NCBI RefSeq assembly: GCF_031624635.1
Contig: NZ_JAMQOQ010000002.1
Coordinates: 124,001 to 188,000 of the forward strand
Source of the DNA: Halogeometricum sp. S3BR5-2
GTDB lineage: Archaea > Halobacteriota > Halobacteria > Halobacteriales > Haloferacaceae
Reading direction: 5' to 3'
Length of the DNA stretch: 64,000 nt
Positions 1 through 64,000 of the stretch are shown here, piece by piece. The translations under genes were made by a program, and so were the position numbers. A model generated the notes under the pieces. The model ran no database searches. It saw only the letters and a program-made list of their open reading frames with translations, and was not told where the DNA came from. Numbering within the stretch: the first letter of the stretch is position 1; each line of letters begins with the position of its first letter.

Positions 1-74
1 CCCCACATTCCGTCGCGATTTCGACGCGATACCTTTCGAGAACTCGTCCGCCGAGCGACGGGTCTCCGACCGAA

Positions 75-392
75 CTACTCCTCGCTCTCGTCGTCTCCGT
101 CGTCGCCTTCCTCCGCCTGCGCCGCCTCCACCCGTCCCGCGTACTCCTCTAGCTCGCCGGCCAGCGTTCGGGCCTGTTCGGCCGTGAGCGTCACCTTATC
201 GGCGTGCGCCGGCAGGTGGTTGAGTTGGCTGTTGTCGAGTTCGAGTTCGAGGCGGACGTGGTCGGGGTTCTTCCGGGGCGCGGTGACGTTGAGAACGGCG
301 AGTGCCTCCTCCGTGAACTCGTGGCTGACGGCTTCGGCGTCCAGCATGTCGAACGTCGTGTACGCGTTCACGCGCAGCAGTCTGTTGGGCAT
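75..392 (-). CDS. conserved haloarchaeal small protein (DUF6360-like)
   Basis: A 105-residue acidic protein of unknown function. The body (residues 1-90) looks like a compact alpha/beta domain beginning MPNRLLRVNAYTTFD, and the tail is a run of Asp and Glu typical of haloarchaeal proteins. From memory it resembles the haloarchaeal DUF6360 family, which I cannot verify by search. No membrane segment or catalytic motif is visible. It lies about 100 bp downstream of the nitrite/sulfite reductase gene on the same strand and could be read through from it. Confidence 0.7.
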   Translation of the reverse strand: MPNRLLRVNAYTTFDMLDAEAVSHEFTEEALAVLNVTAPRKNPDHVRLELELDNSQLNHLPAHADKVTLTAEQARTLAGELEEYAGRVEAAQAEEGDDGDDESEE

Positions 393-495
393 ATCTCCCG
401 TTGTCGGCGGGCGGGCATGTGCGTGACGCCTTCGGGAGGCGGCGCTGACGAGGCGCGAAAAACGGAGAAGTAGGGTTCGCCGCGGTCGGCGCCTC

Positions 496-2268
496 TCAGT
501 CGTCGGCAGACATCGGCGTGTCGTCGGGGTACGCCGGGGCCGGACTGGAGCCCATGTCGTCGTCGTCCGCGTAGGGGTACCACGTCATCTTCGTGTTGTG
601 CATCATCGGGTCCTCGTAGTCCGTCTCCTCGGGTTCGACGTACTCGTCGAGTTCCTCGTCGTCGTGGCGGCCGACGAACTCGCGGAAGTTCTCGCCGTCC
701 TCGCGCCCTTCCGCGAAGGCGTCGATGAGGTTCGAGATGGCGCCGGGCACCTCGTCGGCGGGGACGCGTTGGGTGACCCAGCGGGCGAACTGCGGTTCCT
801 CGCCGAGACCGCCGCCGAGGCCGATGTCGAGCGCTTCGACGGGTTCGCCGTCTTTGCGCGTCTTCATGCCGCGGAGGCTGATGTCGGCTATCTGCGGCTG
901 GGCGCAGGAGGCCGTACAGCCCGAGAGATGGATGTGGAACTGGTCGATATCCTCGGGGAGGTCGACGTTCTCCTTGAGCCACCGCGCGTAGCGGACCTGT
1001 CGGTTCTTCGTCTCCACGATGGACAGCGAGCAGTACTCGGTGCCCGTGCAGGCGACCGACCCGCGCATGAACGGCGAGGGGTCGGGCGAGTAGTGGTCGA
1101 GCAGGTCCTCTTCGAGGAGGGCGTCGAGGTTCTCCTCGGGCACGTCGGTGATGATGACGTTCTGACGCTGGGAGAGACGCACCTCACCGGAGCCGTACTC
1201 GTCGGCGACGTCGGCGAGTTCGAGGACGTCGTCGGCGCCCATGCGGCCGACGAGGACGTTCAGACCGACGAAGTAGTTCCCGTCCTTCTGCTCGTGGACG
1301 CCGATGAGGTCGTTGCGGCCGCCGTTGCCGGCGTTGTACGTGTACTCCTCGCGGACGTCGCGACCGGCGGTTTCGAGGTCGAAGTCGACGTACTCCTCCT
1401 GGAGAGTGTTCCGGACCTTCTCCGGCCCCCACTCGTCGACGAGGAACTTGATGCGGGCGTTGTAGCGGTTCTCGCGGTCGCCGTTGTCGCGGAACAGCGC
1501 CGAGAGACCGCCGGCGACGGCGGAGACGTCGTCGGGGGCGACCCACACGTCGATGTCGCGGGCGAAGCGCTCCTCGTTGCGGGCGAGGCCGCCGCCGACG
1601 CGGACGTTGAAGCCGACCTGCTCCTCGCCGTCGACCTCCTTGTACGCCGGTTCGAAGGCGAGGTCGTTGATGTCGCCCTGTCCGGACCCGTCCGCGGACC
1701 CGGTGACGGACACCTTCCACTTGCGCGGGAGGTTCGAGTGGTCCTCGTTCCCCTTGAACTCCTCGTTCAGGTCCTGGATGACGGGCCAGGCGTCGACGAC
1801 TTCCTGGGCGTCCTTGCCGGCGACGGGGTTGCCGACGATGTTCCGCCAGGAGTCACCGCAGGCCTGCTGGGTGGACATCCCGTTCTCCTCCAGTTTCTCG
1901 AATATCTCCGGGACGTCCTCGATGCGGATCCAGTGCAGTTGGATGGACTGCCGCGTCGTCCAGTCCGCGTAGGCGTCACCGAAGATGGGATTCGTCCCCG
2001 GCCCGCGAGCGTACTCGTCGGCTATCTCGCCGACGACGCGGAGTTGGCCGGGTTCGAGAACGCCGTTGGGCGTCCCGATGCGCATCATGAAGTACGACTC
2101 CTGCCCGTTCCGCTGGTGGTACAGCCCCCACCATTTGAAGCGCTCGAACCAGGCGTCGTGTTCGTCCTCGGGGATGCTCTCCCATCCCTCCTCGGCGAAC
2201 TCGTACAGATGCTCTCGTATCTCGTTGCCGTACACCTCAGATTTCCACCGCTCTACGTCCGTTGGCAT
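496..2268 (-). CDS. nirA: ferredoxin-dependent nitrite/sulfite reductase
   Basis: A 590-residue siroheme plus 4Fe-4S hemoprotein reductase. The duplicated ferredoxin-like halves of the family are present, and the metal centre is explicit: Cys407 and Cys413 in CTGTEYC, and Cys451 and Cys455 in GCTASC, which is the C-x5-C ... C-x3-C pattern that holds the cluster bridged to siroheme. It should reduce nitrite to ammonium in the cytoplasm with six electrons from ferredoxin. The C-terminal 60 residues are an acidic tail. Sulfite reductases share the fold and motif, so substrate rests on general resemblance to haloarchaeal assimilatory nitrite reductases. No nitrate transporter or nitrate reductase gene is beside it. 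Confidence 0.88.
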   Translation of the reverse strand: MPTDVERWKSEVYGNEIREHLYEFAEEGWESIPEDEHDAWFERFKWWGLYHQRNGQESYFMMRIGTPNGVLEPGQLRVVGEIADEYARGPGTNPIFGDAYADWTTRQSIQLHWIRIEDVPEIFEKLEENGMSTQQACGDSWRNIVGNPVAGKDAQEVVDAWPVIQDLNEEFKGNEDHSNLPRKWKVSVTGSADGSGQGDINDLAFEPAYKEVDGEEQVGFNVRVGGGLARNEERFARDIDVWVAPDDVSAVAGGLSALFRDNGDRENRYNARIKFLVDEWGPEKVRNTLQEEYVDFDLETAGRDVREEYTYNAGNGGRNDLIGVHEQKDGNYFVGLNVLVGRMGADDVLELADVADEYGSGEVRLSQRQNVIITDVPEENLDALLEEDLLDHYSPDPSPFMRGSVACTGTEYCSLSIVETKNRQVRYARWLKENVDLPEDIDQFHIHLSGCTASCAQPQIADISLRGMKTRKDGEPVEALDIGLGGGLGEEPQFARWVTQRVPADEVPGAISNLIDAFAEGREDGENFREFVGRHDDEELDEYVEPEETDYEDPMMHNTKMTWYPYADDDDMGSSPAPAYPDDTPMSADD

Positions 2269-2360
2269 GGTCTTGTTACACCCCTAGTCCGGCGTCCCCA
2301 AAGAACGCTTCCTCACGTCAACCCTTCCCGGTGCTTTGACATAGGGGAAATTCTCTCCGG

Positions 2361-2672
2361 TTACCGGTCGACGACCGGTCGAAGGACGCCCTCGCGGTCG
2401 ATGTGACGGAACTCGCCGTCGACGACGCGTCCGACGGGCATCCACCCCGTCGTCGCGGACTCTCCGCAGGCGATGCACTGGCCGTACGTCCGAACCTCGA
2501 CGGTCCGGCCGTCGACGCCGACGTCGACGAACCCTTCGACGACCAGGTCGGTCAGGTCGCATCCGCAGAATTCTCGGCCCGGGAAGCGCCAGAGTTCGCT
2601 CACGCTCACCTTCCGGTCGTCGTTGACCGACACCCACGCGCCGTCGTCGAGGATGCGAAGGGCGACTGTCAT
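2361..2672 (-). CDS. small protein with paired cysteine motifs, function unknown
   Basis: A 103-residue protein starting MTVALRILDDG at an ATG on 2670-2672; the open frame runs further upstream, but the extra residues have noncoding composition. It carries FCGCD and, about 30 residues later, GQCIACG, four cysteines spaced as in a small zinc-binding site. I do not recognise the family. It sits 92 bp upstream of the nitrite/sulfite reductase on the same strand, so a shared transcript is possible but not shown. Confidence 0.6.
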   Translation of the reverse strand: MTVALRILDDGAWVSVNDDRKVSVSELWRFPGREFCGCDLTDLVVEGFVDVGVDGRTVEVRTYGQCIACGESATTGWMPVGRVVDGEFRHIDREGVLRPVVDR

Positions 2673-2985
2673 CGCCGACGGTAGGGGGGCGCGCCACGCC
2701 ACTCTGACGGCGCGAGCAAACGACGACTCCGTCGGTGACGCCGACTTCACGGCCGAATCGACCGACGACGACCGATTTCGTCCTTCCTTTCGCGTCCGAG
2801 TTACCAGCAATCGGTTCCCCTTTCCCGGAGTAAAGGTACGGATTACTCCCGAAGGGGTGCTTATCCGCGTGCCGTCCCTGTGTCTATTCGATGACCGACA
2901 CGATAGACCGACCATCTGGTCGAAGACAGCACGTCTCGGCTGACGTCGCGCCCGAACTGTACTCCCGCACCTCTCCACTCCACGC
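2673..2985. other. 313-bp intergenic region
   Basis: Divergent spacer between the cysteine-motif protein on the left and the 56-residue protein on the right. It is less GC-rich than the flanking genes, for example around 2810-2850, as expected of promoter DNA. I see no RNA gene, long repeat or further convincing reading frame in it. Confidence 0.5.
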
Positions 2986-3156
2986 ATGAGTCCTGATCTC
3001 GAATCCGACACCGACCCGACGCACGACGAGGAACTGTCCGAGTCGCCCGACGGCGACGAGGAGACCGAAGACGACTACGAGCACCTGAAGTCGCTCGACG
3101 ACGGCGCCGGTTGCACGGAAATCTGGGAGCACCTCTCCGAGGGTCGCGACGAGTGA
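2986..3156 (+). CDS. conserved-looking acidic microprotein, 56 aa
   Basis: A short frame from ATG 2986 to TGA 3154-3156 giving 56 residues. The N-terminal 40 residues are very acidic. The end, GAGCTEIWEHLSEGRDE, is different in character, with one cysteine and an amphipathic helix, and looks like the functional part. The composition matches real haloarchaeal proteins, and no longer gene overlaps it. Function unknown; a small adaptor or regulator would fit. I believe similar GCTEIWEHLSE-ending microproteins occur in other haloarchaea, but this is from memory. Confidence 0.6.
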   Translation: MSPDLESDTDPTHDEELSESPDGDEETEDDYEHLKSLDDGAGCTEIWEHLSEGRDE

Positions 3157-3282
3157 CCCCGTGACGGACGCTCCGTCCGTCCCGCGGGCCCCGGCGCCCC
3201 CCCGAACCCTCCCGTCGCCGGCCGCAGACGTTGCCGGGCGGGGAGACGCTTTTGTCGGCTGGACCGTTAGTCGAAGTAACGA

Positions 3283-4020
3283 ATGACGGACGACGACCGG
3301 CCGGTCGGCGACGACGGCGCTGCCGAGGACGGCCGAGCGACGAGCGACTCGCCCGCCACCGACGGCGGGCGACGACCGCTCCCGGCAGACCGCGAGGAAC
3401 CGGTCGGCCGCCCCGTCGTCCGCGCGGACCCCGCAGTCACGGGTGACCGGGCCGACGAGGCCGTCGGTTTCGACCCCGACGACCCCGACAGCGTCGCCGA
3501 GGCCGCCGACACGGTCCGCGCCTTCTCCGAGAACACCGTCGGCGACGAGGACAACGTGTACATGCTCCGCGGCGCGGCGGCCTGCGCGGCCCTCGTCCGC
3601 GGCGTCGGGTCGTACAAGGCGGCCGCCGAACGCGCCGGCGGCGACGTCTCCGTCGCGTTCATCCGCAAGTGGGCGCGCGTCCACGACCTGCCGCAGGCCG
3701 TCCGCAGACACGTCGCCCGCGGGCGCATCGCGCCGACGGCCGCGAAGCACATCGCCCGCGTCGCCGGCCCCGACCGCTTCGACCTCGCGTGGGCCGTCCT
3801 CGACGGCGACCTCACCGTCAGAGAGGTCCGCCGCGTCGCCAGCGAGGTGAACGACGGTCGTCCGGTCGAGGACGCACTCGCGGAACGAGGCGTGCGGTTC
3901 GGCCGCCTCGAACTCCGCGTCTCGCCCGACCAGTACCGCGAACTCCGGCGCCGGGCCTCCCTCGAAAACCGGCCGCCGGGTGACATCGTCGACGACGCTC
4001 TCGACGGCTACTTCGACTGA
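3283..4020 (+). CDS. ParB/KorB-like DNA-binding protein (DUF7119-like)
   Basis: A 245-residue protein. The first 75 residues are acidic and probably disordered. The middle (about 80-190) is helical: an N-terminal part with YMLRGAAACAALVRGVGSYKAAA, then SVAFIRKWARVHDLP, which reads as a helix-turn-helix of the ParB/KorB kind. The last 45 residues (LELRVSPDQYRELRRRASLENRPPGDIV) resemble a ribbon-helix-helix or dimerisation unit. It probably binds DNA; whether as regulator or partition-type protein is unknown. It belongs to what I remember as DUF7119. Its last 13 bp overlap the convergent M20 gene end. Confidence 0.7.
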   Translation: MTDDDRPVGDDGAAEDGRATSDSPATDGGRRPLPADREEPVGRPVVRADPAVTGDRADEAVGFDPDDPDSVAEAADTVRAFSENTVGDEDNVYMLRGAAACAALVRGVGSYKAAAERAGGDVSVAFIRKWARVHDLPQAVRRHVARGRIAPTAAKHIARVAGPDRFDLAWAVLDGDLTVREVRRVASEVNDGRPVEDALAERGVRFGRLELRVSPDQYRELRRRASLENRPPGDIVDDALDGYFD

Positions 4021-5288
4021 AGGAACCGCGCCGCCGCCTCGACGTACGTCTCCCTCGCCGTCTCCACTTCTCCCCACGGAATCGTCTCGTCGGGGAAGTG
4101 CGCCTGTTCGACCGTACCGGGACCGTACACGACGGTCGGAATCCCCGCGGCCACGTAGTGTCGCGAGTCCGCGCCGTACGTCGCGCCCGTCGGGTCGGTG
4201 TCGTCGTGGCCCGTCTCCGCCATCGCCGCGCGAAGCGACTCCACGACCGGTTCGTCCGCGTCTATCTCCGCGGGTTCGAACTGGATGGTGAACCGCTCGA
4301 ACGACGGCGGGTGCTCGCTGAGCCACTCGCTCTCGGCGACCACCTCTGCCAGACGCTCCTCGTACTGCGCTTCCACCTCCTCGACCGTCTCGCCCGGCGC
4401 GACGCCGAAGCGCCACTCGGCGGTGAGCGTCCCCGCCACCGACGACGACCACGACCCCGCGCGCACGATGCCGACGACGACGGGCCACGGGATGGGGTAG
4501 TCGTCGTACAGCGGATGCGACACCGACTCGCCGCGCTCGGACTCCAACTCGAAGAACGCCTGCCGGATGCGCTCGAAGTGCGGGAGCACGTCCTCGCCTT
4601 TCCACCGCGTCGCCGCGTGGGCCGCCCGCCCGCGGATCCGCAGGCGCTTCATCACCGTCCCCTCCGTGGCGACGACGCAGCGCAGTTCGGTCGGTTCGGC
4701 GACGATGCCGGCGTCGCGGTCGAACGGGTACGGGTTGTCGAGGGCGGCCGCTGCGGCCCCGATGCCGCCCTCCTCCTCGCCGACGACGGCCTCGACCACC
4801 ACGCGCCCGTTCAGGTCCCCCACCTCGCCGCTCTCGGCGCGTTCGAGTAGGTCGCGGACCGCGAAGACGGCGGCGCTCAGTCCGGACTTCATGTCCGCCG
4901 CGCCGCGGGCAGTGAGTTCGACGCCGTGCTCCCCCTCCGACCAGACCGGTTCGTAGGGGTCCGACGACCAGTTCTCCGTGTCCGCGGGCACCACGTCGGT
5001 GTGCCCGTTCAGCACGAGCGTCGGTCCCGCCTCGGGGTCGCCGAACTCCGCGACGCCGGCGACGCTGGGTCGGTCGGTCACGTCTATCTCGTCGGGGTCG
5101 TCCGGGAACGAGGTGTGGGAGGCGAGCGTCTCGGCGTCGGCGGTCCACTCGTAGACGTCGAGGCCGAACTCCTCGAACTTCCCGCGGAGCCACGCCTGCG
5201 CCTCGGCCTCCTCGCCGTCGGTGGTCTCGAACCGGAGCAGTCGCCCGACGAACGAACCCATCGGGCTGTCGGCTGGGTGTTCATCCAT
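4008..5288 (-). CDS. M20 family metallopeptidase/deacylase (ArgE/DapE type)
   Basis: A 426-residue zinc amidohydrolase. The M20 signature residues are all visible in order: GHTDVVP (metal His and catalytic Asp), GAADMKSG (bridging Asp), GEEEGG (catalytic base and metal Glu), a metal Asp/Glu region near AEPTEL, and the final metal His in VEQAHFPDE. The dimerisation domain sits between. It should cleave an N-acyl group from an amino acid or small dipeptide, as ArgE (acetylornithine) or DapE (succinyl-diaminopimelate) do, but specificity cannot be read and no arg or dap genes adjoin. Start chosen at MDEHPADSPMG; the frame extends upstream through the tRNA gene, which cannot be coding. Confidence 0.85.
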   Translation of the reverse strand: MDEHPADSPMGSFVGRLLRFETTDGEEAEAQAWLRGKFEEFGLDVYEWTADAETLASHTSFPDDPDEIDVTDRPSVAGVAEFGDPEAGPTLVLNGHTDVVPADTENWSSDPYEPVWSEGEHGVELTARGAADMKSGLSAAVFAVRDLLERAESGEVGDLNGRVVVEAVVGEEEGGIGAAAAALDNPYPFDRDAGIVAEPTELRCVVATEGTVMKRLRIRGRAAHAATRWKGEDVLPHFERIRQAFFELESERGESVSHPLYDDYPIPWPVVVGIVRAGSWSSSVAGTLTAEWRFGVAPGETVEEVEAQYEERLAEVVAESEWLSEHPPSFERFTIQFEPAEIDADEPVVESLRAAMAETGHDDTDPTGATYGADSRHYVAAGIPTVVYGPGTVEQAHFPDETIPWGEVETARETYVEAAARFLQSK

Positions 5289-5378
5289 GGTGATTCGACC
5301 CACGGTGTCACGGTACAAGAGCCTACGCGAGGGCGATTCGTTCGCCGTGAACCGGTCCGCCTTCGGCCATTTGTAAAC

Positions 5379-5386
5379 GCTTATGA
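5379..5386 (+). promoter_or_regulatory. TATA-like box of tRNA-Lys
   Basis: GCTTATGA lies 26-33 bp upstream of the first base of tRNA-Lys, the usual distance for an archaeal TATA element. Position and sequence fit; not tested. Confidence 0.5.
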
Positions 5387-5411
5387 CCGCCCGCCAGTTA
5401 GGAGCGTTCGA

Positions 5412-5461
<50 letters not shown>

Positions 5462-5485
<24 letters not shown>

Positions 5486-5739
5486 TTTCGAGACCCGCGA
5501 GCGACGGCGAGCGGTGTCGTGAATTCAACGGGAGGACTGAACTACGGAACGAGTGAGCGTAGCGAGCGACGTTCCGGTGGTTCAAGTCCCTCCCGGCCCG
5601 TACTTCGTCTCCGAGCGACAGCGAGGAGCGAAGTCGTTACCCGCGGAGGGCTTGAACCGGGGAGCGAAGCGAACGGAGTGAGCGGAGCGACTGGGGTTCA
5701 AGTCCCTCCCGGCCCGTTTCGAGACCCGCGAGCGACGGC
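5462..5739 (+). repeat. three copies of the tRNA-Lys 3' end
   Basis: A 47-bp stretch covering the T arm, acceptor strand and 23 bp beyond the tRNA (5462-5508) recurs identically at 5693-5739. A shorter 22-bp copy of the T loop to discriminator lies at 5579-5600. The spacers contain GAGCG-type inverted repeats. Such copies arise by site-specific integration at tRNA 3' ends or by local duplication; no integrase gene lies here. Confidence 0.9.
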
Positions 5740-5944
5740 CTCAACACTCGCCGTCGAATACCGACCGTTCAGGGGAGATTCCGCCTGCTGACCGTCCCTT
5801 TTCTCGGTTAATATTCGCATCTAGTACATCGAAAAATTATCTCGTGTGAGTTATCAAAAGAGCCCTGAAACACCAAAATCCGTGACTCTCACACGGTTAT
5901 CTGCCACAATGGATTTGTGCGGGCCGAGAGAAGCCATTCAAGTA
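5740..5944 (+). promoter_or_regulatory. AT-rich leader upstream of the acidic-protein operon
   Basis: About 200 bp, clearly more AT-rich than the surroundings, with TTAATATT near 5807 and AAAAATTAT near 5832. It probably holds the promoter of the four-gene operon. The frame of the first operon gene is open back to a GTG at 5846, but residues coded there (KSPETPKSVTLTRLSATMD) are not acidic and look noncoding, so the ATG at 5945 is preferred. Confidence 0.45.
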
Positions 5945-6781
5945 ATGACGGACGCTCCCAGTCACGGCGACGAGACGGTCGACTCCGACGAGACTCCGGA
6001 CATCCTGCGGACGATGCGGTCCCCGAACGACGGTCGTCTCCTGACCGACGGGGGCGAAGCGGAGAGCGAAGACGAATCGGCCGAGGACGACGCCGAGTCC
6101 GAATCGGACGACGCGACGGAGGAGGAAACGGAAGAGGAGTCGGACGACGAGAACGAGGAAGAAGAGGAAGAAGGAGAAGAAGCGTCCGACTCGGAGGACG
6201 AAGACGACGAAGCGGAGGAAGCCGACGAGGAAGAAGATGAGCAGGAGGAGGAAGAGGAAGAGGAGGAAGAAGAGGAGGAGGAGGAAGAGGAGGAGGACGA
6301 AGGAACGAGCATCCTCTACCTCGACCTCGAAGGGTTGTTCCTCGACCTCCTCGGCCTCGAAGTCGACCTCGAAGAGGTCGAACTCGACGTCTCCGCGGTC
6401 AGCGGTCCCGGGAACCTCCTGGGTAACCTCCTCGACGGCGTCGCTGACCTCCTCGGCTCCGGCGAAGGCGGCATGCTGTCGAACCTTCTGGGCGGGAGCC
6501 TGCTCGAAGGGATGATGGACGACGACATGCTCGGCGGCCTGATGGACGACATGATGGGCGGCGACGAAGAGGGCGAAGAAGGCGAAGAGGGCGAGGAGGG
6601 TGAGGACTCCGAGAGCCGACTCTCCTCGGCGTTCTCCTCGGCGAAGGAGTCGATGGGCGACGCCTTCGAGGACGTCCCCCTGCAGGAGATTCTGACCTCG
6701 GTGCTGAAGGAACTGATCACGCAGATGTTCTCGGACTCCGACGACGACGACGAGGAGTCCGGTTCCGGGTCGGAAGCATGA
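5945..6781 (+). CDS. hyperacidic protein with LLGL-VDL / GNLLGNLL domain
   Basis: A 278-residue protein, first of four tightly packed genes. Residues 1-45 are an ordinary acidic lead. Residues 46-120 are almost only Glu, Asp and Ser, including a run of over 15 Glu. Then comes a hydrophobic block: LYLDLEGLFLDLLGLEVDLE, VELDVSAVSGPGNLLGNLL and VADLLG. This repeating LGL-V-DL ... V-LDV-A-GPGNLLGNLL pattern is one I remember from uncharacterised bacterial proteins, with no known function. A Met/Gly-rich segment (MLSNLLGGSLLEGMMDDDMLGGLMDDMMGG) and another acidic tail follow. The stop overlaps the next start as ATGA. Surface association or assembly is a guess. Confidence 0.7.
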   Translation: MTDAPSHGDETVDSDETPDILRTMRSPNDGRLLTDGGEAESEDESAEDDAESESDDATEEETEEESDDENEEEEEEGEEASDSEDEDDEAEEADEEEDEQEEEEEEEEEEEEEEEEEDEGTSILYLDLEGLFLDLLGLEVDLEEVELDVSAVSGPGNLLGNLLDGVADLLGSGEGGMLSNLLGGSLLEGMMDDDMLGGLMDDMMGGDEEGEEGEEGEEGEDSESRLSSAFSSAKESMGDAFEDVPLQEILTSVLKELITQMFSDSDDDDEESGSGSEA

Positions 6782-7170
6782 GCGGGGAGTCGTCGGGCAT
6801 CCAACGCGCCTTCGACAACGTCGACTTCGCGGAGGTGTTCGCGGACACGCCGCTGGCCGAGGAGTTCGAGGACGAGGACGCGCCCGCCGGCGAGACTATC
6901 GGCGCGTTCCTCGGCCGCCACCTCGGCGCCTGGGTGGGCGGCGTCGTCGGCGCGAGCGTACTCGACGCGGCGCTGTCGGGCGAGTCGTCCGAGTCCGACT
7001 CGGATTCAGAATCGGAGTCGGCGTCAGAGTCCGAATCGGCGGACGACGGGACGGATGCGAACGAGGACGCTGACGCCGACACCGACGACTCGGGCGAAAG
7101 CGAGAACGCGACGGAGAACGGAAGCGAGGACAGCGACGACGCCGGCGACGAGGAGGGCGAGGAGTCGTGA
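6778..7170 (+). CDS. glycine-zipper protein with acidic Ser/Asp tail
   Basis: A 130-residue protein. Residues 1-35 are an amphipathic lead with FDNVDFAEVFADTPLAEEFED. Residues 38-65 hold a glycine-zipper hydrophobic helix (TIGAFLGRHLGAWVGGVVGASVL), with glycines at three- or four-residue spacing as in membrane-inserting or oligomerising helices. The remaining half is a low-complexity Ser/Glu/Asp tail. The start overlaps the preceding stop (ATGA), and its own stop overlaps the next start (GTGA), so translation is very likely coupled. Function unknown. Confidence 0.7.
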   Translation: MSGESSGIQRAFDNVDFAEVFADTPLAEEFEDEDAPAGETIGAFLGRHLGAWVGGVVGASVLDAALSGESSESDSDSESESASESESADDGTDANEDADADTDDSGESENATENGSEDSDDAGDEEGEES

Positions 7171-7982
7171 CGGACGCTTCCGACCTCGCCAACAAGGTGG
7201 CGAGGGACGTGGTCGACGAGGTGGACGTCGGGTCGGCCCTCACCGGCGGCGACGTGACCGAGGACTTGGACGGCGAGTCGCTCGGTCGCTCCATCGGCGA
7301 GACGCTCGGGGAGACGGTCGGCCGACTCCTCGGTCGCAGCGTCGTGAACTGGGTGCTCTCGAAGCTGACGTTCTGGAGCGACGACGACCCCTCGCTGTCG
7401 GCCCGGTTCGGCCGGTCGCTCCTCTTCGCCGTCGGGCGCACGCTCCGAAAGCCCGAGTTCAAAGAGCCCATCGGGGACGCGCTCCGCGGGTTCGTCGACT
7501 CCCTCGAAGCGCGCGGCGAGACGGCGGCGGACGCCGCCGGCGACGCGGCGGAGGGGGCCGAAGAGGCCGCCGAGAGCGCGGGGGACACGGCTGAAGAGGC
7601 CGCGGGCGCCGCCGCGGAGGAAGCCGAGAACGCGGCCGAGAAACTCGCCGCCGGCGACATGGACGAACTCCGCAAGGAGACCTACCGCGAACTGCTGGAG
7701 ATGATGGAGTACTCGAAGATACAGTCCATCGCCAAGCAGTCCGGCGTGAAGGCGAACCTCTCGCGGGACGAGATGATCGACGAGATCGTCGACAACTTCG
7801 ACGCCGACGAAGACGCAGAAGACGCCGAGAACGAGGCCGACGGCGACTCGGATTCGGATTCCGACTCGGACACGGAGGAAGACGAAGCCGACGAAGACGA
7901 GAACGAGGCCGACGAAGACGAGAGCGAGAGCGGCGAAGACTCGACCGAAAGCGACGAGAGCGACGACGACGAATCGTCGTAG
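7167..7982 (+). CDS. glycine-zipper / Ala-rich helix / SAP-like motif protein
   Basis: A 271-residue protein starting at GTG 7167, which overlaps the upstream stop. Four parts can be seen: a glycine-rich hydrophobic region (SLGRSIGETLGETVGRLLGRSVVNWVL, about residues 38-65); a second conserved-looking stretch with RFGRSLLFAVGRTLRKPEFKEPIGDALRGF; an Ala/Glu-rich helix (about 115-155) like phasin or LEA coils; and YRELLEMMEYSKIQSIAKQSGVK...SRDEMIDEIVDNF (about 172-210), whose helix-extended-helix pattern resembles SAP, HeH or Rho-N nucleic-acid binding motifs. The tail is hyperacidic. Shared Gly-zipper design with the preceding gene suggests the two products assemble together (inference). Confidence 0.7.
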   Translation: MTDASDLANKVARDVVDEVDVGSALTGGDVTEDLDGESLGRSIGETLGETVGRLLGRSVVNWVLSKLTFWSDDDPSLSARFGRSLLFAVGRTLRKPEFKEPIGDALRGFVDSLEARGETAADAAGDAAEGAEEAAESAGDTAEEAAGAAAEEAENAAEKLAAGDMDELRKETYRELLEMMEYSKIQSIAKQSGVKANLSRDEMIDEIVDNFDADEDAEDAENEADGDSDSDSDSDTEEDEADEDENEADEDESESGEDSTESDESDDDESS

Positions 7983-7997
7983 CGACGGGGAGATAGC

Positions 7998-9092
7998 ATG
8001 ACCGATTCAGCGTCAAATTCAGAGCTCGCCGGCGCGTTCGAGGCGGCCAACGAGGCGGCCGAACGGGCGTACGTCGGGGGAGAGGGCGACACGCTCACCG
8101 AGGAGGCCGAGGAGGAACTCCGCGACCCGACCGAACGACTCGCGGACGCCCTCTCGGAGGCGTCGCTCTCCGAACTGCTCGAAGTCGCGGGGTTCGAGGA
8201 CGCCCCCGACGACGTCTCGGCGGTCGACCTTCCGGCGGTCATCGCCGACGCCGACCCGAACGCCATCGTCGAACTGCGGACGCTGCTCCAACTCGCGGAC
8301 CTCGGCGAGTCGTGGGCCGACCTCTCCGCCGAGGAACGGGCCGACCGGGTGGACCGGGTCGTCGTCGACGCCGAGACGGCCGACTCCGACGGCGGGTTCG
8401 CGCTCACCGAGTACATCGACCGACTCGACCACATCCTCGGCGACGAGGAGGCGAGCGGAGATGAGGAGTCGTCCGAATCGGGTGCGGACGGCGAGACGGC
8501 CGACGCTGAGGCCGCCGACGAGGCGGCTGACGCGACTGACGACGAAGGCGAAGACGATGACGACGCGAACGCCGAAGACGACAGCGCGGCGGAGGACGCC
8601 GTCGAAGCCGTCGTCGGCGCGGCCGCGGACGCGATGGCTGGCAATGAGGACGACGAGAGCGACGAGGCGTCGGCCGACGACGAGGACGCGGAGCAGGGTG
8701 CCGCCGAAGCCGTCGTCGACGCCGCCGCGAAGGCGGTGAGCGAAGATGGAGAAGACGCCGACGAGGACGTCAGCGACGACGGCGGAGACGACGAACTCCT
8801 CGAATTGGAGGACCACGTCGACCGCCTGCGCACACTCGTCGGCGACGACGAGGAAACCGAAGCGGATGCGGATGCAGATGCAGACGCGGAGGGTCCCGAC
8901 GTCGACGAGGAAGCGGCCGAGGCGGACGCCGCCGAAGACACAGACCAGGACCCGGACGAGGACGAAGACCGCACGACGGACGGCCAGAAGCGGTCGACGT
9001 CCGGGTCCCGCGGCCGTCTCTCGACGGTCCCCTCCTCGCGGTCGGACATGGGGAAGTCGGGGCGCTTCTCCACCGCGCGCGGCAAGCGGTAA
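7998..9092 (+). CDS. hyperacidic protein with basic C-terminal tail
   Basis: A 364-residue protein 15 bp after the previous stop. Residues 1-155 are a helical domain with leucine-rich segments (ERLADALSEASLSELLEVAGFED, IVELRTLLQLADLGESW, GFALTEYIDRLDHILG). Residues 156-325 are low-complexity Asp/Glu/Ala with short helical islands such as EDAVEAVVGAAADAM and AAEAVVDAAAKAV, which look like repeats of each other, and LLELEDHVDRLRTLVG, an echo of the first domain. The last 35 residues switch to strongly basic with two similar motifs, GRLST and GRFST. No signal peptide or membrane helix. Function unknown; the last gene of the operon. Confidence 0.7.
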   Translation: MTDSASNSELAGAFEAANEAAERAYVGGEGDTLTEEAEEELRDPTERLADALSEASLSELLEVAGFEDAPDDVSAVDLPAVIADADPNAIVELRTLLQLADLGESWADLSAEERADRVDRVVVDAETADSDGGFALTEYIDRLDHILGDEEASGDEESSESGADGETADAEAADEAADATDDEGEDDDDANAEDDSAAEDAVEAVVGAAADAMAGNEDDESDEASADDEDAEQGAAEAVVDAAAKAVSEDGEDADEDVSDDGGDDELLELEDHVDRLRTLVGDDEETEADADADADAEGPDVDEEAAEADAAEDTDQDPDEDEDRTTDGQKRSTSGSRGRLSTVPSSRSDMGKSGRFSTARGKR

Positions 9093-9123
9093 GCGTTCGC
9101 GGCGCCTCCTCTTCTCTTCCTAC

Positions 9124-10929
9124 CTACTCGTCTTCGAGGTCCAACAGGTCGGCCGCCTCGTCGAGGTAGTCGCCGTACACGGACAGCGCCGACTCGATGG
9201 GTTCCGGCGAGGCCATGTCGACGCCGGCCGTCTCCAACACTTCGATGGGGTACTTCGACCCGCCCAGTGCTAGCGCCTCGCGGTAGTCGGCGGCCGCCTC
9301 TTCGCCCCCGTTCAGGATGCGTTCGACGATGGCGACGGCGGCCGAGATGCCCGTCGAGTACTGGTACACGTAATAATTGTAATAGAAGTGGGGAATCCGC
9401 ATCCACTCGCGGGCGATTCTGTCGTCCACGTTCGCGTCCGCGTAGAACTCCCCTTTCAGGTCGCCGTACAGTTCGTCGAAGCGGTCGGGCGTCAGCGCGC
9501 CGCCTTCCTCCGAAATCGTGTGTATCTGGTGTTCGAAGTCGGCGAACATCGTCTGGCGGTACAGCGTCGAGCGGAAGCGTTCGAGGTACTCGTCGAGGAC
9601 GTGCGTGCGGAACTCGTCGTCCTCGACGTTCTCCAGGAGGTAGTGGGTGAGGAGCGTCTCGTTCACCGTCGAGGCCACCTCCGCGACGAAGATGGTGTAG
9701 TCGGCGTACTGCCAGGGCTGTTCGTCCTTGGCGAGTTCGGAGTGCAGCGAGTGGCCCAACTCGTGCGCGAGGGTGTACATCGAGGCGATGTCGTCCTGAT
9801 AGTTCATCATGATGAACGGCTGGGTGTCGTAGGTGCCCGAGGAGAACGCGCCCGAGCGCTTCCCCCGGTTCTCGTAGACGTCGACCCAGCGGTCCTCCAG
9901 TCCCTCCTCGACGCGCGATTGGTACTCCTCGCCGAGGGGGGCGACGGCCTCGACGATGTACTCCTTAGCCTCCTCGTAGCTGACTTCCGGCCCCTCGTCG
10001 CCCGTCAGCGACATGTAGAGGTCCCACATCTCCAACTGGTCCACGTCGAGCGCCCGCCGCTTCAGTTCCGCGTGGCGGTGGAGGTAGTCGAGGTTGTCCC
10101 GGACCGTCCCCACGAGGTTGTCGTACACCTCGACGGGCACGTTCGGGCCGTCGAGCGCCGCCTCCCGGGCCGTGTCGTAGCGCCGGGCGTTCGCGTACTT
10201 CACGTCCTTCTTCACGCTGTTCTTCAGCGCGGTGCCGACGGAGTTGCGCACGTCCGCCCACTCGTCGTAGAACTCCTCGTGGACCGTCCGGCGGAACTCC
10301 CGGTCGGGGTGTTTCAGCAGTTTCGTGAAGTTCCCCTGCGATATCTCGACGTCCTCGCCCTCTGGGTTCTCCACCGTCGGGAACGTCATGTCCGCGTTCG
10401 ACAGCATGCCGTAGATGTCGCTCGGAGCGCTGGCCACCTCGCCCAGTTCCGCGAGGAGTTCCTCGACTTCGGCCGACCGGGTGTGCGGTTTCGTCCGGAG
10501 CACGTCGTCGAAGTAGTGTTCGTACTCGCGCAGTTCGGGTTCGGCTTCGAGGAACTCCGACAGTTCCTCTTCGCTCAGTTCCTGTAGCTCGGGTTCGACG
10601 AAACTCGCCGTCGACCGCGCCTCGGAGGCCAGCGACTCCGCTTTCGCCTGGAACGCTTGATACTCCTGGTTCCGCGTGTCCTCGGCGCTCCGAAGGCTGC
10701 TGTAACTCACCACCTTCGAGACGTCGCGCATCAGTTCCTCCTCCAGTTCGAGCAGTTCCAAGAGCGTCTCGGGGCTCTCGGTCACGCGGCCCTCGTAGGC
10801 GGCGATGTCCGGAATCCGGCTCTGCACGTCCTCGAACGCCGCCTCCCAGTCCTCGTCGCTCGCGTAGATGCTCTCTAAGTCCCACTTGTACTCGGCGTCG
10901 ATATCGCTCCGCTCGGGAACCGAACTCAT
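9124..10929 (-). CDS. pepF: oligoendopeptidase F (M3B metallopeptidase)
   Basis: A 601-residue cytosolic zinc peptidase that cuts oligopeptides of roughly 7-17 residues. The catalytic motif HELGHSLHS is present with His389, Glu390 and His393; the third metal ligand is a Glu in the following helix (EVASTVNETLL). The family's helical N-terminal region (about 1-200) and C-terminal segment FYYNYYVYQYSTG, which shapes the substrate channel, are intact. Length matches the family. Start chosen at MSSVPERSD, directly preceded by GGGAGGT on the coding strand; the longer upstream frame crosses G-rich noncoding DNA. Confidence 0.93.
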   Translation of the reverse strand: MSSVPERSDIDAEYKWDLESIYASDEDWEAAFEDVQSRIPDIAAYEGRVTESPETLLELLELEEELMRDVSKVVSYSSLRSAEDTRNQEYQAFQAKAESLASEARSTASFVEPELQELSEEELSEFLEAEPELREYEHYFDDVLRTKPHTRSAEVEELLAELGEVASAPSDIYGMLSNADMTFPTVENPEGEDVEISQGNFTKLLKHPDREFRRTVHEEFYDEWADVRNSVGTALKNSVKKDVKYANARRYDTAREAALDGPNVPVEVYDNLVGTVRDNLDYLHRHAELKRRALDVDQLEMWDLYMSLTGDEGPEVSYEEAKEYIVEAVAPLGEEYQSRVEEGLEDRWVDVYENRGKRSGAFSSGTYDTQPFIMMNYQDDIASMYTLAHELGHSLHSELAKDEQPWQYADYTIFVAEVASTVNETLLTHYLLENVEDDEFRTHVLDEYLERFRSTLYRQTMFADFEHQIHTISEEGGALTPDRFDELYGDLKGEFYADANVDDRIAREWMRIPHFYYNYYVYQYSTGISAAVAIVERILNGGEEAAADYREALALGGSKYPIEVLETAGVDMASPEPIESALSVYGDYLDEAADLLDLEDE

Positions 10930-11474
10930 ACCTCCCGAGAGCGGCGGTGTCGTGGTAAGCTTTGTCGATTCCCGGCGGGCCTGCCGGTTCGACGGGTCGT
11001 CGAGGCGTCGCGCCTCTCGGCGGCGCGGACGCTCGGCTACGGGTGTGATGTCGTCCGAAAGGGAGTGGGGGTGGGGAAGGAGGGAACCGCGGGCGGCCGG
11101 GGCGCCGAGGTGGGGGGGACGGCGCCGCGGGCCGCGTGCAGGCGGGGGGGATTCAGGGTAGGGGGTGGGTGGGGGTGGGGGTGGGGGGTGGTGGGGGTTG
11201 AGGGTGCCTACCCGCGAACCGAGTCGGGGAGACCGGTTCGCAACGTTCCGACGAAGTCGGACGTTTCGTGGCACGAACGCCGTCACGCCCGTGCCGCACT
11301 CATACGTACAGTCGACAACGGGGTATGGATGTCGCCTAAGTGGTTTGGGTCCGGGGGGTTCCACCGGGGCGACGGCCGTCGCTCGGCGGGGAGAGCGGGG
11401 TCGACGGACGTCCGCCGAGGACGCCCGCCGTCGAAAAGCCGACCGAACGGTCGCGTCTCGATACCGGGCGGCGC
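10930..11474. other. 545-bp intergenic region with strong G-run tract
   Basis: No credible gene. The near side probably holds the pepF promoter. The segment 11061-11206 is extremely G-rich on the plus strand, and 11157-11204 is an almost unbroken series of GGG to GGGGGG runs separated by single T. This is a textbook potential G-quadruplex. Beyond it the spacer is ordinary GC-rich DNA up to the end of the zinc-finger gene. Confidence 0.75.
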
Positions 11475-11630
11475 TCAGTGGCGCGTCGCGCGGGCATCGC
11501 GCACGTCGCCACCGTCTCTGACCTTGTCCTCGCAACTCGGACACACCCGCGGATTCTCCATGTTCTCGGGGGCGAACACACGGACGTACTCCGTCGTCAC
11601 GAACGAACCGCAGTTTTCACACTTCGGCAT
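11475..11630 (-). CDS. small zinc-finger protein (DUF7563-like), 51 aa
   Basis: A 51-residue protein, MPKCENCGSFV at the start and RVCPSCEDKVRDG near residue 33. The two CxxC knuckles (Cys4, Cys7, Cys30, Cys33) form a complete zinc site separated by a beta-hairpin-like stretch (TEYVRVFAPENM). It matches my memory of the haloarchaeal DUF7563 family of small zinc-finger proteins, whose roles are mostly regulatory or unknown. The ATG is at 11628-11630 and the TGA at 11475-11477. It is short enough to be missed by automatic gene calling. Confidence 0.85.
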   Translation of the reverse strand: MPKCENCGSFVTTEYVRVFAPENMENPRVCPSCEDKVRDGGDVRDARATRH

Positions 11631-11775
11631 CGGGCTGTTTTTAGCGGTAACTGTGGATAAAATTTAGGGCCACTTCCCGTATGAGCTGTGGCTCCCGGTC
11701 CCGTCGGCCGGCGGCGTCTCCGGCCCGTTCGGCCGTCTCCACAACCTCTTTCGCCCTCTCCGGCGACGGCGTGGT

Positions 11776-13110
11776 ATGGACGACCGCGACGGGGCCGCGA
11801 GAGACGCCGCGCTCGGACGGGCGTGGACCGACGACGAACCGTGGGACTTCCTGACCGACCTGACTCGGCTGGGGAACCGAATGGGCGGCAGCGACGGGGA
11901 ACGCCGCGCGGCCGAACTGGTCGCGGACGCCCTCCGCGACGCCGGCGCCCGCGACGTGCGCGAGGAACCGTTCGAGATGCGAGCGTGGACCCGCGGGTCG
12001 TCGACGCTCGCGCTGACGGACGAGGACCGCGCGTTCGAGACGGTCGCCCTGCCGTACTCGCCGTCGGGCGACGTGACGGGCGAACTCGTCGACGTCGGCC
12101 ACGGCACGCCCGACGAGATAGACGACCACGACGTGGCGGGGAAGATAGCCGTCGCCTCCACGACGACGCCGCCGGGCGGCCGGTTCGTCCACCGCATGGA
12201 GAAGTTCAGCTACGCCGTCGAGCGCGGCGCGGAGGCGTTCGTCTTCGTCAACCACGTCCCCGGACAGCTCCCGCCGACCGGGTCGCTGACGTTCGACGAA
12301 GAGGCCGCCGCGCCCGCCGTCGGCGTCAGCAAGGAGTCGGGCGGGTGGTTGACCGACTACGCCGCGGAGGGCGCCGAGGCGCGACTGACCGTCGAGGCGG
12401 AGACGAGCGGCGGCGAGAGCCGGAACGTCGTTGGCCGCCTCGGCCCCGACACCGACGAAGAAATCGTCCTCCTGGCGCACTACGACGCCCACGACATCGC
12501 CGAAGGCGCCCTCGACAACGGCTGTGGCATCACCACCGTCGTCACCGCGGCGCGAATCCTCGCGGACCTCGACCTCTCCACCGGCGTCCGCGTCGCGGGC
12601 GTCGGGTGCGAGGAGACGGGACTGACCGGCGCCGAGAACCTCGCCGAACGACTCGACCACGGTCGACTGAAGGCCGTGGTGAACGTCGACGGCGCGGGGC
12701 GCTTTCGGGACTTAGTGGCGATGACGCACACTTCGGAGGCCACGGCGGACGTCGCCCGGACGGTGTCCGAGGCGACCCGACACCCGATTCAGGTGGAGTC
12801 CGAACCTCACCCCTTCAGCGACCAGTGGCCGTTCGTCCGTGCCGGCGTCCCCGCCCTCCAACTGCACAGCGACAGCGGCGAACGCGGGCGCGGGTGGGGG
12901 CACACGCACGCCGACACGCGCGACAAGGTGGACGACCGGAACATCCGCGAGCACGCCATGCTCGCGGCGCTCTTGGTCGAGGAACTGGCCGGGCGGGACG
13001 CCGACGAACTTCCGCGACTGGACGCCGACGAACTCGCCGACGCGTTCCGCGCGGCCGACTTCGAGACGGGGATGCGCGCCGCGAACCTCTGGCCGGCCGA
13101 GTGGGAGTAG
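11776..13110 (+). CDS. M28 family zinc aminopeptidase with PA-like insert
   Basis: A 444-residue cocatalytic zinc peptidase. The M28 core starts near residue 225: AHYDAHD (His235, Asp237), GALDNG (bridging Asp247), CEETGL (general base and metal Glu, 279-280), VNVDGAG (metal Asp, about 307) and the last His in GHTHADTRDKVD. Residues 95-205 (LPYSPSGDVTGELVDVG...GKIAVAS...YAVERGAEAFVFVN) form the protease-associated lid domain typical of this family. There is no signal peptide, so it should act inside the cell on peptides or acyl-amino acids. Start at the ATG following a short spacer; no operon partners. Confidence 0.88.
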   Translation: MDDRDGAARDAALGRAWTDDEPWDFLTDLTRLGNRMGGSDGERRAAELVADALRDAGARDVREEPFEMRAWTRGSSTLALTDEDRAFETVALPYSPSGDVTGELVDVGHGTPDEIDDHDVAGKIAVASTTTPPGGRFVHRMEKFSYAVERGAEAFVFVNHVPGQLPPTGSLTFDEEAAAPAVGVSKESGGWLTDYAAEGAEARLTVEAETSGGESRNVVGRLGPDTDEEIVLLAHYDAHDIAEGALDNGCGITTVVTAARILADLDLSTGVRVAGVGCEETGLTGAENLAERLDHGRLKAVVNVDGAGRFRDLVAMTHTSEATADVARTVSEATRHPIQVESEPHPFSDQWPFVRAGVPALQLHSDSGERGRGWGHTHADTRDKVDDRNIREHAMLAALLVEELAGRDADELPRLDADELADAFRAADFETGMRAANLWPAEWE

Positions 13111-13134
13111 CGAGCCACGGGGCCACGAGCGACG

Positions 13135-13761
13135 CTAACAGAGCGCCGCCACCTCCTCCAGCGACTCCACCTCGTAGGTCGGGTCCGCGGCGAGTCGGTA
13201 GCCGTCGCGGTGCGGCCGGCGGACGAACGCCGAGTCCGCGCCCGCGCGGTCCGCCGCGAGCACGTCGACGTTGCTGTCGGCCCCGAGTTCCTCGACGGCG
13301 CGTTCGAGGTAGTACGGCGATGGCTTGCGGTTTCGGTACCCCTCGACGGTCGGTTCGCGCCCGTAGGCGACGTCGAACAGGTCGGCGACTCCGAACCGGT
13401 CGAGGACCGTCTCCACCGTCTCGTGCTGGTTGCCGCTCACGACGGCGAGCGTCCGGTCGAGGTCCGACAGCGCCGACACGTCGTCGTAGAGCGTCTTCTC
13501 GCCGCGCTCCATCGCCGCGCGCTGGGCCGCCGCGGCCTCGGCCTCGCGGCGCGGCCAGAAGGCCTCGTAGTCGACGCCGTGTATCTCGCAGACGCGGCGG
13601 ATGCGGGTCAGACTCCCGTGAACGATGCCGTCCACTCCCTCGGTGGTCGGGTCCGCCCCGAACTCCTCGAACGCCGCCCGCACCGCCGCGCGGTGGACGT
13701 CCATCGCCGTCGGCGTCGTCAGGACGCCGTCGTCGTCGAAGATGACCGCGTCGTAGCACAT
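13135..13761 (-). CDS. HAD superfamily hydrolase
   Basis: A 208-residue haloacid-dehalogenase-fold phosphatase-like enzyme. Motif I is FDDDGVL (nucleophile Asp, second Asp acid/base), motif II is VVSGN, the motif III lysine is in RKPSP, and motif IV appears as DSNVD. The stretch before motif IV (VEELGADSNVD) lacks the usual hydrophobic strand ending in GDS, as if a few residues were lost, so full activity is not certain. The cap region between motifs I and II is helical. Substrate unknown; phosphoglycolate-type phosphatases are the nearest general group. It is convergent with the M28 gene. Confidence 0.8.
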   Translation of the reverse strand: MCYDAVIFDDDGVLTTPTAMDVHRAAVRAAFEEFGADPTTEGVDGIVHGSLTRIRRVCEIHGVDYEAFWPRREAEAAAAQRAAMERGEKTLYDDVSALSDLDRTLAVVSGNQHETVETVLDRFGVADLFDVAYGREPTVEGYRNRKPSPYYLERAVEELGADSNVDVLAADRAGADSAFVRRPHRDGYRLAADPTYEVESLEEVAALC

Positions 13762-13865
13762 ACCGGCGGTTCGGCGTTCGGCCCACCAAGAGGTTGCTAT
13801 GAGGGCCGCGTTCGTCTCGGTTCGGCTATCGAAACTCTATATCTCGCCGTCCGGCGGTCCGAGAC

Positions 13866-14720
13866 TCACCCTTCGTCTCCGCCGACGCCCGCACGTATCC
13901 GCCCGGTGACGCGGGCGCGGACGAGTCCGTCGCGGCGCCGCGACTCGAATATCTCCGCGGCGCTCTCGGCGGCCTGCGGGTCGCGCTCGAACGTCAGGTC
14001 CGGGTAGACCACCCGTTCGAGCAGGAGCGGTTCCGGCGGCGCGGCGGGGACGCCGTCGGGTCCCGTCAGCGGTTCGGGGCCGAGGACGTCCTCGACGGCG
14101 TCCGGCGACCGCTCGCCGACGGCGACGCCGTGGACGAGGCTGACGAGGCGGCGGACGAGTTCGTACGGGAACCCGCCGGCGGCGACGTGAACGACGAGGA
14201 ACTCCCCGTCGGGTTCGACGGTCACCGAGAGTTCTCTGACCGTTCCGACGTCGTCGCCGGTGAGGTTGTGGAAGTCGTGCTCGCCGGAGAGGGCGTCGGC
14301 CGCCCGGCGGGCGAGCGCGGGGTCCGCGTCCGGCGCGTACCGGTCGTAGACGTACTCGCGGCGGACGGCGTCGTGTGTCGCGTGGAAGCTCTCGGGGGCG
14401 TCGGCGGCCGCCCACGCGCGGACGTCGGCGGGCAGTTCCGCGTTCAGCGCGCGCGGCGTGCACCACTCCGGGCAGTCGAACCCGACGGTCTGTCCGAAGG
14501 CGGAGACGCCGGCGTCCGTCCGGCCCGCGGCGGCGTAGCCGGGCGGCTTCCGGTCGGCCGCCGCGTCGAACGCGCCCAGTCGGTCCAAGGCGTCGAACAG
14601 CGCGTTCTCCACCGTCGGCACCGACGGCTGACGCTGGAAGCCGTAGAACGGCCGGCCGTCGTAGGCGATTCGGAAAGCGCGCACGAACGCGTCTGGGCGG
14701 CGTTCGACCTTATCGGCCAC
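13866..14720 (-). CDS. truA: tRNA pseudouridine synthase A
   Basis: A 284-residue TruA/Pus1-type enzyme that makes pseudouridine at positions 38-40 of the tRNA anticodon arm. The catalytic aspartate is Asp69 in AAGRTDAGVSA, the family signature; upstream RIAYDGRPFYGFQRQP is the conserved N-terminal strand-loop, and GGFPYELVRRLVSLVHGVAVG is the C-terminal signature around the second active-site element. Length is normal for archaeal TruA. It stands alone between the HAD gene and the divergent sulfatase-fold gene. Confidence 0.95.
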   Translation of the reverse strand: MADKVERRPDAFVRAFRIAYDGRPFYGFQRQPSVPTVENALFDALDRLGAFDAAADRKPPGYAAAGRTDAGVSAFGQTVGFDCPEWCTPRALNAELPADVRAWAAADAPESFHATHDAVRREYVYDRYAPDADPALARRAADALSGEHDFHNLTGDDVGTVRELSVTVEPDGEFLVVHVAAGGFPYELVRRLVSLVHGVAVGERSPDAVEDVLGPEPLTGPDGVPAAPPEPLLLERVVYPDLTFERDPQAAESAAEIFESRRRDGLVRARVTGRIRAGVGGDEG

Positions 14721-14860
14721 GGTTCCGGCGCACCCGCTGTATATACAGCCCGAAGAACAAACCGTATCTGACCTAATTTTCCCACTATGACAACACGAAA
14801 GTTACGTCCGGGTCGCGCCCCGGCGACTGGGCCGAGCGGACGGGAGGAGCGCTGCGACGG

Positions 14861-16309
14861 ATGAGTCGACCGAACGTCGTCGTCACCGTCCTCGACACCG
14901 TTCGCGGCCGCGACACGGTGCCCGCGTCGTCGTCGCCGATGTCGACGCTCGGAGACATCGCGGCGTCGGGGACGGAGTTCACGAGCGCCTTCTCCGCGGC
15001 GCCGTGGACGCTCCCGTCGCACGCCTCGCTGTTCACCGGTACCTACCCCTCCCAGCACGGCGCGCACGGCGACCACACCTACCTCGACGACTCTCTCCGC
15101 ACGCTGCCGGAGGCGTTCCGCGACGACGGTTACGAGACGGTCGGCGTCTCGAACAACACCTGGATCACCGAGGAGTTCGGGTTCCACCGCGGGTTCGACA
15201 CCCTTCGGAAGGGCTGGCAGTACTTCCAGTCGGACACCGACCTCGGGACGGTCACCCGCGCGGAACACCCGATGTCGAAGCTCCGCGCTGCGAGCGACCG
15301 CCTGTTCGACGGCAACCCCTTGGTCAACGCGGCGAACCTCGTCTACGACGAGATGGCCGACGGCGACGGCGCCGACCGCGCCACCTCGTGGGTGGAGTCG
15401 TGGCTCGACGACAGGGACGCGGAGTCGCCGTTCTTCCTCTTCTTGAACTACGTCGACCCGCACGTCGAGTACCGCCCGCCGCGCGAGTACGCCGAGCAGT
15501 ACCTCCCGCCCGACGTGACGTACGACGAGGCGATGACGCTCCGACAGGACCCCCGCGCGTACGACGTGGGCGAGTACCGCCTGAACGACCGCGAGTTCGA
15601 GATACTCCACGCGCTCTACCGCGGCGCCCTCGCCTACGCCGACGACCACCTCGCCCGCGTGCGCGACGCCCTCGTCTCCGCCGGCGAGTGGGAGGACACG
15701 ATACTCGTCGTCCTCAGCGACCACGGCGAGAACGTCGGCGACCACGGCTTCTTCGGCCACCAGTACAACCTGTACGACTCGCTCCTGCACGTCCCGATGG
15801 TGTTCCACGGCGGGCCGTTTCACGAGGGCCGGCGCGACGGACTCGTCCAGACGCTCGACGCCGCGCCGACGCTCCTCGACGCGGCGGGCGTGGAGGCTCC
15901 CGAGTTCCGACGGCAGATGCACGCCCGGTCACTCCACCCGGACGCGGACTCGGACCCGCGCGACGCCGTCTTCGCGGAGTACGTCGCCCCGCAACCGTCG
16001 CCCGACAGACTCGCCGCGCGGTTCGACGAGATACCGGACCGCGTCCGGACCTTCGACCGGTCGCTCCGGTCGGTCCGGACGGACGACGAGAAGTACGTGC
16101 AGGCCTCCGACGGGAGCGAGTGGTTCTACCGCGTCGGCCGCGACCCCGACGAGGCGTGGAACCGCGCGTCGAGCAACGAGGAGCGGACGGAACTGCTCTC
16201 GGACCGCCTCGACCAGTGGCTCGACTCGTTCGACCGCGAGGAGAAGAGCGGCGAGGTGTCGATGAGCGACTCGACGCGCGACCGACTCTCGGACCTCGGC
16301 TACCTGTAA
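14861..16309 (+). CDS. sulfatase-fold protein without formylglycine site
   Basis: A 482-residue alkaline-phosphatase-superfamily enzyme. PNVVVTVLDTVR (Asp12 metal ligand), a second metal site in LSDHGENVGDHG and LLHVPMVFHG define the fold. At the position where true sulfatases carry Cys in C-x-P-S-R, this protein has Thr50 in TLPSH, so it cannot form formylglycine. Thr is the nucleophile in phosphatases, phosphodiesterases and phosphoglycerol transferases of this superfamily, so a phospho-substrate is more likely than a sulfate ester (inference). No signal peptide or membrane segment. It converges with another sulfatase gene 12 bp away. Confidence 0.83.
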   Translation: MSRPNVVVTVLDTVRGRDTVPASSSPMSTLGDIAASGTEFTSAFSAAPWTLPSHASLFTGTYPSQHGAHGDHTYLDDSLRTLPEAFRDDGYETVGVSNNTWITEEFGFHRGFDTLRKGWQYFQSDTDLGTVTRAEHPMSKLRAASDRLFDGNPLVNAANLVYDEMADGDGADRATSWVESWLDDRDAESPFFLFLNYVDPHVEYRPPREYAEQYLPPDVTYDEAMTLRQDPRAYDVGEYRLNDREFEILHALYRGALAYADDHLARVRDALVSAGEWEDTILVVLSDHGENVGDHGFFGHQYNLYDSLLHVPMVFHGGPFHEGRRDGLVQTLDAAPTLLDAAGVEAPEFRRQMHARSLHPDADSDPRDAVFAEYVAPQPSPDRLAARFDEIPDRVRTFDRSLRSVRTDDEKYVQASDGSEWFYRVGRDPDEAWNRASSNEERTELLSDRLDQWLDSFDREEKSGEVSMSDSTRDRLSDLGYL

Positions 16310-16321
16310 TTCTCTAAGAGG

Positions 16322-17767
16322 CTACCGGAACGTCTTCGGAACCCACCTGCAAAGCGGGTCCGCCGTCTCCTCCATCCAGCCGACCAACTCCTCCTGTAGC
16401 CTCCGCTTTTCGTCCTCGTAGTGGGGGTGCTCCGCGAGATTCCGAAGTTCGTGCGGGTCCTCGCGCAGGTCGTACAGTTCGTTCGCGCCCGGACCGTTGT
16501 AGACGAACTTGTAGCGCTCGGTTCGAAGCATCCGCTGGGAGTAGAGACCGAACTCGTCGCCGTGGTACTGCGCGTAGACGGAGTCGGGCCAGTCGTCCGG
16601 GTCCTCGCCCGAGAGCAGGGGCAGGAGGCTCCGCGCGTGGAGTCTGTCGGGCACCTCGGCGTCGCCCCAGTCGAGGAACGTCGGCATGAGGTCGTGCAGG
16701 CGGACGAACGCGTCCGACTCCCCGACCGTCTCCCGTGTCGGGTCGCGGACGACCAGCGGGATTCGGTACGTCTGCTCGTACATCAGCGGTCCCTTGTTGA
16801 ACTGGCGGTGCGACCCGGTGAAGTCGCCGTGGTCGGCGGCGTGGACGACCACCGTCTCCTCGTCGAGGCCGTGCGTTTCGAGGGCGTCGAGTATCCGGCC
16901 GACCTGGTCGTCGATGAACGTCACGAAGCCGTAGTACTTCGCCACGAGTTCGGCCCACGTCTCCCAGTCGAAGTCCTCGACGCCGCGGTATCGGGTGTAC
17001 TCCTCGTGCACCCGCGGCTTCCCCTCGAACGTCTCGGCGTAGGAGGGCCACGGCTCGATTTCCTCTGGGTCGTACATCGAGGCGTACGGCTCGGGGACGA
17101 CGTAGGGGTGGTGCGGGCCGAGGAAGTCCGTCCGGTGGAAGAAGGGGGTATCGGCGTCGTCGCCCTCACCTCCTTCCGCCCGGCGCTCGATGGCCTCTAT
17201 CGTCAACTCCGCGAGGAAGTACGTCCGCGTCGCCTCCGGCGGCAGCGACGAGGTGCCCGAGACGAGCATCCCGCCCGCGCCGTCGTCGGCGTACACGGCG
17301 TCTTCCACGGTTTCCTCTTCCACGTCGAGCGACTCCTTGTAGCGCTTGTAGCGCGTGTCCAGCGCCTCGTCGTGATGGTCGTCGCTCCCGCCGAAGTACT
17401 CGAAGCCGAACGACTCGGGACCGCGGGTCTGCCCGACGTGCCACTTGCCCGCGTACGTGTTCTCGTAGCCCGCCTCGGCGAGTCGCTCGCCGAACGTCGG
17501 GAGGTCCTCCGGTAGGTCGGTCCGAATCGCGTCCGCCTCGTGGCTGTTGTTCAGCATGCCGTGGGCGTGCGGGTACAGACCGGTCAGGAGCGACGCCCGC
17601 GCGCTGGTACAGATGCTCACCGGCGTGTACGCCCGGTCGAACCACGTCCCCTCCTCGCGGAGTCTGTCGAGGTTCGGCGTCTCGACGGGGAGGCCGTCCG
17701 GGGCGAGGAGGTCCGCGCGCTCTTGGTCGGTGAGGAGGAATAACACGTTTGGACGTGTGTCGGTCAT
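16322..17767 (-). CDS. sulfatase (formylglycine type)
   Basis: A 481-residue sulfatase. PNVLFLLTDQERAD gives the first metal site, and Cys53 in CTSARASLLTG occupies the formylglycine position; the usual proline is replaced by serine and the arginine is present (Arg57). Later elements GKWHVGQ, HRTDFLGPHHPY, VVVHAADHGDFTGSHRQF and the C-terminal ERYKFVYNGPGANELYDLREDP are classic for arylsulfatase or choline-sulfatase relatives. It would hydrolyse a sulfate ester once matured. There is no formylglycine-generating enzyme gene nearby. Substrate is not deducible; no signal peptide. Confidence 0.88.
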   Translation of the reverse strand: MTDTRPNVLFLLTDQERADLLAPDGLPVETPNLDRLREEGTWFDRAYTPVSICTSARASLLTGLYPHAHGMLNNSHEADAIRTDLPEDLPTFGERLAEAGYENTYAGKWHVGQTRGPESFGFEYFGGSDDHHDEALDTRYKRYKESLDVEEETVEDAVYADDGAGGMLVSGTSSLPPEATRTYFLAELTIEAIERRAEGGEGDDADTPFFHRTDFLGPHHPYVVPEPYASMYDPEEIEPWPSYAETFEGKPRVHEEYTRYRGVEDFDWETWAELVAKYYGFVTFIDDQVGRILDALETHGLDEETVVVHAADHGDFTGSHRQFNKGPLMYEQTYRIPLVVRDPTRETVGESDAFVRLHDLMPTFLDWGDAEVPDRLHARSLLPLLSGEDPDDWPDSVYAQYHGDEFGLYSQRMLRTERYKFVYNGPGANELYDLREDPHELRNLAEHPHYEDEKRRLQEELVGWMEETADPLCRWVPKTFR

Positions 17768-17908
17768 GCGTGGGACGGGAGGCGGGGGCGTGTTGGGTCT
17801 GTCGGCCGCCGGCCCGCCGGCGTCGACCCGTCGCCCGCCGAACCGCTCGGGACCGAACGGAACTCATTCCCCGAAGAGCGCACGTTCAGCGCACCGTGAG
17901 ATAGTCCT

Positions 17909-19009
17909 ATGGTCGTCGTCGAGAAACGTCGGGCCGTGGCGGACATCGTCGAACACCCGCGGGCGTTCGTCCTCGTCGCCGTCGCCCTCGTCGGCCTCGC
18001 CGGGTGCGGCCTCTCGCCGGCCCCCGAGGGGGCCGCGACCGACGCGCAAGGACCGCAACCGGTCGACTCGTGCACGACGATAACCGAACCGGGGCGCTAC
18101 GCGCTCACCGGCGACATCGCCGACAGCGAGGCGGACACCTGCATTCGAATCCGGTCGGACGACGTCGTCCTCGCCGGCCGCGACCACCGCGTCGACGGCG
18201 TCGGCGCGTTCGGGACGGCCGGCGTGGTCGTTCGCCCGGACGGGGGAGGGCCACTGGAGAACGTCACCGTCCGGAACGTGACGGTCACCGGCTGGGACGA
18301 CGGCGTCCGCTACGTCCGCGTCGTCGACGGGGCCGTCGTCGGGACGACGACGGCGGACAACCGCGTCGGACTCTCGCTCCTGAACGCCCGCGACAACCGG
18401 GTCGCCGACAACGTCGCCCGCGACAACCGGCTTCGCGGCGTCTCGCTGCTCGAAGCCAGCGCGAACAACACCGTGGTCAACAATACGGCGATCGACAACG
18501 CCCTGTTCGGCATCCACGTCGTCGAGGGCGGCGCGCGGAACAACACGCTCGCCGGCAACACGGCGTCGAACAACGAGTTCGGTATCGCCGTCGTCGGCGC
18601 TCACGGGAACACCGTGACGGGCAACACCGCGGCCGGGAACCGAATCGCCGGGGTCTGGCTGGTCGCCGCCCGCGACAACCGCGTCGCCCGCAACGCGGTC
18701 TCCGACCAGTTCTACGGCGTCTTCCTCTCGGACCGCTCCGGCGGGAACGCGGTGGCGGACAACGTCGCGGCGTCGAACGCCGTCGGGATTCGGCTCCGCT
18801 CCAGCGACGGGAACCGCATCGCGGACAACACGGTCCGCTCTTCCGGCGACACCGCCGTCCTCCTGATTTCGAGCGACGACAACGCGGTGGTCGGGAACGT
18901 CGGGTCGGACAACGCGCGCGGTATCTCGGTCGTCAGGTCCGCGGGCAACTCGCTCGCGAACAACTCGATTTCGGTCTCGGAGTCGGGGCCGGGGTCGGGG
19001 GAAAGCTAA
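17909..19009 (+). CDS. NosD-like right-handed beta-helix lipoprotein
   Basis: A 366-residue exported protein. After a charged start, a hydrophobic helix (about residues 19-32, AFVLVAVALVGLAGCG) ends in the lipobox LAGC, so Cys33 should be lipidated and the protein anchored outside the membrane. From about residue 50 it consists of tandem beta-helix turns marked by NN-V or DN-V steps (for example NTVVNNTAIDNALFGIHV, NTLAGNTASNNEFGIAV), roughly 11-12 rungs, like the NosD/CASH family. These bind or cleave polysaccharides, or act as copper-site accessory proteins, but no Nos genes are present, so the role is open. Confidence 0.8.
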   Translation: MVVVEKRRAVADIVEHPRAFVLVAVALVGLAGCGLSPAPEGAATDAQGPQPVDSCTTITEPGRYALTGDIADSEADTCIRIRSDDVVLAGRDHRVDGVGAFGTAGVVVRPDGGGPLENVTVRNVTVTGWDDGVRYVRVVDGAVVGTTTADNRVGLSLLNARDNRVADNVARDNRLRGVSLLEASANNTVVNNTAIDNALFGIHVVEGGARNNTLAGNTASNNEFGIAVVGAHGNTVTGNTAAGNRIAGVWLVAARDNRVARNAVSDQFYGVFLSDRSGGNAVADNVAASNAVGIRLRSSDGNRIADNTVRSSGDTAVLLISSDDNAVVGNVGSDNARGISVVRSAGNSLANNSISVSESGPGSGES

Positions 19010-19063
19010 TCGTCTCCGCGGCCGACCGGCGTCCGACCGACGTCCCGCCGACCCCTCGCTCGA

Positions 19064-20359
19064 CTACGCGAAGTCGTCGTACGTGGGGCGCTCTCTCTCT
19101 CCGGGGAAGTCGTCGACGGGCGCGGTCGTCTGCTCGCCCGACTCCATGTCCTTCACCGTCACCTCGTCGTTCTCCAGGTCCTGTTCGCCGACGATGACGA
19201 CGGTTTCGGCGTTCACGGAGTCGGCGTAGCCCATCTGCGCGCCGAAACTCCGGCCCGCGACGTCCGTCTCGACGACGTTGCCGCCGTCGCGTAGGTCGCG
19301 GGCGACGCGGGAGGCGACGCCGCGCGTGTCGCCGACGGTGAGCACGTAGTAGTCGGTTCGAAGCTCCTCGTCGGGCCAGACGCCGGCGCGTTCGCAGAGC
19401 AGTTGCAGGGTCGCGTCGCCGAGGGCGACGCCGACGGCGGGCGTCGGTTGGCCGCCGAACTCCTCGATGAGGTCGTCGTAGCGGCCGCCGCCGAACGCGG
19501 CGCGCGAGACGTCGCCCGTGGAGTCGAAACACTCGAAGACGACGCCCGTGTAGTAGTCCAGTCCGCGAGCGGTCGTCAAGGACACCTCGCAGAACTCGCC
19601 CGCGCCGAAGTCCTCGGCGGCGGCGAGCACGTTTCGGAGGTTCTCGACGGCGTCGGCCACGTCCTCGCCGCCGAACTCGGCAATTTCGTCGAGGTCGCCC
19701 CCGGCGATGAGGTCGTCGAACTCCCGCGCTTGGTCGTAGGAGAGGCCGGCGTCCGACAGCAGACCGAGGTACTCCTCGTCCTCCACCTTCGCGCGCTTGT
19801 CGACGGCGCGGATGGCGTCCCTCGAATCGACCTCGGCGTCGAACGAGTCGAGGAGGCCGCCGAGGATGTCGCGGTGGGAGACGCGGAACTCGAAGTCCTC
19901 GCTCGTGAGACCGAGCGAGGTGAGGGCGTCGGCGGCGACGGCCAGCACCTCGGCGTCGGCCTCGGGTTCCGAGGAGCCGAACACGTCGACGTTGGTCTGG
20001 TAGAACTCGCGGAAGCGGCCCTGCTGGACCTGCTCGAAGCGCCAGAACGGGCGGGTGGAGACCCACTTGATGGGCTTCGAGAGCGCCTGCTGCTTGGCGA
20101 CGACCATCCGGGCGACCGTCGGCGTCAGTTCGGGCGTCAGCGACACTTCTCGTCCGCCTTTATCCTCGAAGGCGTACAGTTCCTCGACGATTTCCTCGCC
20201 GCTCTTGTCGACGTACATCTGCGTCCGTTCGAGCGTCGGCGTCCCTATCTCGCGAAAACCGTAGCGCGCCGCGGCGTCCTCGACGGCGTCGAACGCCTCC
20301 CGTCGAGCGGACATCTCCTCGGGGTAGAAGTCGCGAAATCCCTTGAGTCGGTCGTACAT
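19064..20359 (-). CDS. hisS: histidyl-tRNA synthetase
   Basis: A 431-residue class II aminoacyl-tRNA synthetase. It begins KGFRDFYPEEM, the conserved start of HisRS. Motif 2 is in RPFWRFEQVQQGRFREFYQTNVDVFG, histidine-specific segment GLDYYTGVVFE follows near residue 265, and motif 3 is AFGGGRYDDL. The C-terminal 90 residues (DYYVLTVGDTRGVAS...) form the anticodon-binding Rossmann-like domain. Length is standard. It charges tRNA-His in the cytoplasm. No operon partner is evident; the nearest gene on the same strand is a drug/metabolite transporter 91 bp upstream. Confidence 0.96.
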   Translation of the reverse strand: MYDRLKGFRDFYPEEMSARREAFDAVEDAAARYGFREIGTPTLERTQMYVDKSGEEIVEELYAFEDKGGREVSLTPELTPTVARMVVAKQQALSKPIKWVSTRPFWRFEQVQQGRFREFYQTNVDVFGSSEPEADAEVLAVAADALTSLGLTSEDFEFRVSHRDILGGLLDSFDAEVDSRDAIRAVDKRAKVEDEEYLGLLSDAGLSYDQAREFDDLIAGGDLDEIAEFGGEDVADAVENLRNVLAAAEDFGAGEFCEVSLTTARGLDYYTGVVFECFDSTGDVSRAAFGGGRYDDLIEEFGGQPTPAVGVALGDATLQLLCERAGVWPDEELRTDYYVLTVGDTRGVASRVARDLRDGGNVVETDVAGRSFGAQMGYADSVNAETVVIVGEQDLENDEVTVKDMESGEQTTAPVDDFPGERERPTYDDFA

Positions 20360-20449
20360 GGGCGGCGATTCGGGGCTGTCGCGCTTGAAACTGTTGAACG
20401 CGGGCGCGAACGCGGACCCCGGCGCCGGCCGTCCGGCCGCGGACGACCG

Positions 20450-21379
20450 TCAGAACGGGAGCGCGGCCGCGACGTCGGCGAGGGAGCGGAAGCCGCCGCC
20501 GACGGCGATGAGGGAGACGCCCGCGACGGCCAGCACCGCCGCGACGAGTCGGATGCCGAAGTCGCGTTCGCGCAGGAGCACGCCCCCGAGCACCACGGCG
20601 ACGATGGCCTGCGTGTTGATGATGGGCGAGGCGACGCTCGCGGGGACGAGCGCGAACGCCGTCGAGGTGACGTGCTCGCCCAGAGCGACCACGCCTCCGG
20701 CGGCGGCGAACCGCGGGAGCGCCCCGCGAACGCTCGTCCACCGCCGGAGGGCGACCGGGAGGACGGCTATCCCGGCGGTGACGAAGAGGACGGGTACCCA
20801 GACGGTCGTCGGGATGGCGAGTTCTTGGAGCGCGACGCGCTTTCCGACGTCGCTGGCGGCGTAGAGCGCGGCGCTGGCGAGGGCGAGTTGCGCCGGACGC
20901 GAGTGGACGGCCCGTCTGAGCGGGTCCGCGAGCGACCCGCCCCGGTAGTTGGCGACGTAGACCGCCAGCGTCGCCACGACGACGCCCACGATCTGGAGCG
21001 GTCCGAGAAACTGGTCCAAGAGGGCGATTTCGATGGGGAGGACGAAGGCCGGAACGAGCTTGTTGATCGGAGCGACGTAGGAGACGTCTCCCTCCGCGAG
21101 GGCGTCCAAGAACAGGACGAACGCGAGGCCGACGAGGGCGCCCGTCCCGAGGACGACGCCGACGCCGAAGAGACCCAGTTCGCCGGGCGTCGGCACCGAC
21201 CCGACGTCGGTCCGCGTCGCGGTGACGGGCAGGTACCAGAGAACGGCGAAGGCGTTGACGACGACGGTGACGACGGGGCCGGGGTAGCCGCCGAAGTACC
21301 GCTTGAGGAGGAAGATGTACACGCCCCAGATGAAGGCGGCGACTACGGAGTAGACGATGCCAGGTTCGAGGACGACCAT
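20450..21379 (-). CDS. EamA/DMT family transporter
   Basis: A 309-residue integral membrane protein with about ten predicted helices, arranged as two repeats of five as in the drug/metabolite transporter superfamily. The first repeat begins GIVYSVVAAFIWGVYIFLLKRYF, with the characteristic glycine/aromatic start, and the second contains SAALYAASDVGKRVAL and FAAAGGVVALGEHVTSTAFALVPASVASPIINTQAIVAVVLG, the EamA signature. It probably exports or exchanges a small metabolite; substrate unknown. Confidence 0.85.
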   Translation of the reverse strand: MVVLEPGIVYSVVAAFIWGVYIFLLKRYFGGYPGPVVTVVVNAFAVLWYLPVTATRTDVGSVPTPGELGLFGVGVVLGTGALVGLAFVLFLDALAEGDVSYVAPINKLVPAFVLPIEIALLDQFLGPLQIVGVVVATLAVYVANYRGGSLADPLRRAVHSRPAQLALASAALYAASDVGKRVALQELAIPTTVWVPVLFVTAGIAVLPVALRRWTSVRGALPRFAAAGGVVALGEHVTSTAFALVPASVASPIINTQAIVAVVLGGVLLRERDFGIRLVAAVLAVAGVSLIAVGGGFRSLADVAAALPF

Positions 21380-21434
21380 TACGAAGCCGGTCCCCCGCTC
21401 GACTCAAGAGTCGTTCGGCTTCCGTCTCGGCGGT

Positions 21435-22025
21435 TCACTTCAGCCCGCGGACGTAGGTCTGGTCGTGGTCGGGGAACACGTTCGAGACGGTCTCCTGTCC
21501 GTGTTCGTCGGCGATGAGCGCGCGGAGTTCGCCCTCGTAGTCGCCCTTCGATATCTCCTCGGAGGGGCCGCTCTCCACGTCGAGGGTGGCGTCGACGAGT
21601 CTATCGACGGCGCGCCGGCCGAACCCCGAGAGCGGGGCGAGGTAGTCCACGTCGTGTCGGTCTTCGAGGCTCTGCGCCTGCGCGCGCGAGACCGTCGGCA
21701 CCCGGTCGTCGCGGCGCGTCCCGTCGGCGACGGCGACGACGTCCAACTCCGCGACGCGTTCGAGCGCGTGCTCGTGGACGCGTTGGATGCCGTTTCGAGG
21801 GTAGCCGTCCTCGACCATCCGCGCGGCGGCCTCCTCGGCCACCTCGCGGTCCAGTTCGACGGCGTCGAACGCGTAGCCGAGTCGGTCCGCGGCGTCCCGC
21901 GCGTGCATCCAGTCCTCGGTGACGCCGAACCGGGCGGTGACGAGCGTCACGTCGTAGAACGAATCGAGCAGGAGGGCGGCCAGCGTCGAATCCTTCCCGC
22001 CGCTGTAGAGGAGCGCGAGGTCCAC
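21435..22025 (-). CDS. PP-loop ATP pyrophosphatase-like protein (DUF7411-like)
   Basis: A 196-residue protein of the N-type ATP pyrophosphatase fold. The ATP-binding PP-loop is YSGGKDST at residues 7-14, near the N-terminus. The later conserved bits AVADGTRRDDRVPTVSRAQAQSLE and YLAPLSGFGRR would shape the acceptor site. Relatives adenylate a substrate carbonyl, as in diphthine ammonia-lyase or tRNA thiolation enzymes, but this short haloarchaeal group is uncharacterised. It is the last gene of the leftward S19e, PDCD5, PP-loop cluster, 5 bp after PDCD5, suggesting a link to translation (inference). Confidence 0.8.
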   Translation of the reverse strand: MDLALLYSGGKDSTLAALLLDSFYDVTLVTARFGVTEDWMHARDAADRLGYAFDAVELDREVAEEAAARMVEDGYPRNGIQRVHEHALERVAELDVVAVADGTRRDDRVPTVSRAQAQSLEDRHDVDYLAPLSGFGRRAVDRLVDATLDVESGPSEEISKGDYEGELRALIADEHGQETVSNVFPDHDQTYVRGLK

Positions 22026-22030
22026 GCCGC

Positions 22031-22396
22031 CTATCGCCGCCGGATGTTGAAGCTCTTCGAGTCCGGTTGGAGCTCCTTCAGCAGCCCCTTCATCTGCTCT
22101 TCGTCGATGCGGTCCTGGATGCGTCCGCTCTGCGCGAGGGCGGTGAGCTGCTGTTTCACCTTCTCGGCGAAGTCGGGTTTCGACATCTCGACCGCGTTCA
22201 GCCGCTGGCGGGCGTCGTCGGTGAGGTACTGTTTCAGGAGGGCGTCCTGCTGGGCTTCGGCCTGCTCGCGGGCCGCCTCCTGCGCGGCCTCGTTACCCTG
22301 CCCGCCTTGGCCCTGCCCGCCGGCCTGCTCCTGCAGTTCCTGCATCTTCTCCTCTCGAAGCTTCTCGAGCCGTTCGTCGTCTGGGTTCCCGCTCAT
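22031..22396 (-). CDS. PDCD5/TFAR19-like DNA-binding protein
   Basis: A 121-residue archaeal homologue of eukaryotic PDCD5. The charged N-terminal helix ([18 protein letters not shown]), a Gln/Gly-rich spacer, and the helical core [32 protein letters not shown] are characteristic, ending in a basic NIRRR tail. Archaeal members bind nucleic acid and are often encoded next to S19e, as here, where it follows rps19e by 108 bp on the same strand. The biological role is not settled. Confidence 0.9.
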
Positions 22397-22504
22397 ACGT
22401 ACGGATTCGCTCGCGTTTCTGAAAACGATTACGGACGAGACGCGGCGAGGCCGAGGCTCTCGGCCGCTGTGATTCGGAAAATCGGACGCTTCGACGCTCG
22501 GAAA

Positions 22505-22960
22505 CTACGCGTAGCGTTCGAGTTCCGGCCGGTCGAGCGACTCGAACACGTCGGCGGCGGCGTTGTCGAGGAAGCTGCGTCCCTCGTCGGTGATGACGCG
22601 ACCCTCGCCCTGCGCCGTGCGGATGAGACCCTCTTCTTCGAGCTGCTGGAGGATGGTTCGGATGATGTTCTTGCTACCGGTGTCGGCGTGTTTGCCCGAG
22701 ACGACGTAGCGGTTCGAGCCGCGCTTGCGGCCGCCGTACTCCGTCGAGAGGCGGTCGACGCCGACGGGGCCGTTCATGGCCACCTTCCGGAGCAGCGACG
22801 CCGCGCGGACGTGCCAGAAGTCCTCCTGCTGGGGCGGGAGCTCCTTGGTCTGGCCCGCCTTCGCGTAGGCCATCCAGTCGGCTTCTTCGATGCGGTCTTC
22901 GAGGCGCTCGGCGACGTCCTCGATGAGAGCGTCGGCCGGAACGTCGTAGAGGGTTACCAT
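22505..22960 (-). CDS. rps19e: 30S ribosomal protein S19e
   Basis: A 151-residue archaeal/eukaryotic-type small-subunit protein. VPADALIEDVAERLED, the WMAYAKAGQTKELPPQQEDFWHVRAASLLRKVA block, GVDRLSTEYGGRKRGS and the winged-helix end IIRTILQQLEEEGLI are all characteristic of S19e. It binds the head of the 30S subunit and takes part in 18S/16S maturation in relatives. First gene of a leftward cluster with PDCD5 and a PP-loop protein. A TATA box 28-33 bp upstream of the ATG indicates a nearly leaderless mRNA. Confidence 0.96.
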   Translation of the reverse strand: MVTLYDVPADALIEDVAERLEDRIEEADWMAYAKAGQTKELPPQQEDFWHVRAASLLRKVAMNGPVGVDRLSTEYGGRKRGSNRYVVSGKHADTGSKNIIRTILQQLEEEGLIRTAQGEGRVITDEGRSFLDNAAADVFESLDRPELERYA

Positions 22961-22987
22961 CTTGGGTCGATATTCTGGATGGCGTCG

Positions 22988-22993
22988 TTTAAA
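22988..22993 (-). promoter_or_regulatory. TATA box of rps19e
   Basis: TTTAAA sits 28-33 bp upstream of the rps19e ATG. With the archaeal spacing of about 26 bp to the start of transcription, the mRNA would have a leader of only a few bases. Confidence 0.6.
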
Positions 22994-23046
22994 GCCATCG
23001 TATCGCCGCTACGGCGGGTGTGGCACCGTCTCACGCCGGAGGCGTC

Positions 23047-24081
23047 TCACGAGGAGTTTCGGAGACTGACCCACCCCATCACGCCCCCGCCGAGCAGCGT
23101 CGGCACCCAGTACACCGCCCCGCGGAAGACGACGACGGCGGCCGCGGCGACGGACGTGGTGACGGCCGGCAACGGCGCGGCGAGCAGCAGGGCGATGAGG
23201 ACGGTTTCGATGCCGCCCGCACCCCCGGGAAGGGGGGTCACGCCTGCGATGGCGCCGATGGGGACGACGAGCATCGCGACGGAAAGCGGGATGGGCGTCC
23301 CGACGGCGCGGAAGGCGAGCCACAGCCCCACCATCTGACAGAACCACCCGAACGTCGAGGCGCCGAGCGCCATCGCGAGTCCTCGCGGGTTCGTCGCGAC
23401 GCGTTCGATGGCGCGGAAGAAGCCGTTGATGCGGCGTTCGATGCCCTCCTCGGTCGGAACCGGAACGCGCGGGACGTACTTCGCGACGGTCCGGACGACG
23501 GGCGTGAACGCGGAGACGACGCGGGATTCGAGCCCGTAGCGTCGCTGCCACGCGACGTAGGCGACGGCCGGTACCGTCACCGCGAGGACGACGACGACGA
23601 CGAGGGCGAGAAGCAGGTTGCGGTTCGTCCCGAGCGTTATCTCGCTGGCGTAGTAGGCCGCGCCGACGAGGGCGATGGTGATGGAGGGGACGAAGTTGAG
23701 CGTGTCCACGCTGGCGATGGCCGCGAGGCTCGTCTCGTACTCGGCGTCGGCCGACCGCGAGATGAGGTAGGCGGTCACCGGTTCCCCGCCGGCCTGTCCG
23801 AACGGGGTGATGTTGTTCGAGAACATCGCCCCCGAGAAGACGAAGAAGGACTTCGGCAGCGAGAGTTCGACGCCGAGGACGCCGAGGACGGTCCGGAGCG
23901 CGAAGCTCCACGCCACCAGCCACGCCAGCGTCGCGGCGACGACGAGGGCGACGACGGAGTAGTCGGCCATCCGAAGCGTGCTGACCAACTCGTCGACGCC
24001 CGCGAAGTAGAACAGCAGCGCGAACACCGCGAACGCGCCGAGAAACCCGAGAATCGTGGCGCGAAGGTTCTCGCGAGCCAT
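23047..24081 (-). CDS. lysylphosphatidylglycerol synthase TM-region-like membrane protein
   Basis: A 344-residue integral membrane protein of the UPF0104/LPG-synthase transmembrane family, with about eight helices. Signature stretches are FFVFSGAMFSNNITPFGQAGGEPVTAYLI after the second helix pair and VPIGAIAGVTPLPGGAGGIETVLIALL in the last third. In haloarchaea a related protein, AglD, is involved in N-glycosylation of surface proteins; other members flip or modify lipids. Which applies here cannot be told. Start at MARENLRATILGF, immediately before the first membrane segment; the longer frame upstream overlaps thiL antisense. Confidence 0.83.
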   Translation of the reverse strand: MARENLRATILGFLGAFAVFALLFYFAGVDELVSTLRMADYSVVALVVAATLAWLVAWSFALRTVLGVLGVELSLPKSFFVFSGAMFSNNITPFGQAGGEPVTAYLISRSADAEYETSLAAIASVDTLNFVPSITIALVGAAYYASEITLGTNRNLLLALVVVVVLAVTVPAVAYVAWQRRYGLESRVVSAFTPVVRTVAKYVPRVPVPTEEGIERRINGFFRAIERVATNPRGLAMALGASTFGWFCQMVGLWLAFRAVGTPIPLSVAMLVVPIGAIAGVTPLPGGAGGIETVLIALLLAAPLPAVTTSVAAAAVVVFRGAVYWVPTLLGGGVMGWVSLRNSS

Positions 24082-24201
24082 GTCCCGAACCTGGGGGGAG
24101 GACGCAATCAACCCATCGAAACCGCACGCCACCGTGCGAACGACTGGCGCACCGTCGCCGCCGACGGCGACGTTTTTGTCCGTCGACGCGGTGGTGCGCA
24201 C

Positions 24202-25080
24202 ATGGACGAACGCTCGGCGCTTCGACTCCTCGCGGCGGACCTCCCCGACGCGGGCGACGACGCCGCCGTCGTGGACGGACTGGTGGTGACCACCGACATG
24301 CTCCACGAGTCGACGGACTTCCCCGCGGGGACGACGCGCTACACCGCCGGGTGGCGCGCCGTCGCCGCCTCGCTCTCGGACGTGGCCGCGATGGGCGCCG
24401 ACGCGACGGCCGCCGTCGCCGCCTACGGCGCGCCGTCGCTCGACGAGACGGAGTTACTGGAGTTCGTCGGCGGCGCTCGCGACGTCTGCGAATCGGTGGA
24501 CGCCGCGTACGTCGGCGGCGACTTGGACACCCACGGCGAGTTCACCGTCGCCACCACCGCCCTCGGCGAGACTGACGCTCCCCTCCGCCGGTCCGGGGCG
24601 TCGCCGGGCGAAACGATCTGCGTCACGGGCGCCCTCGGGCGGAGCGCCGCCGCCCTCCGCGCGTTCGAGGCGGGCGACGACGAACGCGGGAACGACCTCT
24701 TCCGGTTCGACCCCCGCGTCGGCGCCGGCGTCGGCTTACGGCCACACGCGACGGCGATGATGGACTCCTCGGACGGCCTCGCCCGGTCGCTGCACCAACT
24801 CGCGGAGGCCTCGGACTGCGGGTTCGAAATCGAGTGGGACCGGCTCCCGGTTCACGACGCCGTGACCGAGTACGCGACGGACGGCGACGACGAACGCGCG
24901 ATGGCCGCCACCTTCGGCGAGGACTTCGAACTCGTGTTCACGCTCCCCGCCGACGCCGTCGACGCCGCGAAAAACACGGTCTCGGTGCCGTTGACGGCTA
25001 TCGGGGAGGTGACGGACGACGGCGTCGTGGCCGACGGCGACCCCCTCCCGGACGAGGGGTACACGCACGCGGACGACTGA
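24202..25080 (+). CDS. thiL: thiamine-phosphate kinase
   Basis: A 292-residue ThiL of the PurM/AIR-synthase ATP-binding fold, converting thiamine monophosphate to thiamine diphosphate. GDDAAVVDGLVVTTDMLHESTDFP near residues 18-40, SLSDVAAMGADA (about 57-68), GGDL and MMDSSDGLARSLHQLAEAS in the C-terminal half are the family's Mg-ATP and substrate motifs. GEDFELVFTLP closes the domain. The N-terminus is shorter than in bacteria, as is usual in haloarchaea. Start at ATG 24202, divergent from the membrane protein gene. Confidence 0.92.
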   Translation: MDERSALRLLAADLPDAGDDAAVVDGLVVTTDMLHESTDFPAGTTRYTAGWRAVAASLSDVAAMGADATAAVAAYGAPSLDETELLEFVGGARDVCESVDAAYVGGDLDTHGEFTVATTALGETDAPLRRSGASPGETICVTGALGRSAAALRAFEAGDDERGNDLFRFDPRVGAGVGLRPHATAMMDSSDGLARSLHQLAEASDCGFEIEWDRLPVHDAVTEYATDGDDERAMAATFGEDFELVFTLPADAVDAAKNTVSVPLTAIGEVTDDGVVADGDPLPDEGYTHADD

Positions 25081-25089
25081 TTTCTCACC

Positions 25090-26229
25090 TCACAGCGTCG
25101 TTATCTCGATGGGCACGAGCAGGAAGCAGAGCGCGCCGAACGCGAACGTGAGGACGCCCAGCGCCATCCGCGGGGTGCCGATGGGCGAGTCGTCGACGGG
25201 GTTCGCCGGGCCGCGGTAGGCGATGGCGAGTGAGAGCAGCCCCCAGAACGCCCACAGGCCGACCGATTCGTTGAGGGTGTACTGGCGGACGTAGTGGAGG
25301 TAGGCGGCGAGGCCGAACAGGACGAGGGGGACGACGGCCGCGATTCGCTCCTGTGCCTCGCCGAACATCGCGCGGACGATGTGGCCGCCGTCGAGTTGGC
25401 CCACCGGCAGGAGGTTCAGGACGGTGAAGAACATCCCGACCCACCCGCCGATGACCACGGGGTGGACGGCCATCGTCGGGTCGGTGTACTCCGTCGGCCG
25501 GTTCAGCGCCGCGGCGATGAGGTCCAACAGCGGCGGGTTGTTGAAGACGATGACGCGTCCGCCCTCGCGCACCAGCGACTCGGGGACGCTCACCGGGGCC
25601 AGCGAGAGGCCGACGGCGGTGACGACGACGGTGGCGACCAGACCGGCGAGGGGGCCGGCGACGCCGATGTCGAACAGCGCCTTCCGGTCGGGCATCTGCC
25701 CGCGCATCTGGATGATGGCGCCCATCGTCCCGAACGGGAAGATGAACGGGACCAGATACGGCAGCGAGACGTCGACGCCGTGGTAGCGGCTGGCGACGTA
25801 GTGACCGAGTTCGTGCGTCGTCAGCACCCCGAGGACGGCGGCGGTGAACGGCCACGCTCGAAGGACGGCGAGGGGGTTCGCCCGTATCTCGGCGAACGGG
25901 ACGTGGTACCACATGAGCGCCCCGACGAGCATCGTCGAGACGACGGTGGCGAGAAAGAGCGCGACGTTCTTCCACGGGACGCCGTCGACGCCGGGCGTCA
26001 CGGGTCGGGCGACGACGACGTCCTCGCCGCCCGACGGCGCGTTCGTGACGTGTATCTCGTACCCCGCGTCCCGGAACGCCGGCCACACCTCTCGGACGAG
26101 CATACGCTCCGGCACCAGCGACTCGCCGTAGAAGAGGACGTGTTCGCCGTCGCGACGGGTCTCGCGGAGGGTAAAAACCGACCGGAGGGCCTCGACCGGC
26201 GGGCGTTCCTCCGAATCGCCAGGATCCAT
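25090..26229 (-). CDS. site-2 protease family membrane metallopeptidase (M50)
   Basis: A 379-residue intramembrane zinc protease. A soluble N-terminal domain (residues 1-85) precedes about seven helices. HELGH at residues 139-143 gives the zinc histidines and catalytic Glu, and LDGGH near residue 280 gives the third zinc ligand, both within membrane segments. The region between holds a putative substrate-entry loop with MRGQMPDRKALFDIGVAGPLAGL, conserved in archaeal and cyanobacterial S2Ps. Such proteases release membrane-bound regulators, but no substrate gene is visible. Converges with thiL 9 bp away. Confidence 0.9.
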   Translation of the reverse strand: MDPGDSEERPPVEALRSVFTLRETRRDGEHVLFYGESLVPERMLVREVWPAFRDAGYEIHVTNAPSGGEDVVVARPVTPGVDGVPWKNVALFLATVVSTMLVGALMWYHVPFAEIRANPLAVLRAWPFTAAVLGVLTTHELGHYVASRYHGVDVSLPYLVPFIFPFGTMGAIIQMRGQMPDRKALFDIGVAGPLAGLVATVVVTAVGLSLAPVSVPESLVREGGRVIVFNNPPLLDLIAAALNRPTEYTDPTMAVHPVVIGGWVGMFFTVLNLLPVGQLDGGHIVRAMFGEAQERIAAVVPLVLFGLAAYLHYVRQYTLNESVGLWAFWGLLSLAIAYRGPANPVDDSPIGTPRMALGVLTFAFGALCFLLVPIEITTL

Positions 26230-26430
26230 CGAAACGGAGTACGTCGCTCTCTCGTATAAACTTCGTGCCGGGGGAAATGCGGAGGAAATGGGTGACGGTC
26301 GGGGACCGTCGGGCGTCGACGACGGAGGCGTCGCCGGCGCCGAGTTCGAGCGCCATCCGGTTCGAGTTCGGGTCGGGCGGAGCGTCGACCGAGCGACAGT
26401 TGCTATCCGAGAGTTCGCAGAGCGGTGCGT

Positions 26431-26688
26431 CTACGCCGTCGGGGCGACGCGCCACGTCGTCGCACTCGTGTACGACCACTTCTCGATGGTGAGTTCCGTC
26501 GCGGAGTCGGTGAGTTTCACCATCAGCGCGCCGATCTCCTTCGGAGAGAGACCGACCTCGTCCGCGATGAACTTGGACTTGAAGTACATCTCGCCGTCCT
26601 GTGCCTTCTCTTGAAGGTACTGCTTCAGACGGTCTTCCTTCGAGAGTTCGTTCGCGGCGTCGTGGGAGGGGTTCGCGGTTGCGCTCAT
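26431..26688 (-). CDS. small winged-helix-like protein (DUF7123-like)
   Basis: An 85-residue protein. SKEDRLKQYLQEKAQDGEMYF is an amphipathic helix, and KSKFIADEVGLSPKEIGALMVKL reads as a helix-turn-helix, followed by a beta-wing (LTIEKWSYTSATTWRV). This layout fits a compact winged-helix DNA-binding protein, and it matches my memory of the haloarchaeal DUF7123 family. Targets unknown. The gene stands alone, with its own TATA box and a good Shine-Dalgarno sequence, so it probably has a short leader. Confidence 0.78.
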   Translation of the reverse strand: MSATANPSHDAANELSKEDRLKQYLQEKAQDGEMYFKSKFIADEVGLSPKEIGALMVKLTDSATELTIEKWSYTSATTWRVAPTA

Positions 26689-27005
26689 CTTTGTGTCACC
26701 TCACTTCTCCCTAAGCCGCCGGGGGAGAATATAAAGCGGTGAACGCTAGGGGTAATTCGCTCGATTTCAACCGTAAATCGTCGAAAACGGTGCGTTTATC
26801 GAAGGCACAGAAGCGCTTAGACCGTTCAAAAAGCCGTCTGACTCTTTATCGCACGTACGGCGCGTGAGATTCTGACCGCGGCCGAAATCCGGCCTCAGCC
26901 GGCAGATTCGGGCGATTCCCAGACAATACTTGCCTGTTCTCGTCCGGCGCGGAGTGCGGCGGGCGACGCGCGCCCGCCGTCCGTCGGACGCGTCCGCGCC
27001 CGCCG
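26689..27005. other. 317-bp intergenic region
   Basis: Contains the promoter of the DUF7123-like gene at its left end. The middle (26740-26870) is AT-rich for this genome, with short palindromes, and the right end is GC-rich and runs to the stop of the moaE gene. No convincing gene or RNA seen; a small RNA cannot be excluded. Confidence 0.45.
26697..26736 (-). promoter_or_regulatory. TATA box and Shine-Dalgarno of the DUF7123-like gene
   Basis: On the coding strand CTTTATAT (26729-26736) lies about 41-48 bp upstream of the ATG, and TGAGGTGA (26697-26704) lies 8 bp upstream. Unlike many genes here, this one would have a leadered mRNA with a ribosome binding site. Confidence 0.55.
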
Positions 27006-27785
27006 TCACCGGTCGTGGACCCAGAAGTCCTCCTCGACCGTGGTCTCCTTCTTGAAGATGGGCACCTCGTCTTTCAGGCGGTCGATGCCGTCTTCGACGG
27101 CGCGGAACGACTCGCCGCGGTGGCCCGCGAGGACGACGACGAAGACGATGTCCTCGCCGTCCCCGACGACGCCCGTCCGGTGGAACATCGCCACCTCGTA
27201 GACGCCGTCGCGGTCGGCTATCTCGGACTCGATGGCTCGCATCTTCTCCTCGGCGACGCCCTCGTACTTCTCGAACGTCAGCGCGGTCGTTCGCGCGTCG
27301 TCCTCGTCGTCCTTCGCGCGGACGCGTCCGGTGAACGTCGCGATGGCGCCGGCGCGGTCCGCGCGCGGCGACCGCTTGACCCGTTCGACGAGCGTCGACA
27401 GCGTGACGTGCGGTTCGCCCGCCTCGGCGGCGGCCACCGCCTCGTCGAGGTCGACCTCGTCCGCGTCGGACGCTTCGAGGACGACGTCCGCCGCGTCCGC
27501 GCCGCCGAGGGAGACGGTCGGGACGGCGGCCTCGGGGAACCCCGAGAGCAGCGCGTAGTCGTGCCGCGCCGACAGGTCGTCCAGCAGTCGTTCGAGGTCG
27601 GCGTCGGCGCCCGCGGCGCGCCACGAGTCGTCGCCGAGTTCGTACGTGGTTTCGACGCCGTCCGGGGTGGCCGAGTCGTCGTCGGCGTCTCCCGATTCGA
27701 CCGTCGCCACGCGGCCGTCGAGACGGGGGGCGACCCGTTCGAGGAGCGACGCCGCCCCCGGTCCGACGGCTCCCAGCACGTGCAT
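27006..27785 (-). CDS. moaE: molybdopterin synthase catalytic subunit with MobB-like N-domain
   Basis: A 259-residue two-domain protein. Residues 1-110 form a diverged MobB-like domain (HVLGAVGPGAASLLERV where a P-loop would be, but the GxxxxGKS lysine is absent, so GTP binding is doubtful). Residues 118-259 are MoaE: DRAGAIATFTGRVRAKD, LTFEKYEGVAEEKM, FHRTGVVGDGEDIVFVVVLAGHRGESFRA and the ending PIFKKETTVEEDFWVHDR. MoaE transfers sulfur from MoaD to precursor Z to make molybdopterin. MoaD is not encoded adjacent. Confidence 0.9.
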   Translation of the reverse strand: MHVLGAVGPGAASLLERVAPRLDGRVATVESGDADDDSATPDGVETTYELGDDSWRAAGADADLERLLDDLSARHDYALLSGFPEAAVPTVSLGGADAADVVLEASDADEVDLDEAVAAAEAGEPHVTLSTLVERVKRSPRADRAGAIATFTGRVRAKDDEDDARTTALTFEKYEGVAEEKMRAIESEIADRDGVYEVAMFHRTGVVGDGEDIVFVVVLAGHRGESFRAVEDGIDRLKDEVPIFKKETTVEEDFWVHDR

Positions 27786-27900
27786 ACTCGAAAGCGCGGA
27801 GAGCGACGTGCTTTACACTGTCGGCTCCGCTCCCGTCGGCTCCAGGGACTTACCACTCGCGGAACACCCGTCCGACCCGCCGACCGTCCCGGTTGACAAC

Positions 27901-27907
27901 CCTTAAG
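27901..27907 (+). promoter_or_regulatory. TATA box of pyrH
   Basis: CCTTAAG centred about 29 bp upstream of the pyrH ATG, in the haloarchaeal context AACCCTTAAGC. Its distance to the start codon implies a leaderless transcript for pyrH-lysS. Confidence 0.6.
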
Positions 27908-27932
27908 CCCGGTTCGCGGCAACGACGGTCCA

Positions 27933-28652
27933 ATGAGAGTCGTCGTTTCTATCGGAGGTAGCGTGCTCGCGCCGGACTTGGACGCTCGGCGCGTCGAGGG
28001 TCACGCCGAGGTCGTAGAGAGACTCGCCAGAGAGGGCGTCGAACTGGGTGCAGTCGTCGGCGGCGGCGGCGTCGCCCGCGACTACATCACCGCGGCGCGG
28101 AACCTCGGCGCCAACGAGGTGCAACTGGACCAGATCGGCATCGACGTGACGCGCATCAACGCGCGCCTGCTCATCGCCGCCCTCGGGCCGAAGGTGGACC
28201 CGAAGGTGGCGCACGACTACGAGGAGGCCGGCGACGCCATCCGCCGCGGCGACATCTCCGTGATGGGCGGCATCATGCCCGGCCAGACGACCGACGCCGT
28301 CGCCGCCGCCCTCGCGGAGTACGTCGACGCCGACCTGCTCGTCTACGCGACGAGCGCCGACGGCGTGTTCGACGCCGACCCGAGCACCGACGAGAACGCG
28401 ACGCGCTACGACGAACTCTCCGCCTCCGAACTCGTCGACGTCATCGCGCCGCTGAGCCGCGACGCCGGCGCCTCGGCGCCCGTCGACCTCCTCGCCGCCA
28501 AACTCATCGAGCGCTCGCGGATGCGCACCATCGTCCTCGACGGGACGGACCCCGAGCGCATCGAACGGGCGGTGATGCGCGGCGACCACTCCGGAACCGA
28601 CATCATCCCGGACGGCACCGACGACGAACCGAGCTACTGGGCGCAGCGATAG
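27933..28652 (+). CDS. pyrH: uridylate kinase (archaeal PyrH)
   Basis: A 239-residue amino-acid-kinase-fold enzyme that phosphorylates UMP to UDP. VSIGGSVL at the N-terminus binds ATP, VVGGGGVARDYI at about residues 48-59 is the substrate-side glycine loop, DQIGIDVTRINARLL is the family helix, and YATSADGVFDADP is the nucleotide-base loop. It lies 4 bp upstream of lysS and is almost surely co-transcribed with it. Length and motifs are normal for archaea, which have the short hexameric type. Confidence 0.95.
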   Translation: MRVVVSIGGSVLAPDLDARRVEGHAEVVERLAREGVELGAVVGGGGVARDYITAARNLGANEVQLDQIGIDVTRINARLLIAALGPKVDPKVAHDYEEAGDAIRRGDISVMGGIMPGQTTDAVAAALAEYVDADLLVYATSADGVFDADPSTDENATRYDELSASELVDVIAPLSRDAGASAPVDLLAAKLIERSRMRTIVLDGTDPERIERAVMRGDHSGTDIIPDGTDDEPSYWAQR

Positions 28653-28656
28653 CGCG

Positions 28657-30342
28657 ATGAGCGACGACTCCACTCACCACGGCGACGTCGACGCACCGGA
28701 CGACGCCGGCGTCCCCGACGCGACGAGAGACGGCGAGAGCGACGAGCACCGCGCGTTCTGGGCCGACAGCGTCGCCGACGAGATAGAGGCGCGCGACCCG
28801 GAGGAGCCGATAGTCATCAAGGGCGGCGTCTCCCCCTCGGGCGTCGCTCACCTCGGCAACTTCAACGAGATCATGCGCGGCTACTTCGTCGCCGAGGTGC
28901 TCCGCGAACGCGGCCGCGAGGTCCGACAGGTGTTCACGAGCGACGACAAGGACCCGCTCCGAAAGCTCCCCCGAAAACTCGCGGATTCGGACGGCAACAT
29001 CGTCGGCCTCGGCGACGTCGACGCCGGCGCCCTCGGGCGCAACCTCGGCAAGCCGTACACCGCCATCCCGGACCCCTTCGGGGAGGCCGACTCCTACGCC
29101 GCCCACTTCGCGGACCTGCTGAAGGCCGACGCCGACCGACTCGGCGTCCCCGTCGAGATGATATCCAACACCGAGTTGTACGCCGACGGAACCTTCGACC
29201 CCGTCGTCCGGCGCGTGCTCTCGGACGTCGAGAACGCCCGCGAGGTGCTGAGCGAGTACCAGCGGAAGGTCGACGAGGACTACGTTCCCTTCAATCCCGT
29301 CTGCGAGGAGTGTGGGAAGATAACCGAGACGGTCACGGAGATAGACCTCGACGCGGAGACGGTCGAGTACGTCTGCACGGACCTCACCGTCGGAGACGAG
29401 ACCATCGACGGGTGCGGTCACGAGGGTACCGCCTCGTTCAGGGAGGGAAAACTCCCGTGGCGCTTCGAGTGGCCCGGCCAGTGGCAGGTGCTCGGCGTCG
29501 ACTTCGAGCCCTTCGGCAAGGACCACGCCGAGGGGTCGTGGCCCTCGGGCGAGGACATCGCGCGCAACGTCCTCGGAATCGAGCCTCCCGTCCCGATGAC
29601 CTACGAGTGGTTCACGCTGAACGGCGAGGCGCTCTCCTCCTCCGCGGGCAACATCGTCACCGTCCCGGAGATTCTGGAGATTCTGGAGCCCGAAGTCCTG
29701 CGGTACTTCTTCGCCCTGGACCCGCGGAAGGCGCGCAACCTCGACCTCTCCCGACTGGACCAACTGGTCGACGACTTCGACCGCTTCGAACGCGCGTACT
29801 TCGGCGACGTCGAGGACGAGACGCTCACCGCCTTTGCCGAACGCGCGTACCCGTTCGTGGTCGACGAGGTACGCGAGGACCGGGTGCGTCTCCCGTACAC
29901 GTTCGCGGCCGTCCTCGGAATGACCGACGACCGGGAGGTGCGCGTCGAGATGGCGCGCAACGAGGGTCACTTCACCGAGGACACGCCCGAGTGGGCGATA
30001 GAAGAGGCGCTCGAACGCGTCGAGAAGGCGCGCGCGTGGGCCGAGCGGATGGACAATGCGTACAACTACCGCCTGCAGGTCGAACTGCCGGACGTCCACC
30101 TCGAATCGGACGTGGAGGCGGCGCTGGACGAACTCGCCGACTTCGTCGAGGCCGGCCACGGCGGCGAGGAGATTCAGGGGGAGATATACGAGACGGCCAA
30201 GCGGCGCGACCTGGAGGTGGGTGACCTGTTCGGCGCGGGCTACCGCCTGTTCTTCGACCAACCGCAGGGGCCGCGCCTCGGCGAGTTCCTCGGCGATTTG
30301 GACCGGACGTTCGTCGTGAAGCGACTCCGGCGCGAGGAGTAG
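28657..30342 (+). CDS. lysS: class I lysyl-tRNA synthetase
   Basis: A 561-residue class I LysRS, the archaeal type unrelated to the class II enzyme of most bacteria. The HIGH-equivalent is HLGN at residues 65-68 in PSGVAHLGNFNE, and the KMSKS-equivalent is LSSSAGN near residue 327. A cysteine pair site is visible in CEECGKI and in CGHEG, consistent with zinc binding. The C-terminal helical region recognises the tRNA-Lys anticodon. The N-terminal 35 residues are a haloarchaeal acidic extension. The cognate tRNA-Lys gene is about 23 kb upstream in this window. Confidence 0.96.
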   Translation: MSDDSTHHGDVDAPDDAGVPDATRDGESDEHRAFWADSVADEIEARDPEEPIVIKGGVSPSGVAHLGNFNEIMRGYFVAEVLRERGREVRQVFTSDDKDPLRKLPRKLADSDGNIVGLGDVDAGALGRNLGKPYTAIPDPFGEADSYAAHFADLLKADADRLGVPVEMISNTELYADGTFDPVVRRVLSDVENAREVLSEYQRKVDEDYVPFNPVCEECGKITETVTEIDLDAETVEYVCTDLTVGDETIDGCGHEGTASFREGKLPWRFEWPGQWQVLGVDFEPFGKDHAEGSWPSGEDIARNVLGIEPPVPMTYEWFTLNGEALSSSAGNIVTVPEILEILEPEVLRYFFALDPRKARNLDLSRLDQLVDDFDRFERAYFGDVEDETLTAFAERAYPFVVDEVREDRVRLPYTFAAVLGMTDDREVRVEMARNEGHFTEDTPEWAIEEALERVEKARAWAERMDNAYNYRLQVELPDVHLESDVEAALDELADFVEAGHGGEEIQGEIYETAKRRDLEVGDLFGAGYRLFFDQPQGPRLGEFLGDLDRTFVVKRLRREE

Positions 30343-30358
30343 CGGGCGTCGAAAACAG

Positions 30359-30895
30359 TCAGTTCTCCTCGATGGCGTCGATGACGACCATCCCGACGAC
30401 GGCGAGTCGCGGGTCGAGGTCGCCCGTGACGTCTATCGAGTACGTATCCCGGAAGGAGAACGATTCGCTCACGTCGCCCAGTTTCTCCCCCGAGGGCGAG
30501 ACGATGTCGTAGTTGAACGGGATGAGCGTCGTGAGGTGTCTGCGCGCCAGCGCCATCGTCGCGTTGTCCTCCGTGACCGTCGCGACGACGTCCCCGTCCG
30601 GTCCGAGCAGTTCGTACTCGTGTTTGAAGAAGGACATCACGCTCCGCCTGACCGACCCGATTCGCTCGCCCGTCTCCGAGTCGACGACGTCGTACGCCGA
30701 GGCGATGTCGAGGATGCTCCCGGCCTTCACGCGGAACCGCTCCTCGCCCGAGTCGGGGTCGGTAAAGCGGAAGTCCTCCTTCAGGCGGAACTTCTTCTGT
30801 GCGGACTCCAGAATCGCCTCGTCGCCCTCGTAGACGCGATACTTGTTTCCGAGCCGTAACTTCTGCCGCACCTCGTAGTGGTCGCCGTCGAACAT
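30359..30895 (-). CDS. LURP-one-related (scramblase-fold) protein
   Basis: A 178-residue protein beginning MFDGDHYEVRQKLRLGNKYRVYEG. It shows the tubby/LURP-one pattern of repeated beta-strands: AILESAQKKFRLKEDFRF, FRVKAGSILDIASAYDVVD, GSVRRSVMSFFKHEYELL, and YDIVSPSGEKLGDV, ending with a hydrophobic helix (RLAVVGMVVIDAI) that would fill the barrel. Family members bind lipids or act as membrane-linked sensors; function in archaea is unknown. Start chosen at the first Met matching the domain; the longer upstream frame is arginine-rich and noncoding in character. Confidence 0.78.
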   Translation of the reverse strand: MFDGDHYEVRQKLRLGNKYRVYEGDEAILESAQKKFRLKEDFRFTDPDSGEERFRVKAGSILDIASAYDVVDSETGERIGSVRRSVMSFFKHEYELLGPDGDVVATVTEDNATMALARRHLTTLIPFNYDIVSPSGEKLGDVSESFSFRDTYSIDVTGDLDPRLAVVGMVVIDAIEEN

Positions 30896-31068
30896 TCGTT
30901 CGGACGAGTTCGTCGCTCTCAGGGATAGTGTTTCGGGGCCGACGACGCGGACGCGAACGCGGGCAGATTTATCACGGCCTCTCGCGTACGCTCTGACCTG
31001 TGCCGGGCGCTCGGACGGGGAGCGGACACTCGCTCTCGGTCCGCCCACCGGCGCGGAGGACGACACAG

Positions 31069-31326
31069 ATGGCACTCATCGAACTCGACTTGGGGAGCGG
31101 ACAGGGCGACGAAGACGGCGAGGACGCCGCCGAGACGCGACTCGACGGGGAGGGAACGGGGTCTTCGACCGGACGGCGACTGCTCGGCGGGGCGGTGGTC
31201 GTGGCTCTCGCCGCCGGCGCCGGGTACGTCGCGTACCGCCGGCGCGCGGCCCGCGACGAGTCGGGTTTCACGGAGATAGAATTCGACGACGAGGCGGCGG
31301 AGGCGGTCGAATCCAACGGCGAGTAG
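31069..31326 (+). CDS. small single-span membrane protein, 85 aa
   Basis: An 85-residue protein: 35 acidic residues, one membrane helix (LLGGAVVVALAAGAGYVAY), a short basic stop-transfer (RRRAARDE) and an acidic tail. The basic side suggests the C-terminus is cytoplasmic. I do not recognise it. It lies 45 bp upstream of the site-2 protease gene on the same strand, and may be co-transcribed; being a small single-span protein it is a conceivable substrate or partner (inference). Confidence 0.68.
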   Translation: MALIELDLGSGQGDEDGEDAAETRLDGEGTGSSTGRRLLGGAVVVALAAGAGYVAYRRRAARDESGFTEIEFDDEAAEAVESNGE

Positions 31327-31371
31327 CGGACAACCCGAACGTCTTTCAGCGCTGACCCCCTTCTTCCGACG

Positions 31372-33183
31372 ATGAATACCCTAGTGTGGGTTCTCCTCGG
31401 TATCCTGGCGTACTCCGCCGCCGCCCTCCTCCTGCGTCGGTACGGTCTGCTTCCCTCCTCGGTCAGTATCCAAGGCCCGTTCACGACCATACACACGAAG
31501 CGCGGGCGCGACTTCATCGACTGGATCGCCACGCCCAAGCGCTTCTGGCGGGCGTGGACGAACTTCGGCCTCGGCGTCACCCTCATCATCATGGTGGGGA
31601 TGTTCCTCTTCTTGCTCCTGCAGGGGCTGTTCATCCTGCAGAACCCGCCGGCTCCTTCGGCCGTCAATCAGCCGCAGAACTTCCTCGTCATCCCCGGCGT
31701 CAACGACTTCCTCCCCCTGTCGGTCGCCCCCGAAATCGTGCTCGGCCTCCTCGTCGGACTCGTCGTCCACGAGGGGGGTCACGGTATCCTCTGCCGCGTC
31801 GAGGGCATCGACATCGAGTCGATGGGTCTCTTCCTGTTCACGCTTCTCCCCCTCGGCGCGTTCGTCCAACCCGACGAGGAGAGCCAGCGCAACGCCGACC
31901 GCGGCGGCAAGACGCGGATGTTCGCCGCGGGCGTGACGAACAACTTCGCGGTCACCATCGTCGCGTTCGCCCTCCTCTTCGGTCCCGTCATCGGCTCTAT
32001 CGCCGTCGCGCCGGGGATGGCGGTGCAGGGCTCCTACGACGGGTCGTCCGCCGCCGCGGCGGGAATCGCACAGGGCGACCGCATCACGGGCGTCGGCGGG
32101 ACGCCCGTGAGCAACGAGTCCTCGCTGGACGCGGCGCTCGCCGCGACGGACGAGCGAACTTTACAGGTCGAACTGAACGGCGGTGACAGCGCCGCGGACC
32201 GCGAGACGCGGACGGTATCCGTCCGGCGGTCGCTCATCGTCGCCGGGTCCGTCGCCGGCAACCCGGCGAACCTCTCGGTCGGCGAGGAGCCGATAACCGT
32301 CTCGCAGGTGAACGGCACGCCCGTCCACACGCAGTCGGGCTTCTCCGAGGCCGTCGGAGGGAGCAAGTTCGCCAGCCTCACCACCTCGCGCGGCACGGTC
32401 ACCATCCCCATCGGCGCGTACGTCACGCAGGTGTCCGGGGACGGGCCGCTGGCGAACGCGGGCGCGCCGACGGACGGCAGCGTCATCGTCACCGCCATCG
32501 ACGGCGAACGCGTGACCTCCTCGTCGGACTTAGATAGGGTTCTGGACGGGACGAGGCCCGGCGAGACGGTGCCCGTCGAACTCTACGACGACGGCGGCCT
32601 GTCGACGTACGAGGTGACGCTCGGTGAGAACCCCAACGACGGCGGCGGGTTCCTCGGCGTCGGCCTCTTCCCGGGGACGAGCGGACTGCTCCTCACCGAC
32701 TTCGGCGTGCAGTCGTACCCCGCGGGCACCTACGTCGCCCTCCTCGGCGGCGACGGCGGCCCCGGCGCGTCGAGCGTCGCCGGCGCGCTCGCCTCCTCGC
32801 CGCTCAGCGCGGTGTACGTGGCGCTCATCCTGCCGCTCGCGTCGCTCGTCCTCGGCATCCCGAACTTCCCCGGCTTCACGGCCAGCGTCACCAACTTCTA
32901 CTCGGTGACCGGACCGCTCGGCTTCCTCGGGTCGAACGTCTTCCTCCTCGCCAACGTCTGCTTCTGGATGGCGTGGATCAACCTCCAACTCGGGATGTTC
33001 AACTGCATCCCCGGCTACCCGCTCGACGGGGGACGCATCCTCAGAACCAGCGCCGAAGCCATCGTCTCGCGACTGCCCGTCTCCGAACCGTACACCGTCG
33101 TCCGCACCATCACCACGGGCGTCGGCGTCACGATGCTGCTGTCGCTGCTCTTGCTCGTGTTCGGGCCGACGATGCTGAACTAG
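31372..33183 (+). CDS. site-2 protease with PDZ-like insertions (M50B)
   Basis: A 603-residue intramembrane metalloprotease. The first helix starts at residue 2 and the next spans about 65-90. HEGGH at 133-137 supplies zinc histidines and catalytic Glu, and YPLDGGR near residue 551 the aspartate ligand. Between them, residues 215-430 hold two PDZ-like domains (ASAAAGIAQGDRITGVGGTPV-type and GSVIVTAIDGERVTSSSDL), which in RseP/S2P relatives control substrate access. It should cut membrane-anchored regulators. Two S2Ps in one window, with different architecture, suggests different substrates. Confidence 0.9.
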   Translation: MNTLVWVLLGILAYSAAALLLRRYGLLPSSVSIQGPFTTIHTKRGRDFIDWIATPKRFWRAWTNFGLGVTLIIMVGMFLFLLLQGLFILQNPPAPSAVNQPQNFLVIPGVNDFLPLSVAPEIVLGLLVGLVVHEGGHGILCRVEGIDIESMGLFLFTLLPLGAFVQPDEESQRNADRGGKTRMFAAGVTNNFAVTIVAFALLFGPVIGSIAVAPGMAVQGSYDGSSAAAAGIAQGDRITGVGGTPVSNESSLDAALAATDERTLQVELNGGDSAADRETRTVSVRRSLIVAGSVAGNPANLSVGEEPITVSQVNGTPVHTQSGFSEAVGGSKFASLTTSRGTVTIPIGAYVTQVSGDGPLANAGAPTDGSVIVTAIDGERVTSSSDLDRVLDGTRPGETVPVELYDDGGLSTYEVTLGENPNDGGGFLGVGLFPGTSGLLLTDFGVQSYPAGTYVALLGGDGGPGASSVAGALASSPLSAVYVALILPLASLVLGIPNFPGFTASVTNFYSVTGPLGFLGSNVFLLANVCFWMAWINLQLGMFNCIPGYPLDGGRILRTSAEAIVSRLPVSEPYTVVRTITTGVGVTMLLSLLLLVFGPTMLN

Positions 33184-33208
33184 ACGAAAAGAGCCGCCGG
33201 GCGGGCGC

Positions 33209-33730
33209 TCAGTCCTCGAACTCGATTCCCTGCGCCTCGTAGAACTCCTCGGGCGTCTCGTCGATTCGCTCGAACGTCCCGAAGTCGCGTTCGTGGTGAC
33301 GGATGAGCTGTTCGATAATCCACGAACTGAACGTCTCGTCGAAGCGCCACGCCCCCTCGGGCGCCTCCACCTCGAAGCGCTCGTCGGTGGCGAAGGCGAC
33401 GTAGACGTGGTAGAACCCGAGGATGATGTCGGCGAACTCGCCGGCTTTTCCGCCCGACTCCCGGCGCTTCCCTTCGAGTTCCTCGCGGCCGGCGTCGGTG
33501 AGTTCGAAGTACTTCCGGTCGGACTCCTCCTCGCGTTCGACTCTGGCGGCCCACCCCTCCTCTTCGAACTTGTAGAGGATGGGGTACACCGAACCGTAAG
33601 AGGGCTCCCAGTGGCCGCCGCTGATGTCGTTTATCTCCTTCAGAATCTCGTAGCCGTACCGCGGCTTCTCCGCCAGGAGTTCGAGCACGAGGTACGAGAT
33701 GAGTCCCTTCGGGGGGCCACTCTTCCGCAT
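33209..33730 (-). CDS. PadR family transcriptional regulator
   Basis: A 173-residue winged-helix regulator. GLISYLVLELLAEKPRYGYEILKEINDISGGHWEPSYGSVYPILYKFEEEGW is the PadR DNA-binding domain (residues 8-60), and EREEESDRKYFELTDAGREELE completes the wing. The C-terminal helical part (about 85-150) would dimerise and sense a ligand. It is divergent from pitA with a 144-bp spacer, so pitA and itself are the likely targets (inference). A TTAAATTT element at 33776-33784 probably serves as its TATA box. Confidence 0.88.
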   Translation of the reverse strand: MRKSGPPKGLISYLVLELLAEKPRYGYEILKEINDISGGHWEPSYGSVYPILYKFEEEGWAARVEREEESDRKYFELTDAGREELEGKRRESGGKAGEFADIILGFYHVYVAFATDERFEVEAPEGAWRFDETFSSWIIEQLIRHHERDFGTFERIDETPEEFYEAQGIEFED

Positions 33731-33775
33731 CGAGCGTCAGTTCCGGGGCGCTCTGTGAAAGGGTTTCGGTCACGA

Positions 33776-33784
33776 GTTAAATTT
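33776..33784 (-). promoter_or_regulatory. putative TATA element of padR
   Basis: An AT-rich nonamer, AAATTTAAC on the coding strand, 46 bp upstream of the PadR start in the shared PadR/pitA divergent region. Spacing gives a leader of about 20 bases. Confidence 0.4.
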
Positions 33785-33874
33785 CCGCTTCGGTGTCAGG
33801 TCCCGGACGGGTACGGGCCTCACACGCCGGGCGGACTCGCAACTCCCATACGGGAGAAACCCCTAGCCTGAAAC

Positions 33875-35443
33875 ATGCCAGAGGCCCCACCGACGGACGA
33901 GGGTTGGTACGCCCTGCACGACTTCCGAACCGTGGACTGGGACGCGTGGCGCGACGCCCCCGGGCGAGAACGGGACCGCGCCGTGGGCGAGGGCGTCGAG
34001 TACCTCCGCGCGCACGAGGCCGTCGAGGACGCCGCCGAGGGCGACTCGGCCGTCTTCTCGGTGCTCGGTCACAAGGCGGACCTCCTCGTCGTCCACTTCC
34101 GGCCGACGCTGGACGACCTCTCGCGGGCGGAACGGCAGTTCGAGCGCACCGCCTTGGCGTCGTACACCGAGCAGACCGACTCCTACGTCTCGGTCACCGA
34201 GGTGTCGGGGTACGTCTCGCGGGAGTACTTCGAGGATGAGGACGCCGACATCGACGAGGGCCTCCGCCGCTACATCGAGGGGAAACTCACGCCCGAGATT
34301 CCGGAGGACCAGTACGTCTCGTTCTATCCGATGTCGAAGCGCCGCGGCGAGACGCACAACTGGTACGACCTCGCCTTCGAGAAGCGCGCGGAGATGATGT
34401 CCGAACACGGCGACACCGGACGAGACTACGCCGGGAAGATAAACCAGGTCATCGCCTCCTCCGTCGGCTTCGACGACTACGAGTGGGGCGTGACGCTGTT
34501 CGCCGAGGACCCCGCCGACATAAAGGACATCGTCTACGAGATGCGCTTCGACGAGGCGTCCTCGAAGTACGGCGAGTTCGGGCAGTTCTACGTCGGCCGC
34601 CGGTTCCCGCCCGCGGACCTCGGCGCCTACCTCGAAGGCGAGTCCGTCCCCACCGAGGGCGCGGGCGACTCCCCTCACGGGTCCCACCCGGAGGGCGAAC
34701 CCGGCCACGGCCACGGGTCGGCCCACGGCCACGCCCACGGCGACGGCCCGCACGACGGCGGTCACGGCGGCGCGCACGGCGGCGGCGGCGGCCACGCCCA
34801 CGGCGACGCGCCGCACGGCGAGTCGGCCGGCGAGGAGAGCGAGAGCGCCGACGCCGTCGACGACGGCATCCGCGGCGAACTGGAGGACCTGAACATCTAC
34901 GCCGGCAAGCCGCACGGCGAGGACGTGTACGCGACGGTGCTGTACTCGGAGGCGGACACCGACGACCTGTTCGAGGAGGTGGAGGGCCTGCGCGGCAACT
35001 TCGACCACTACGGCACGCACGTCAAGACGGCGCTGTACGAGGCCCGCGACGGCGGCCGGACGGCCGTCGTCTCCATCTGGGACACGCAGTCGGCCGCCGA
35101 GACGGCCGCCGGGTTCCTCTCGGAACTCCCCGGCATCGTCTCCCGCGCGGGCGAGGAGTCCGGGTTCGGGACGATGGGGATGTTCTACACCGTCAAACCC
35201 GACTACAGGGACGATTTCGTCGAGAAGTTCGACACCGTCGGCGGCGTCCTCGCCGACACCGAGGGTCACCAGGACACCGACCTGATGGTGAACGTCGAGG
35301 ACGAGAACGACATGTTCATCGCCAGTCAGTGGAGTTCCCGCGAGGACGCGATGGGCTTCTTCCGGTCTGACGCCTTCCGCGACACGGTTCAGTGGGGCCG
35401 CGACGTCCTCGCCGACCGACCGCGGCACGTCTTCCTCGCGTAA
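33875..35443 (+). CDS. pitA: PitA: chlorite-dismutase-like heme protein fused to monooxygenase-type domain
   Basis: A 522-residue two-domain protein as known in Haloferax (PitA). Residues 1-240 are the chlorite dismutase/HemQ fold: FYPMSKRRGETHNWY carries the Tyr equivalent to the coproheme-decarboxylase residue, MMSEHGDTGR carries the proximal heme His, followed by FDDYEWGVTLFAEDP. Residues 255-320 are a linker with many GHGHAHGD-type His-Gly repeats, plausibly binding metal. Residues 330-522 contain two antibiotic-biosynthesis-monooxygenase (ABM) ferredoxin-like units. The Tyr/His pair suggests coproheme decarboxylase activity rather than chlorite dismutation (inference). A PadR regulator is divergent. 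Confidence 0.88.
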   Translation: MPEAPPTDEGWYALHDFRTVDWDAWRDAPGRERDRAVGEGVEYLRAHEAVEDAAEGDSAVFSVLGHKADLLVVHFRPTLDDLSRAERQFERTALASYTEQTDSYVSVTEVSGYVSREYFEDEDADIDEGLRRYIEGKLTPEIPEDQYVSFYPMSKRRGETHNWYDLAFEKRAEMMSEHGDTGRDYAGKINQVIASSVGFDDYEWGVTLFAEDPADIKDIVYEMRFDEASSKYGEFGQFYVGRRFPPADLGAYLEGESVPTEGAGDSPHGSHPEGEPGHGHGSAHGHAHGDGPHDGGHGGAHGGGGGHAHGDAPHGESAGEESESADAVDDGIRGELEDLNIYAGKPHGEDVYATVLYSEADTDDLFEEVEGLRGNFDHYGTHVKTALYEARDGGRTAVVSIWDTQSAAETAAGFLSELPGIVSRAGEESGFGTMGMFYTVKPDYRDDFVEKFDTVGGVLADTEGHQDTDLMVNVEDENDMFIASQWSSREDAMGFFRSDAFRDTVQWGRDVLADRPRHVFLA

Positions 35444-35831
35444 TCGGCGTCGGACGCGGCTCTCGGACTCGTTTTCACGCGCGTTCTTACGACTCGCTGT
35501 ACTTCCGAGAGCGTCGGGACCGCTCGCTCCTCGACGAGTGGGTCCGAATAGAAACGGGGTGCGGCGGGTGGCCGCCGCGGGGGGAACACTGGAGATGTTC
35601 GAGGTTCGAGCCGACCGCGCGGGAACGTGCCTACCGTCCGACCGGTGCCTACCACCGAGACGATGCCTACCGCCCGACCCATGCCTACCGCGGGCGGCGC
35701 CTACCGCTTGGTCGCTCGCGCCCCCGGTCCCGCAGGACCGGAAGGCGTACTCGGTACGAGGCGCGCTCCCGACTTAGCTATGGGTCGAATACGACGACCT
35801 GAATGGACCCATTAACCACCGTAACGGCCGA
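35444..35831. other. 388-bp convergent intergenic region
   Basis: Lies between the stops of pitA and the pantoate kinase gene. It holds an 18-bp tandem repeat (separate entry). A short plus-strand frame runs through the repeat (35627-35815) with sixfold residue periodicity (MPTARP), but it has no recognisable start context and noncoding composition beyond the repeat, so I do not call it a gene. Confidence 0.5.
35627..35698. repeat. 18-bp tandem repeat, four copies
   Basis: Copies start at 35627, 35645, 35663 and 35681, each beginning RTGCCTACC and spaced exactly 18 bp; a degenerate fifth (GCGCCTACCG) follows from 35697. The first and third are most similar (TGCCTACCGYCCGACC). No inverted symmetry and no CRISPR-like spacers. 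Confidence 0.8.
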
Positions 35832-36629
35832 TTACGTTCGCTCCAGGAGGCGTGCACCCTCGTTCGTGATGCGCGTCGCCTCGGGGAGGACGCCCTCGAC
35901 GCCCGCCGCGAGAACCGTCTCGCCGACCATCGCCATCGTCGCGGCGCCGCCCGCCTCGGCGACCCGTCCCACCGCCTCTTCGACGGCGGGCGTCGGCAGA
36001 CCCGTCCGCCGGGCGAACGCCCACGCCGTCCCGAACCACTCCTCCAACGGGTCCTCGGGGTCGAACATCGCGAGGGCGTCGGTCCCGGCGTCGGCGACCC
36101 GCGCCATCGACGCCTCGTCGCCGAGGACGGACTCGGTGGCGATGCCGCCCGTCGAGACGTACTCGATTCGGTCGTCCCGCTCGACGCGGTTCCGCCCGCC
36201 CCCGCCGCCGGCGTTCCACGCGAGACCCGCGCGGTCCTGCACGAACACGTCGCCGAGACCGGTGCCGGCGGCGACTTCCGCGCGGTGGGCGGCGCCGACG
36301 GCTTCCTCGCGCGAGAGGTCCAACTCGAAGGCGGCGTCGGCGGCGAGGGTCGTCGCCAGCGTGGCGGCGCCGCTGGCGCCGAACCCCCGTCCGACGGGAA
36401 TCTCGGCGTCGAGTTCCACCGCCGCCGCGACGCCCAACGAGTCGAGGACGCCCTCGACCGGTTCGAAGTCGGTCGCCTCTCCGTCGAGTCGGACGGCCGT
36501 CTCGGCGGCCGGTTCGACCGTCGCGCGGACGCCGTCCGCCACGGCGAAACTGACGCCGAAGGAGCCTTCGCCGTCCTCTCGCGGGGCGAAGACGGTGGTG
36601 ACGCTTCCCGGCGCGTAGGCTGTCGGCAT
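35832..36629 (-). CDS. pantoate kinase (GHMP family)
   Basis: A 265-residue archaeal pantoate kinase. The GHMP ATP loop is PVGRGFGASGAATLAT (about residues 78-93), the N-terminal strand is AYAPGSVTTVFAP, and GTGLGDVFVQDRAGLAWNAGG plus the C-terminal MAMVGETVLA...GA complete the fold. Archaea make 4'-phosphopantothenate through pantoate kinase and phosphopantothenate synthetase. The next CoA-pathway gene in this window is the GTP-dependent dephospho-CoA kinase at 57.7 kb, not adjacent. Confidence 0.88.
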   Translation of the reverse strand: MPTAYAPGSVTTVFAPREDGEGSFGVSFAVADGVRATVEPAAETAVRLDGEATDFEPVEGVLDSLGVAAAVELDAEIPVGRGFGASGAATLATTLAADAAFELDLSREEAVGAAHRAEVAAGTGLGDVFVQDRAGLAWNAGGGGGRNRVERDDRIEYVSTGGIATESVLGDEASMARVADAGTDALAMFDPEDPLEEWFGTAWAFARRTGLPTPAVEEAVGRVAEAGGAATMAMVGETVLAAGVEGVLPEATRITNEGARLLERT

Positions 36630-36692
36630 GGGGTCGGAATCGAATGGAACGGTGGTAAGCGTGCCGTCGGCGGCGGATTCCGCTTCGACCGC

Positions 36693-36881
36693 CTACTCCG
36701 CGGCGCGCCGCGACAGCAGGTAGCCGACGACGCCGAACAGCCCCGTCAGGAGCGTCAGGCGGTCCCACGGGGCGGCGTCGACGCCGCGTCCGTCGGCGTC
36801 GCGCCGAATCCACGCCGCGAGGGCGACGTGGACGACGACGGTCAGGGCGACGAACGCCCTCGTCACTCGGCGTACGGTCAC
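36693..36881 (-). CDS. small two-span membrane protein, 62 aa
   Basis: A 62-residue protein with two hydrophobic segments (AFVALTVVVHVALAAWI and LTLLTGLFGVVGYLL) joined by a charged loop RRDADGRGVDAAPWDR, ending in basic RRAAE. The layout resembles small PLDc_N/PLD-nuclease-like haloarchaeal membrane proteins. It starts 4 bp after the stop of the aldo/keto reductase gene on the same strand, so is likely co-transcribed. Confidence 0.65.
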   Translation of the reverse strand: MTVRRVTRAFVALTVVVHVALAAWIRRDADGRGVDAAPWDRLTLLTGLFGVVGYLLSRRAAE

Positions 36882-36885
36882 GGCG

Positions 36886-37962
36886 TCAGTCCGCGGAGTT
36901 CCGCGGTCCGGCGGAGGGCTGTTTGTCGATGCCGGCGGCGGCGATGTCGTCGCCGTCCACGGAGGAACGGAGCGAGTCCATCCCGTCCTCGCGGTCGATG
37001 CCGAAGTTGTCGGCGTACAGCTCTTTCACCCGACCGAGTTCGTCGTCGCTCAGTTTCGGCACGTCGGAGGCGGCGGCCCACTCCGTGATGTCCTCCTTCG
37101 TGTGGAACGTCGGCGTGACGCTCGCGACGGCGTCGTGGCTCAGGAGGAACGCGATGGCGGCCTGTCCCATCGTGCGCTCGCCGTCTCGCTCCAGGAAGCG
37201 CAGGGTCTCCAACTTCTCCCACCCCGTCTCGTACCACGCGTCGGGGCGGAAACCGCGGTGGTCGTCCAAGTCGTGGCCCGTCTCGGGCGTCACCTGCTCG
37301 TTCAGGAGGCCCGAGGAGTGCGGCACGCGCGGGACGAGACTGGTCGGAGAGCCGGTGCGTTCGATGGTCTCCAAGAAGTGCTCGCCGACGTCCTGTTCGA
37401 ACACGTTCCAGACGAGTTGCAGGGAGTCGAACTCCTCCTCGATGGCCATGTCGCCCTCGGCCAACCAGCCGATGGAGGGGCCGAGCGCCCAACCGACGGC
37501 GTCGACGAGCCCCTCCTCTTTCAGTTCGTCCAGCGCCTCCAGCACGTCCGCGTCCACCTCGTCGACGTTCGCGTTGTGGAGTTGGAGCACCTCGACGTGG
37601 TCGACGCCGAGTCGGTCGAGGCTCTTCTCCGTCGCCGAGCGAACCCACTCGCCCGTCATCTCCTTCGGGAGTTCGCCGTGGCCCGCCTGCGGGTTGTTGT
37701 AGAAGTCGTAGCCTACCTTCGTCGCCAGCGTCACCTCGTCGCGGTACTCCGAGACGGCCTCGCCGACCATCTCCTCGCTCTCGCCGTGGCCGTACACGTC
37801 GCCGGTGTCGAAGTAGGTGATTCCCTCCTCGATGGCGTGGTGAATGAGGTCGATGGAGTCCTGCCTCGTCCGGTCGCCCCACCAGTCGGTCCCGACGACC
37901 CACGCGCCGAACCCGACTTCGCTCACTTCGACATCGGAGTCGCCCAGCGTCCGATAGTGCAT
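36886..37962 (-). CDS. aldo/keto reductase
   Basis: A 358-residue TIM-barrel NADPH-dependent oxidoreductase. The catalytic tetrad is visible: Asp and Tyr in YFDTGDVYGHGE, Lys in TLATKVGYD and His in VLQLHNANVDE. GFGAWVVGTDWWG near the start and the C-terminal AIAFLLSHDAVASVTP cofactor part fit. An acidic C-terminal extension of about 30 residues is present. It probably reduces or oxidises a sugar or aldehyde; proximity to sucrose/fructan genes is suggestive only. Start at MHYRTLGDSDVEVS; the open frame upstream is noncoding. Confidence 0.87.
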   Translation of the reverse strand: MHYRTLGDSDVEVSEVGFGAWVVGTDWWGDRTRQDSIDLIHHAIEEGITYFDTGDVYGHGESEEMVGEAVSEYRDEVTLATKVGYDFYNNPQAGHGELPKEMTGEWVRSATEKSLDRLGVDHVEVLQLHNANVDEVDADVLEALDELKEEGLVDAVGWALGPSIGWLAEGDMAIEEEFDSLQLVWNVFEQDVGEHFLETIERTGSPTSLVPRVPHSSGLLNEQVTPETGHDLDDHRGFRPDAWYETGWEKLETLRFLERDGERTMGQAAIAFLLSHDAVASVTPTFHTKEDITEWAAASDVPKLSDDELGRVKELYADNFGIDREDGMDSLRSSVDGDDIAAAGIDKQPSAGPRNSAD

Positions 37963-40515
<2,553 letters not shown>

Positions 40516-40522
40516 CTCAGTC

Positions 40523-41821
40523 TCAGTAGTACCGCGGTCCGCCGCCCGCGTCGTCCGCGCCCGCGAACGGGTCGGCCGGAAGCGACTCCCGCGCGAGGGG
40601 GAGGTGGCCGTGGTCGAGGGTGCCGAGGATTCGCGTCTCTCTTCCGTCGAGTCCGACGCGCACCGTCGGCGCGAGGGTGCCGCCGAACCGGCGCATCTGC
40701 TCGTCCTCCGAGAGGAGGGCCACGTCGTCCATCGACGGGCGGTCGTAGTCGAAGTAGTTGAAAAAGGAGGTGACGAGCAGTTCGTCGCCGTGGTCGTACG
40801 CGAGCCACGAGTACGCCTGGAACGGCGCGTTCGCGGGGTTCGTCAGCACCATCCCGTGGCCGTTCAGCGGTTCGTACTCCCCTCGCAGGCCGTCGGCGGC
40901 GAAGCCGTACAGCGCGTCGTACCCCTCGATTCCGGGCGCGAACGTGTGGTGGTGGCTGGAGACGAACAGGTAGTACGTCCCGTCGCGGACGACCAAGTGC
41001 GGCCGTTCGAGTTCCTGATTGACGCAGACGGCGTCGAGGAGCGGGGGTCGGAGTTCGAAGTCCGTCGGGTCGCCCGTCGGCGAGTGCGCGATGCCGACGC
41101 TGCCGTTGAACTCCTGTTGCGCCGCGTCGCCGCCGCAGGCGTCCGACCCCTCGGGAACGGGCGTGTTCGCCTCGAACAGCAGGTACGTCGCCCCGTCCTC
41201 GTCCTCGAAGAACCACGGGTCGCGGAACGTGTACGTCATGCCGCGGCTCTGCTCCTCGCGTTCGTACCGTTCGCCGTCCGGTTCGAGGAGCACCGAGTGG
41301 TCCCACGGGCCGTCGATGTCGACGCCGTCCCCGTCGTCGCCGGGCGAAATCGTTCCCCCTTCCGCCAGAGCGATGCGCTGGGAGTACGAGAGGTCCGCCT
41401 CGTCGGCCGTCCCCGCGGCGGTGTAGTAGACGTACACGTCCCCGTCGTCGTGAAGGGCCGACCCCGCCCACTGCCGGGAGCCGAGCATCCCCGCCTCGAA
41501 CACGCGGCCGCCCGTCTCCCAGGACTTCCCGTCGGTCGAGTAGAAGTAGCGCAGCGTCGCCACGTCGTGGCGTTTTCCCGGGAGGAGGTCGGAGGAGGCC
41601 GTAAGCGCGACGATGACGCGACAGCCGTTCACCTCCGCGGGCGACCCGTCTCGGTCGCGGAGCCACCAGGTGTCCCAGACGTGCAGGTCCTCGTCCAGAC
41701 GCTCCGACGGGGGATAGATTATCGGTGTCACGTTCGTCTCGTCGCGTCGCAACTCCGCCGCGTGGTCGCGCGTCCACGCCGACCGACCGTCGGGCGCGTT
41801 CGGACCGTCGTCGCCGCTCAT
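40523..41821 (-). CDS. GH68 levansucrase-family fructosyltransferase
   Basis: A 432-residue GH68 enzyme. Nucleophile Asp50 is in HVWDTW, the transition-state Asp201 in FRDPWFF, and acid/base Glu272 in ELERPHLV, all in the order and spacing of levansucrases. YFYSTDGKSW and SSHHHTFAPG are further family features. It should split sucrose and transfer fructose to water or a growing levan. Bacterial levansucrases are secreted, but this one has neither Sec nor Tat signal at the ATG chosen (41819-41821); the open frame upstream is noncoding. It forms a sucrose/fructan pair with the adjoining GH32. Confidence 0.88.
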   Translation of the reverse strand: MSGDDGPNAPDGRSAWTRDHAAELRRDETNVTPIIYPPSERLDEDLHVWDTWWLRDRDGSPAEVNGCRVIVALTASSDLLPGKRHDVATLRYFYSTDGKSWETGGRVFEAGMLGSRQWAGSALHDDGDVYVYYTAAGTADEADLSYSQRIALAEGGTISPGDDGDGVDIDGPWDHSVLLEPDGERYEREEQSRGMTYTFRDPWFFEDEDGATYLLFEANTPVPEGSDACGGDAAQQEFNGSVGIAHSPTGDPTDFELRPPLLDAVCVNQELERPHLVVRDGTYYLFVSSHHHTFAPGIEGYDALYGFAADGLRGEYEPLNGHGMVLTNPANAPFQAYSWLAYDHGDELLVTSFFNYFDYDRPSMDDVALLSEDEQMRRFGGTLAPTVRVGLDGRETRILGTLDHGHLPLARESLPADPFAGADDAGGGPRYY

Positions 41822-41980
41822 GCCGCTAGCTACCCGCAACTCCCTGAAGTGCCCGTCGGTCTCGAATCGTTTACTACACCCGTGGTGATTCGTTCGGCAC
41901 GGCTCCGTCGCCCGACTCCGGTCCTCCGGTGTCTCCGCACAACCGAACGGATTTGTTTCGCGGGGACGAAGCGACGCCCC

Positions 41981-42913
41981 ATGACGAAAGTCCACGTCTC
42001 TCTCCCCGCGGAGGCGGAACGGAACGTCCAGGCGTTCATCGACGAGGTGGACGAGCGACTCTCCTCGGCGGAGGACACGTGCGAAGTCGTCACCGAGACG
42101 CTCGTGGACCTCCACGGCGACCGGGCGGCGTACGAACGCTGGCAGGCCGGGAAGGACCTCTCGGCCGCCGAACGCGTCCGTCTACAGGGGTACGACCCCT
42201 GCAACGCGACGCTGGAGTCGGAGTACTACGCCGAGAAGGACGAGGAGCGCTTCGAGGAGTCGAAGTACCTCCAGTGGCTCTGGCGGCAGTTCGACGCGAC
42301 GCCGATGGCCGACAACATCCACTTCGCCCTTCGCTTCAGACAGATGCTCGCCGAGCACCTCTTCGCCGACTGCGGGGAGAACTGCCGGTTCTTCAAGGGC
42401 ATCTCGTTCACCTACGGGCACAACATCTCCGTCGGGGACAACACCGTCATCCACGACGACGTCCACCTCGACGACCGCGGGAAACTCACCATCGGAGACC
42501 GCGTCTCCATCTCCGACGGCGTCCACCTGTACAGCCACGACCACGACGTGGTCGACCAGACCGAGATACGTAACTTCCACACCGTCGTCGAGGACGACGC
42601 GCGCGTCACCTACGACGCGATGGTTCGCGCGGGCATCCACGTCGGAGCCAACAGCGTCGTCGGCGCGCGGTCGGTCGTGCAGGGCGACGTGCCCGCCCAC
42701 CACATCGTCGCCGGCACGCCGGCCAAGAGCATCCGCGTCAAGCCCGGGTGGGAGTCCGTCGCCGACGCCGTCGAGGACCGCCTCGTCAACCGGCAGGACG
42801 AGCGCGAAATCGAGTACGACCTGCCCGAAGACCTCGACACGTTCGACGAGTTCGGCCGGACGCTGACGCCGCCGGACGACCCCGACGCGCCGGGAGCCGA
42901 GTCGAACGACTGA
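41981..42913 (+). CDS. maltose acetyltransferase-like hexapeptide acyltransferase
   Basis: A 310-residue left-handed beta-helix acyltransferase. The N-terminal 60 residues are a haloarchaeal helical extension; VRLQGYDPCNATLESEYYAEKDE and the helical bundle after it resemble Mac domains. Residues 140-240 hold the hexapeptide repeats (SVGDNTVIHDDVHLDDRGKLTIGDRVSISDGVHLYSHDHD), with the catalytic His in HDHD, then VGARSVVQGDVPAHHIVAGTPAKSI, the standard ending of the family. It probably O-acetylates a sugar. An acidic C-terminal tail follows. Divergent from the GH68 gene. Confidence 0.86.
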   Translation: MTKVHVSLPAEAERNVQAFIDEVDERLSSAEDTCEVVTETLVDLHGDRAAYERWQAGKDLSAAERVRLQGYDPCNATLESEYYAEKDEERFEESKYLQWLWRQFDATPMADNIHFALRFRQMLAEHLFADCGENCRFFKGISFTYGHNISVGDNTVIHDDVHLDDRGKLTIGDRVSISDGVHLYSHDHDVVDQTEIRNFHTVVEDDARVTYDAMVRAGIHVGANSVVGARSVVQGDVPAHHIVAGTPAKSIRVKPGWESVADAVEDRLVNRQDEREIEYDLPEDLDTFDEFGRTLTPPDDPDAPGAESND

Positions 42914-42976
42914 CCGCGCCGACCGCCCCCTCGACCACCCCGAAGCGTAAAGTCCCTTGGCAACGAATAGCACAGT

Positions 42977-43309
42977 ATGGACGCGTGGGGATGGATCGCA
43001 GTCTACGCCGTCGGTCTCGCGGCCCTCCAGTTGTTGGTGTACCGCTACCTGCTCAGCGGCGACGACGAGGTGGGGTACGACCGGGTGTTCCGCGACAGGG
43101 ACGACCGCCCCGACTCCGTCGCCTCCGGGAGCGACCGCGGGGGGTCGGCCCGTCCGACCCGCCTCGCCGCGTCACCCGGACGCGTCGAACGCACCCGCGA
43201 GGGCGCCGACGCCGACAGCAGGGGTCGGTACTGCCCCCGGTGCGGCACGATGAACGAACCCGACCCGACGTTCGACCGCTGCTGGAACTGCGCGAACCGA
43301 CTCGCCTGA
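42977..43309 (+). CDS. membrane-anchored zinc-ribbon protein (DUF7577-like)
   Basis: A 110-residue protein with one N-terminal helix (WIAVYAVGLAALQLLVYRYLL), a disordered arginine/acid-rich linker of about 55 residues and a C-terminal zinc ribbon (YCPRCGTMNEPDPTFDRCWNCANRL) with the four cysteines as CxxC and CxxC. The topology places the ribbon on the cytoplasmic side (positive residues follow the helix). It fits my memory of the DUF7577 group. Function unknown. Confidence 0.75.
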   Translation: MDAWGWIAVYAVGLAALQLLVYRYLLSGDDEVGYDRVFRDRDDRPDSVASGSDRGGSARPTRLAASPGRVERTREGADADSRGRYCPRCGTMNEPDPTFDRCWNCANRLA

Positions 43310-43324
43310 CCGGCGGTCCCCCGC

Positions 43325-43396
43325 CGACTCGCCGATTCGTCGATTCGCCGACTCGCCGATTCGTCGATTCGTCGATTCGTCGATTCGTCGACTCGC
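43325..43396. repeat. nine-copy octamer tandem repeat
   Basis: Nine contiguous 8-bp units, CGATTCGT (five), CGACTCGC (three) and CGATTCGC (one), fill 43325-43396 between two genes. Units differ only at positions 4 and 8. Each half contains near-palindromic CGATTCG/CGAATCG symmetry. A simple-sequence repeat, not a CRISPR. Confidence 0.92.
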
Positions 43397-43455
43397 CGCC
43401 CCGAACCGGCGGCGAACCGGACGCGCTTATCCCTCCGGGGCGCGCCGTGATACCC

Positions 43456-44241
43456 GTGACCAGAGCCGTCGCCATCAACGTCGCCGCGAACTCCTCGCTT
43501 CCGGGCGTCCGCGGCCCCGTCTACCCCGACGGGACGTTCGCGTACGTCCCCATCCCCGAACGGAAACCGACGCGCCCGGACGCGTCGGTGCCGACGTACG
43601 CGGACCTCGACCCGCCGGTCGACCTCCCCGAGTCGGTCCGCGATTCGCGCGTCCACCTCGACCCGGAGTTCGCGGGCTACCCCCACTGCGAGCGCCACAC
43701 GTACGGCGACGAACACGGGGTAAAAGCCGGCCCCCTCTCCCGACTCGACCCGGGCGATTGGCTGTTCTTCTACGCCACGCTGGACCGTCGGGAGTGGTCG
43801 GACGAGACCACCGGTTCCGTCGACGTCGCCGGAGACGCGCCGGACGCCGGCGTCGACACCGACGCCGCGGACTACCTCGCGCCGGAGTGGGGCGCGTACC
43901 TCATCGGCGGGTTCGAGGTTGACGCGGCGCTCACCCCCGAGGCGTACGAGTCGCTCCCCGACGCGGAACGCGCCCGCTTCGCCAACAACGCGCACGTCAA
44001 GCGCGAGACGTTCGACGCGGCGGTGCTGGTGGCGGGCACCGACCGCTCGGGGCTGTTCGACCGCGTCGTCCCCCTCTCCTCGCCCGACGCGGGCGCCGAC
44101 GCGAACCGCGTCGTCACCGACCTCTCGAACGACTCCGGAAAGGGGCCGTGGTGGCGGCGCGTCCTTCGCTTCGACGCCGAGGCGACGGCGACGCTCCTCG
44201 AACTCGTCGAGTCGCGGGAGTTCGACCCGTATCTCGATTGA
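43456..44241 (+). CDS. Nmad3-like (nucleotide modification associated domain 3) protein
   Basis: A 261-residue protein beginning MTRAVAINVAANSSLPGVRGPV at a GTG, with a second GTG three codons upstream. PVYPDGTFAYVPIPE near residue 30, HLDPEFAGYPHCERHTYGD, LDPGDWLFFYATL and WGAYLIGGFEV match my memory of the Nmad3 family, which comparative genomics ties to systems handling modified DNA bases. It also resembles EVE/PUA-type base readers in general layout. No restriction or modification gene is adjacent. Assignment is from recalled motifs, not a search. Confidence 0.68.
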   Translation: MTRAVAINVAANSSLPGVRGPVYPDGTFAYVPIPERKPTRPDASVPTYADLDPPVDLPESVRDSRVHLDPEFAGYPHCERHTYGDEHGVKAGPLSRLDPGDWLFFYATLDRREWSDETTGSVDVAGDAPDAGVDTDAADYLAPEWGAYLIGGFEVDAALTPEAYESLPDAERARFANNAHVKRETFDAAVLVAGTDRSGLFDRVVPLSSPDAGADANRVVTDLSNDSGKGPWWRRVLRFDAEATATLLELVESREFDPYLD

Positions 44242-44301
44242 CTCGATACTAGAACAGTCTTCGAAGCGAATGTTTTTGCCCTCCGGCGGGAAGAGTTCCT
44301 C

Positions 44302-44769
44302 ATGGACGGATGGGAGTACCCGCTCTCGCGCCGTCGCCTCCTCGCCGCGAGTGCGGCGGGCGCGGCGGCCATCGCGGGGTGCGGGGGGACGAACGCGCGA
44401 AACGAACGGGCCGCGGCCCGGCGGAGTCTGGGGTACGTCCGCGTCGTGAACGAGGACGAGGCGGACCACACGGTCCACATCATGGCCGAACGGGAGGACG
44501 AGATGGCGTTCTGGTCGTCGTACGACCTCGGCGGGGCGAACAGCATCTCGTCGCCGCTTCCGGTGAAGGGGCCGTGGGTCGACGACGGCGGCGCGTACAC
44601 GCTGTACTTCCGTCTCGACGACGACGCGGAGTGGACGACGTTCGATACCGAGAGCACCGACGCCGACTGCTACGGGTTGGAGGTCCGAGTCGAGAACGAC
44701 GAACTCGGCCTGTGGACCGAACAGCGGCCGGCGGTGTGCAGCACAGGAACGGAGACGACCGCCGAGTAA
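44302..44769 (+). CDS. Tat-exported lipoprotein, 155 aa
   Basis: A 155-residue protein with a twin-arginine signal: SRRRLLAASAAGAAAIAGCGG, where the lipobox cysteine (IAGC) is at about residue 27. The mature part (about 128 residues) is a small beta-rich domain starting LGYVRVVNEDEADHTVHIMAE, with two cysteines (CYGLEV and AVCS) that could form a disulfide. It resembles haloarchaeal surface lipoproteins of unknown role. It follows the Nmad3-like gene by 60 bp. Confidence 0.78.
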   Translation: MDGWEYPLSRRRLLAASAAGAAAIAGCGGTNARNERAAARRSLGYVRVVNEDEADHTVHIMAEREDEMAFWSSYDLGGANSISSPLPVKGPWVDDGGAYTLYFRLDDDAEWTTFDTESTDADCYGLEVRVENDELGLWTEQRPAVCSTGTETTAE

Positions 44770-44941
44770 TCGGGTCGAAGGTGCGCCGACTGGGAGTCTC
44801 GGGAACGGGCGGAGCGAGCGACCGAAACGTCGACGGAGGAGCGAAGCGAGTCCGTCGGAGGTTGAACCTCAGTCGCTCGCGTCGCTCGCTCCGTAATTCA
44901 ATTCCCGCTACGGCGATTTCGTCTCACTGTGTTCGACAGAA

Positions 44942-45188
44942 ATGCGCCGACCGGGACCGAGCAGACCGTAGGTCTGCGAGGGTCGGTCGGCGAGCGACCG
45001 TGGGAGTGCGCCGACCGGGAATCGAACCCGGACTATTAGCTTGGGAAGCTAATGTCCTACCATTGGACCATCGGCGCGCTTCGTTTCACTCGCGCTCCGG
45101 AGTCAATCTCGCTTCGCTCGATTGACCATCGGCGCTCACTTCGTTCGCCCCGCGGCCGACCTCGCTCCGCTCGATCGACCATCGGCGC
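44942..45188. repeat. partial copies of tRNA-Gly ends around the tRNA gene
   Basis: On the plus strand, TGCGCCGACCGGGA (the 3' end of the tRNA) occurs in the tRNA at 45007-45020 and again at about 44943-44956. The other end of the tRNA, GACCATCGGCGC, occurs in the tRNA at about 45066-45077 and twice more near 45123-45134 and 45177-45188. The spacers contain GCTCGCTTCGCTCG-type short inverted repeats. Confidence 0.8.
45007..45077 (-). tRNA. tRNA-Gly (anticodon CCC)
   Basis: A 71-nt cloverleaf on the minus strand. Acceptor GCGCCGA pairs with TCGGCGC, the anticodon stem TTAGC/GCTAA encloses loop TTCCCAA (anticodon CCC), and the T arm GGGTTCGATTCCC is standard. Discriminator A; no encoded CCA, no intron. 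Confidence 0.96.
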
Positions 45189-45299
45189 GCAACTGTAGAT
45201 TGCTCTCCGGTCACACTTGAACGTAGCGTTTCGCTGACCTCCGCCCGTCGCGCGGCCGATGAAACTGAACGCGCGTCCAGGGAACGCCGCTGATGGGTG

Positions 45300-45306
45300 T
45301 TTATTA
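45300..45306 (+). promoter_or_regulatory. TATA box of nadE
   Basis: TTTATTA 30-36 bp upstream of the nadE ATG, giving a transcript with a leader of only a few bases. Confidence 0.55.
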
Positions 45307-45335
45307 GTTCTCCGAGGTGGTAGCCTCGCTTGATT

Positions 45336-46163
45336 ATGGACGCCACCGTGCTGAGCGACACTGCCCCGTTGGACCTCCGCCTCTCGCCCGACGAACTGGA
45401 GACCACGCGCGACCACATCGTCGAGTTCCTCCGGAGCGTCGTGGACGACGCCGGCGCCGACGGGGCCGTCCTCGGCCTCTCCGGCGGCATCGACAGCACG
45501 ACCGTCGCCCACCTCGCCGTCGAGGCCCTCGGCCCGGAGAACGTCCACGGCGTGGTGATGCCGAGCGAGGTGAACACCGACCGGAACATGAGCGACGCCG
45601 AACGCGTCGCCGAGGATTTGGGCATCGAGTACGACGTGGTCGAGATTCAGCCCATCGCCGAGACGTTCTTCGACGCGTTCCCCGAGGCGGCCGACGACCA
45701 GGTCGCCGCCGGCAACGTCTACGTCCGGACGCGCGGCGTGCTGAACTACTTCGTCGCCAACGCCGAGAACAAACTCGTCCTCGGGACGGGCAACCGCTCG
45801 GAGGCGATGACGGGCTACTTCACGAAGTACGGCGACCAGGCGGTCGACTGCAACCCCATCGGCAACCTGTACAAACAGCAGGTGCGGCAACTCGCCGCCG
45901 CGATGGGCGTCGAGGAGGACCTCGTGATGAAGACGCCCTCCGCGGAGATGTGGGAGGGCCACAGCGACGAGGACGAGATGGGCCTCGACTACGACACCCT
46001 CGACGCCATCCTCGCGATGCACGTCGACGGACCGCTCTCGAAGTCCGCCACGGTCGACCACCTCGGCGTGACCGAAGCACAGGTCGACAGAGTCGTCGAA
46101 CTGGTCGACGGCAGCGAGCACAAGCGGCACATGCCGCCCGCGCCGGAACCGCTCGATATCTGA
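45336..46163 (+). CDS. nadE: NAD+ synthase (ammonia-dependent)
   Basis: A 275-residue NAD synthetase that amidates nicotinic acid adenine dinucleotide. The PP-loop is LSGGIDSTTV (about residues 48-57); VLGTGNRSEAMTGYFTKYGDQAVDCNPIGNLYKQQVRQLA is the conserved dimer and substrate segment, and KTPSAEMWEGHSDEDEMG matches the family loop. There is no glutaminase domain, so free ammonia is the amide donor, as in many archaea. Start set at MDATVLSD; a TTG two codons upstream is less likely. Confidence 0.95.
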   Translation: MDATVLSDTAPLDLRLSPDELETTRDHIVEFLRSVVDDAGADGAVLGLSGGIDSTTVAHLAVEALGPENVHGVVMPSEVNTDRNMSDAERVAEDLGIEYDVVEIQPIAETFFDAFPEAADDQVAAGNVYVRTRGVLNYFVANAENKLVLGTGNRSEAMTGYFTKYGDQAVDCNPIGNLYKQQVRQLAAAMGVEEDLVMKTPSAEMWEGHSDEDEMGLDYDTLDAILAMHVDGPLSKSATVDHLGVTEAQVDRVVELVDGSEHKRHMPPAPEPLDI

Positions 46164-46210
46164 GCCGGCGACGACGCGAACCCGGACGGTCACTCGCGGT
46201 CCCCCTTTTC

Positions 46211-46915
46211 TCAGCCGTCTCTCTCCTCCCGGATGTCGTCGACGTACCGTTCGTGCAACCGGGCGAACGCCTCGGCCTCGGCCCGTTCTCGCGTCTCGTC
46301 GTCCGCGTCGTCGCGGAGGCGCGCTTTCACCGCGCGCAGGGCGTCCGGCCGATTCGCCGCTATCTCGTCGGCCACCGACCGCGGGTCGTCGACGACGCGG
46401 GAGACGAGTCCCATCCGCCGGGCCTCCGGCGCGTCCACGACCCGACCCGAGAGCGCGAAGTCCAGCGCCTCGCCCTCGCCGACGATTCGCGGGAGGCGGA
46501 CGGTGCCGCCCCACGCGCCGAACAGGCCGAAGCGGACGCCCGGTTCCGCGAACGTCGCCCGCGGGGTGGCGACCCGCACGTCGCAGGCGAGAGCGAGTTC
46601 TACACCTCCACCGCGGGCCGCGCCGTCGATTCCGGCGACGACGACGACGGGCGCGTCGGCGATGGCGTTCGCGACCTGCTGTCCCTGCCGAGCGAACGCC
46701 TCGGGGTCGTCGAGCGCCGCCACGCTGTCGAGGTCCGCGCCGGCCGAGAACTGTCCGCCCGCCCCCCGGAGGTAGACCACCGGCGTCGAATCGGGGTCCG
46801 CGCCCGCCACGGCGGCCGCCAGTTCGTCGAGGTCCGAAGGCCGGAGCGCGTTCCGCCGGTCGGGTCGGTCGACGGTCACGACCCGAACCGGTCCGTCCGC
46901 CGTCGTTCGAATCAT
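46211..46915 (-). CDS. enoyl-CoA hydratase/isomerase family protein
   Basis: A 234-residue crotonase-fold enzyme. VYLRGAGGQFSAGADLDS (residues about 48-65) is the first oxyanion-hole segment, and AGIDGAARGGGVELALACDVRVAT (about 93-117) is the second with the characteristic Gly-rich turn. FAEPGVRFGLFGAWGGTVRLPRIVGEGEAL completes the signature; the usual second catalytic Glu is not obvious in this region, so isomerase, hydratase or lyase chemistry is open. It handles an acyl-CoA. No beta-oxidation genes adjoin. Confidence 0.85.
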   Translation of the reverse strand: MIRTTADGPVRVVTVDRPDRRNALRPSDLDELAAAVAGADPDSTPVVYLRGAGGQFSAGADLDSVAALDDPEAFARQGQQVANAIADAPVVVVAGIDGAARGGGVELALACDVRVATPRATFAEPGVRFGLFGAWGGTVRLPRIVGEGEALDFALSGRVVDAPEARRMGLVSRVVDDPRSVADEIAANRPDALRAVKARLRDDADDETRERAEAEAFARLHERYVDDIREERDG

Positions 46916-46975
46916 GCGCGTCCCTCCTGCGCGTTTTCCAAAGGTCTTTGCCCTTCCCGCCGTAACTTTCGGTTA

Positions 46976-47653
46976 ATGGACGACGCCGTGCGGGCCCGCG
47001 ACGCCGCGCGCGAGGCGATCGACGATATCGAGCCGGACCGCCTCCGTGCGGTGTTGTTCGACCGCCTCGACGACGCCTCGATGACGCCCGGTGCGCTGAC
47101 GCTCCTGAGCGCCCGCGCGCTCGAACCCGGCGTGGACGTAGACGCCGACGGACTCGCCGAACGCGCCGCCGGCGTCCAACTCATCTACGAGGGACTCCGA
47201 CTCACGCGGACCTTGGCACACGAGGAACCGTGGCTCAGCGGCGACGACGAGGACATCGCCGGCGACCTGGACGTCATCGCCGCCGACGTGCTCGTCTCCC
47301 GCGGGTTCTACGTGCTCGCGCGGACCGACGCCGCCGACCGGGCCGTCGAGGTGGTCCGCGCGTTCGGCCGCGACCAGACGCTCCGCCGGGCGCAGGACGC
47401 CGCCGACGCCGTCGACCGGAACCTCGAAGCGGATATCTTCACACTCGCCGTCGTCGCCGGGACGACGGCCGTCGGCGGCGACGCCCCGCCCGCCCTCCTC
47501 GAGTACGCCGCCGAACTGGCCCGCGAGTGCGACGCCGAGGAGGACCTCCCGCCGGCGACGACGGCGTTTTCGGACGCCACCACCGAGCGCATCGCGTCGC
47601 TGTCGGTGGCCAGCACGACGGACGACCGGGTGCCGTCGTCGGCGGATCGGTGA
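46976..47653 (+). CDS. all-helical conserved haloarchaeal protein (DUF7114-like)
   Basis: A 225-residue mostly helical protein starting MDDAVRARDAAREAIDDIEPDRLRAVLFD. ALTLLSARALEPGVDVDADGLAERAAGVQLIYEGLRLTRTLA and DLDVIAADVLVSRGFYVLARTDAADRAVEVVRAFGRDQ suggest the helical fold of polyprenyl synthetases or related metal-binding bundles, but the DDxxD motifs of those enzymes are absent. It fits my recollection of DUF7114. Function unknown. It is divergent from the hydratase gene and ends 82 bp before tRNA-Thr. Confidence 0.72.
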   Translation: MDDAVRARDAAREAIDDIEPDRLRAVLFDRLDDASMTPGALTLLSARALEPGVDVDADGLAERAAGVQLIYEGLRLTRTLAHEEPWLSGDDEDIAGDLDVIAADVLVSRGFYVLARTDAADRAVEVVRAFGRDQTLRRAQDAADAVDRNLEADIFTLAVVAGTTAVGGDAPPALLEYAAELARECDAEEDLPPATTAFSDATTERIASLSVASTTDDRVPSSADR

Positions 47654-47698
47654 CGTTCGGTCGCGTGGAACTCCGTGACGTAGGCGGGTCGAATCGAA

Positions 47699-47709
47699 AC
47701 GCCTAAAGA
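47699..47709 (+). promoter_or_regulatory. TATA-like box of tRNA-Thr
   Basis: CGCCTAAAG about 27-34 bp upstream of the first tRNA base; position fits an archaeal promoter. Confidence 0.4.
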
Positions 47710-47735
47710 CGAATCCGGACAACGAACGTATGCGC

Positions 47736-47807
47736 GCCTGGGTAGCTTAGCGGTAAAGCGCGTCCTTGGTAAGGACGAGAGCCGGGGTTCAAATCCCCGC
47801 CTAGGCT
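47736..47807 (+). tRNA. tRNA-Thr (anticodon GGU)
   Basis: A 72-nt cloverleaf. Acceptor GCCTGGG pairs with CCTAGGC (one G-U), anticodon stem CGTCC/GGACG holds loop TTGGTAA (anticodon GGT), and the T arm is CGGGG-TTCAAAT-CCCCG. Discriminator T; CCA not encoded. A 57-nt copy of its 3' part at 49436-49492 marks the end of an inserted segment. Confidence 0.97.
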
Positions 47808-48237
47808 CTTTCCTCCGTACACTCCTTGTACGCACACTTTTCTGGCTATACTCGTCTGAACGAAACCCGTTCAAGATTCGCTTCTCTCGTTAAACAGGGC
47901 ATCCCTCGCCGTAATGCGATTCGCTAAATTGTCAGGACACACAAAACAATCCACAGACAGCGGCGGGATAGACCCGAAATCGACCGGGGGCGCGTCCCCT
48001 CAAGCGACACCCCGGATTTCGATAATTAACGCTCTCACAGAGAGGAATGAAAGTTAGTCAGGACTATGATAGAACACCCTCGATGCGGCGAGATACGGGT
48101 GAAGGATTCGGTGGATTTGGCCCCGGTGGTCGTGGCCGTGAGCCACATCATCGAGGGGGCTGTTCCTTCTGTCCCTCGATGTGGTGAGTAGCCTCAGTAG
48201 GTACAGGCTGTGGGTATATCAGCGCAGATGTCATACC
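47808..48237. other. 430-bp AT-richer stretch inside the element
   Basis: No gene found. It contains two of the three CCTCGATGYGGYGAG motifs (48078-48093 and 48173-48188) and a hairpin between 48140 and 48186 whose 12-bp stem carries a 3-nt bulge. These could be binding sites for an element-encoded protein or remnants of an origin or regulatory region. Confidence 0.55.
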
Positions 48238-48568
48238 TTACGCGTAATTCGCCTTTGCTCGTCGGTACGCGGTGAGAACAAAATACAGACCGATAGCTAC
48301 CACGAACAGCCAAGCTGGGTCTGTGAACAGGTCGATTAAGAACGTTACAGGAGGTTCACTGAGAATCGAAGCGATAAGAACTCCAAGAACGGCGAGGAAC
48401 GCGATGAAAATGCATCCCATGAATACCGTATCACGGAGAACTGAACGTCGGCTCATACCAGCAATACCTCTGGATACCTCATACGTCTTCCGCTGTTACA
48501 CACGCACACCTACTGAGCGGCTGTTTCACTCCAAGTCAGTTGGGGAGAACTCGCCTCGATGTGGTGAG
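48078..48568. repeat. three copies of CCTCGATGYGGYGAG
   Basis: The 15-16 bp motif occurs at 48078-48093 (CCCTCGATGCGGCGAG), 48173-48188 (CCCTCGATGTGGTGAG) and 48554-48568. A partly inverted copy (CCACATCATCGAGGG) near 48142-48156 pairs with the second. All lie within the putative element. Confidence 0.7.
48238..48456 (-). CDS. small two-span membrane protein, 72 aa
   Basis: A 72-residue protein inside the element. Two hydrophobic segments (VFMGCIFIAFLAVLGVLIASIL and PAWLFVVAIGLYFVLTAYR) are connected by a loop EPPVTFLIDLFTD. Both termini carry positive residues (MSRRSV at the start, RRAKANYA at the end), so both ends should be cytoplasmic. It is much less acidic than chromosomal proteins here, in keeping with foreign origin. 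Function unknown. Confidence 0.6.
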   Translation of the reverse strand: MSRRSVLRDTVFMGCIFIAFLAVLGVLIASILSEPPVTFLIDLFTDPAWLFVVAIGLYFVLTAYRRAKANYA

Positions 48569-48623
48569 AAGCTTCGGAAAGTACAGGGAAAGAGCCAAGC
48601 AAAAGCGGCTTGTTTCAACCCGT

Positions 48624-48872
48624 ATGAATCAGAGGCGAATTGGAGATATTTTTCTCGGGGTGACGATGGTCTTGATAGGTGTCGCCCCGCTGGGATTCGC
48701 CCTAACTGGATGGGGAGACCTGATGGCAGGCAACGGATTCAGTGCAATCTCGGGGAACCTCACGACACTTCTTGAAGTGGTTTTCATAGCTTTTGGGTTA
48801 GTTTTAGTCGTAGCAGGCATCAACGTCGTAAGAAATGGCCGTTCCGAGTCGGATACACCTTCACTCTACTAA
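48624..48872 (+). CDS. small two-span membrane protein, 82 aa
   Basis: An 82-residue protein from ATG 48624 with two membrane helices (IFLGVTMVLIGVAPLGFAL and TTLLEVVFIAFGLVLVVAGI) and a basic start (MNQRRIGD). The open frame upstream to 48540 is basic and probably not translated. One of the element's CCTCGATGTGGTGAG motifs lies about 60 bp upstream (48554-48568) and might be an operator. Function unknown. Confidence 0.6.
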   Translation: MNQRRIGDIFLGVTMVLIGVAPLGFALTGWGDLMAGNGFSAISGNLTTLLEVVFIAFGLVLVVAGINVVRNGRSESDTPSLY

Positions 48873-49435
48873 TTCGGAGAGTCTTCTTGCGACTCAGTTA
48901 AGAATCGGTGTGTACAGGTATCATGCCTACACTCCGTTTTGGAAGATTAAGGCAATACTTGCTGTGTAATCTTCCATTCTGTTTATACTTATGTATGAGT
49001 AATATTGACTGGGCGTAGCACGGAGTGACCACATATGGTCTCTTGACGTGCATTCCGGCACACCCAACCACACCCCAGTGGAATATCGGCACCTCTCCCA
49101 CAGAGGAGCTTCTCCCTGCTGCGTCTATTCAAAACGGTAACTTCGCACGCTCTACTATCCAACTGGTTCACCTCAGTTTCTCTGAAACGAACGTGGTACT
49201 CCCCAGTCGATGAAGTGGGCCACACGTATGAACCACACAACACCCCTCACAATTATGGTGTGTCGAGTACGGCAACACTCACCCGAACACGTTTGTCGAT
49301 TTCCGGTGTCCACAGACGGCATACGGGGCCGAATACCCAATTCTTTTATAAGTGGCGTTGCTAATAGAGAGATAAGAAGCGCGCAAAGTGGACGTTTGCG
49401 GCAAAGGTAGCCGCTTTCAGGGCCGAAGGCCTCCT
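48873..49435. other. 563-bp relict region of the element
   Basis: AT-richer than the chromosome. Several frames of 60-85 codons are open on both strands around 48900-49240, without recognisable motifs; they may be remnants of an insertion sequence, which I could not identify. A strong TATA-like TTTTATAA is at about 49343. The right end merges into the partial tRNA copy. Confidence 0.45.
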
Positions 49436-49492
49436 CGGTAAAGCAAGTCCTTGGTAAGGACGAGAGCCCGGGTTCAAATCCCGGCCTAGGCT
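49436..49492 (+). repeat. partial tRNA-Thr copy (attachment-site-like direct repeat)
   Basis: 57 nt matching tRNA-Thr from the D loop to the discriminator with about five differences. The anticodon loop TTGGTAA is unchanged. The T stem reads CCGGG/CCCGG instead of CGGGG/CCCCG, so pairing is kept by paired changes. No acceptor 5' strand or D-stem 5' strand precedes it, so it cannot be a tRNA gene. A further 15-nt copy (GTTCAAATCCCGGCC) lies at 49587-49601. Confidence 0.88.
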
Positions 49493-49687
49493 TTCTGTGA
49501 ACTCAGACCCCCGAGCGACAGCGAGGGGTCCCGAGTGGACGAAAGCCGGACCCGCGGACTTGAACGCACGAGCGCCAGCGAGCGAAGTTCAAATCCCGGC
49601 CACACTGCTGCATTCACCCACCCATCTGCGCTCTCCGTTGAATACACAAGTCTCGCTTCTAACCCTCCTCGCGCGTAACCACGACAA

Positions 49688-50554
49688 GTGAGCCAGACCC
49701 TCGAACTCCCCGAATCCGAAGACGCCGACGCCGAGAACGGTTCCGTCTTCTTCGTCGGGACGGCCACCGTAATCATCAGATACGCCGGATTCACTATCCT
49801 CACCGACCCCAACTTCCTGCACAGCGGCGACCACGCCCACCTCGGGTACGGCATCCGCTCGGAACGCACGACCGACCCCGCAATCGACATCGAGGACCTG
49901 CCGGAGGACCTCGATTTCGTCCTGCTGTCGCACTACCACGGCGACCACTTCGACCACGTCGTCGAGGAGAAATTGGATAAGAACCTCCCCATCGTGACCA
50001 CCGAACACGCCGCCGAGGAACTCGAAGAGAAAGGGTTCCGCGAGACGTACGCGATGGACACCTGGGAGGAAGTAACGGTTCGAAAGGGCGAGGTGGAACT
50101 GGACATCACCTCGACGCCGGGCCGGCACGGCCCGCCGGTGGTCGAGAAGGCGCTTCCGCCCGTGATGGGGAGCGTACTCGAATTTCGCCCGACGGGGGGC
50201 GACGGGCGAACCTCCTTCCGACTGTTCATCAGCGGCGACACGGTGATGTACGACGAGTTGGAGGAGATTCCCGAGCGGTTCCCGGACATCGACCTCGCGC
50301 TCTTGCACCTGGGCGGAACCGAGATTCTCGGCGTCCTCCTGACGATGGACGCCGAACAGGGCGTCGAGGCCGTCGAACTGTTCGACGCCGACGAGAACGT
50401 TCCCGTCCACTACGACGACTACGAGGTGTTCCAGTCGCCGCTATCGGACTTCGAAGAGGCCGTCGAGGCGGCGGGCCTCGAAGACCGGGTCGCGTACGTG
50501 GACCGCGGGGACACCTATCGGTTCGAGGCGTCGGCATCTACCGAAGAAATGTAG
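49688..50554 (+). CDS. MBL-fold metal-dependent hydrolase (UlaG-like)
   Basis: A 288-residue metallo-beta-lactamase-fold enzyme starting at GTG (MSQTLELPES). HYHGDHFD with His82, His84, Asp86 and His87 is the dinuclear metal motif; FVGTATVIIRYAGFTILTDPNF is the opening strand pattern of the UlaG/RomA subgroup, and ISGDTVMYDEL plus VPVHYDDYEVF supply the remaining ligands. It hydrolyses an ester or lactone, substrate unknown. It is the first chromosomal gene after the tRNA-Thr element. Confidence 0.85.
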   Translation: MSQTLELPESEDADAENGSVFFVGTATVIIRYAGFTILTDPNFLHSGDHAHLGYGIRSERTTDPAIDIEDLPEDLDFVLLSHYHGDHFDHVVEEKLDKNLPIVTTEHAAEELEEKGFRETYAMDTWEEVTVRKGEVELDITSTPGRHGPPVVEKALPPVMGSVLEFRPTGGDGRTSFRLFISGDTVMYDELEEIPERFPDIDLALLHLGGTEILGVLLTMDAEQGVEAVELFDADENVPVHYDDYEVFQSPLSDFEEAVEAAGLEDRVAYVDRGDTYRFEASASTEEM

Positions 50555-50557
50555 GCG

Positions 50558-51181
50558 CTACCGGAAGTCCTCGACGAACCGCTCGGGCATCCGTTCGACC
50601 ACGTTCTCGGGCATCGCGTCCACGGCCGTCTGCGCGGCGACGACCATCGGCTTCCGCAGCAGCACGTACACCGCCGAGACGCCGAGGGCGACGAACACGC
50701 CCGTCTGGACGAGGCCGTCGAAGGCGTATATCGCCGGCAGGGCGAACACTCCCGCCGCCAGCAGGTCCTCGGGAGCGCCGTCGTACCGAATCCAGCGACG
50801 CGGCGGAATCCACCGCTTGTGGTAGTGGCTGTAGACGGCGCGCTCGGAGGTGCCCAGCCACGGTTTGAGTTCGAGGCCGCCGCCGAAGGCGTCCATCACC
50901 GAGTGCAGCGCCGCGCTCGCGAGGAACAACGCCACCGACAGCGTCAGCGTCGTCGGCGCGAACGCCGCGACCAGCAGTGCGGGCGCGGCGAGGGCGCTGA
51001 AGTACACCGGGAAGTGAAGCGTCTTGCGGTGCCCCGCGTAGAGGTCGAAATCGGGGAAGAGGCCGCCGAGGGCGGCGGCGAGCACGGGTAGCGGCGTCGC
51101 GCCGGCGGCGCTCTCGGGGAACACCGCGGCGACGACGACGGCGAGCACGACCCCCGCGAGGGCGTGCGTAGTAGCCATCAT
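50558..51181 (-). CDS. DUF457/YdjM-type membrane-bound metal-dependent hydrolase
   Basis: A 207-residue membrane protein of the DUF457 (YdjM) family, beginning MMATTHALAGVVLAVV; either ATG may be used. The family motifs are THALAG at the start, GGLFPDFDLYAG (about residues 39-50), and HSVMDAFGGG (about 92-101). These Asp/His residues near membrane faces resemble phospholipase C-like metal sites, though activity is unproved in most members. About five helices are predicted. Convergent with the preceding MBL gene. Confidence 0.83.
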   Translation of the reverse strand: MMATTHALAGVVLAVVVAAVFPESAAGATPLPVLAAALGGLFPDFDLYAGHRKTLHFPVYFSALAAPALLVAAFAPTTLTLSVALFLASAALHSVMDAFGGGLELKPWLGTSERAVYSHYHKRWIPPRRWIRYDGAPEDLLAAGVFALPAIYAFDGLVQTGVFVALGVSAVYVLLRKPMVVAAQTAVDAMPENVVERMPERFVEDFR

Positions 51182-51296
51182 CGGACTGACCTATGACGAA
51201 GGACGGAAAAACAGTTTCGCGTCTCGTGTTAACACGTGAAATCGGACACGTCGACGCGAGGCGGGGTTTATCGGTGCCTGTCGCGTACGAGGGGGC

Positions 51297-51935
51297 ATGA
51301 GGTGGCGACTCCCGCCGAACGTGGGTTCGCTGGCCGCCGGAGGGATGCGACTGGCCATCGCGGGCGTCCTCGGCGTCGGCGTCGCCACGCTGAACGCCAG
51401 CATCGTCATCAACGCCGCGGGCGCACTGGCCATCACCTACCTCCCGGCGTTCCTGAGTCGGGACTGGGGCATCCGCCTCTCCCCGTCGCTCACGCTGTGG
51501 GTGACGGCCGCCGTCCTGCTCCACGCCCTCGGCATGTTGGGTCTGTACGACGACCTGTGGTGGTACGACCACCTCACGCACACGCTCTCGGCGATGCTGG
51601 TGGCTGCCATCGGCTACGCGGCGACGCGCGCCGTCGACGAGTACAGCGACGCCGTCTACCTCCCTCCGCGGTTCCTGTTCGTGTTCATCCTGACGTTCAC
51701 GCTCGCCGCCGGCGTGCTCTGGGAGGTGCTGGAGTTCTTCACCCGCCTCGCGGCCGACTTCTTCGGCATCGAGGCCGTCCTCGTCCAGTACGGCCTCTCG
51801 GACACCATCGTCGACCTGGTGTTCGACACCGTCGGCGCCGTCATCGTCGCCCTGTTCGGGACGGAGACGCTCTCGGGCGTCGTCGACGCCCTCCACCAAC
51901 GTCTGGAGGATACCCGGACCGACCGCCTCCGGTAG
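51297..51935 (+). CDS. multi-span membrane protein (YjdF/DUF2238-like)
   Basis: A 212-residue integral membrane protein with about six helices. Motifs LGLYDDLWWYDHLTHTLSAML, LWEVLEFFTR and YGLSDTIVDLVFDTVGAVI match the DUF2238/YjdF family, in which the His and Glu residues sit at membrane edges. Function is not established for the family. It is divergent from the DUF457 gene (115-bp spacer), and the pair of unrelated membrane proteins may share a promoter region. Confidence 0.75.
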   Translation: MRWRLPPNVGSLAAGGMRLAIAGVLGVGVATLNASIVINAAGALAITYLPAFLSRDWGIRLSPSLTLWVTAAVLLHALGMLGLYDDLWWYDHLTHTLSAMLVAAIGYAATRAVDEYSDAVYLPPRFLFVFILTFTLAAGVLWEVLEFFTRLAADFFGIEAVLVQYGLSDTIVDLVFDTVGAVIVALFGTETLSGVVDALHQRLEDTRTDRLR

Positions 51936-52023
51936 CGCCGCCTCGACGCCCGTGCCGCGCGCCTCCCGCCGTCCTTTCGTCTCTCGCCACATCCCTCCCC
52001 GCACCTCCTCCGTCGGGTCTACG

Positions 52024-52030
52024 CTTTTAT
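52024..52030 (+). promoter_or_regulatory. TATA box of the TrkA-like gene
   Basis: CTTTTAT 25-31 bp upstream of the ATG at 52055, indicating a leaderless mRNA. Confidence 0.6.
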
Positions 52031-52054
52031 CCTCCGCCGCCGTCAGGTGCGTGT

Positions 52055-52729
52055 ATGAAGGTTGTTATCGTGGGGTACGGTCGCGTCGGCGCGCGAACCG
52101 CGCTCGTACTGCGGGAGGAGGGCCACGAGGTGACGGTCGTCGACAACGACGAACGGAAGGTCGAACGGGCCGAGGAGGCCGGTTTCGAGGTGGTCGAGGG
52201 CGACGGCAGCAGCGAGGCCGTCCTTCGCCGCGCGGGCGCGGAGGAGGCCGACGCCGTCGGCGGACTGACCGGCGACCCGAACGTCAACTTCGCGGCCTGC
52301 ATGATCGGTAAGGAGTTCGGCTGTCGGGCGGTCATGCGCGTCAGCGAGGACTACCGACAGGAGATATACGAGCGCTACGCCGACGACGTGGACGACGTCA
52401 TCTACCCCGAACGCCTCGGCGCGGCCGGCGCGAAGACGGCGCTGCTCGGCGGCGACTTCAACGCCATCGGCGAGTTGACCGAGCAGTTGCGCCTCTCGAT
52501 GCTCGTCGTCCCCGAGGGGGCGCCCGTCGTCGGCCGGAAGGTCGCGGACGTGGACCTCGGCGCCGACGGACGCATCTACGCGCACGGCGGCGCCAGGGAA
52601 CCGATGACCATCCCGCTGCCCGGAACGACCGTCGAGGCGGGCGACAGACTCGCCCTCGTCGCTGACCGCGACCGGTTCGACGACGTCCGGCGCGTGCTCC
52701 TGGGCGAAGACAGAAGGGGGAACGCGTAG
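52055..52729 (+). CDS. TrkA-type NAD-binding potassium channel/transporter regulator
   Basis: A 224-residue RCK protein. Residues 1-120 are the TrkA-N Rossmann domain with GYGRVGARTA (GxGxxG), the acidic VVDNDERK that binds the nucleotide ribose, and ADAVGGLTGDPNVNFAACMIGKEFG. Residues 140-220 are the TrkA-C ligand-sensing domain (LSMLVVPEGAPVVGRKVADVDLG...IYAHGG...LPGTTVEAGDRLALVAD). It gates potassium uptake (Trk/Ktr or MthK type) in response to NAD(H), ATP or other ligands. No transporter subunit gene is adjacent. Confidence 0.9.
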   Translation: MKVVIVGYGRVGARTALVLREEGHEVTVVDNDERKVERAEEAGFEVVEGDGSSEAVLRRAGAEEADAVGGLTGDPNVNFAACMIGKEFGCRAVMRVSEDYRQEIYERYADDVDDVIYPERLGAAGAKTALLGGDFNAIGELTEQLRLSMLVVPEGAPVVGRKVADVDLGADGRIYAHGGAREPMTIPLPGTTVEAGDRLALVADRDRFDDVRRVLLGEDRRGNA

Positions 52730-53079
52730 ACGCGGCGCCACGGGGGAGCGACGCCGCGCCGACCGTCGGGGTGCCGACCGACGGTCGGGTGTGCCGGGCG
52801 CGCGGGTGGGGGGATGGAACTGAGGCCGTCAGTCGTCGGCGTCCGCACCTGAGTTCCACCGGCTCCGCGATATCGCGGGCTCGACCGGGTGGAGACGTGC
52901 GAACGTCGGATGGCGCGCCCGCCGGGAGAGTGCCCGTCCCGGAACTTAAATCTGCGTCAGACGGAGGGGAGACGCCGCGCGGACGCCGAGAACTCCCGTT
53001 CCGCTCGGCGCGAGTACGAGCGCCACCCCCCGCCCGCCGTGACCGTCACACTTCTGTGCGCGTCGCCGCAACTGCTACC
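52730..53079. other. 350-bp intergenic region
   Basis: Very GC-rich spacer without a convincing gene. A CCGACCGTCGGG/CCGACGGTCGGG near-palindrome lies around 52760-52795, and ACTTAAATC near 52940 is a candidate promoter element for the microprotein/PIN gene pair, though about 130 bp from the start. Confidence 0.4.
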
Positions 53080-53181
53080 ATGGAGACGTGGGACGCACTG
53101 TTCGACCGCGCGGCGCCGTACGGCGTCGACGAGGCGGCGATTCGGGAGACGCTGGAGTCGCGGCGCGAGGGCGATGACTGA
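53080..53181 (+). CDS. 33-residue microprotein overlapping a PIN-like gene
   Basis: A 33-codon frame from ATG 53080 to TGA 53179-53181: METWDALFDRAAPYGVDEAAIRETLESRR then acidic. It reads as two short helices, and the composition is that of a real haloarchaeal protein. Its last 8 bases (ATGACTGA) contain the start of the next gene, so translation would be coupled. Small proteins of this WDALFDRAA type are, from memory, recurrent in haloarchaea. Its placement ahead of a PIN-like gene makes an antitoxin-like or regulatory partner conceivable but unproved. Confidence 0.55.
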   Translation: METWDALFDRAAPYGVDEAAIRETLESRREGDD

Positions 53182-53680
53182 CGAGAAATCCGGTCCCGAC
53201 ACCGGACCCGAGACCGACCCCTCGCCGGCCCGCGTCGTCGCCGACGCGGACGTCCTCGCCGCGGACCTCCTCGTCGGCGGCGACGCCCGCGACGCTCTCG
53301 ACCACCTCAGAGAGCACTCGTGGACGACGCTGCTCGCGAGCGACGCGCTCTTGGACGACGCCGAGGCCGTCGTCGCCGCCCTCGCGGACCCGGACCTCGC
53401 GTCCGACTGGCGGGAGCGCACGGAGGCGTGGCGCGAACCGGTGGACCATCCGGACGGCGACCACCCCGCTCTCGCCTCGGCTTACCGCGGCGGCGCGATG
53501 CACGTGCTCTCGTTCGACGACCGACTCACCTCCGCCCGCGCGGCGGCGGCGCTCGGCACACGCTTTCCGGTCAGCGTCCGCGACCCGCGCGCGTTCGCCT
53601 CGCTGTTCGACGCCGCGAGCCTGTACGAGGAAGTCGTCGGTGGCGAGTACGAGGGGCCGGACCGCGACCCGCGGGCGTAG
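53174..53680 (+). CDS. PIN-like domain protein (DUF7384-like)
   Basis: A 168-residue protein. ARVVADADVLAADLLVGGDARDALDHLREHSWTTLLASDALLDDAEAVVAAL is the opening strand-helix pattern of PIN ribonucleases, with VADADVLAAD carrying the first acidic residue; MHVLSFDDRLTSARAAAAL would hold the later aspartates (FDDRL). These acidic residues coordinate metal in VapC-type toxins and RNA processing nucleases. It overlaps the 33-residue microprotein gene. It matches my recollection of haloarchaeal DUF7384; function unknown. Confidence 0.7.
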   Translation: MTDEKSGPDTGPETDPSPARVVADADVLAADLLVGGDARDALDHLREHSWTTLLASDALLDDAEAVVAALADPDLASDWRERTEAWREPVDHPDGDHPALASAYRGGAMHVLSFDDRLTSARAAAALGTRFPVSVRDPRAFASLFDAASLYEEVVGGEYEGPDRDPRA

Positions 53681-53826
53681 CGTTTCTCGGCTGATATCGG
53701 CCGTCGCGGATGGGGTCTGAGTTCACTCGGGGTCGGGACCGTCCCCCAGAGGGCAGTATCCGCGAACGGGGTAGGTCACGGATAGTGTGAACAACGCTCA
53801 ACCCTTCTCGCGCCCTATTCGAGGGG

Positions 53827-54213
53827 ATGGGACGATACGTCGACGGGTTCGTGCTCGCCGTTCCGAACGAAAAGCTCGATGCGTACCGCGAGATAGCGGC
53901 GGAGGCCGGAAAGCTCTGGATCGAACACGGCGCGCTAGAGTACGTCGAAGCGGTCGGAGACGACGTGGAACCCGACACCGAGGGAATGCCGATGCGCACC
54001 TTCCCCGAACTCGCCGAGGCGGGAGACGACGACACGGTCGTGTTCTCCTTCATCGTGTTCGAGTCGCGGGAACACCGCGACGAGGTGAACGCGAAGGTGA
54101 TGGAAGACCCCGAGATGAGTCCGGAGCGGTTCGAGGAGGGCGGGGAGATGCCGTTCGACGGGGCGCGGATGGCCTACGGCGGCTTCCGCTCCATCGTCGA
54201 CTACGAGGGCTGA
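53827..54213 (+). CDS. DUF1428 family protein
   Basis: A 128-residue protein of the DUF1428 (YbaA) family, a dimeric alpha/beta-barrel (ferredoxin-like) fold. YVDGFVLAVPNEKLDAYREIAAEAGKLWIEHGALEYVEAVGDDV and FSFIVFESREHRDEVNAKVMEDPEM are typical, as is the end MPFDGARMAYGGFRSIV. No catalytic role is established. It is the only gene in its vicinity on the plus strand and converges with the XTPase gene. Confidence 0.88.
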   Translation: MGRYVDGFVLAVPNEKLDAYREIAAEAGKLWIEHGALEYVEAVGDDVEPDTEGMPMRTFPELAEAGDDDTVVFSFIVFESREHRDEVNAKVMEDPEMSPERFEEGGEMPFDGARMAYGGFRSIVDYEG

Positions 54214-54316
54214 CGCGGCGGTCGAACTCCTTCCGCTTCTCCCGAGTCTCGCTTCGTCGACCCCACGTTCCCGTTCGCTCGCTTCGCTCGTCCGTCGAGG
54301 TTTGCCTCGCTCACTT

Positions 54317-54337
54317 CGGAAGAACGCCGTTCTTCCG
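54317..54337. terminator. palindromic hairpin between convergent genes
   Basis: CGGAAGAACGCCGTTCTTCCG is a perfect 10-bp inverted repeat around a central C, in the 144-bp space between the stops of the DUF1428 gene and the XTPase gene. It may mark transcription ends on both sides, although archaeal termination depends mainly on T-runs, which are absent here. Confidence 0.4.
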
Positions 54338-54357
54338 TGCTCCCGTTCGCCTTCGGC

Positions 54358-55002
54358 TCACGGGAACTCCGTTCGCTCGGCAAACCACTCCCCGAACTTC
54401 GCCAGCGCCCGCCCCCGATGCGACACCGCGTTCTTCTTCTCGCTCGACATCTCCGCGAACGTCGTCCCCTCGTGTTCGAATATCGGGTCGTATCCGAACC
54501 CTTCGTCGCCGCGCGGCGGGACGATGCGGCCCCTGACGGCCCCCTCGAACAGTTTCACCGGCACCGCCTCCGTCTCCTCGTCGCCCTGCTCGGCCCCGCG
54601 GGCGGCGGCGACCGTCCGGTCGTCACGGTCCACCGGGTCCGGACTCGCCTCGAACCCCTCGCCGTCGCAGTACGCGAGGACGCACCGGAACGCCGCCCGG
54701 CGCGGGTCGTCGAGTTCGCGTTCGGCCAGTCGGTGCACCGCCTCGACGCCGAGGGTATCCTCGACGTAGGAGGAGTACGGCCCGGGGAAGCCGTCGAATC
54801 CGTCGACGAAGAGGCCGGCGTCGTCGACGAGCACCGGTTCGCCGGCGTGGCGGTACGCCTCGCGGGCGCCGTGGGCCGCGATGGGACCGAGTTCCGCCGC
54901 CTGCACCTCGGTGTAGTCGTAGTCCAACTGCTCGACGGGTCCCTCGAGGTACTGGAGTGCCTCCCGCACCTTCCCGGGGTTCGTCGTGACGTATCGAAGC
55001 AT
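54358..55002 (-). CDS. XTP/dITP pyrophosphatase (Ham1/RdgB)
   Basis: A 214-residue house-cleaning nucleotide pyrophosphatase that removes dITP and XTP. YVTTNPGKVREALQYLEG (T/SxNxxK substrate motif), PVLVDDAGLFVDGFDGFPGPYSSYVEDTLG (metal site with paired Asp) and GFGYDPIFEHEGTTFAEMSSEKKNAVSHRGRAL are diagnostic. A 20-residue insertion, CDGEGFEASPDPVDRDDRTVAAARGAEQGDEETEAVP, makes it slightly longer than bacterial RdgB, as usual in haloarchaea. It starts about 100 bp from the DUF5808 gene, on the same strand. Confidence 0.93.
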   Translation of the reverse strand: MLRYVTTNPGKVREALQYLEGPVEQLDYDYTEVQAAELGPIAAHGAREAYRHAGEPVLVDDAGLFVDGFDGFPGPYSSYVEDTLGVEAVHRLAERELDDPRRAAFRCVLAYCDGEGFEASPDPVDRDDRTVAAARGAEQGDEETEAVPVKLFEGAVRGRIVPPRGDEGFGYDPIFEHEGTTFAEMSSEKKNAVSHRGRALAKFGEWFAERTEFP

Positions 55003-55099
55003 CTACCGGGGAATCGCGGCGGTTCGGAGAAAGATGCGTCGGTGTCGGTCAGCGCCGGTGTCGGTCGTCTTCCGCCGTCGACTGCGGCCGTGACCGCGC

Positions 55100-55390
55100 T
55101 CAGTCGACGATGACCTCGACGGGGCCGTCGTCCTTGTCCTCGTCCTCGTCTTCGAGGTCCGGGCCGGGCGCGGAGGAACTCCGTTCCTGCCAGAGGAGGA
55201 CAGCGACGACGGCGACGACGACCCACGACCGCCAGTTCGCGAGGTTCAGCGTGTAGCCGACGCCGAACGGCTTCTTCACGAGCATCTTCTGCCCGGGCTT
55301 CCAGTACGACGACAGCATCCGGCCGAGAGACGGACGTTCGAAGTTGTACGGCACGCCCAGAATCTCGCCTTTTTGCGGCTTGTCTGCCAT
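55100..55390 (-). CDS. DUF5808-type small membrane protein
   Basis: A 96-residue protein. GEILGVPYNFERPSLGRMLSSYWKPGQKMLVKKPFGVGYTLNL is the DUF5808 domain (residues about 8-50). One membrane helix (WVVVAVVAVLLW) follows, and then an acidic tail. The domain is found in bacterial and archaeal membrane proteins of unknown function. It stands between the XTPase gene and the Kae1-Bud32 gene, all on the minus strand; it could be the last part of the leftward block. Confidence 0.8.
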   Translation of the reverse strand: MADKPQKGEILGVPYNFERPSLGRMLSSYWKPGQKMLVKKPFGVGYTLNLANWRSWVVVAVVAVLLWQERSSSAPGPDLEDEDEDKDDGPVEVIVD

Positions 55391-55489
55391 GTAGGCTGGA
55401 TACAGCCGCGCCGGATAAATCGTTTTGGTCCGAACGGGGGGACGTTCGTCCGTCGGTTTCGACCGCGGGCGGAGGACGGAGGCGGGAGT

Positions 55490-57154
55490 CTACTGATACC
55501 GGCCGCGTCCCTCGACCTGTCGGAGGCGCGCGAGGGCGTCCTCGTCGTCCGACGCCGGCCGGTCGGCCCCGTCGCGCGCGGCGGCGGCGTATCCCGCCTC
55601 GAACGCCCGCAGGAGCGGTTCCGGTTCGTCGGCGGTGCCCTCGACGCTCTGCTCGAAGACGTGCAGGTCCATCGCGCGGTCCTCGACGTGTCCGGTGTGG
55701 TAGCCGAGTCCGAAGTCGAGGAGGTACACCCGGTCGCCGTCCACGCGGACGTTCCGCGTCGTCGGGTCGCCGTGGACGAACCCCGCTCCGTGGACCGCCG
55801 CGAGGTGCTCGCCGACCGTCCGGCAGCGCTCGGCGGTCAGCCCCCCCGCGAGGTCCGACTCGCCGACGTACTGGAACACGATGGTCCCCTCGGCGGGGTC
55901 CACGTCGCGGACGACGGGCGTGGGGACGCCCGCCCGCCGCGCGAGACTCGTCAGGCGCGCCTCCGCGCGGGTCCGCTCCGTGCGGAGTCGCTCGTCCAGT
56001 TCCGGATGTCGGTACGTCTTCGGAACGCGCCGCTTCACGACGCTGTCGCCCTCGAACGTCACCGTCGCCTCGGCGCCGCGCACCTCGTCGGGAGTGGTCG
56101 CCGAGTCCGCCGCCCGACCCGCCTCCCCCGCGGCCGCCGGGTCGCGGGCGACCGACTCCTCGCCGTCGCGCCACGTCACCGGCACCTGGTCGGGCCGGAA
56201 GTTCGGGTCGACGGCCGAATCGGGTATCGAGACGGTGTCGCCCGCGTCGAGCATCCGCGCGCCGAGGACGGCTATCATCCCCGCGTTGTCCCGGAGGAAG
56301 CGCGGTTCGGGCGCGTAGAATTCGGCGCCTCGCTGTTCGCACATCTCCGCGAGCATCTCCCTGAGTCGCTCGTTCTGCCCGACGCCGCCGCCCAAGACGA
56401 GTTCGTCCGTCCCCGTCAGCGACAGCGCTCGCTCGGCGACTTCGGTCAGCATGGCGAACACCGTCTCCTGCAGGCCGCGGCAGACGTCCTCGACGGGGAC
56501 GCCGTCGTCGTGCGCCTGCTTCGCCGCCGACATGATGCCCGAGAAGGAGAAGTCCATCCCCTTCACGACGTACGGCAGGTCGTGGTACTCGCCGTCGCGG
56601 GCGGCCTCCTCGACTTTCGGACCGCCGGGGTGGCTCCACCCGACGTGGCGGGTGAACTTGTCGATGGCGTTGCCGACGCCGGTGTCCATCGTCTCGCCGA
56701 GAACGCGGTAGCGGCCGTTGTGGTAGCCGAGGAGGTGGGCGTTCGCCCCCGAGGCGTTCAGACAGACCGGCGAGTCGAACCCCGAGCCGTGGCGGCCGAT
56801 TTCGAGGTGCGCGACCATGTGGTTGACGCCGACGAGGGGGACGTCGAGCGTCTGCGAGAGGGCGCGCGCGGCCGTGCCGACGATGCGGAGGCAGGGGCCG
56901 AGGCCGGGGCCGCGCGAGAACGCCACCGCGTCTATCCCCCCGCCGTCGCCCTCGCTCGTCTCCGCGGCGCGGTCCAGCACCGTGGAGACGACGTCGGGGA
57001 TGGCGCCGCCCATGTGCTCGGCCGCCTCGCGCGGGTGGATGCCGCCGCTGTCGGGTTCGTACGGGTCCGACTCGATGAACACCTCGCCCGTCTCCGAATC
57101 GAAGAGCGCGGCGCTGGCGGCCCAGGCGGTGCCTTCGATACCCACGATGCGCAT
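55490..57154 (-). CDS. bifunctional Kae1-Bud32 tRNA threonylcarbamoyladenosine synthase/kinase
   Basis: A 554-residue fusion of two KEOPS subunits. Residues 1-325 are Kae1 (ASKHA fold): GIEGTAWAASAALFDSETGEV, metal-binding NHMVAHLEIG, NASGANAHLLGYHNGRYRVLGETMDTGVGNAIDKF and GGGVGQNERLREML. Residues 355-554 are Bud32, a small atypical kinase: KRRVPKTYRHPELDERLRTERTRAE, FVHGDPTTRNVRVDG and YLLDFGLGYHTG. It makes the t6A37 modification on ANN-decoding tRNAs, with Sua5, Pcc1 and Cgi121. The fusion is common in Euryarchaea. It follows S24e by about 40 bp. Confidence 0.95.
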   Translation of the reverse strand: MRIVGIEGTAWAASAALFDSETGEVFIESDPYEPDSGGIHPREAAEHMGGAIPDVVSTVLDRAAETSEGDGGGIDAVAFSRGPGLGPCLRIVGTAARALSQTLDVPLVGVNHMVAHLEIGRHGSGFDSPVCLNASGANAHLLGYHNGRYRVLGETMDTGVGNAIDKFTRHVGWSHPGGPKVEEAARDGEYHDLPYVVKGMDFSFSGIMSAAKQAHDDGVPVEDVCRGLQETVFAMLTEVAERALSLTGTDELVLGGGVGQNERLREMLAEMCEQRGAEFYAPEPRFLRDNAGMIAVLGARMLDAGDTVSIPDSAVDPNFRPDQVPVTWRDGEESVARDPAAAGEAGRAADSATTPDEVRGAEATVTFEGDSVVKRRVPKTYRHPELDERLRTERTRAEARLTSLARRAGVPTPVVRDVDPAEGTIVFQYVGESDLAGGLTAERCRTVGEHLAAVHGAGFVHGDPTTRNVRVDGDRVYLLDFGLGYHTGHVEDRAMDLHVFEQSVEGTADEPEPLLRAFEAGYAAAARDGADRPASDDEDALARLRQVEGRGRYQ

Positions 57155-57194
57155 TGAGAACGTTGAGAACGGTTCCGAGTTCGGGGCGGCCGGT

Positions 57195-57512
57195 TCAGGC
57201 CTCTTCGGCTTCCGCTTCGCCGTCGCCCTCTTCGGCCTCTATCTTGTTCCGGTCGAGCATGTAGTCCTGCTCGACGTCGCGGGCGAACTCCGGCGAGGTG
57301 TACACCTTCGCGTAACCGGCCGTCTTCCGCATGCCGAACTTCGTGTTCAGCGCGTGGATGACGACTTCGTCGGAGTCCTTGTTCAGTTTCGCCGCGAGGC
57401 TGTCGCGGACCGACAGGCGGGAGGGGGTCGCGTCCTCGTGGGTGACCTCGAACCGAACGTCCGTTCGGTGCAGCATCGGATTCTCGTCTTCGGAGATGAC
57501 TTCGATTTCCAT
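57195..57512 (-). CDS. rps24e: 30S ribosomal protein S24e
   Basis: A 105-residue small-subunit protein: MEIEVISEDENPMLHRTDVRFEVTHEDATPSRLSVRDSLAAKLN with the S24e signature FGMRKTAGYAKVYTSPEFARDVEQDYMLDRN and an acidic haloarchaeal tail. Start at the ATG 57510-57512; the longer frame is noncoding. In many archaea the tiny S27ae gene follows S24e, but the 40-bp gap to Kae1-Bud32 leaves no room for it here. Confidence 0.95.
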   Translation of the reverse strand: MEIEVISEDENPMLHRTDVRFEVTHEDATPSRLSVRDSLAAKLNKDSDEVVIHALNTKFGMRKTAGYAKVYTSPEFARDVEQDYMLDRNKIEAEEGDGEAEAEEA

Positions 57513-57542
57513 AGTCAGTTGGGTTAGAATCCTCCCGAAAGG

Positions 57543-57551
57543 AGTAAAAGG
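57543..57551 (-). promoter_or_regulatory. putative TATA box of rps24e
   Basis: CCTTTTACT on the coding strand, 31-39 bp upstream of the ATG, suggesting a promoter inside the block so that S24e and Kae1-Bud32 can be transcribed apart from the RpoE' genes. Confidence 0.45.
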
Positions 57552-57668
57552 ATTTCGAAGGGCCGAGATGCCCGTAAGAGGTCCGTCTGCACCGCTCTCG
57601 TGGGTCTCGACCCGACTCGCCGCGGAAACGAAGAACGGAACGGGACCGCACATCTCCGCGCCCGCGGG

Positions 57669-58202
57669 TCACTCCTCCGCGAGTGCGATGAGGGCGTCCG
57701 CGTCGCCCTCCATCCGCCGCAGCAGCGACCGCATCTCGGCTTTCGATTCCTCTGTCACCTCGACCAACACCATCCCCTCGTCGGGTTGGCCGTAGACGAC
57801 GCTGGCGCCGACCGGCGCCGAGAGCACCGCCGGCAGCGTCGCCAGGTCCTCCTCGCCGTCGACGACGACGGTGACGGGCCCTTCTTCATCCAACGCCTCG
57901 CGGACGGCGACGACCAGCGCCTCCGTTATCTCCCCCGCGGGGTTCGACACGTCGCGGCGCGACTCGGGGTCCGACAGCGCCCGCCGTATCTCCTCGTCGA
58001 CGGCGCTCCGCTTCGTCAGGCCGTCGACGACGGCCACGTCCGGCGCTCGGCCGAACTCGCGGAGGTGGTAGGTGACCACGTCGCCGACGGCGACGAGGGG
58101 CGCCTCGGCGTCCGCCGCGTCGAGCAGTCGCTCGACGTCCGTGTGGAGGGGGCCGAACGGCTCTTTGAACTCGCCTCTGAGGTCGGCCGGCAGTTCGAGC
58201 AT
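57669..58202 (-). CDS. GTP-dependent dephospho-CoA kinase (DUF359)
   Basis: A 177-residue member of the DUF359 family, shown in archaea to phosphorylate dephospho-CoA with GTP in the last step of CoA synthesis. [35 protein letters not shown] is the N-terminal half signature, and [39 protein letters not shown] is the C-terminal signature. Gene order RpoE', Spt4, this kinase is a conserved archaeal cluster; here it starts 6 bp after Spt4. Confidence 0.92.
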   Translation of the reverse strand: [177 protein letters not shown]

Positions 58203-58208
58203 CGCCGG

Positions 58209-58406
58209 TCAGCGGACCTTCAGCGCGTAGCCGCCGGCCTCGTCCACGTTCATCTCCGTCGCTATCTCGCTCGTCTCGGGGTGCGTGATGACGACGTAGC
58301 CGGCCCAGTCCTCCGTGAGACTCGACGAGCCGCAGTTCTCGCACGCCTGCGAGTCGGGCATGTTGATGAAGTGGCACTCGCGGCAGGCGAGGCGCGGCTT
58401 GGCCAT
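58209..58406 (-). CDS. spt4: transcription elongation factor Spt4 (RpoE'')
   Basis: A 65-residue zinc-binding protein. CRECHFIN and CENCGSSSL provide the four cysteines (two CxxC) of Spt4, with SDQACENC context and the closing DWAGYVVITHPETSEIATEMNVDEAG. It forms the Spt4-Spt5 complex that makes RNA polymerase processive. Its ATG ends exactly where the RpoE' stop begins (58406/58407), so it is co-translated with it. Confidence 0.95.
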   Translation of the reverse strand: MAKPRLACRECHFINMPDSQACENCGSSSLTEDWAGYVVITHPETSEIATEMNVDEAGGYALKVR

Positions 58407-58985
58407 CTACCGGCCCTCCGCTTCCGTCGTCGCCTCGGTGGTCTGGCGGTCGGCTTCGAGCCAGCCGTGCTTGCCGAGACCGGGCTGTTTGGCCGTGAGT
58501 CCGATCTTCGAGTCGCGCGGGTTGCGCTCGTCGATGCTCTTCGTGACGACGCGCACCCGCACGGAGTCGCCGACGCCGAGCGTGCGGTTCGACTCCGTCG
58601 AGGCGAGCTGTTGGTTCTCGCCGTCGTAGGCGAGGTACTCGTCGGAGATCTGCGAGACGTGCAGCAGGCCGTCGACGGGGCCGATGCCGACGAAGGCGCC
58701 GAACTCGACCACCTCGACGACCTGCCCGTCGATGACCTCCTGCATGTCGGGGTCGAAGGTGATGGCGTCGAACTCCGCCTCGTAGTAGACGCCCGCCCGT
58801 CCGGGCAGCACCGTCCCTTCGCCGATGTCGTGCACGTCGACGACGCTCACGACGCTCCCGACTTCTTCGTCCATCCGTCCTTCCAGCTTGTCCTGCAGGA
58901 GTCGCCTGACCCGCAACGGGGTCACGTCAGCGAGATGCTCCGGCGGAACCTCCACTGTGTCTTTGAGTCGTACCCGTTTGTACAT
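58407..58985 (-). CDS. rpoE1: DNA-directed RNA polymerase subunit Rpo7 (RpoE')
   Basis: A 192-residue homologue of eukaryotic Rpb7. YKRVRLKDTVEVPPEHL opens the N-terminal RNP-like domain, which ends near residue 80. From DGQVVEVVEFGAFVGIGPVDGLLHVSQISDEY it has an S1/OB RNA-binding domain. The last 25 residues are polar (TTEATTEAEGR). It forms the stalk with Rpo4, contacting the emerging RNA. It sits directly downstream of the PIN-domain gene and upstream of Spt4. Confidence 0.96.
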   Translation of the reverse strand: MYKRVRLKDTVEVPPEHLADVTPLRVRRLLQDKLEGRMDEEVGSVVSVVDVHDIGEGTVLPGRAGVYYEAEFDAITFDPDMQEVIDGQVVEVVEFGAFVGIGPVDGLLHVSQISDEYLAYDGENQQLASTESNRTLGVGDSVRVRVVTKSIDERNPRDSKIGLTAKQPGLGKHGWLEADRQTTEATTEAEGR

Positions 58986-58992
58986 CGTAGTG

Positions 58993-59442
58993 CTAAGGCT
59001 CTGTTATGTCCAGTTTGTCGCGCCCCCTTATACCGATTACCCGTACGCCGCGTTCGAGCAGTCGGTCGCGGAGGGGTCTGTCGTTCGTGACGACGTAGTC
59101 GACCCCGCGTCCTGCGAGTTCCACCACGGCGTCGTCAGCGTACGTCTCCTCGGCGTCGACGACACGACACCGGTCGGCGGCGAGGTCCGACCCGACGCTC
59201 GCCGCGACGGCCTCGGTCCCGCTCCCGTCGGAGAGCTTCTCCAGCTCCCGGACGACGGGTTCGGGCACCACGAGGTCCGCGTTCGCGGCCAGCAGTCGGT
59301 CGAGTTCCTCGAACACCCGGACGTCGAGTTCCACGGGCATCATCAGCGCGTTCGTGTCGAGCAGCACCGTGGTCGCCGCGCTCTCGGCGTCGGCGTCCGC
59401 GCTCGCGTCCGAGTCCGTCCGGTGTCGTGTCTCCGTCGTCAC
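58993..59442 (-). CDS. PIN-domain ribonuclease (Fcf1/Utp24-like)
   Basis: A 149-residue PIN protein starting at GTG ([12 protein letters not shown]), four bases of which overlap the aIF2-gamma stop (GTGA). The first 22 residues are a haloarchaeal extension. [16 protein letters not shown] carries the first Asp (Asp29), [18 protein letters not shown] supplies Glu, and [39 protein letters not shown] supplies the last Asp residues. This is the archaeal group linked to eukaryotic Fcf1/Utp24, thought to act in ribosomal RNA processing. Gene order aIF2-gamma, PIN, RpoE' is conserved in archaea. Confidence 0.88.
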
Positions 59443-60671
59443 TTGAGGGTCCCGATACCGATGAGGCGCCACCGCGCGCCGACGCGGCGGTTGATGGCTA
59501 TCTTCGCACCCTCGGCGGCGCAGACGGGGCGCTTCAGCGAGACTTCGGCCTCGCCCGAACGCGCGCTCGTCACCGCGCCGACGGTGGTGGCCGTGCCGAC
59601 GGTGAGCATCAGCGGCTCGCCCGTCGATATCTCCTCTATCTCCTCTTCGTCCTCGCCGACGACGCGTTCGAGGAGGTCGACCGCCATCACGAACTCCTCG
59701 CGCGTCGGCGGCAGGGTACCGGGTTCGCCCGCGACCTGTCCGGCGAGGGCGTCGCCCTTCGTCAGACTCGGGTCGAGACCGGTTCCGACGCCGCAGAGAC
59801 CGCCGGGACGCACCTCGTCGGTCATCTGCCCGCCCGCCTGCAGCGAGCGGATGTCGGTCGTGATGGGCCGCCACTCGGTCTGTCCGCCCTCGTCGACCTC
59901 GCGGCCGGGGCGGAGTTCGAGTTCCTCGCCCTCCGAGAGTTTCCCCTCGACGACCGACCCGCCGATGACGCCGCCGGAGAGGTCCTCCCACGTCGTCCCG
60001 GGCCGGTTGATGTCGAACGACCGCGCGGTGAACATCCGCGCGGCCTTCGTCTCGTCGCGTTCGGGCGTCGGAATCTCGCGCTCGATGGCGTCGATGAGGA
60101 GGTCGACGTTGACCTCCTGCTGGGCGCTGATGGGGACGATGGGGGCGTCCTCCGCGACGGTGCCCTTCACGAACTCCTGTATCTGCTCGTAGTTCTCGAC
60201 CGCGCGGTCGCGGTCGACGAGGTCGACCTTGTTCTGGGCGACCACGATGTTGTCGATGCCGATGATGTCGAGCGCCATCAGGTGCTCTTCGGTCTGCGCC
60301 TGCGGCACCTCCTCGGTCGCGCTCACGACGAGGACGGCACCGTCCATGATGGCCGCGCCCGAGAGCATCGTCGCCATGAGCGTCTCGTGGCCGGGCGCGT
60401 CGACGAACGACACGGTCCTGAGTACGTCGGTCTCGTTGCCGTCTTCGTCCGTCTCGTCGACGGTGTAGCACTCCGGCGGGTCGACGCCGGGAATCTGTCG
60501 GAACGTCGCGTCTGCGTAACCGAGGCGGATGGAGATGCCGCGTTTCATCTCCTCGGAGTGCTGGTCGGTCCACGACCCCGACAACGCCTGCACGAGCGTC
60601 GTCTTTCCGTGGTCGACGTGACCGACGAGTCCGATGTTCACCTCCGGTTGCTGTGGATTTTGTGTCACCAT
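59439..60671 (-). CDS. eif2g: translation initiation factor aIF2 subunit gamma
   Basis: A 410-residue GTPase of the heterotrimeric factor aIF2, which brings initiator Met-tRNA to the 30S subunit. [11 protein letters not shown] at residues 16-26 is the P-loop, and DAPGHETLM (G3), NKVDLVDR (G4) and ISAQQEVN (G5) follow. The zinc knuckle is reduced: the expected pair of CxxC is mostly missing, with [11 protein letters not shown] only. Domains 2 and 3 continue to the end, [11 protein letters not shown]. The ATG at 60669-60671 is preceded by AGGAGGT with only two bases between. Confidence 0.95.
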
Positions 60672-60673
60672 TG

Positions 60674-60723
60674 ACCTCCTGAGAGTAATCTTGGGGAAGT
60701 TTCGCCCCGAACGACTGATAAAG
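60674..60723 (-). promoter_or_regulatory. promoter and Shine-Dalgarno of aIF2-gamma
   Basis: On the coding strand CTTTATC (60717-60723) is placed about 46-52 bp upstream of the ATG, and a full AGGAGGT (60674-60680) ends two bases before it. The strong but very close Shine-Dalgarno is unusual; transcription should begin near 60693. Confidence 0.5.
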
Positions 60724-60823
60724 TTGCTGTTCTCGCGGCGCTGGACGCGCGCCGCGTGCCACCGAGACACGTACTGGCGCCCGATTCCGCCCCTTCGCTC
60801 TTTCGCTCCCCGACCGCTCGCCG

Positions 60824-61693
60824 CTACTCGACGCGGCGCATCAGGCCGAACAGTTCCTCTCGGTACGCCTCGGGCGTCAACCCGAGGTCGATGTCCACGC
60901 TGAGGTCGATGGCCGCCGAGGGCGACTCGGTCACCTCGCGCGCGAAGTTCGCCGCCGGGTAGGCGCCGCCGGCGACGAGCACCGACTCGTCGGCTATCCA
61001 CGCCGCGAGGTGGCCGGCGACGGGTATCTCGCCGCCCTCGATGGTGATGGGTTCCTCGCCCACGTCGACGCCGAAGCCCTCGAAGGCGTACGTCGCCTCG
61101 TACTCCGTCAGGCGGGCCGACGCGCCCGAGGCCACCTCGAACGTCCCCGTCCCGACCCGTTCGACCGGCGCGAGGCCGGCCTCCTTCAGGCGCGCCTCGA
61201 ACTGCGCCCGCGACTGCGACTCCACCTGCCCGAGCAGTTCCTTCCGCCCGGCGCCGGCGGGCAGACTCGTCAGGTCGGGGTCGAACGTCACCCGCGAGGC
61301 GAAGAACGTGGCGAACTGCCCGGACGCCTGCCCGAGCGTCTTCTCCTCGATTTCGGCCCGCAGGTCGGCGTCCTCGTACAGGAGCGTCCGCGTCGACGCC
61401 GTCACCGTCACCGGCCCGGCGTCCTGCTCGAACGCCGGGTCCTGCGTCACGTCGTCCACCTGTTCCCATCCGCCCTCGGAGAGGCGGCCCTCCGGGACGG
61501 TCGGCGGCCGCCGCGCCGCGCTGACGGTCCCCGAGGCGCCGCTACACCCGGCGAGCGCCGCCGTCCCCGCCGCGGCCGCGAGGCCGAGGAACGCGCGCCG
61601 CCGGTGGGTCGTCCCCGCCTGGTCGCGCGCCTGTCGGTTCGCTTCGTTCGCTTCCGTGCCCGGTTCTGTGTTCCCTTCCACGGCGAATCTCAT
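60824..61693 (-). CDS. Tat-exported lipoprotein (DUF6517-like)
   Basis: About 289 residues. The N-terminal 30 residues are polar; then comes a twin-arginine signal [22 protein letters not shown] with lipobox cysteine (LAGC). The mature domain of about 240 residues has repeated strands ([50 protein letters not shown]), matching my recollection of the haloarchaeal DUF6517 family. It should be anchored outside the membrane; function unknown. Start taken at MRFAVEGN; another Met lies nine codons upstream, but too near the TATA-like element at 61735-61740. Confidence 0.78.
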
Positions 61694-61785
61694 CCGCCGG
61701 CGATAAAGTACCTTTTCCATGAATTATCTGATTTGATATAGGAGTGCGAGCCGCTTTTGCCCGCGCCGCGCCCACAGTCCCGTAC

Positions 61786-62769
61786 GTGCACGCCGACCCC
61801 GACCGACCGCGGGAGTTCGCCTTCGAACTCGCCCTCTGCTCGCACCTCGAAGAGGCGACCGACTGGGTGCTCGGTCGGCAACTCGGCGCCGCCGTCGCCG
61901 CGCCCGCCCGCCGCGTCGTCGACGTCTGCGGACTCGTCCCCGGCCCGGCGTTCGACGACCGGGCGGCCGTCTCCGAGCAGACCGTTCCGGTTCGGGCTAT
62001 CACGAGCGACGTCGGCGTCGGCGAGGCGGTGTTCTGGCGCGACGCGTTCGACTGCCACCGCGAGACGGCCAGGGAGACGGTCGACGCCGCCGTCGAGGCG
62101 GGCTTCTTCGAGTCCGAAATCCGCGGCGGCCGCGAGTACGTCCGTCGAACGACGCGCTACCCCGAGGACTGGTTCGCGTCGCTCGTCGGCGTCGAGAACA
62201 AACCCGACCTGGACGCCCCCGGCGACCTCGAACGCCAACTCCGAACGGACGTCTCGCTCGGCCTGTTCGACGAGGTGGTGTTGGCCACGGAGAGTCACGT
62301 CACCCGCGCGCACCTCAACCGTATCCCCGAGGCTGTCGGCGTCTGGCGGTTCGACCCGACGACGGGCGAGCGAACCGTCGTCCGAGAACCGACGCCGCTC
62401 GACCCCACCGCGCCGGGCGTCGAACTCGTCGCCGAACGCCCCCTCCGGACCGACGTGACCGTCGTCTCCGAAGCGGAGAAGCGACTCGCGCGACTCCGCG
62501 TCGCGGAGCGCACCTACGGCAAGGGCTGGCGGACGTACGAGTTCCCCCCGTGCGCGAACGTGCGGGCGACCGACGACGGCCGCCCCTACTGCGCGCACTT
62601 CGGCCGCGTGGTCGACCCCGGCCGCGAATGCGGCGGCGACTGCCCGGCGTTCGAGGCGGGCGACCCGCCCGCCGTCGACGCCGCGACGCTCCGGGACGAC
62701 CGGACCCCGTGGGTCGGAGACCCCGCGGGCGTCGCGCGCCGGCAGAGCGGGCTGGACCGGTTCCTGTAA
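61786..62769 (+). CDS. DUF5787-like protein with possible PD-(D/E)XK and Cys-cluster features
   Basis: A 327-residue protein starting at GTG (MHADPDRPREFAFELALC). It fits my memory of haloarchaeal DUF5787. Visible features: Cys18 in an N-terminal helix, an Asp46 strand (RRVVDVCGL), a YPEDWFASLVGVENKPDL segment with Glu137-x-Lys139, then Gln151 in LERQLRTDVSLGLFDEVVLATES, a layout like restriction-endonuclease-fold nucleases. The C-terminal part holds Cys256, Cys269, Cys282 and Cys286, which with Cys18 resemble the iron-sulfur clamp of Cas4/AddB nucleases. The nuclease reading is inference. Divergent from the Tat lipoprotein. Confidence 0.75.
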   Translation: MHADPDRPREFAFELALCSHLEEATDWVLGRQLGAAVAAPARRVVDVCGLVPGPAFDDRAAVSEQTVPVRAITSDVGVGEAVFWRDAFDCHRETARETVDAAVEAGFFESEIRGGREYVRRTTRYPEDWFASLVGVENKPDLDAPGDLERQLRTDVSLGLFDEVVLATESHVTRAHLNRIPEAVGVWRFDPTTGERTVVREPTPLDPTAPGVELVAERPLRTDVTVVSEAEKRLARLRVAERTYGKGWRTYEFPPCANVRATDDGRPYCAHFGRVVDPGRECGGDCPAFEAGDPPAVDAATLRDDRTPWVGDPAGVARRQSGLDRFL

Positions 62770-62782
62770 CCGCGACCCGCGC

Positions 62783-62989
62783 TCACTCTTCGTTTCCGTC
62801 CCCGCCTCCGCGCTCCCCCCGGTCGGCGTGGACGAGGCCGACGGTCACGACGAACCCGAGGAAGACGACGAAGACGGCGCCGCCGACGAAGTCGACGCGC
62901 CCCGTCAGAACCACCGAGACGGCCGCGTAGACGACGCCGCCGACGAGGGCGCTGCCGACGGCGTACGGGAGTCCGGGCGGCGTCTCCAC
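62783..62989 (-). CDS. small two-span membrane protein, 68 aa
   Basis: A 68-residue protein read from a GTG at 62987-62989, starting METPPGLPYAVGSALVGG. Two helices (AVGSALVGGVVYAAVSVVL and VGGAVFVVFLGFVVTVGLVHA) are followed by an acidic/Gly-rich tail. The start lies 6 bp after the stop of the MBL gene on the same strand, so it is likely translated from the same mRNA. Family unknown. Confidence 0.65.
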   Translation of the reverse strand: METPPGLPYAVGSALVGGVVYAAVSVVLTGRVDFVGGAVFVVFLGFVVTVGLVHADRGERGGGDGNEE

Positions 62990-62994
62990 GGGAC

Positions 62995-63819
62995 TCAGAG
63001 CTCGTACTGCTCGCCGTCGAGCGCCAGCGGTTCCTCGAACGCCTCCTCGACCGGATAGAAGTGCGCGGTGTGGACGAGTCGGGTCTGCTCGGCGTTCACG
63101 TCCGCGGCGAGGTCCAGGGCCCCCTCCCGCGTCATGTGCTTCGTGCCGAACGTGCGCGGGACGCCGTCGGCGTCGTGGTGCTTGCCGCCGAGCGGATGGT
63201 GCTCGCAGAGCGACGCCGGGACGATGGCGTCGGCCAAGAAGAGGTCCGGGTCCGCGAGCGCCTCCCTCGATTCCTCGGGGACGCCGTAGCTCGTATCGCC
63301 CGACAGCGAGAGTTTCGCGCCCGTCTCGGGGTCCTCGACCGTCAGCCCGAAGCAGATGAGGGGCGGGTGGTCGACGGGGACGAGCGTCACGTCCAGCCCG
63401 CACGTTCGGAAGGACTCGAAGGGAGTCTGCTCGCGCACCGTGATGCGGTCGAGGTAGTCGTACTTCTGCGAGACGGTGTCCGCGACGCTCTGCCCCGTCT
63501 TCGGGTCCACCTCGTCGGCCGCGTGGACCGGCAGGTCGTCGAACACCCGGTAGGCGTTCCCGAGGCCGTCGACGTGGTCGAAGTGGATGTGGCTGACGAG
63601 GCCCGCGTCGGGGAGGGGGACGTCGTGCGTCAGGAACTGCTGGCGGAAGTCGGGGCTGAAGTCGACGAGCAGCGACTCGCCGGTCCGCGTGTTCTCGACG
63701 TGGACCGAGAAGCGCGACCGCTCGACGCCGCGGGCGCGCGCCTCGCGGCAGGTGTCGCAGTCGCACCCGACGGTCGGCGTGCCCGTGGTGTCGCCCGTTC
63801 CGAGGAGGGTGACGCGCAT
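62995..63819 (-). CDS. PhnP-like MBL-fold phosphodiesterase
   Basis: A 274-residue metallo-beta-lactamase-fold enzyme. LLGTGDTTGTPTVGCDCDTCREA with a structural-zinc cysteine pattern (CDCDTC) near residue 20, VDFSPDFRQQFL, then SHIHFDHVDGL (metal His and Asp), LSGDTSYG, DAIVPASLCEHHP and TFGTKHMTREGALDLA with the remaining ligands. This is the PhnP family, which hydrolyses cyclic phosphodiesters such as ribose cyclic phosphate. No phn genes are near, so the natural substrate is open. A small membrane-protein gene follows 5 bp away. Confidence 0.87.
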   Translation of the reverse strand: MRVTLLGTGDTTGTPTVGCDCDTCREARARGVERSRFSVHVENTRTGESLLVDFSPDFRQQFLTHDVPLPDAGLVSHIHFDHVDGLGNAYRVFDDLPVHAADEVDPKTGQSVADTVSQKYDYLDRITVREQTPFESFRTCGLDVTLVPVDHPPLICFGLTVEDPETGAKLSLSGDTSYGVPEESREALADPDLFLADAIVPASLCEHHPLGGKHHDADGVPRTFGTKHMTREGALDLAADVNAEQTRLVHTAHFYPVEEAFEEPLALDGEQYEL

Positions 63820-63906
63820 CGTCGGGTGTAGGGGACGGCGGGGTGATAAGCGTAGTCGAAGGCGAAGGAGAAAATGCCGAGACCGCGGAACGGCGACGCG
63901 GCGCGC

Positions 63907-64000
63907 TCAGTCGTCGTGGGAGTGCCCGTGGTCGTTGGAGTGGCCGTCGCCGCTCCCGCCGCCGTCGCCCGCCACCAACTGCTCGCCGTCGGACATCATG
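63907..64000 (-). CDS. C-terminal end of a His-rich protein (cut by window edge)
   Basis: The minus strand reads MMSDGEQLVAGDGGGSG then a tail of GHSNDHGHSHDD up to TGA at 63907-63909. A Gly-rich spacer and a His-Asp tail look like the metal-binding end of a longer protein, for instance a SlyD-type isomerase or a metal transporter or chaperone. The rest lies beyond the window. It is the next gene upstream of the PhnP-like gene on the same strand. Confidence 0.5.
   Translation of the reverse strand, partial: MMSDGEQLVAGDGGGSGDGHSNDHGHSHDD

Follow-up and report, generated by a model that had tools for sequence, protein, structure and literature searches.

Four adjacent genes of Halogeometricum sp. 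S3BR5-2, designated g1 to g4, probably form an accessory gas-vesicle module of the haloarchaeal gas-vesicle type that lacks GvpC. From sequence comparisons, we put the probability of this reading at roughly 80%. Gas vesicles are protein-walled buoyancy organelles and are also used as tools (ultrasound contrast and antigen display). The link between the operon and gas vesicles is strong; we infer its exact role and the division of labor among its products.

The genes are co-oriented on the + strand at positions 5945 to 9092 of the window (i.e., the whole 64,000-nucleotide stretch of the Halogeometricum genome that was analyzed). An initial annotation of this DNA had described them as four head-to-tail genes, and the open reading frame (ORF) coordinates agree with its details: g1 and g2 overlap by ATGA at 6778, g2 and g3 overlap by GTGA at 7167, and a 15-bp gap separates g3 from g4. 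The features are as follows.

5945..6781, + strand: g1, 278 aa; acidic N-terminal tail, conserved core of ~68 residues, leucine-rich C-terminal helix
6308..6550, + strand: g1 core, LDLxGLFLDLLGLEVDLxEVxLDVxAVxGxGNLLGNLLxxVAGLL; 19 invariant columns in 15 sequences
6778..7170, + strand: g2, 130 aa; glycine-zipper protein with an acidic tail
6895..6969, + strand: glycine zipper of g2, assigned from the sequence; common to the in-cluster glycine-zipper proteins
7167..7982, + strand: g3, 271 aa, GTG start; glycine zipper, Ala-rich coil, SAP/Rho-N-like helix-extension-helix domain, acidic tail
7272..7346, + strand: glycine zipper of g3; invariant G44, G48, G52, R53, and G56
7668..7799, + strand: C-terminal SAP/Rho-N-like domain of g3 (LRKETYRELLEMMEYSKIQSIAKQSGVKANLSRDEMIDEIV); AlphaFold pLDDT of ~90, weak Foldseek matches
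7998..9092, + strand: g4, 364 aa; GvpI paralogue with an acidic middle, from an hhalign comparison with extended GvpI
9000..9089, + strand: basic C-terminal GvpI-type module of g4, (R/H)xSTVPSSRxDMxxxxRxST; also present in the annotated GvpI of Hbt. salinarum pNRC100

The proteins are far more acidic than the norm, as had been claimed from the sequence: Asp and Glu together account for 41.7%, 32.3%, 31.0%, and 34.3% of g1, g2, g3, and g4, respectively (i.e., 31 to 42%), against a mean of 18.7% (standard deviation, 6.0) for the 59 ORFs called in the window. The four highest values in that comparison, for which g1 was taken from an upstream start (38%), were those of g1 to g4. The LLGL...GNLLGNLL block of g1, the glycine zippers of g2 and g3, the Ala-rich coil of g3, and the leucine-rich helices of g4 were all present as described. 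The view that none of the proteins has an enzyme motif also held, with no curated Pfam or NCBIfam family reaching its cutoff for any of the four. Weak matches in these libraries (presenilin, ssl2009, GvpQ, DUF7440, and others) were all far under the cutoff and were discarded. A promoter and terminator scan, built for bacterial signals, returned nothing useful around the operon.

Halogeometricum pallidum and Halogeometricum limi are close matches to the window's own genome. The order g1-g2-g3-g4 was conserved head to tail in all four of the other Halogeometricum genomes examined and in Haladaptatus, and was still recognizable in several further families. This conserved order supports the earlier proposal of a single operon and indicates that g1 to g4 are real conserved genes rather than chance ORFs in acidic repeats. 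Haladaptatus halobius carries the operon on plasmid CP085341 and a second copy on CP085342. A search with g3 was positive for 17 of 60 related genomes; in a few of these, the match was confined to the short C-terminal domain and lay next to genes for ribosomal proteins. Distant matches of this kind (L034 and L035) were left uncounted because they reflect helix-extension-helix similarity only. The g1 profile detected nothing outside the order among 148 genomes of the phylum. A tblastn search of plasmids with the g1 core was blank even for the Haladaptatus plasmids known to carry g1, and is uninformative because of low-complexity masking.

The distribution of g1 closely follows that of gas-vesicle genes. 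In a survey of 391 haloarchaeal genomes, each at least 90% complete, the g1 core (profile A3) was present in 140 genomes and the GvpA/J/M family (PF00741) in 168. Both were found in 139 genomes, g1 only in 1, gas-vesicle (gvp) genes only in 29, and neither in 222 (Fisher P = 2.7e-75, a value that overstates the evidence because the genomes are related). The restriction of g1 to genomes with GvpA-family genes is thus near perfect (139 of 140 carriers), and the lone carrier without such a gene (G155) had a marginal g1 match (E value of 7.5e-4). In seven genera of mixed gvp content, all g1 carriers were also gvp carriers, as judged from genome handles entered by hand from the match tables. Conversely, g1 carriers made up 139 of the 168 gvp-bearing genomes sampled. 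Fifteen gvp-bearing genomes had neither g1 nor GvpN, so the module is not universal.

Among gvp-bearing genomes, the module and GvpC were mutually exclusive. Repeated matches to PF05465 (GvpC) were found in 11 genomes, none of which carried g1. GvpC was scored in 0 of 139 gvp-bearing genomes with g1 versus 11 of 29 without it (P = 6.4e-10); single weak PF05465 matches in G075, G081, and G096 (22.8 to 23.5 bits, with a cutoff of 22.4) were not scored, and counting that of G096, which carries g1, would give GvpC in 1 of 139. tblastn searches for GvpC, GvpN, and GvpD found none in 16 clusters with an extended GvpI (14 with g1 in the stretch fetched, the cluster of the window's own genome, and the Haladaptatus cluster), whereas four classic clusters have them. 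GvpN is not generally excluded, since 85 of the 139 g1-bearing genomes possess it. Haloarchaeal GvpC, confined to gvp genomes that lack the module, is a possible functional counterpart of g1 to g4, to which it is unrelated in sequence: PF05465 repeats were absent from all four proteins. GvpC was not found in five Halogeometricum genomes.

Physical linkage provided additional evidence. A GvpA-family gene was found no more than 5 kb from g1 in at least 14 genomes (G318, G300, G295, G271, G065, G039, G125, G062, G070, G092, G078, G025, G048, and G084). The g1 gene is located inside the gvp cluster, between gvpG/H and gvpI, at four loci (L037, L081, L082, and L083) and adjoins the cluster at others (L029, L030, L085 to L088, L091, and L093 to L095). 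Neighborhoods of 20 kb placed the operon beside a gas-vesicle cluster in G025 and G047 and within one in G039; on Haladaptatus CP085341, it is ~12 kb from annotated gvpA/gvpO. These frequencies should be read with the sampling in mind: part of the later set of 20 loci was picked once the linkage had been noticed, and 3 of 13 operon loci were linked to gvp in the first, less biased sample. In Halogeometricum and other genera, no gvp cluster occurs within 10 kb of the operon. In the window's own genome, the cluster sits on another contig (G000:C1:718246-723102). Location at a gvp cluster was therefore observed in many relatives, but not in the genome from which the window was taken.

Mapping of annotated Gvp probes onto the loci revealed two cluster layouts. 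The classic layout, as annotated for pNRC100, comprises gvpA-C-N-O with gvpD-E-F-G-H-I-J-K-L-M and is without g1. In the second, gvpO-gvpA faces gvpF-G-(H)-I-J-K-L-M and GvpI is N-terminally extended. The cluster of the window's own genome has the second layout, with A, F, G, J, K, L, M, and O plus an extended GvpI; GvpC, GvpN, GvpD, and GvpH were not recognized in it. Those eight genes are the ones essential in Halobacterium.

It is extremely unlikely that g1 to g4 are passenger genes, co-inherited with a GvpC-less gvp lineage and without any role in gas vesicles. The genomes are not independent samples, and the separation of operon and cluster by more than 10 kb in Halogeometricum and other genera would fit such genes. 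However, the module is kept even where it is unlinked, as in the window's own genome, is nested within gvp presence in several genera, has stayed next to or within clusters in several families, and includes a paralogue of GvpI.

Profile comparison identifies g4 as a paralogue of the haloarchaeal form of GvpI that has an N-terminal extension (Nmag_0338/Htur_2370). The g4 family and extended GvpI were aligned by hhalign with a probability of 99.4 and an E value of 4.1e-21 over 226 columns, including a repeated C-terminal module of the STVP type that is also shared with GvpI of Hbt. salinarum pNRC100. The control alignments, which were reversed, column-shuffled, or unrelated but acidic, gave E values of 0.02 to 0.95. 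The STVP-type motif pattern fits 17 of 20 g4 sequences. When the whole own genome was searched with a GvpI profile built without its sequences, the cluster gvpI ranked first (1.7e-70) and g4 second (0.004). Extended and classic GvpI profiles matched each other with an E value of 1.3e-17 (1.6e-17 with the annotated NRC-1 GvpI added). The direct match of g4 to classic short GvpI is weak (4e-5, 29 columns); the connection rests on extended GvpI. A search of solved structures with the g4 profile yielded no match by sequence.

We use the term paralogue, rather than GvpI itself, because the slot between gvpH (or gvpG) and gvpJ is filled by the cluster's own gvpI and not by g4. Unlike GvpI, g4 belongs to a separate operon outside the gvp cluster, coexists with the cluster gvpI, has a long acidic middle, and is without the RLYGxR end. 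Halobacterium GvpI, in contrast to g4, is short and basic (pK of 10.75) (PMC7688916). Its basic N-terminal half has no equivalent in g4, which is acidic, as is extended GvpI.

The g2 protein is homologous to the N terminus of g3 (profile E value of 3.5e-9), and the two make up one glycine-zipper family that matches no described family. Next to gvp clusters, versions encoded by a single gene match g2 (1.8e-22) and g3 (3.7e-17), and these also close with a g3-like C-terminal domain. The versions inside clusters (L037 and L081 to L083) have the zipper in common, with a short and different C terminus. An extra, unnamed gene in the GvpC-less gvp cluster of Natrialba magadii (Nmag_0337/Htur_2371) (PMC3403918) may be of the same type, a likeness drawn by description only. 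The AlphaFold model of g3 has a pLDDT of 59 overall and ~90 over the C-terminal domain, for which a helix-extension-helix fold like that of SAP and Rho N-terminal domains is predicted over 44 residues, under all curated thresholds. Foldseek matches of this domain to DEK and Rho were weak (41 to 43 columns; root mean square deviation of ~1; best E value of 1.9, with a probability of 0.85), and no SAP or Rho-N family match was found.

This resemblance raises the question of regulation: the g3 domain might bind nucleic acid, and the operon might control gvp expression in place of the regulators GvpD/GvpE. The g1-linked clusters are without GvpD, and most other haloarchaeal clusters are without gvpDE (PMC4390858). 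We nevertheless regard a regulatory module as unlikely. The extreme acidity of all four proteins is poorly suited to DNA binding, g1 and the zipper segments have a structural appearance, the glycine-zipper proteins inside clusters end in a different short C terminus, and g4 is a paralogue of GvpI, an assembly-side protein.

The g1 protein represents a new family, matching no described one. PF00741 was absent from it, and comparison of its profile with GvpA/J/M gave E values of 0.25 to 0.64; a GvpA-like fold was accordingly rejected. The g1 core is thus not homologous to the GvpA/GvpJ/GvpM shell family with which it co-occurs. The g1 profile matched nothing in the PDB and curated libraries and showed no homology to any described Gvp. 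The GNLLGNLL block, which the initial annotation had likened to an uncharacterized bacterial domain, had no match in Pfam, NCBIfam, or the PDB, nor among plasmids in the search affected by low-complexity masking. The predicted structure of g1 is of low confidence (pLDDT of 60) and supports no fold claim.

From the sequence, the four proteins had been proposed to build a self-assembling shell, a granule or vesicle coat, or a phase-separating or membrane-remodeling complex. A body of this kind that is independent of gas vesicles is very unlikely. The amphipathic cores with acidic tails are in keeping with it, and glycine zippers could insert into membranes; however, all but one of the 140 g1 carriers possess gas-vesicle genes, the operon is linked to or inserted into gvp clusters, and g4 matches GvpI. 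What survives of the proposal is that the set probably acts on a self-assembling protein shell; a free-standing structure of an unknown kind is not supported, given that g4 matches a gas-vesicle component, an outcome that the initial annotation had named as refuting, and the set tracks gvp genes. No support was found for the granule, phase-separating, or membrane-remodeling readings. A polyhydroxyalkanoate granule or phasin was dismissed, with no family match in Pfam or NCBIfam.

Halobacterium GvpI is non-essential, has GvpH, GvpF, and GvpL as partners, and promotes oligomers of GvpJ, GvpK, and GvpM, and its loss leads to extremely long vesicles (PMC7688916). GvpC coats and stiffens the gas-vesicle wall (PMC9501494). 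From these roles, the operon most likely serves GvpC-less vesicles, either within the assembly complex or at the wall. By analogy with Halobacterium GvpI, g4 would join the GvpF/GvpL/GvpH assembly hub via its basic STVP-type C-terminal module, and it may limit elongation or tune vesicle size. The g1 protein and g2/g3, amphipathic and with acidic, salt-adapted tails, would work with g4 on the growing GvpA wall, and g1 to g3 could be assembly chaperones or a wall-supporting layer that replaces GvpC. The operon would act in trans in the genome that contains the window, on the gvp cluster of the other contig.

A more far-reaching version is tentative. The g1 family, the glycine-zipper proteins, and the GvpI paralogue might together make up a layer that supports the wall or sets vesicle size independently of GvpC. 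Such a layer would be a second way of stabilizing the wall, in use in most gas-vesicle-bearing haloarchaea, and the studied GvpC system of Halobacterium and Haloferax would be the minority type. A number of species whose clusters lack gvpC and gvpDE are recorded as Vac- (forming no vesicles), under expression conditions that are unknown (PMC4390858), and some of these clusters may therefore be silent. Vesicle formation has been reported for Halogeometricum borinquense (PMC4187190). A later table gives gvpACNO for H. borinquense, Natrialba, and others (PMC9501494), at odds with PMC4390858. Our literature search, with subscription literature mostly outside its reach, found no description of g1 to g4.

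Haloarchaeal gas vesicles are usually credited with a set of 14 gvp genes. A further gene family is present in 139 of the 168 gvp-bearing genomes sampled, and no GvpC was accepted for any of these 139. A functional module would extend the organelle's list of parts and would provide an explanation, open to testing, for the persistence of GvpC-less clusters. It would also be a complement to try where GvpC-less clusters alone fail to make vesicles.

The 23-base 3' end of the tRNA-Lys (TTT) gene upstream of the operon, GGTTCAAGTCCCTCCCGGCCCGT, occurs exactly at window positions 5464, 5579 and 5695 (chance expectation, 0). The two extra copies, downstream of the tRNA gene at a spacing of ~115 bp, look like leftovers of integration sites. 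Downstream of the operon, two adjacent sulfatase-like genes lie in opposite orientation (window 14861-17767).

Window 5412-5717: tRNA-Lys (TTT) and repeats of its 3' end
L046:3514-4131: gene for a glycine-zipper protein whose sole annotation is "hypothetical", Haladaptatus gvp cluster
L045:14076-15985: second operon copy, Haladaptatus halobius plasmid CP085342
L101:6753-7745: gvp cluster of haloarchaeal genome G107

A further member of the zipper family of g2 and g3 was found inside a Haladaptatus gvp cluster, where it is flanked by a second gvpO and gvpF. The operon copy on CP085342 may be decaying, because its g4 (the GvpI paralogue) is annotated as only 79 aa. The G107 gvp cluster, which encodes extended GvpI and GvpN and lacks both GvpC and g1, is of intermediate layout, and could reveal the sequence of gains and losses.
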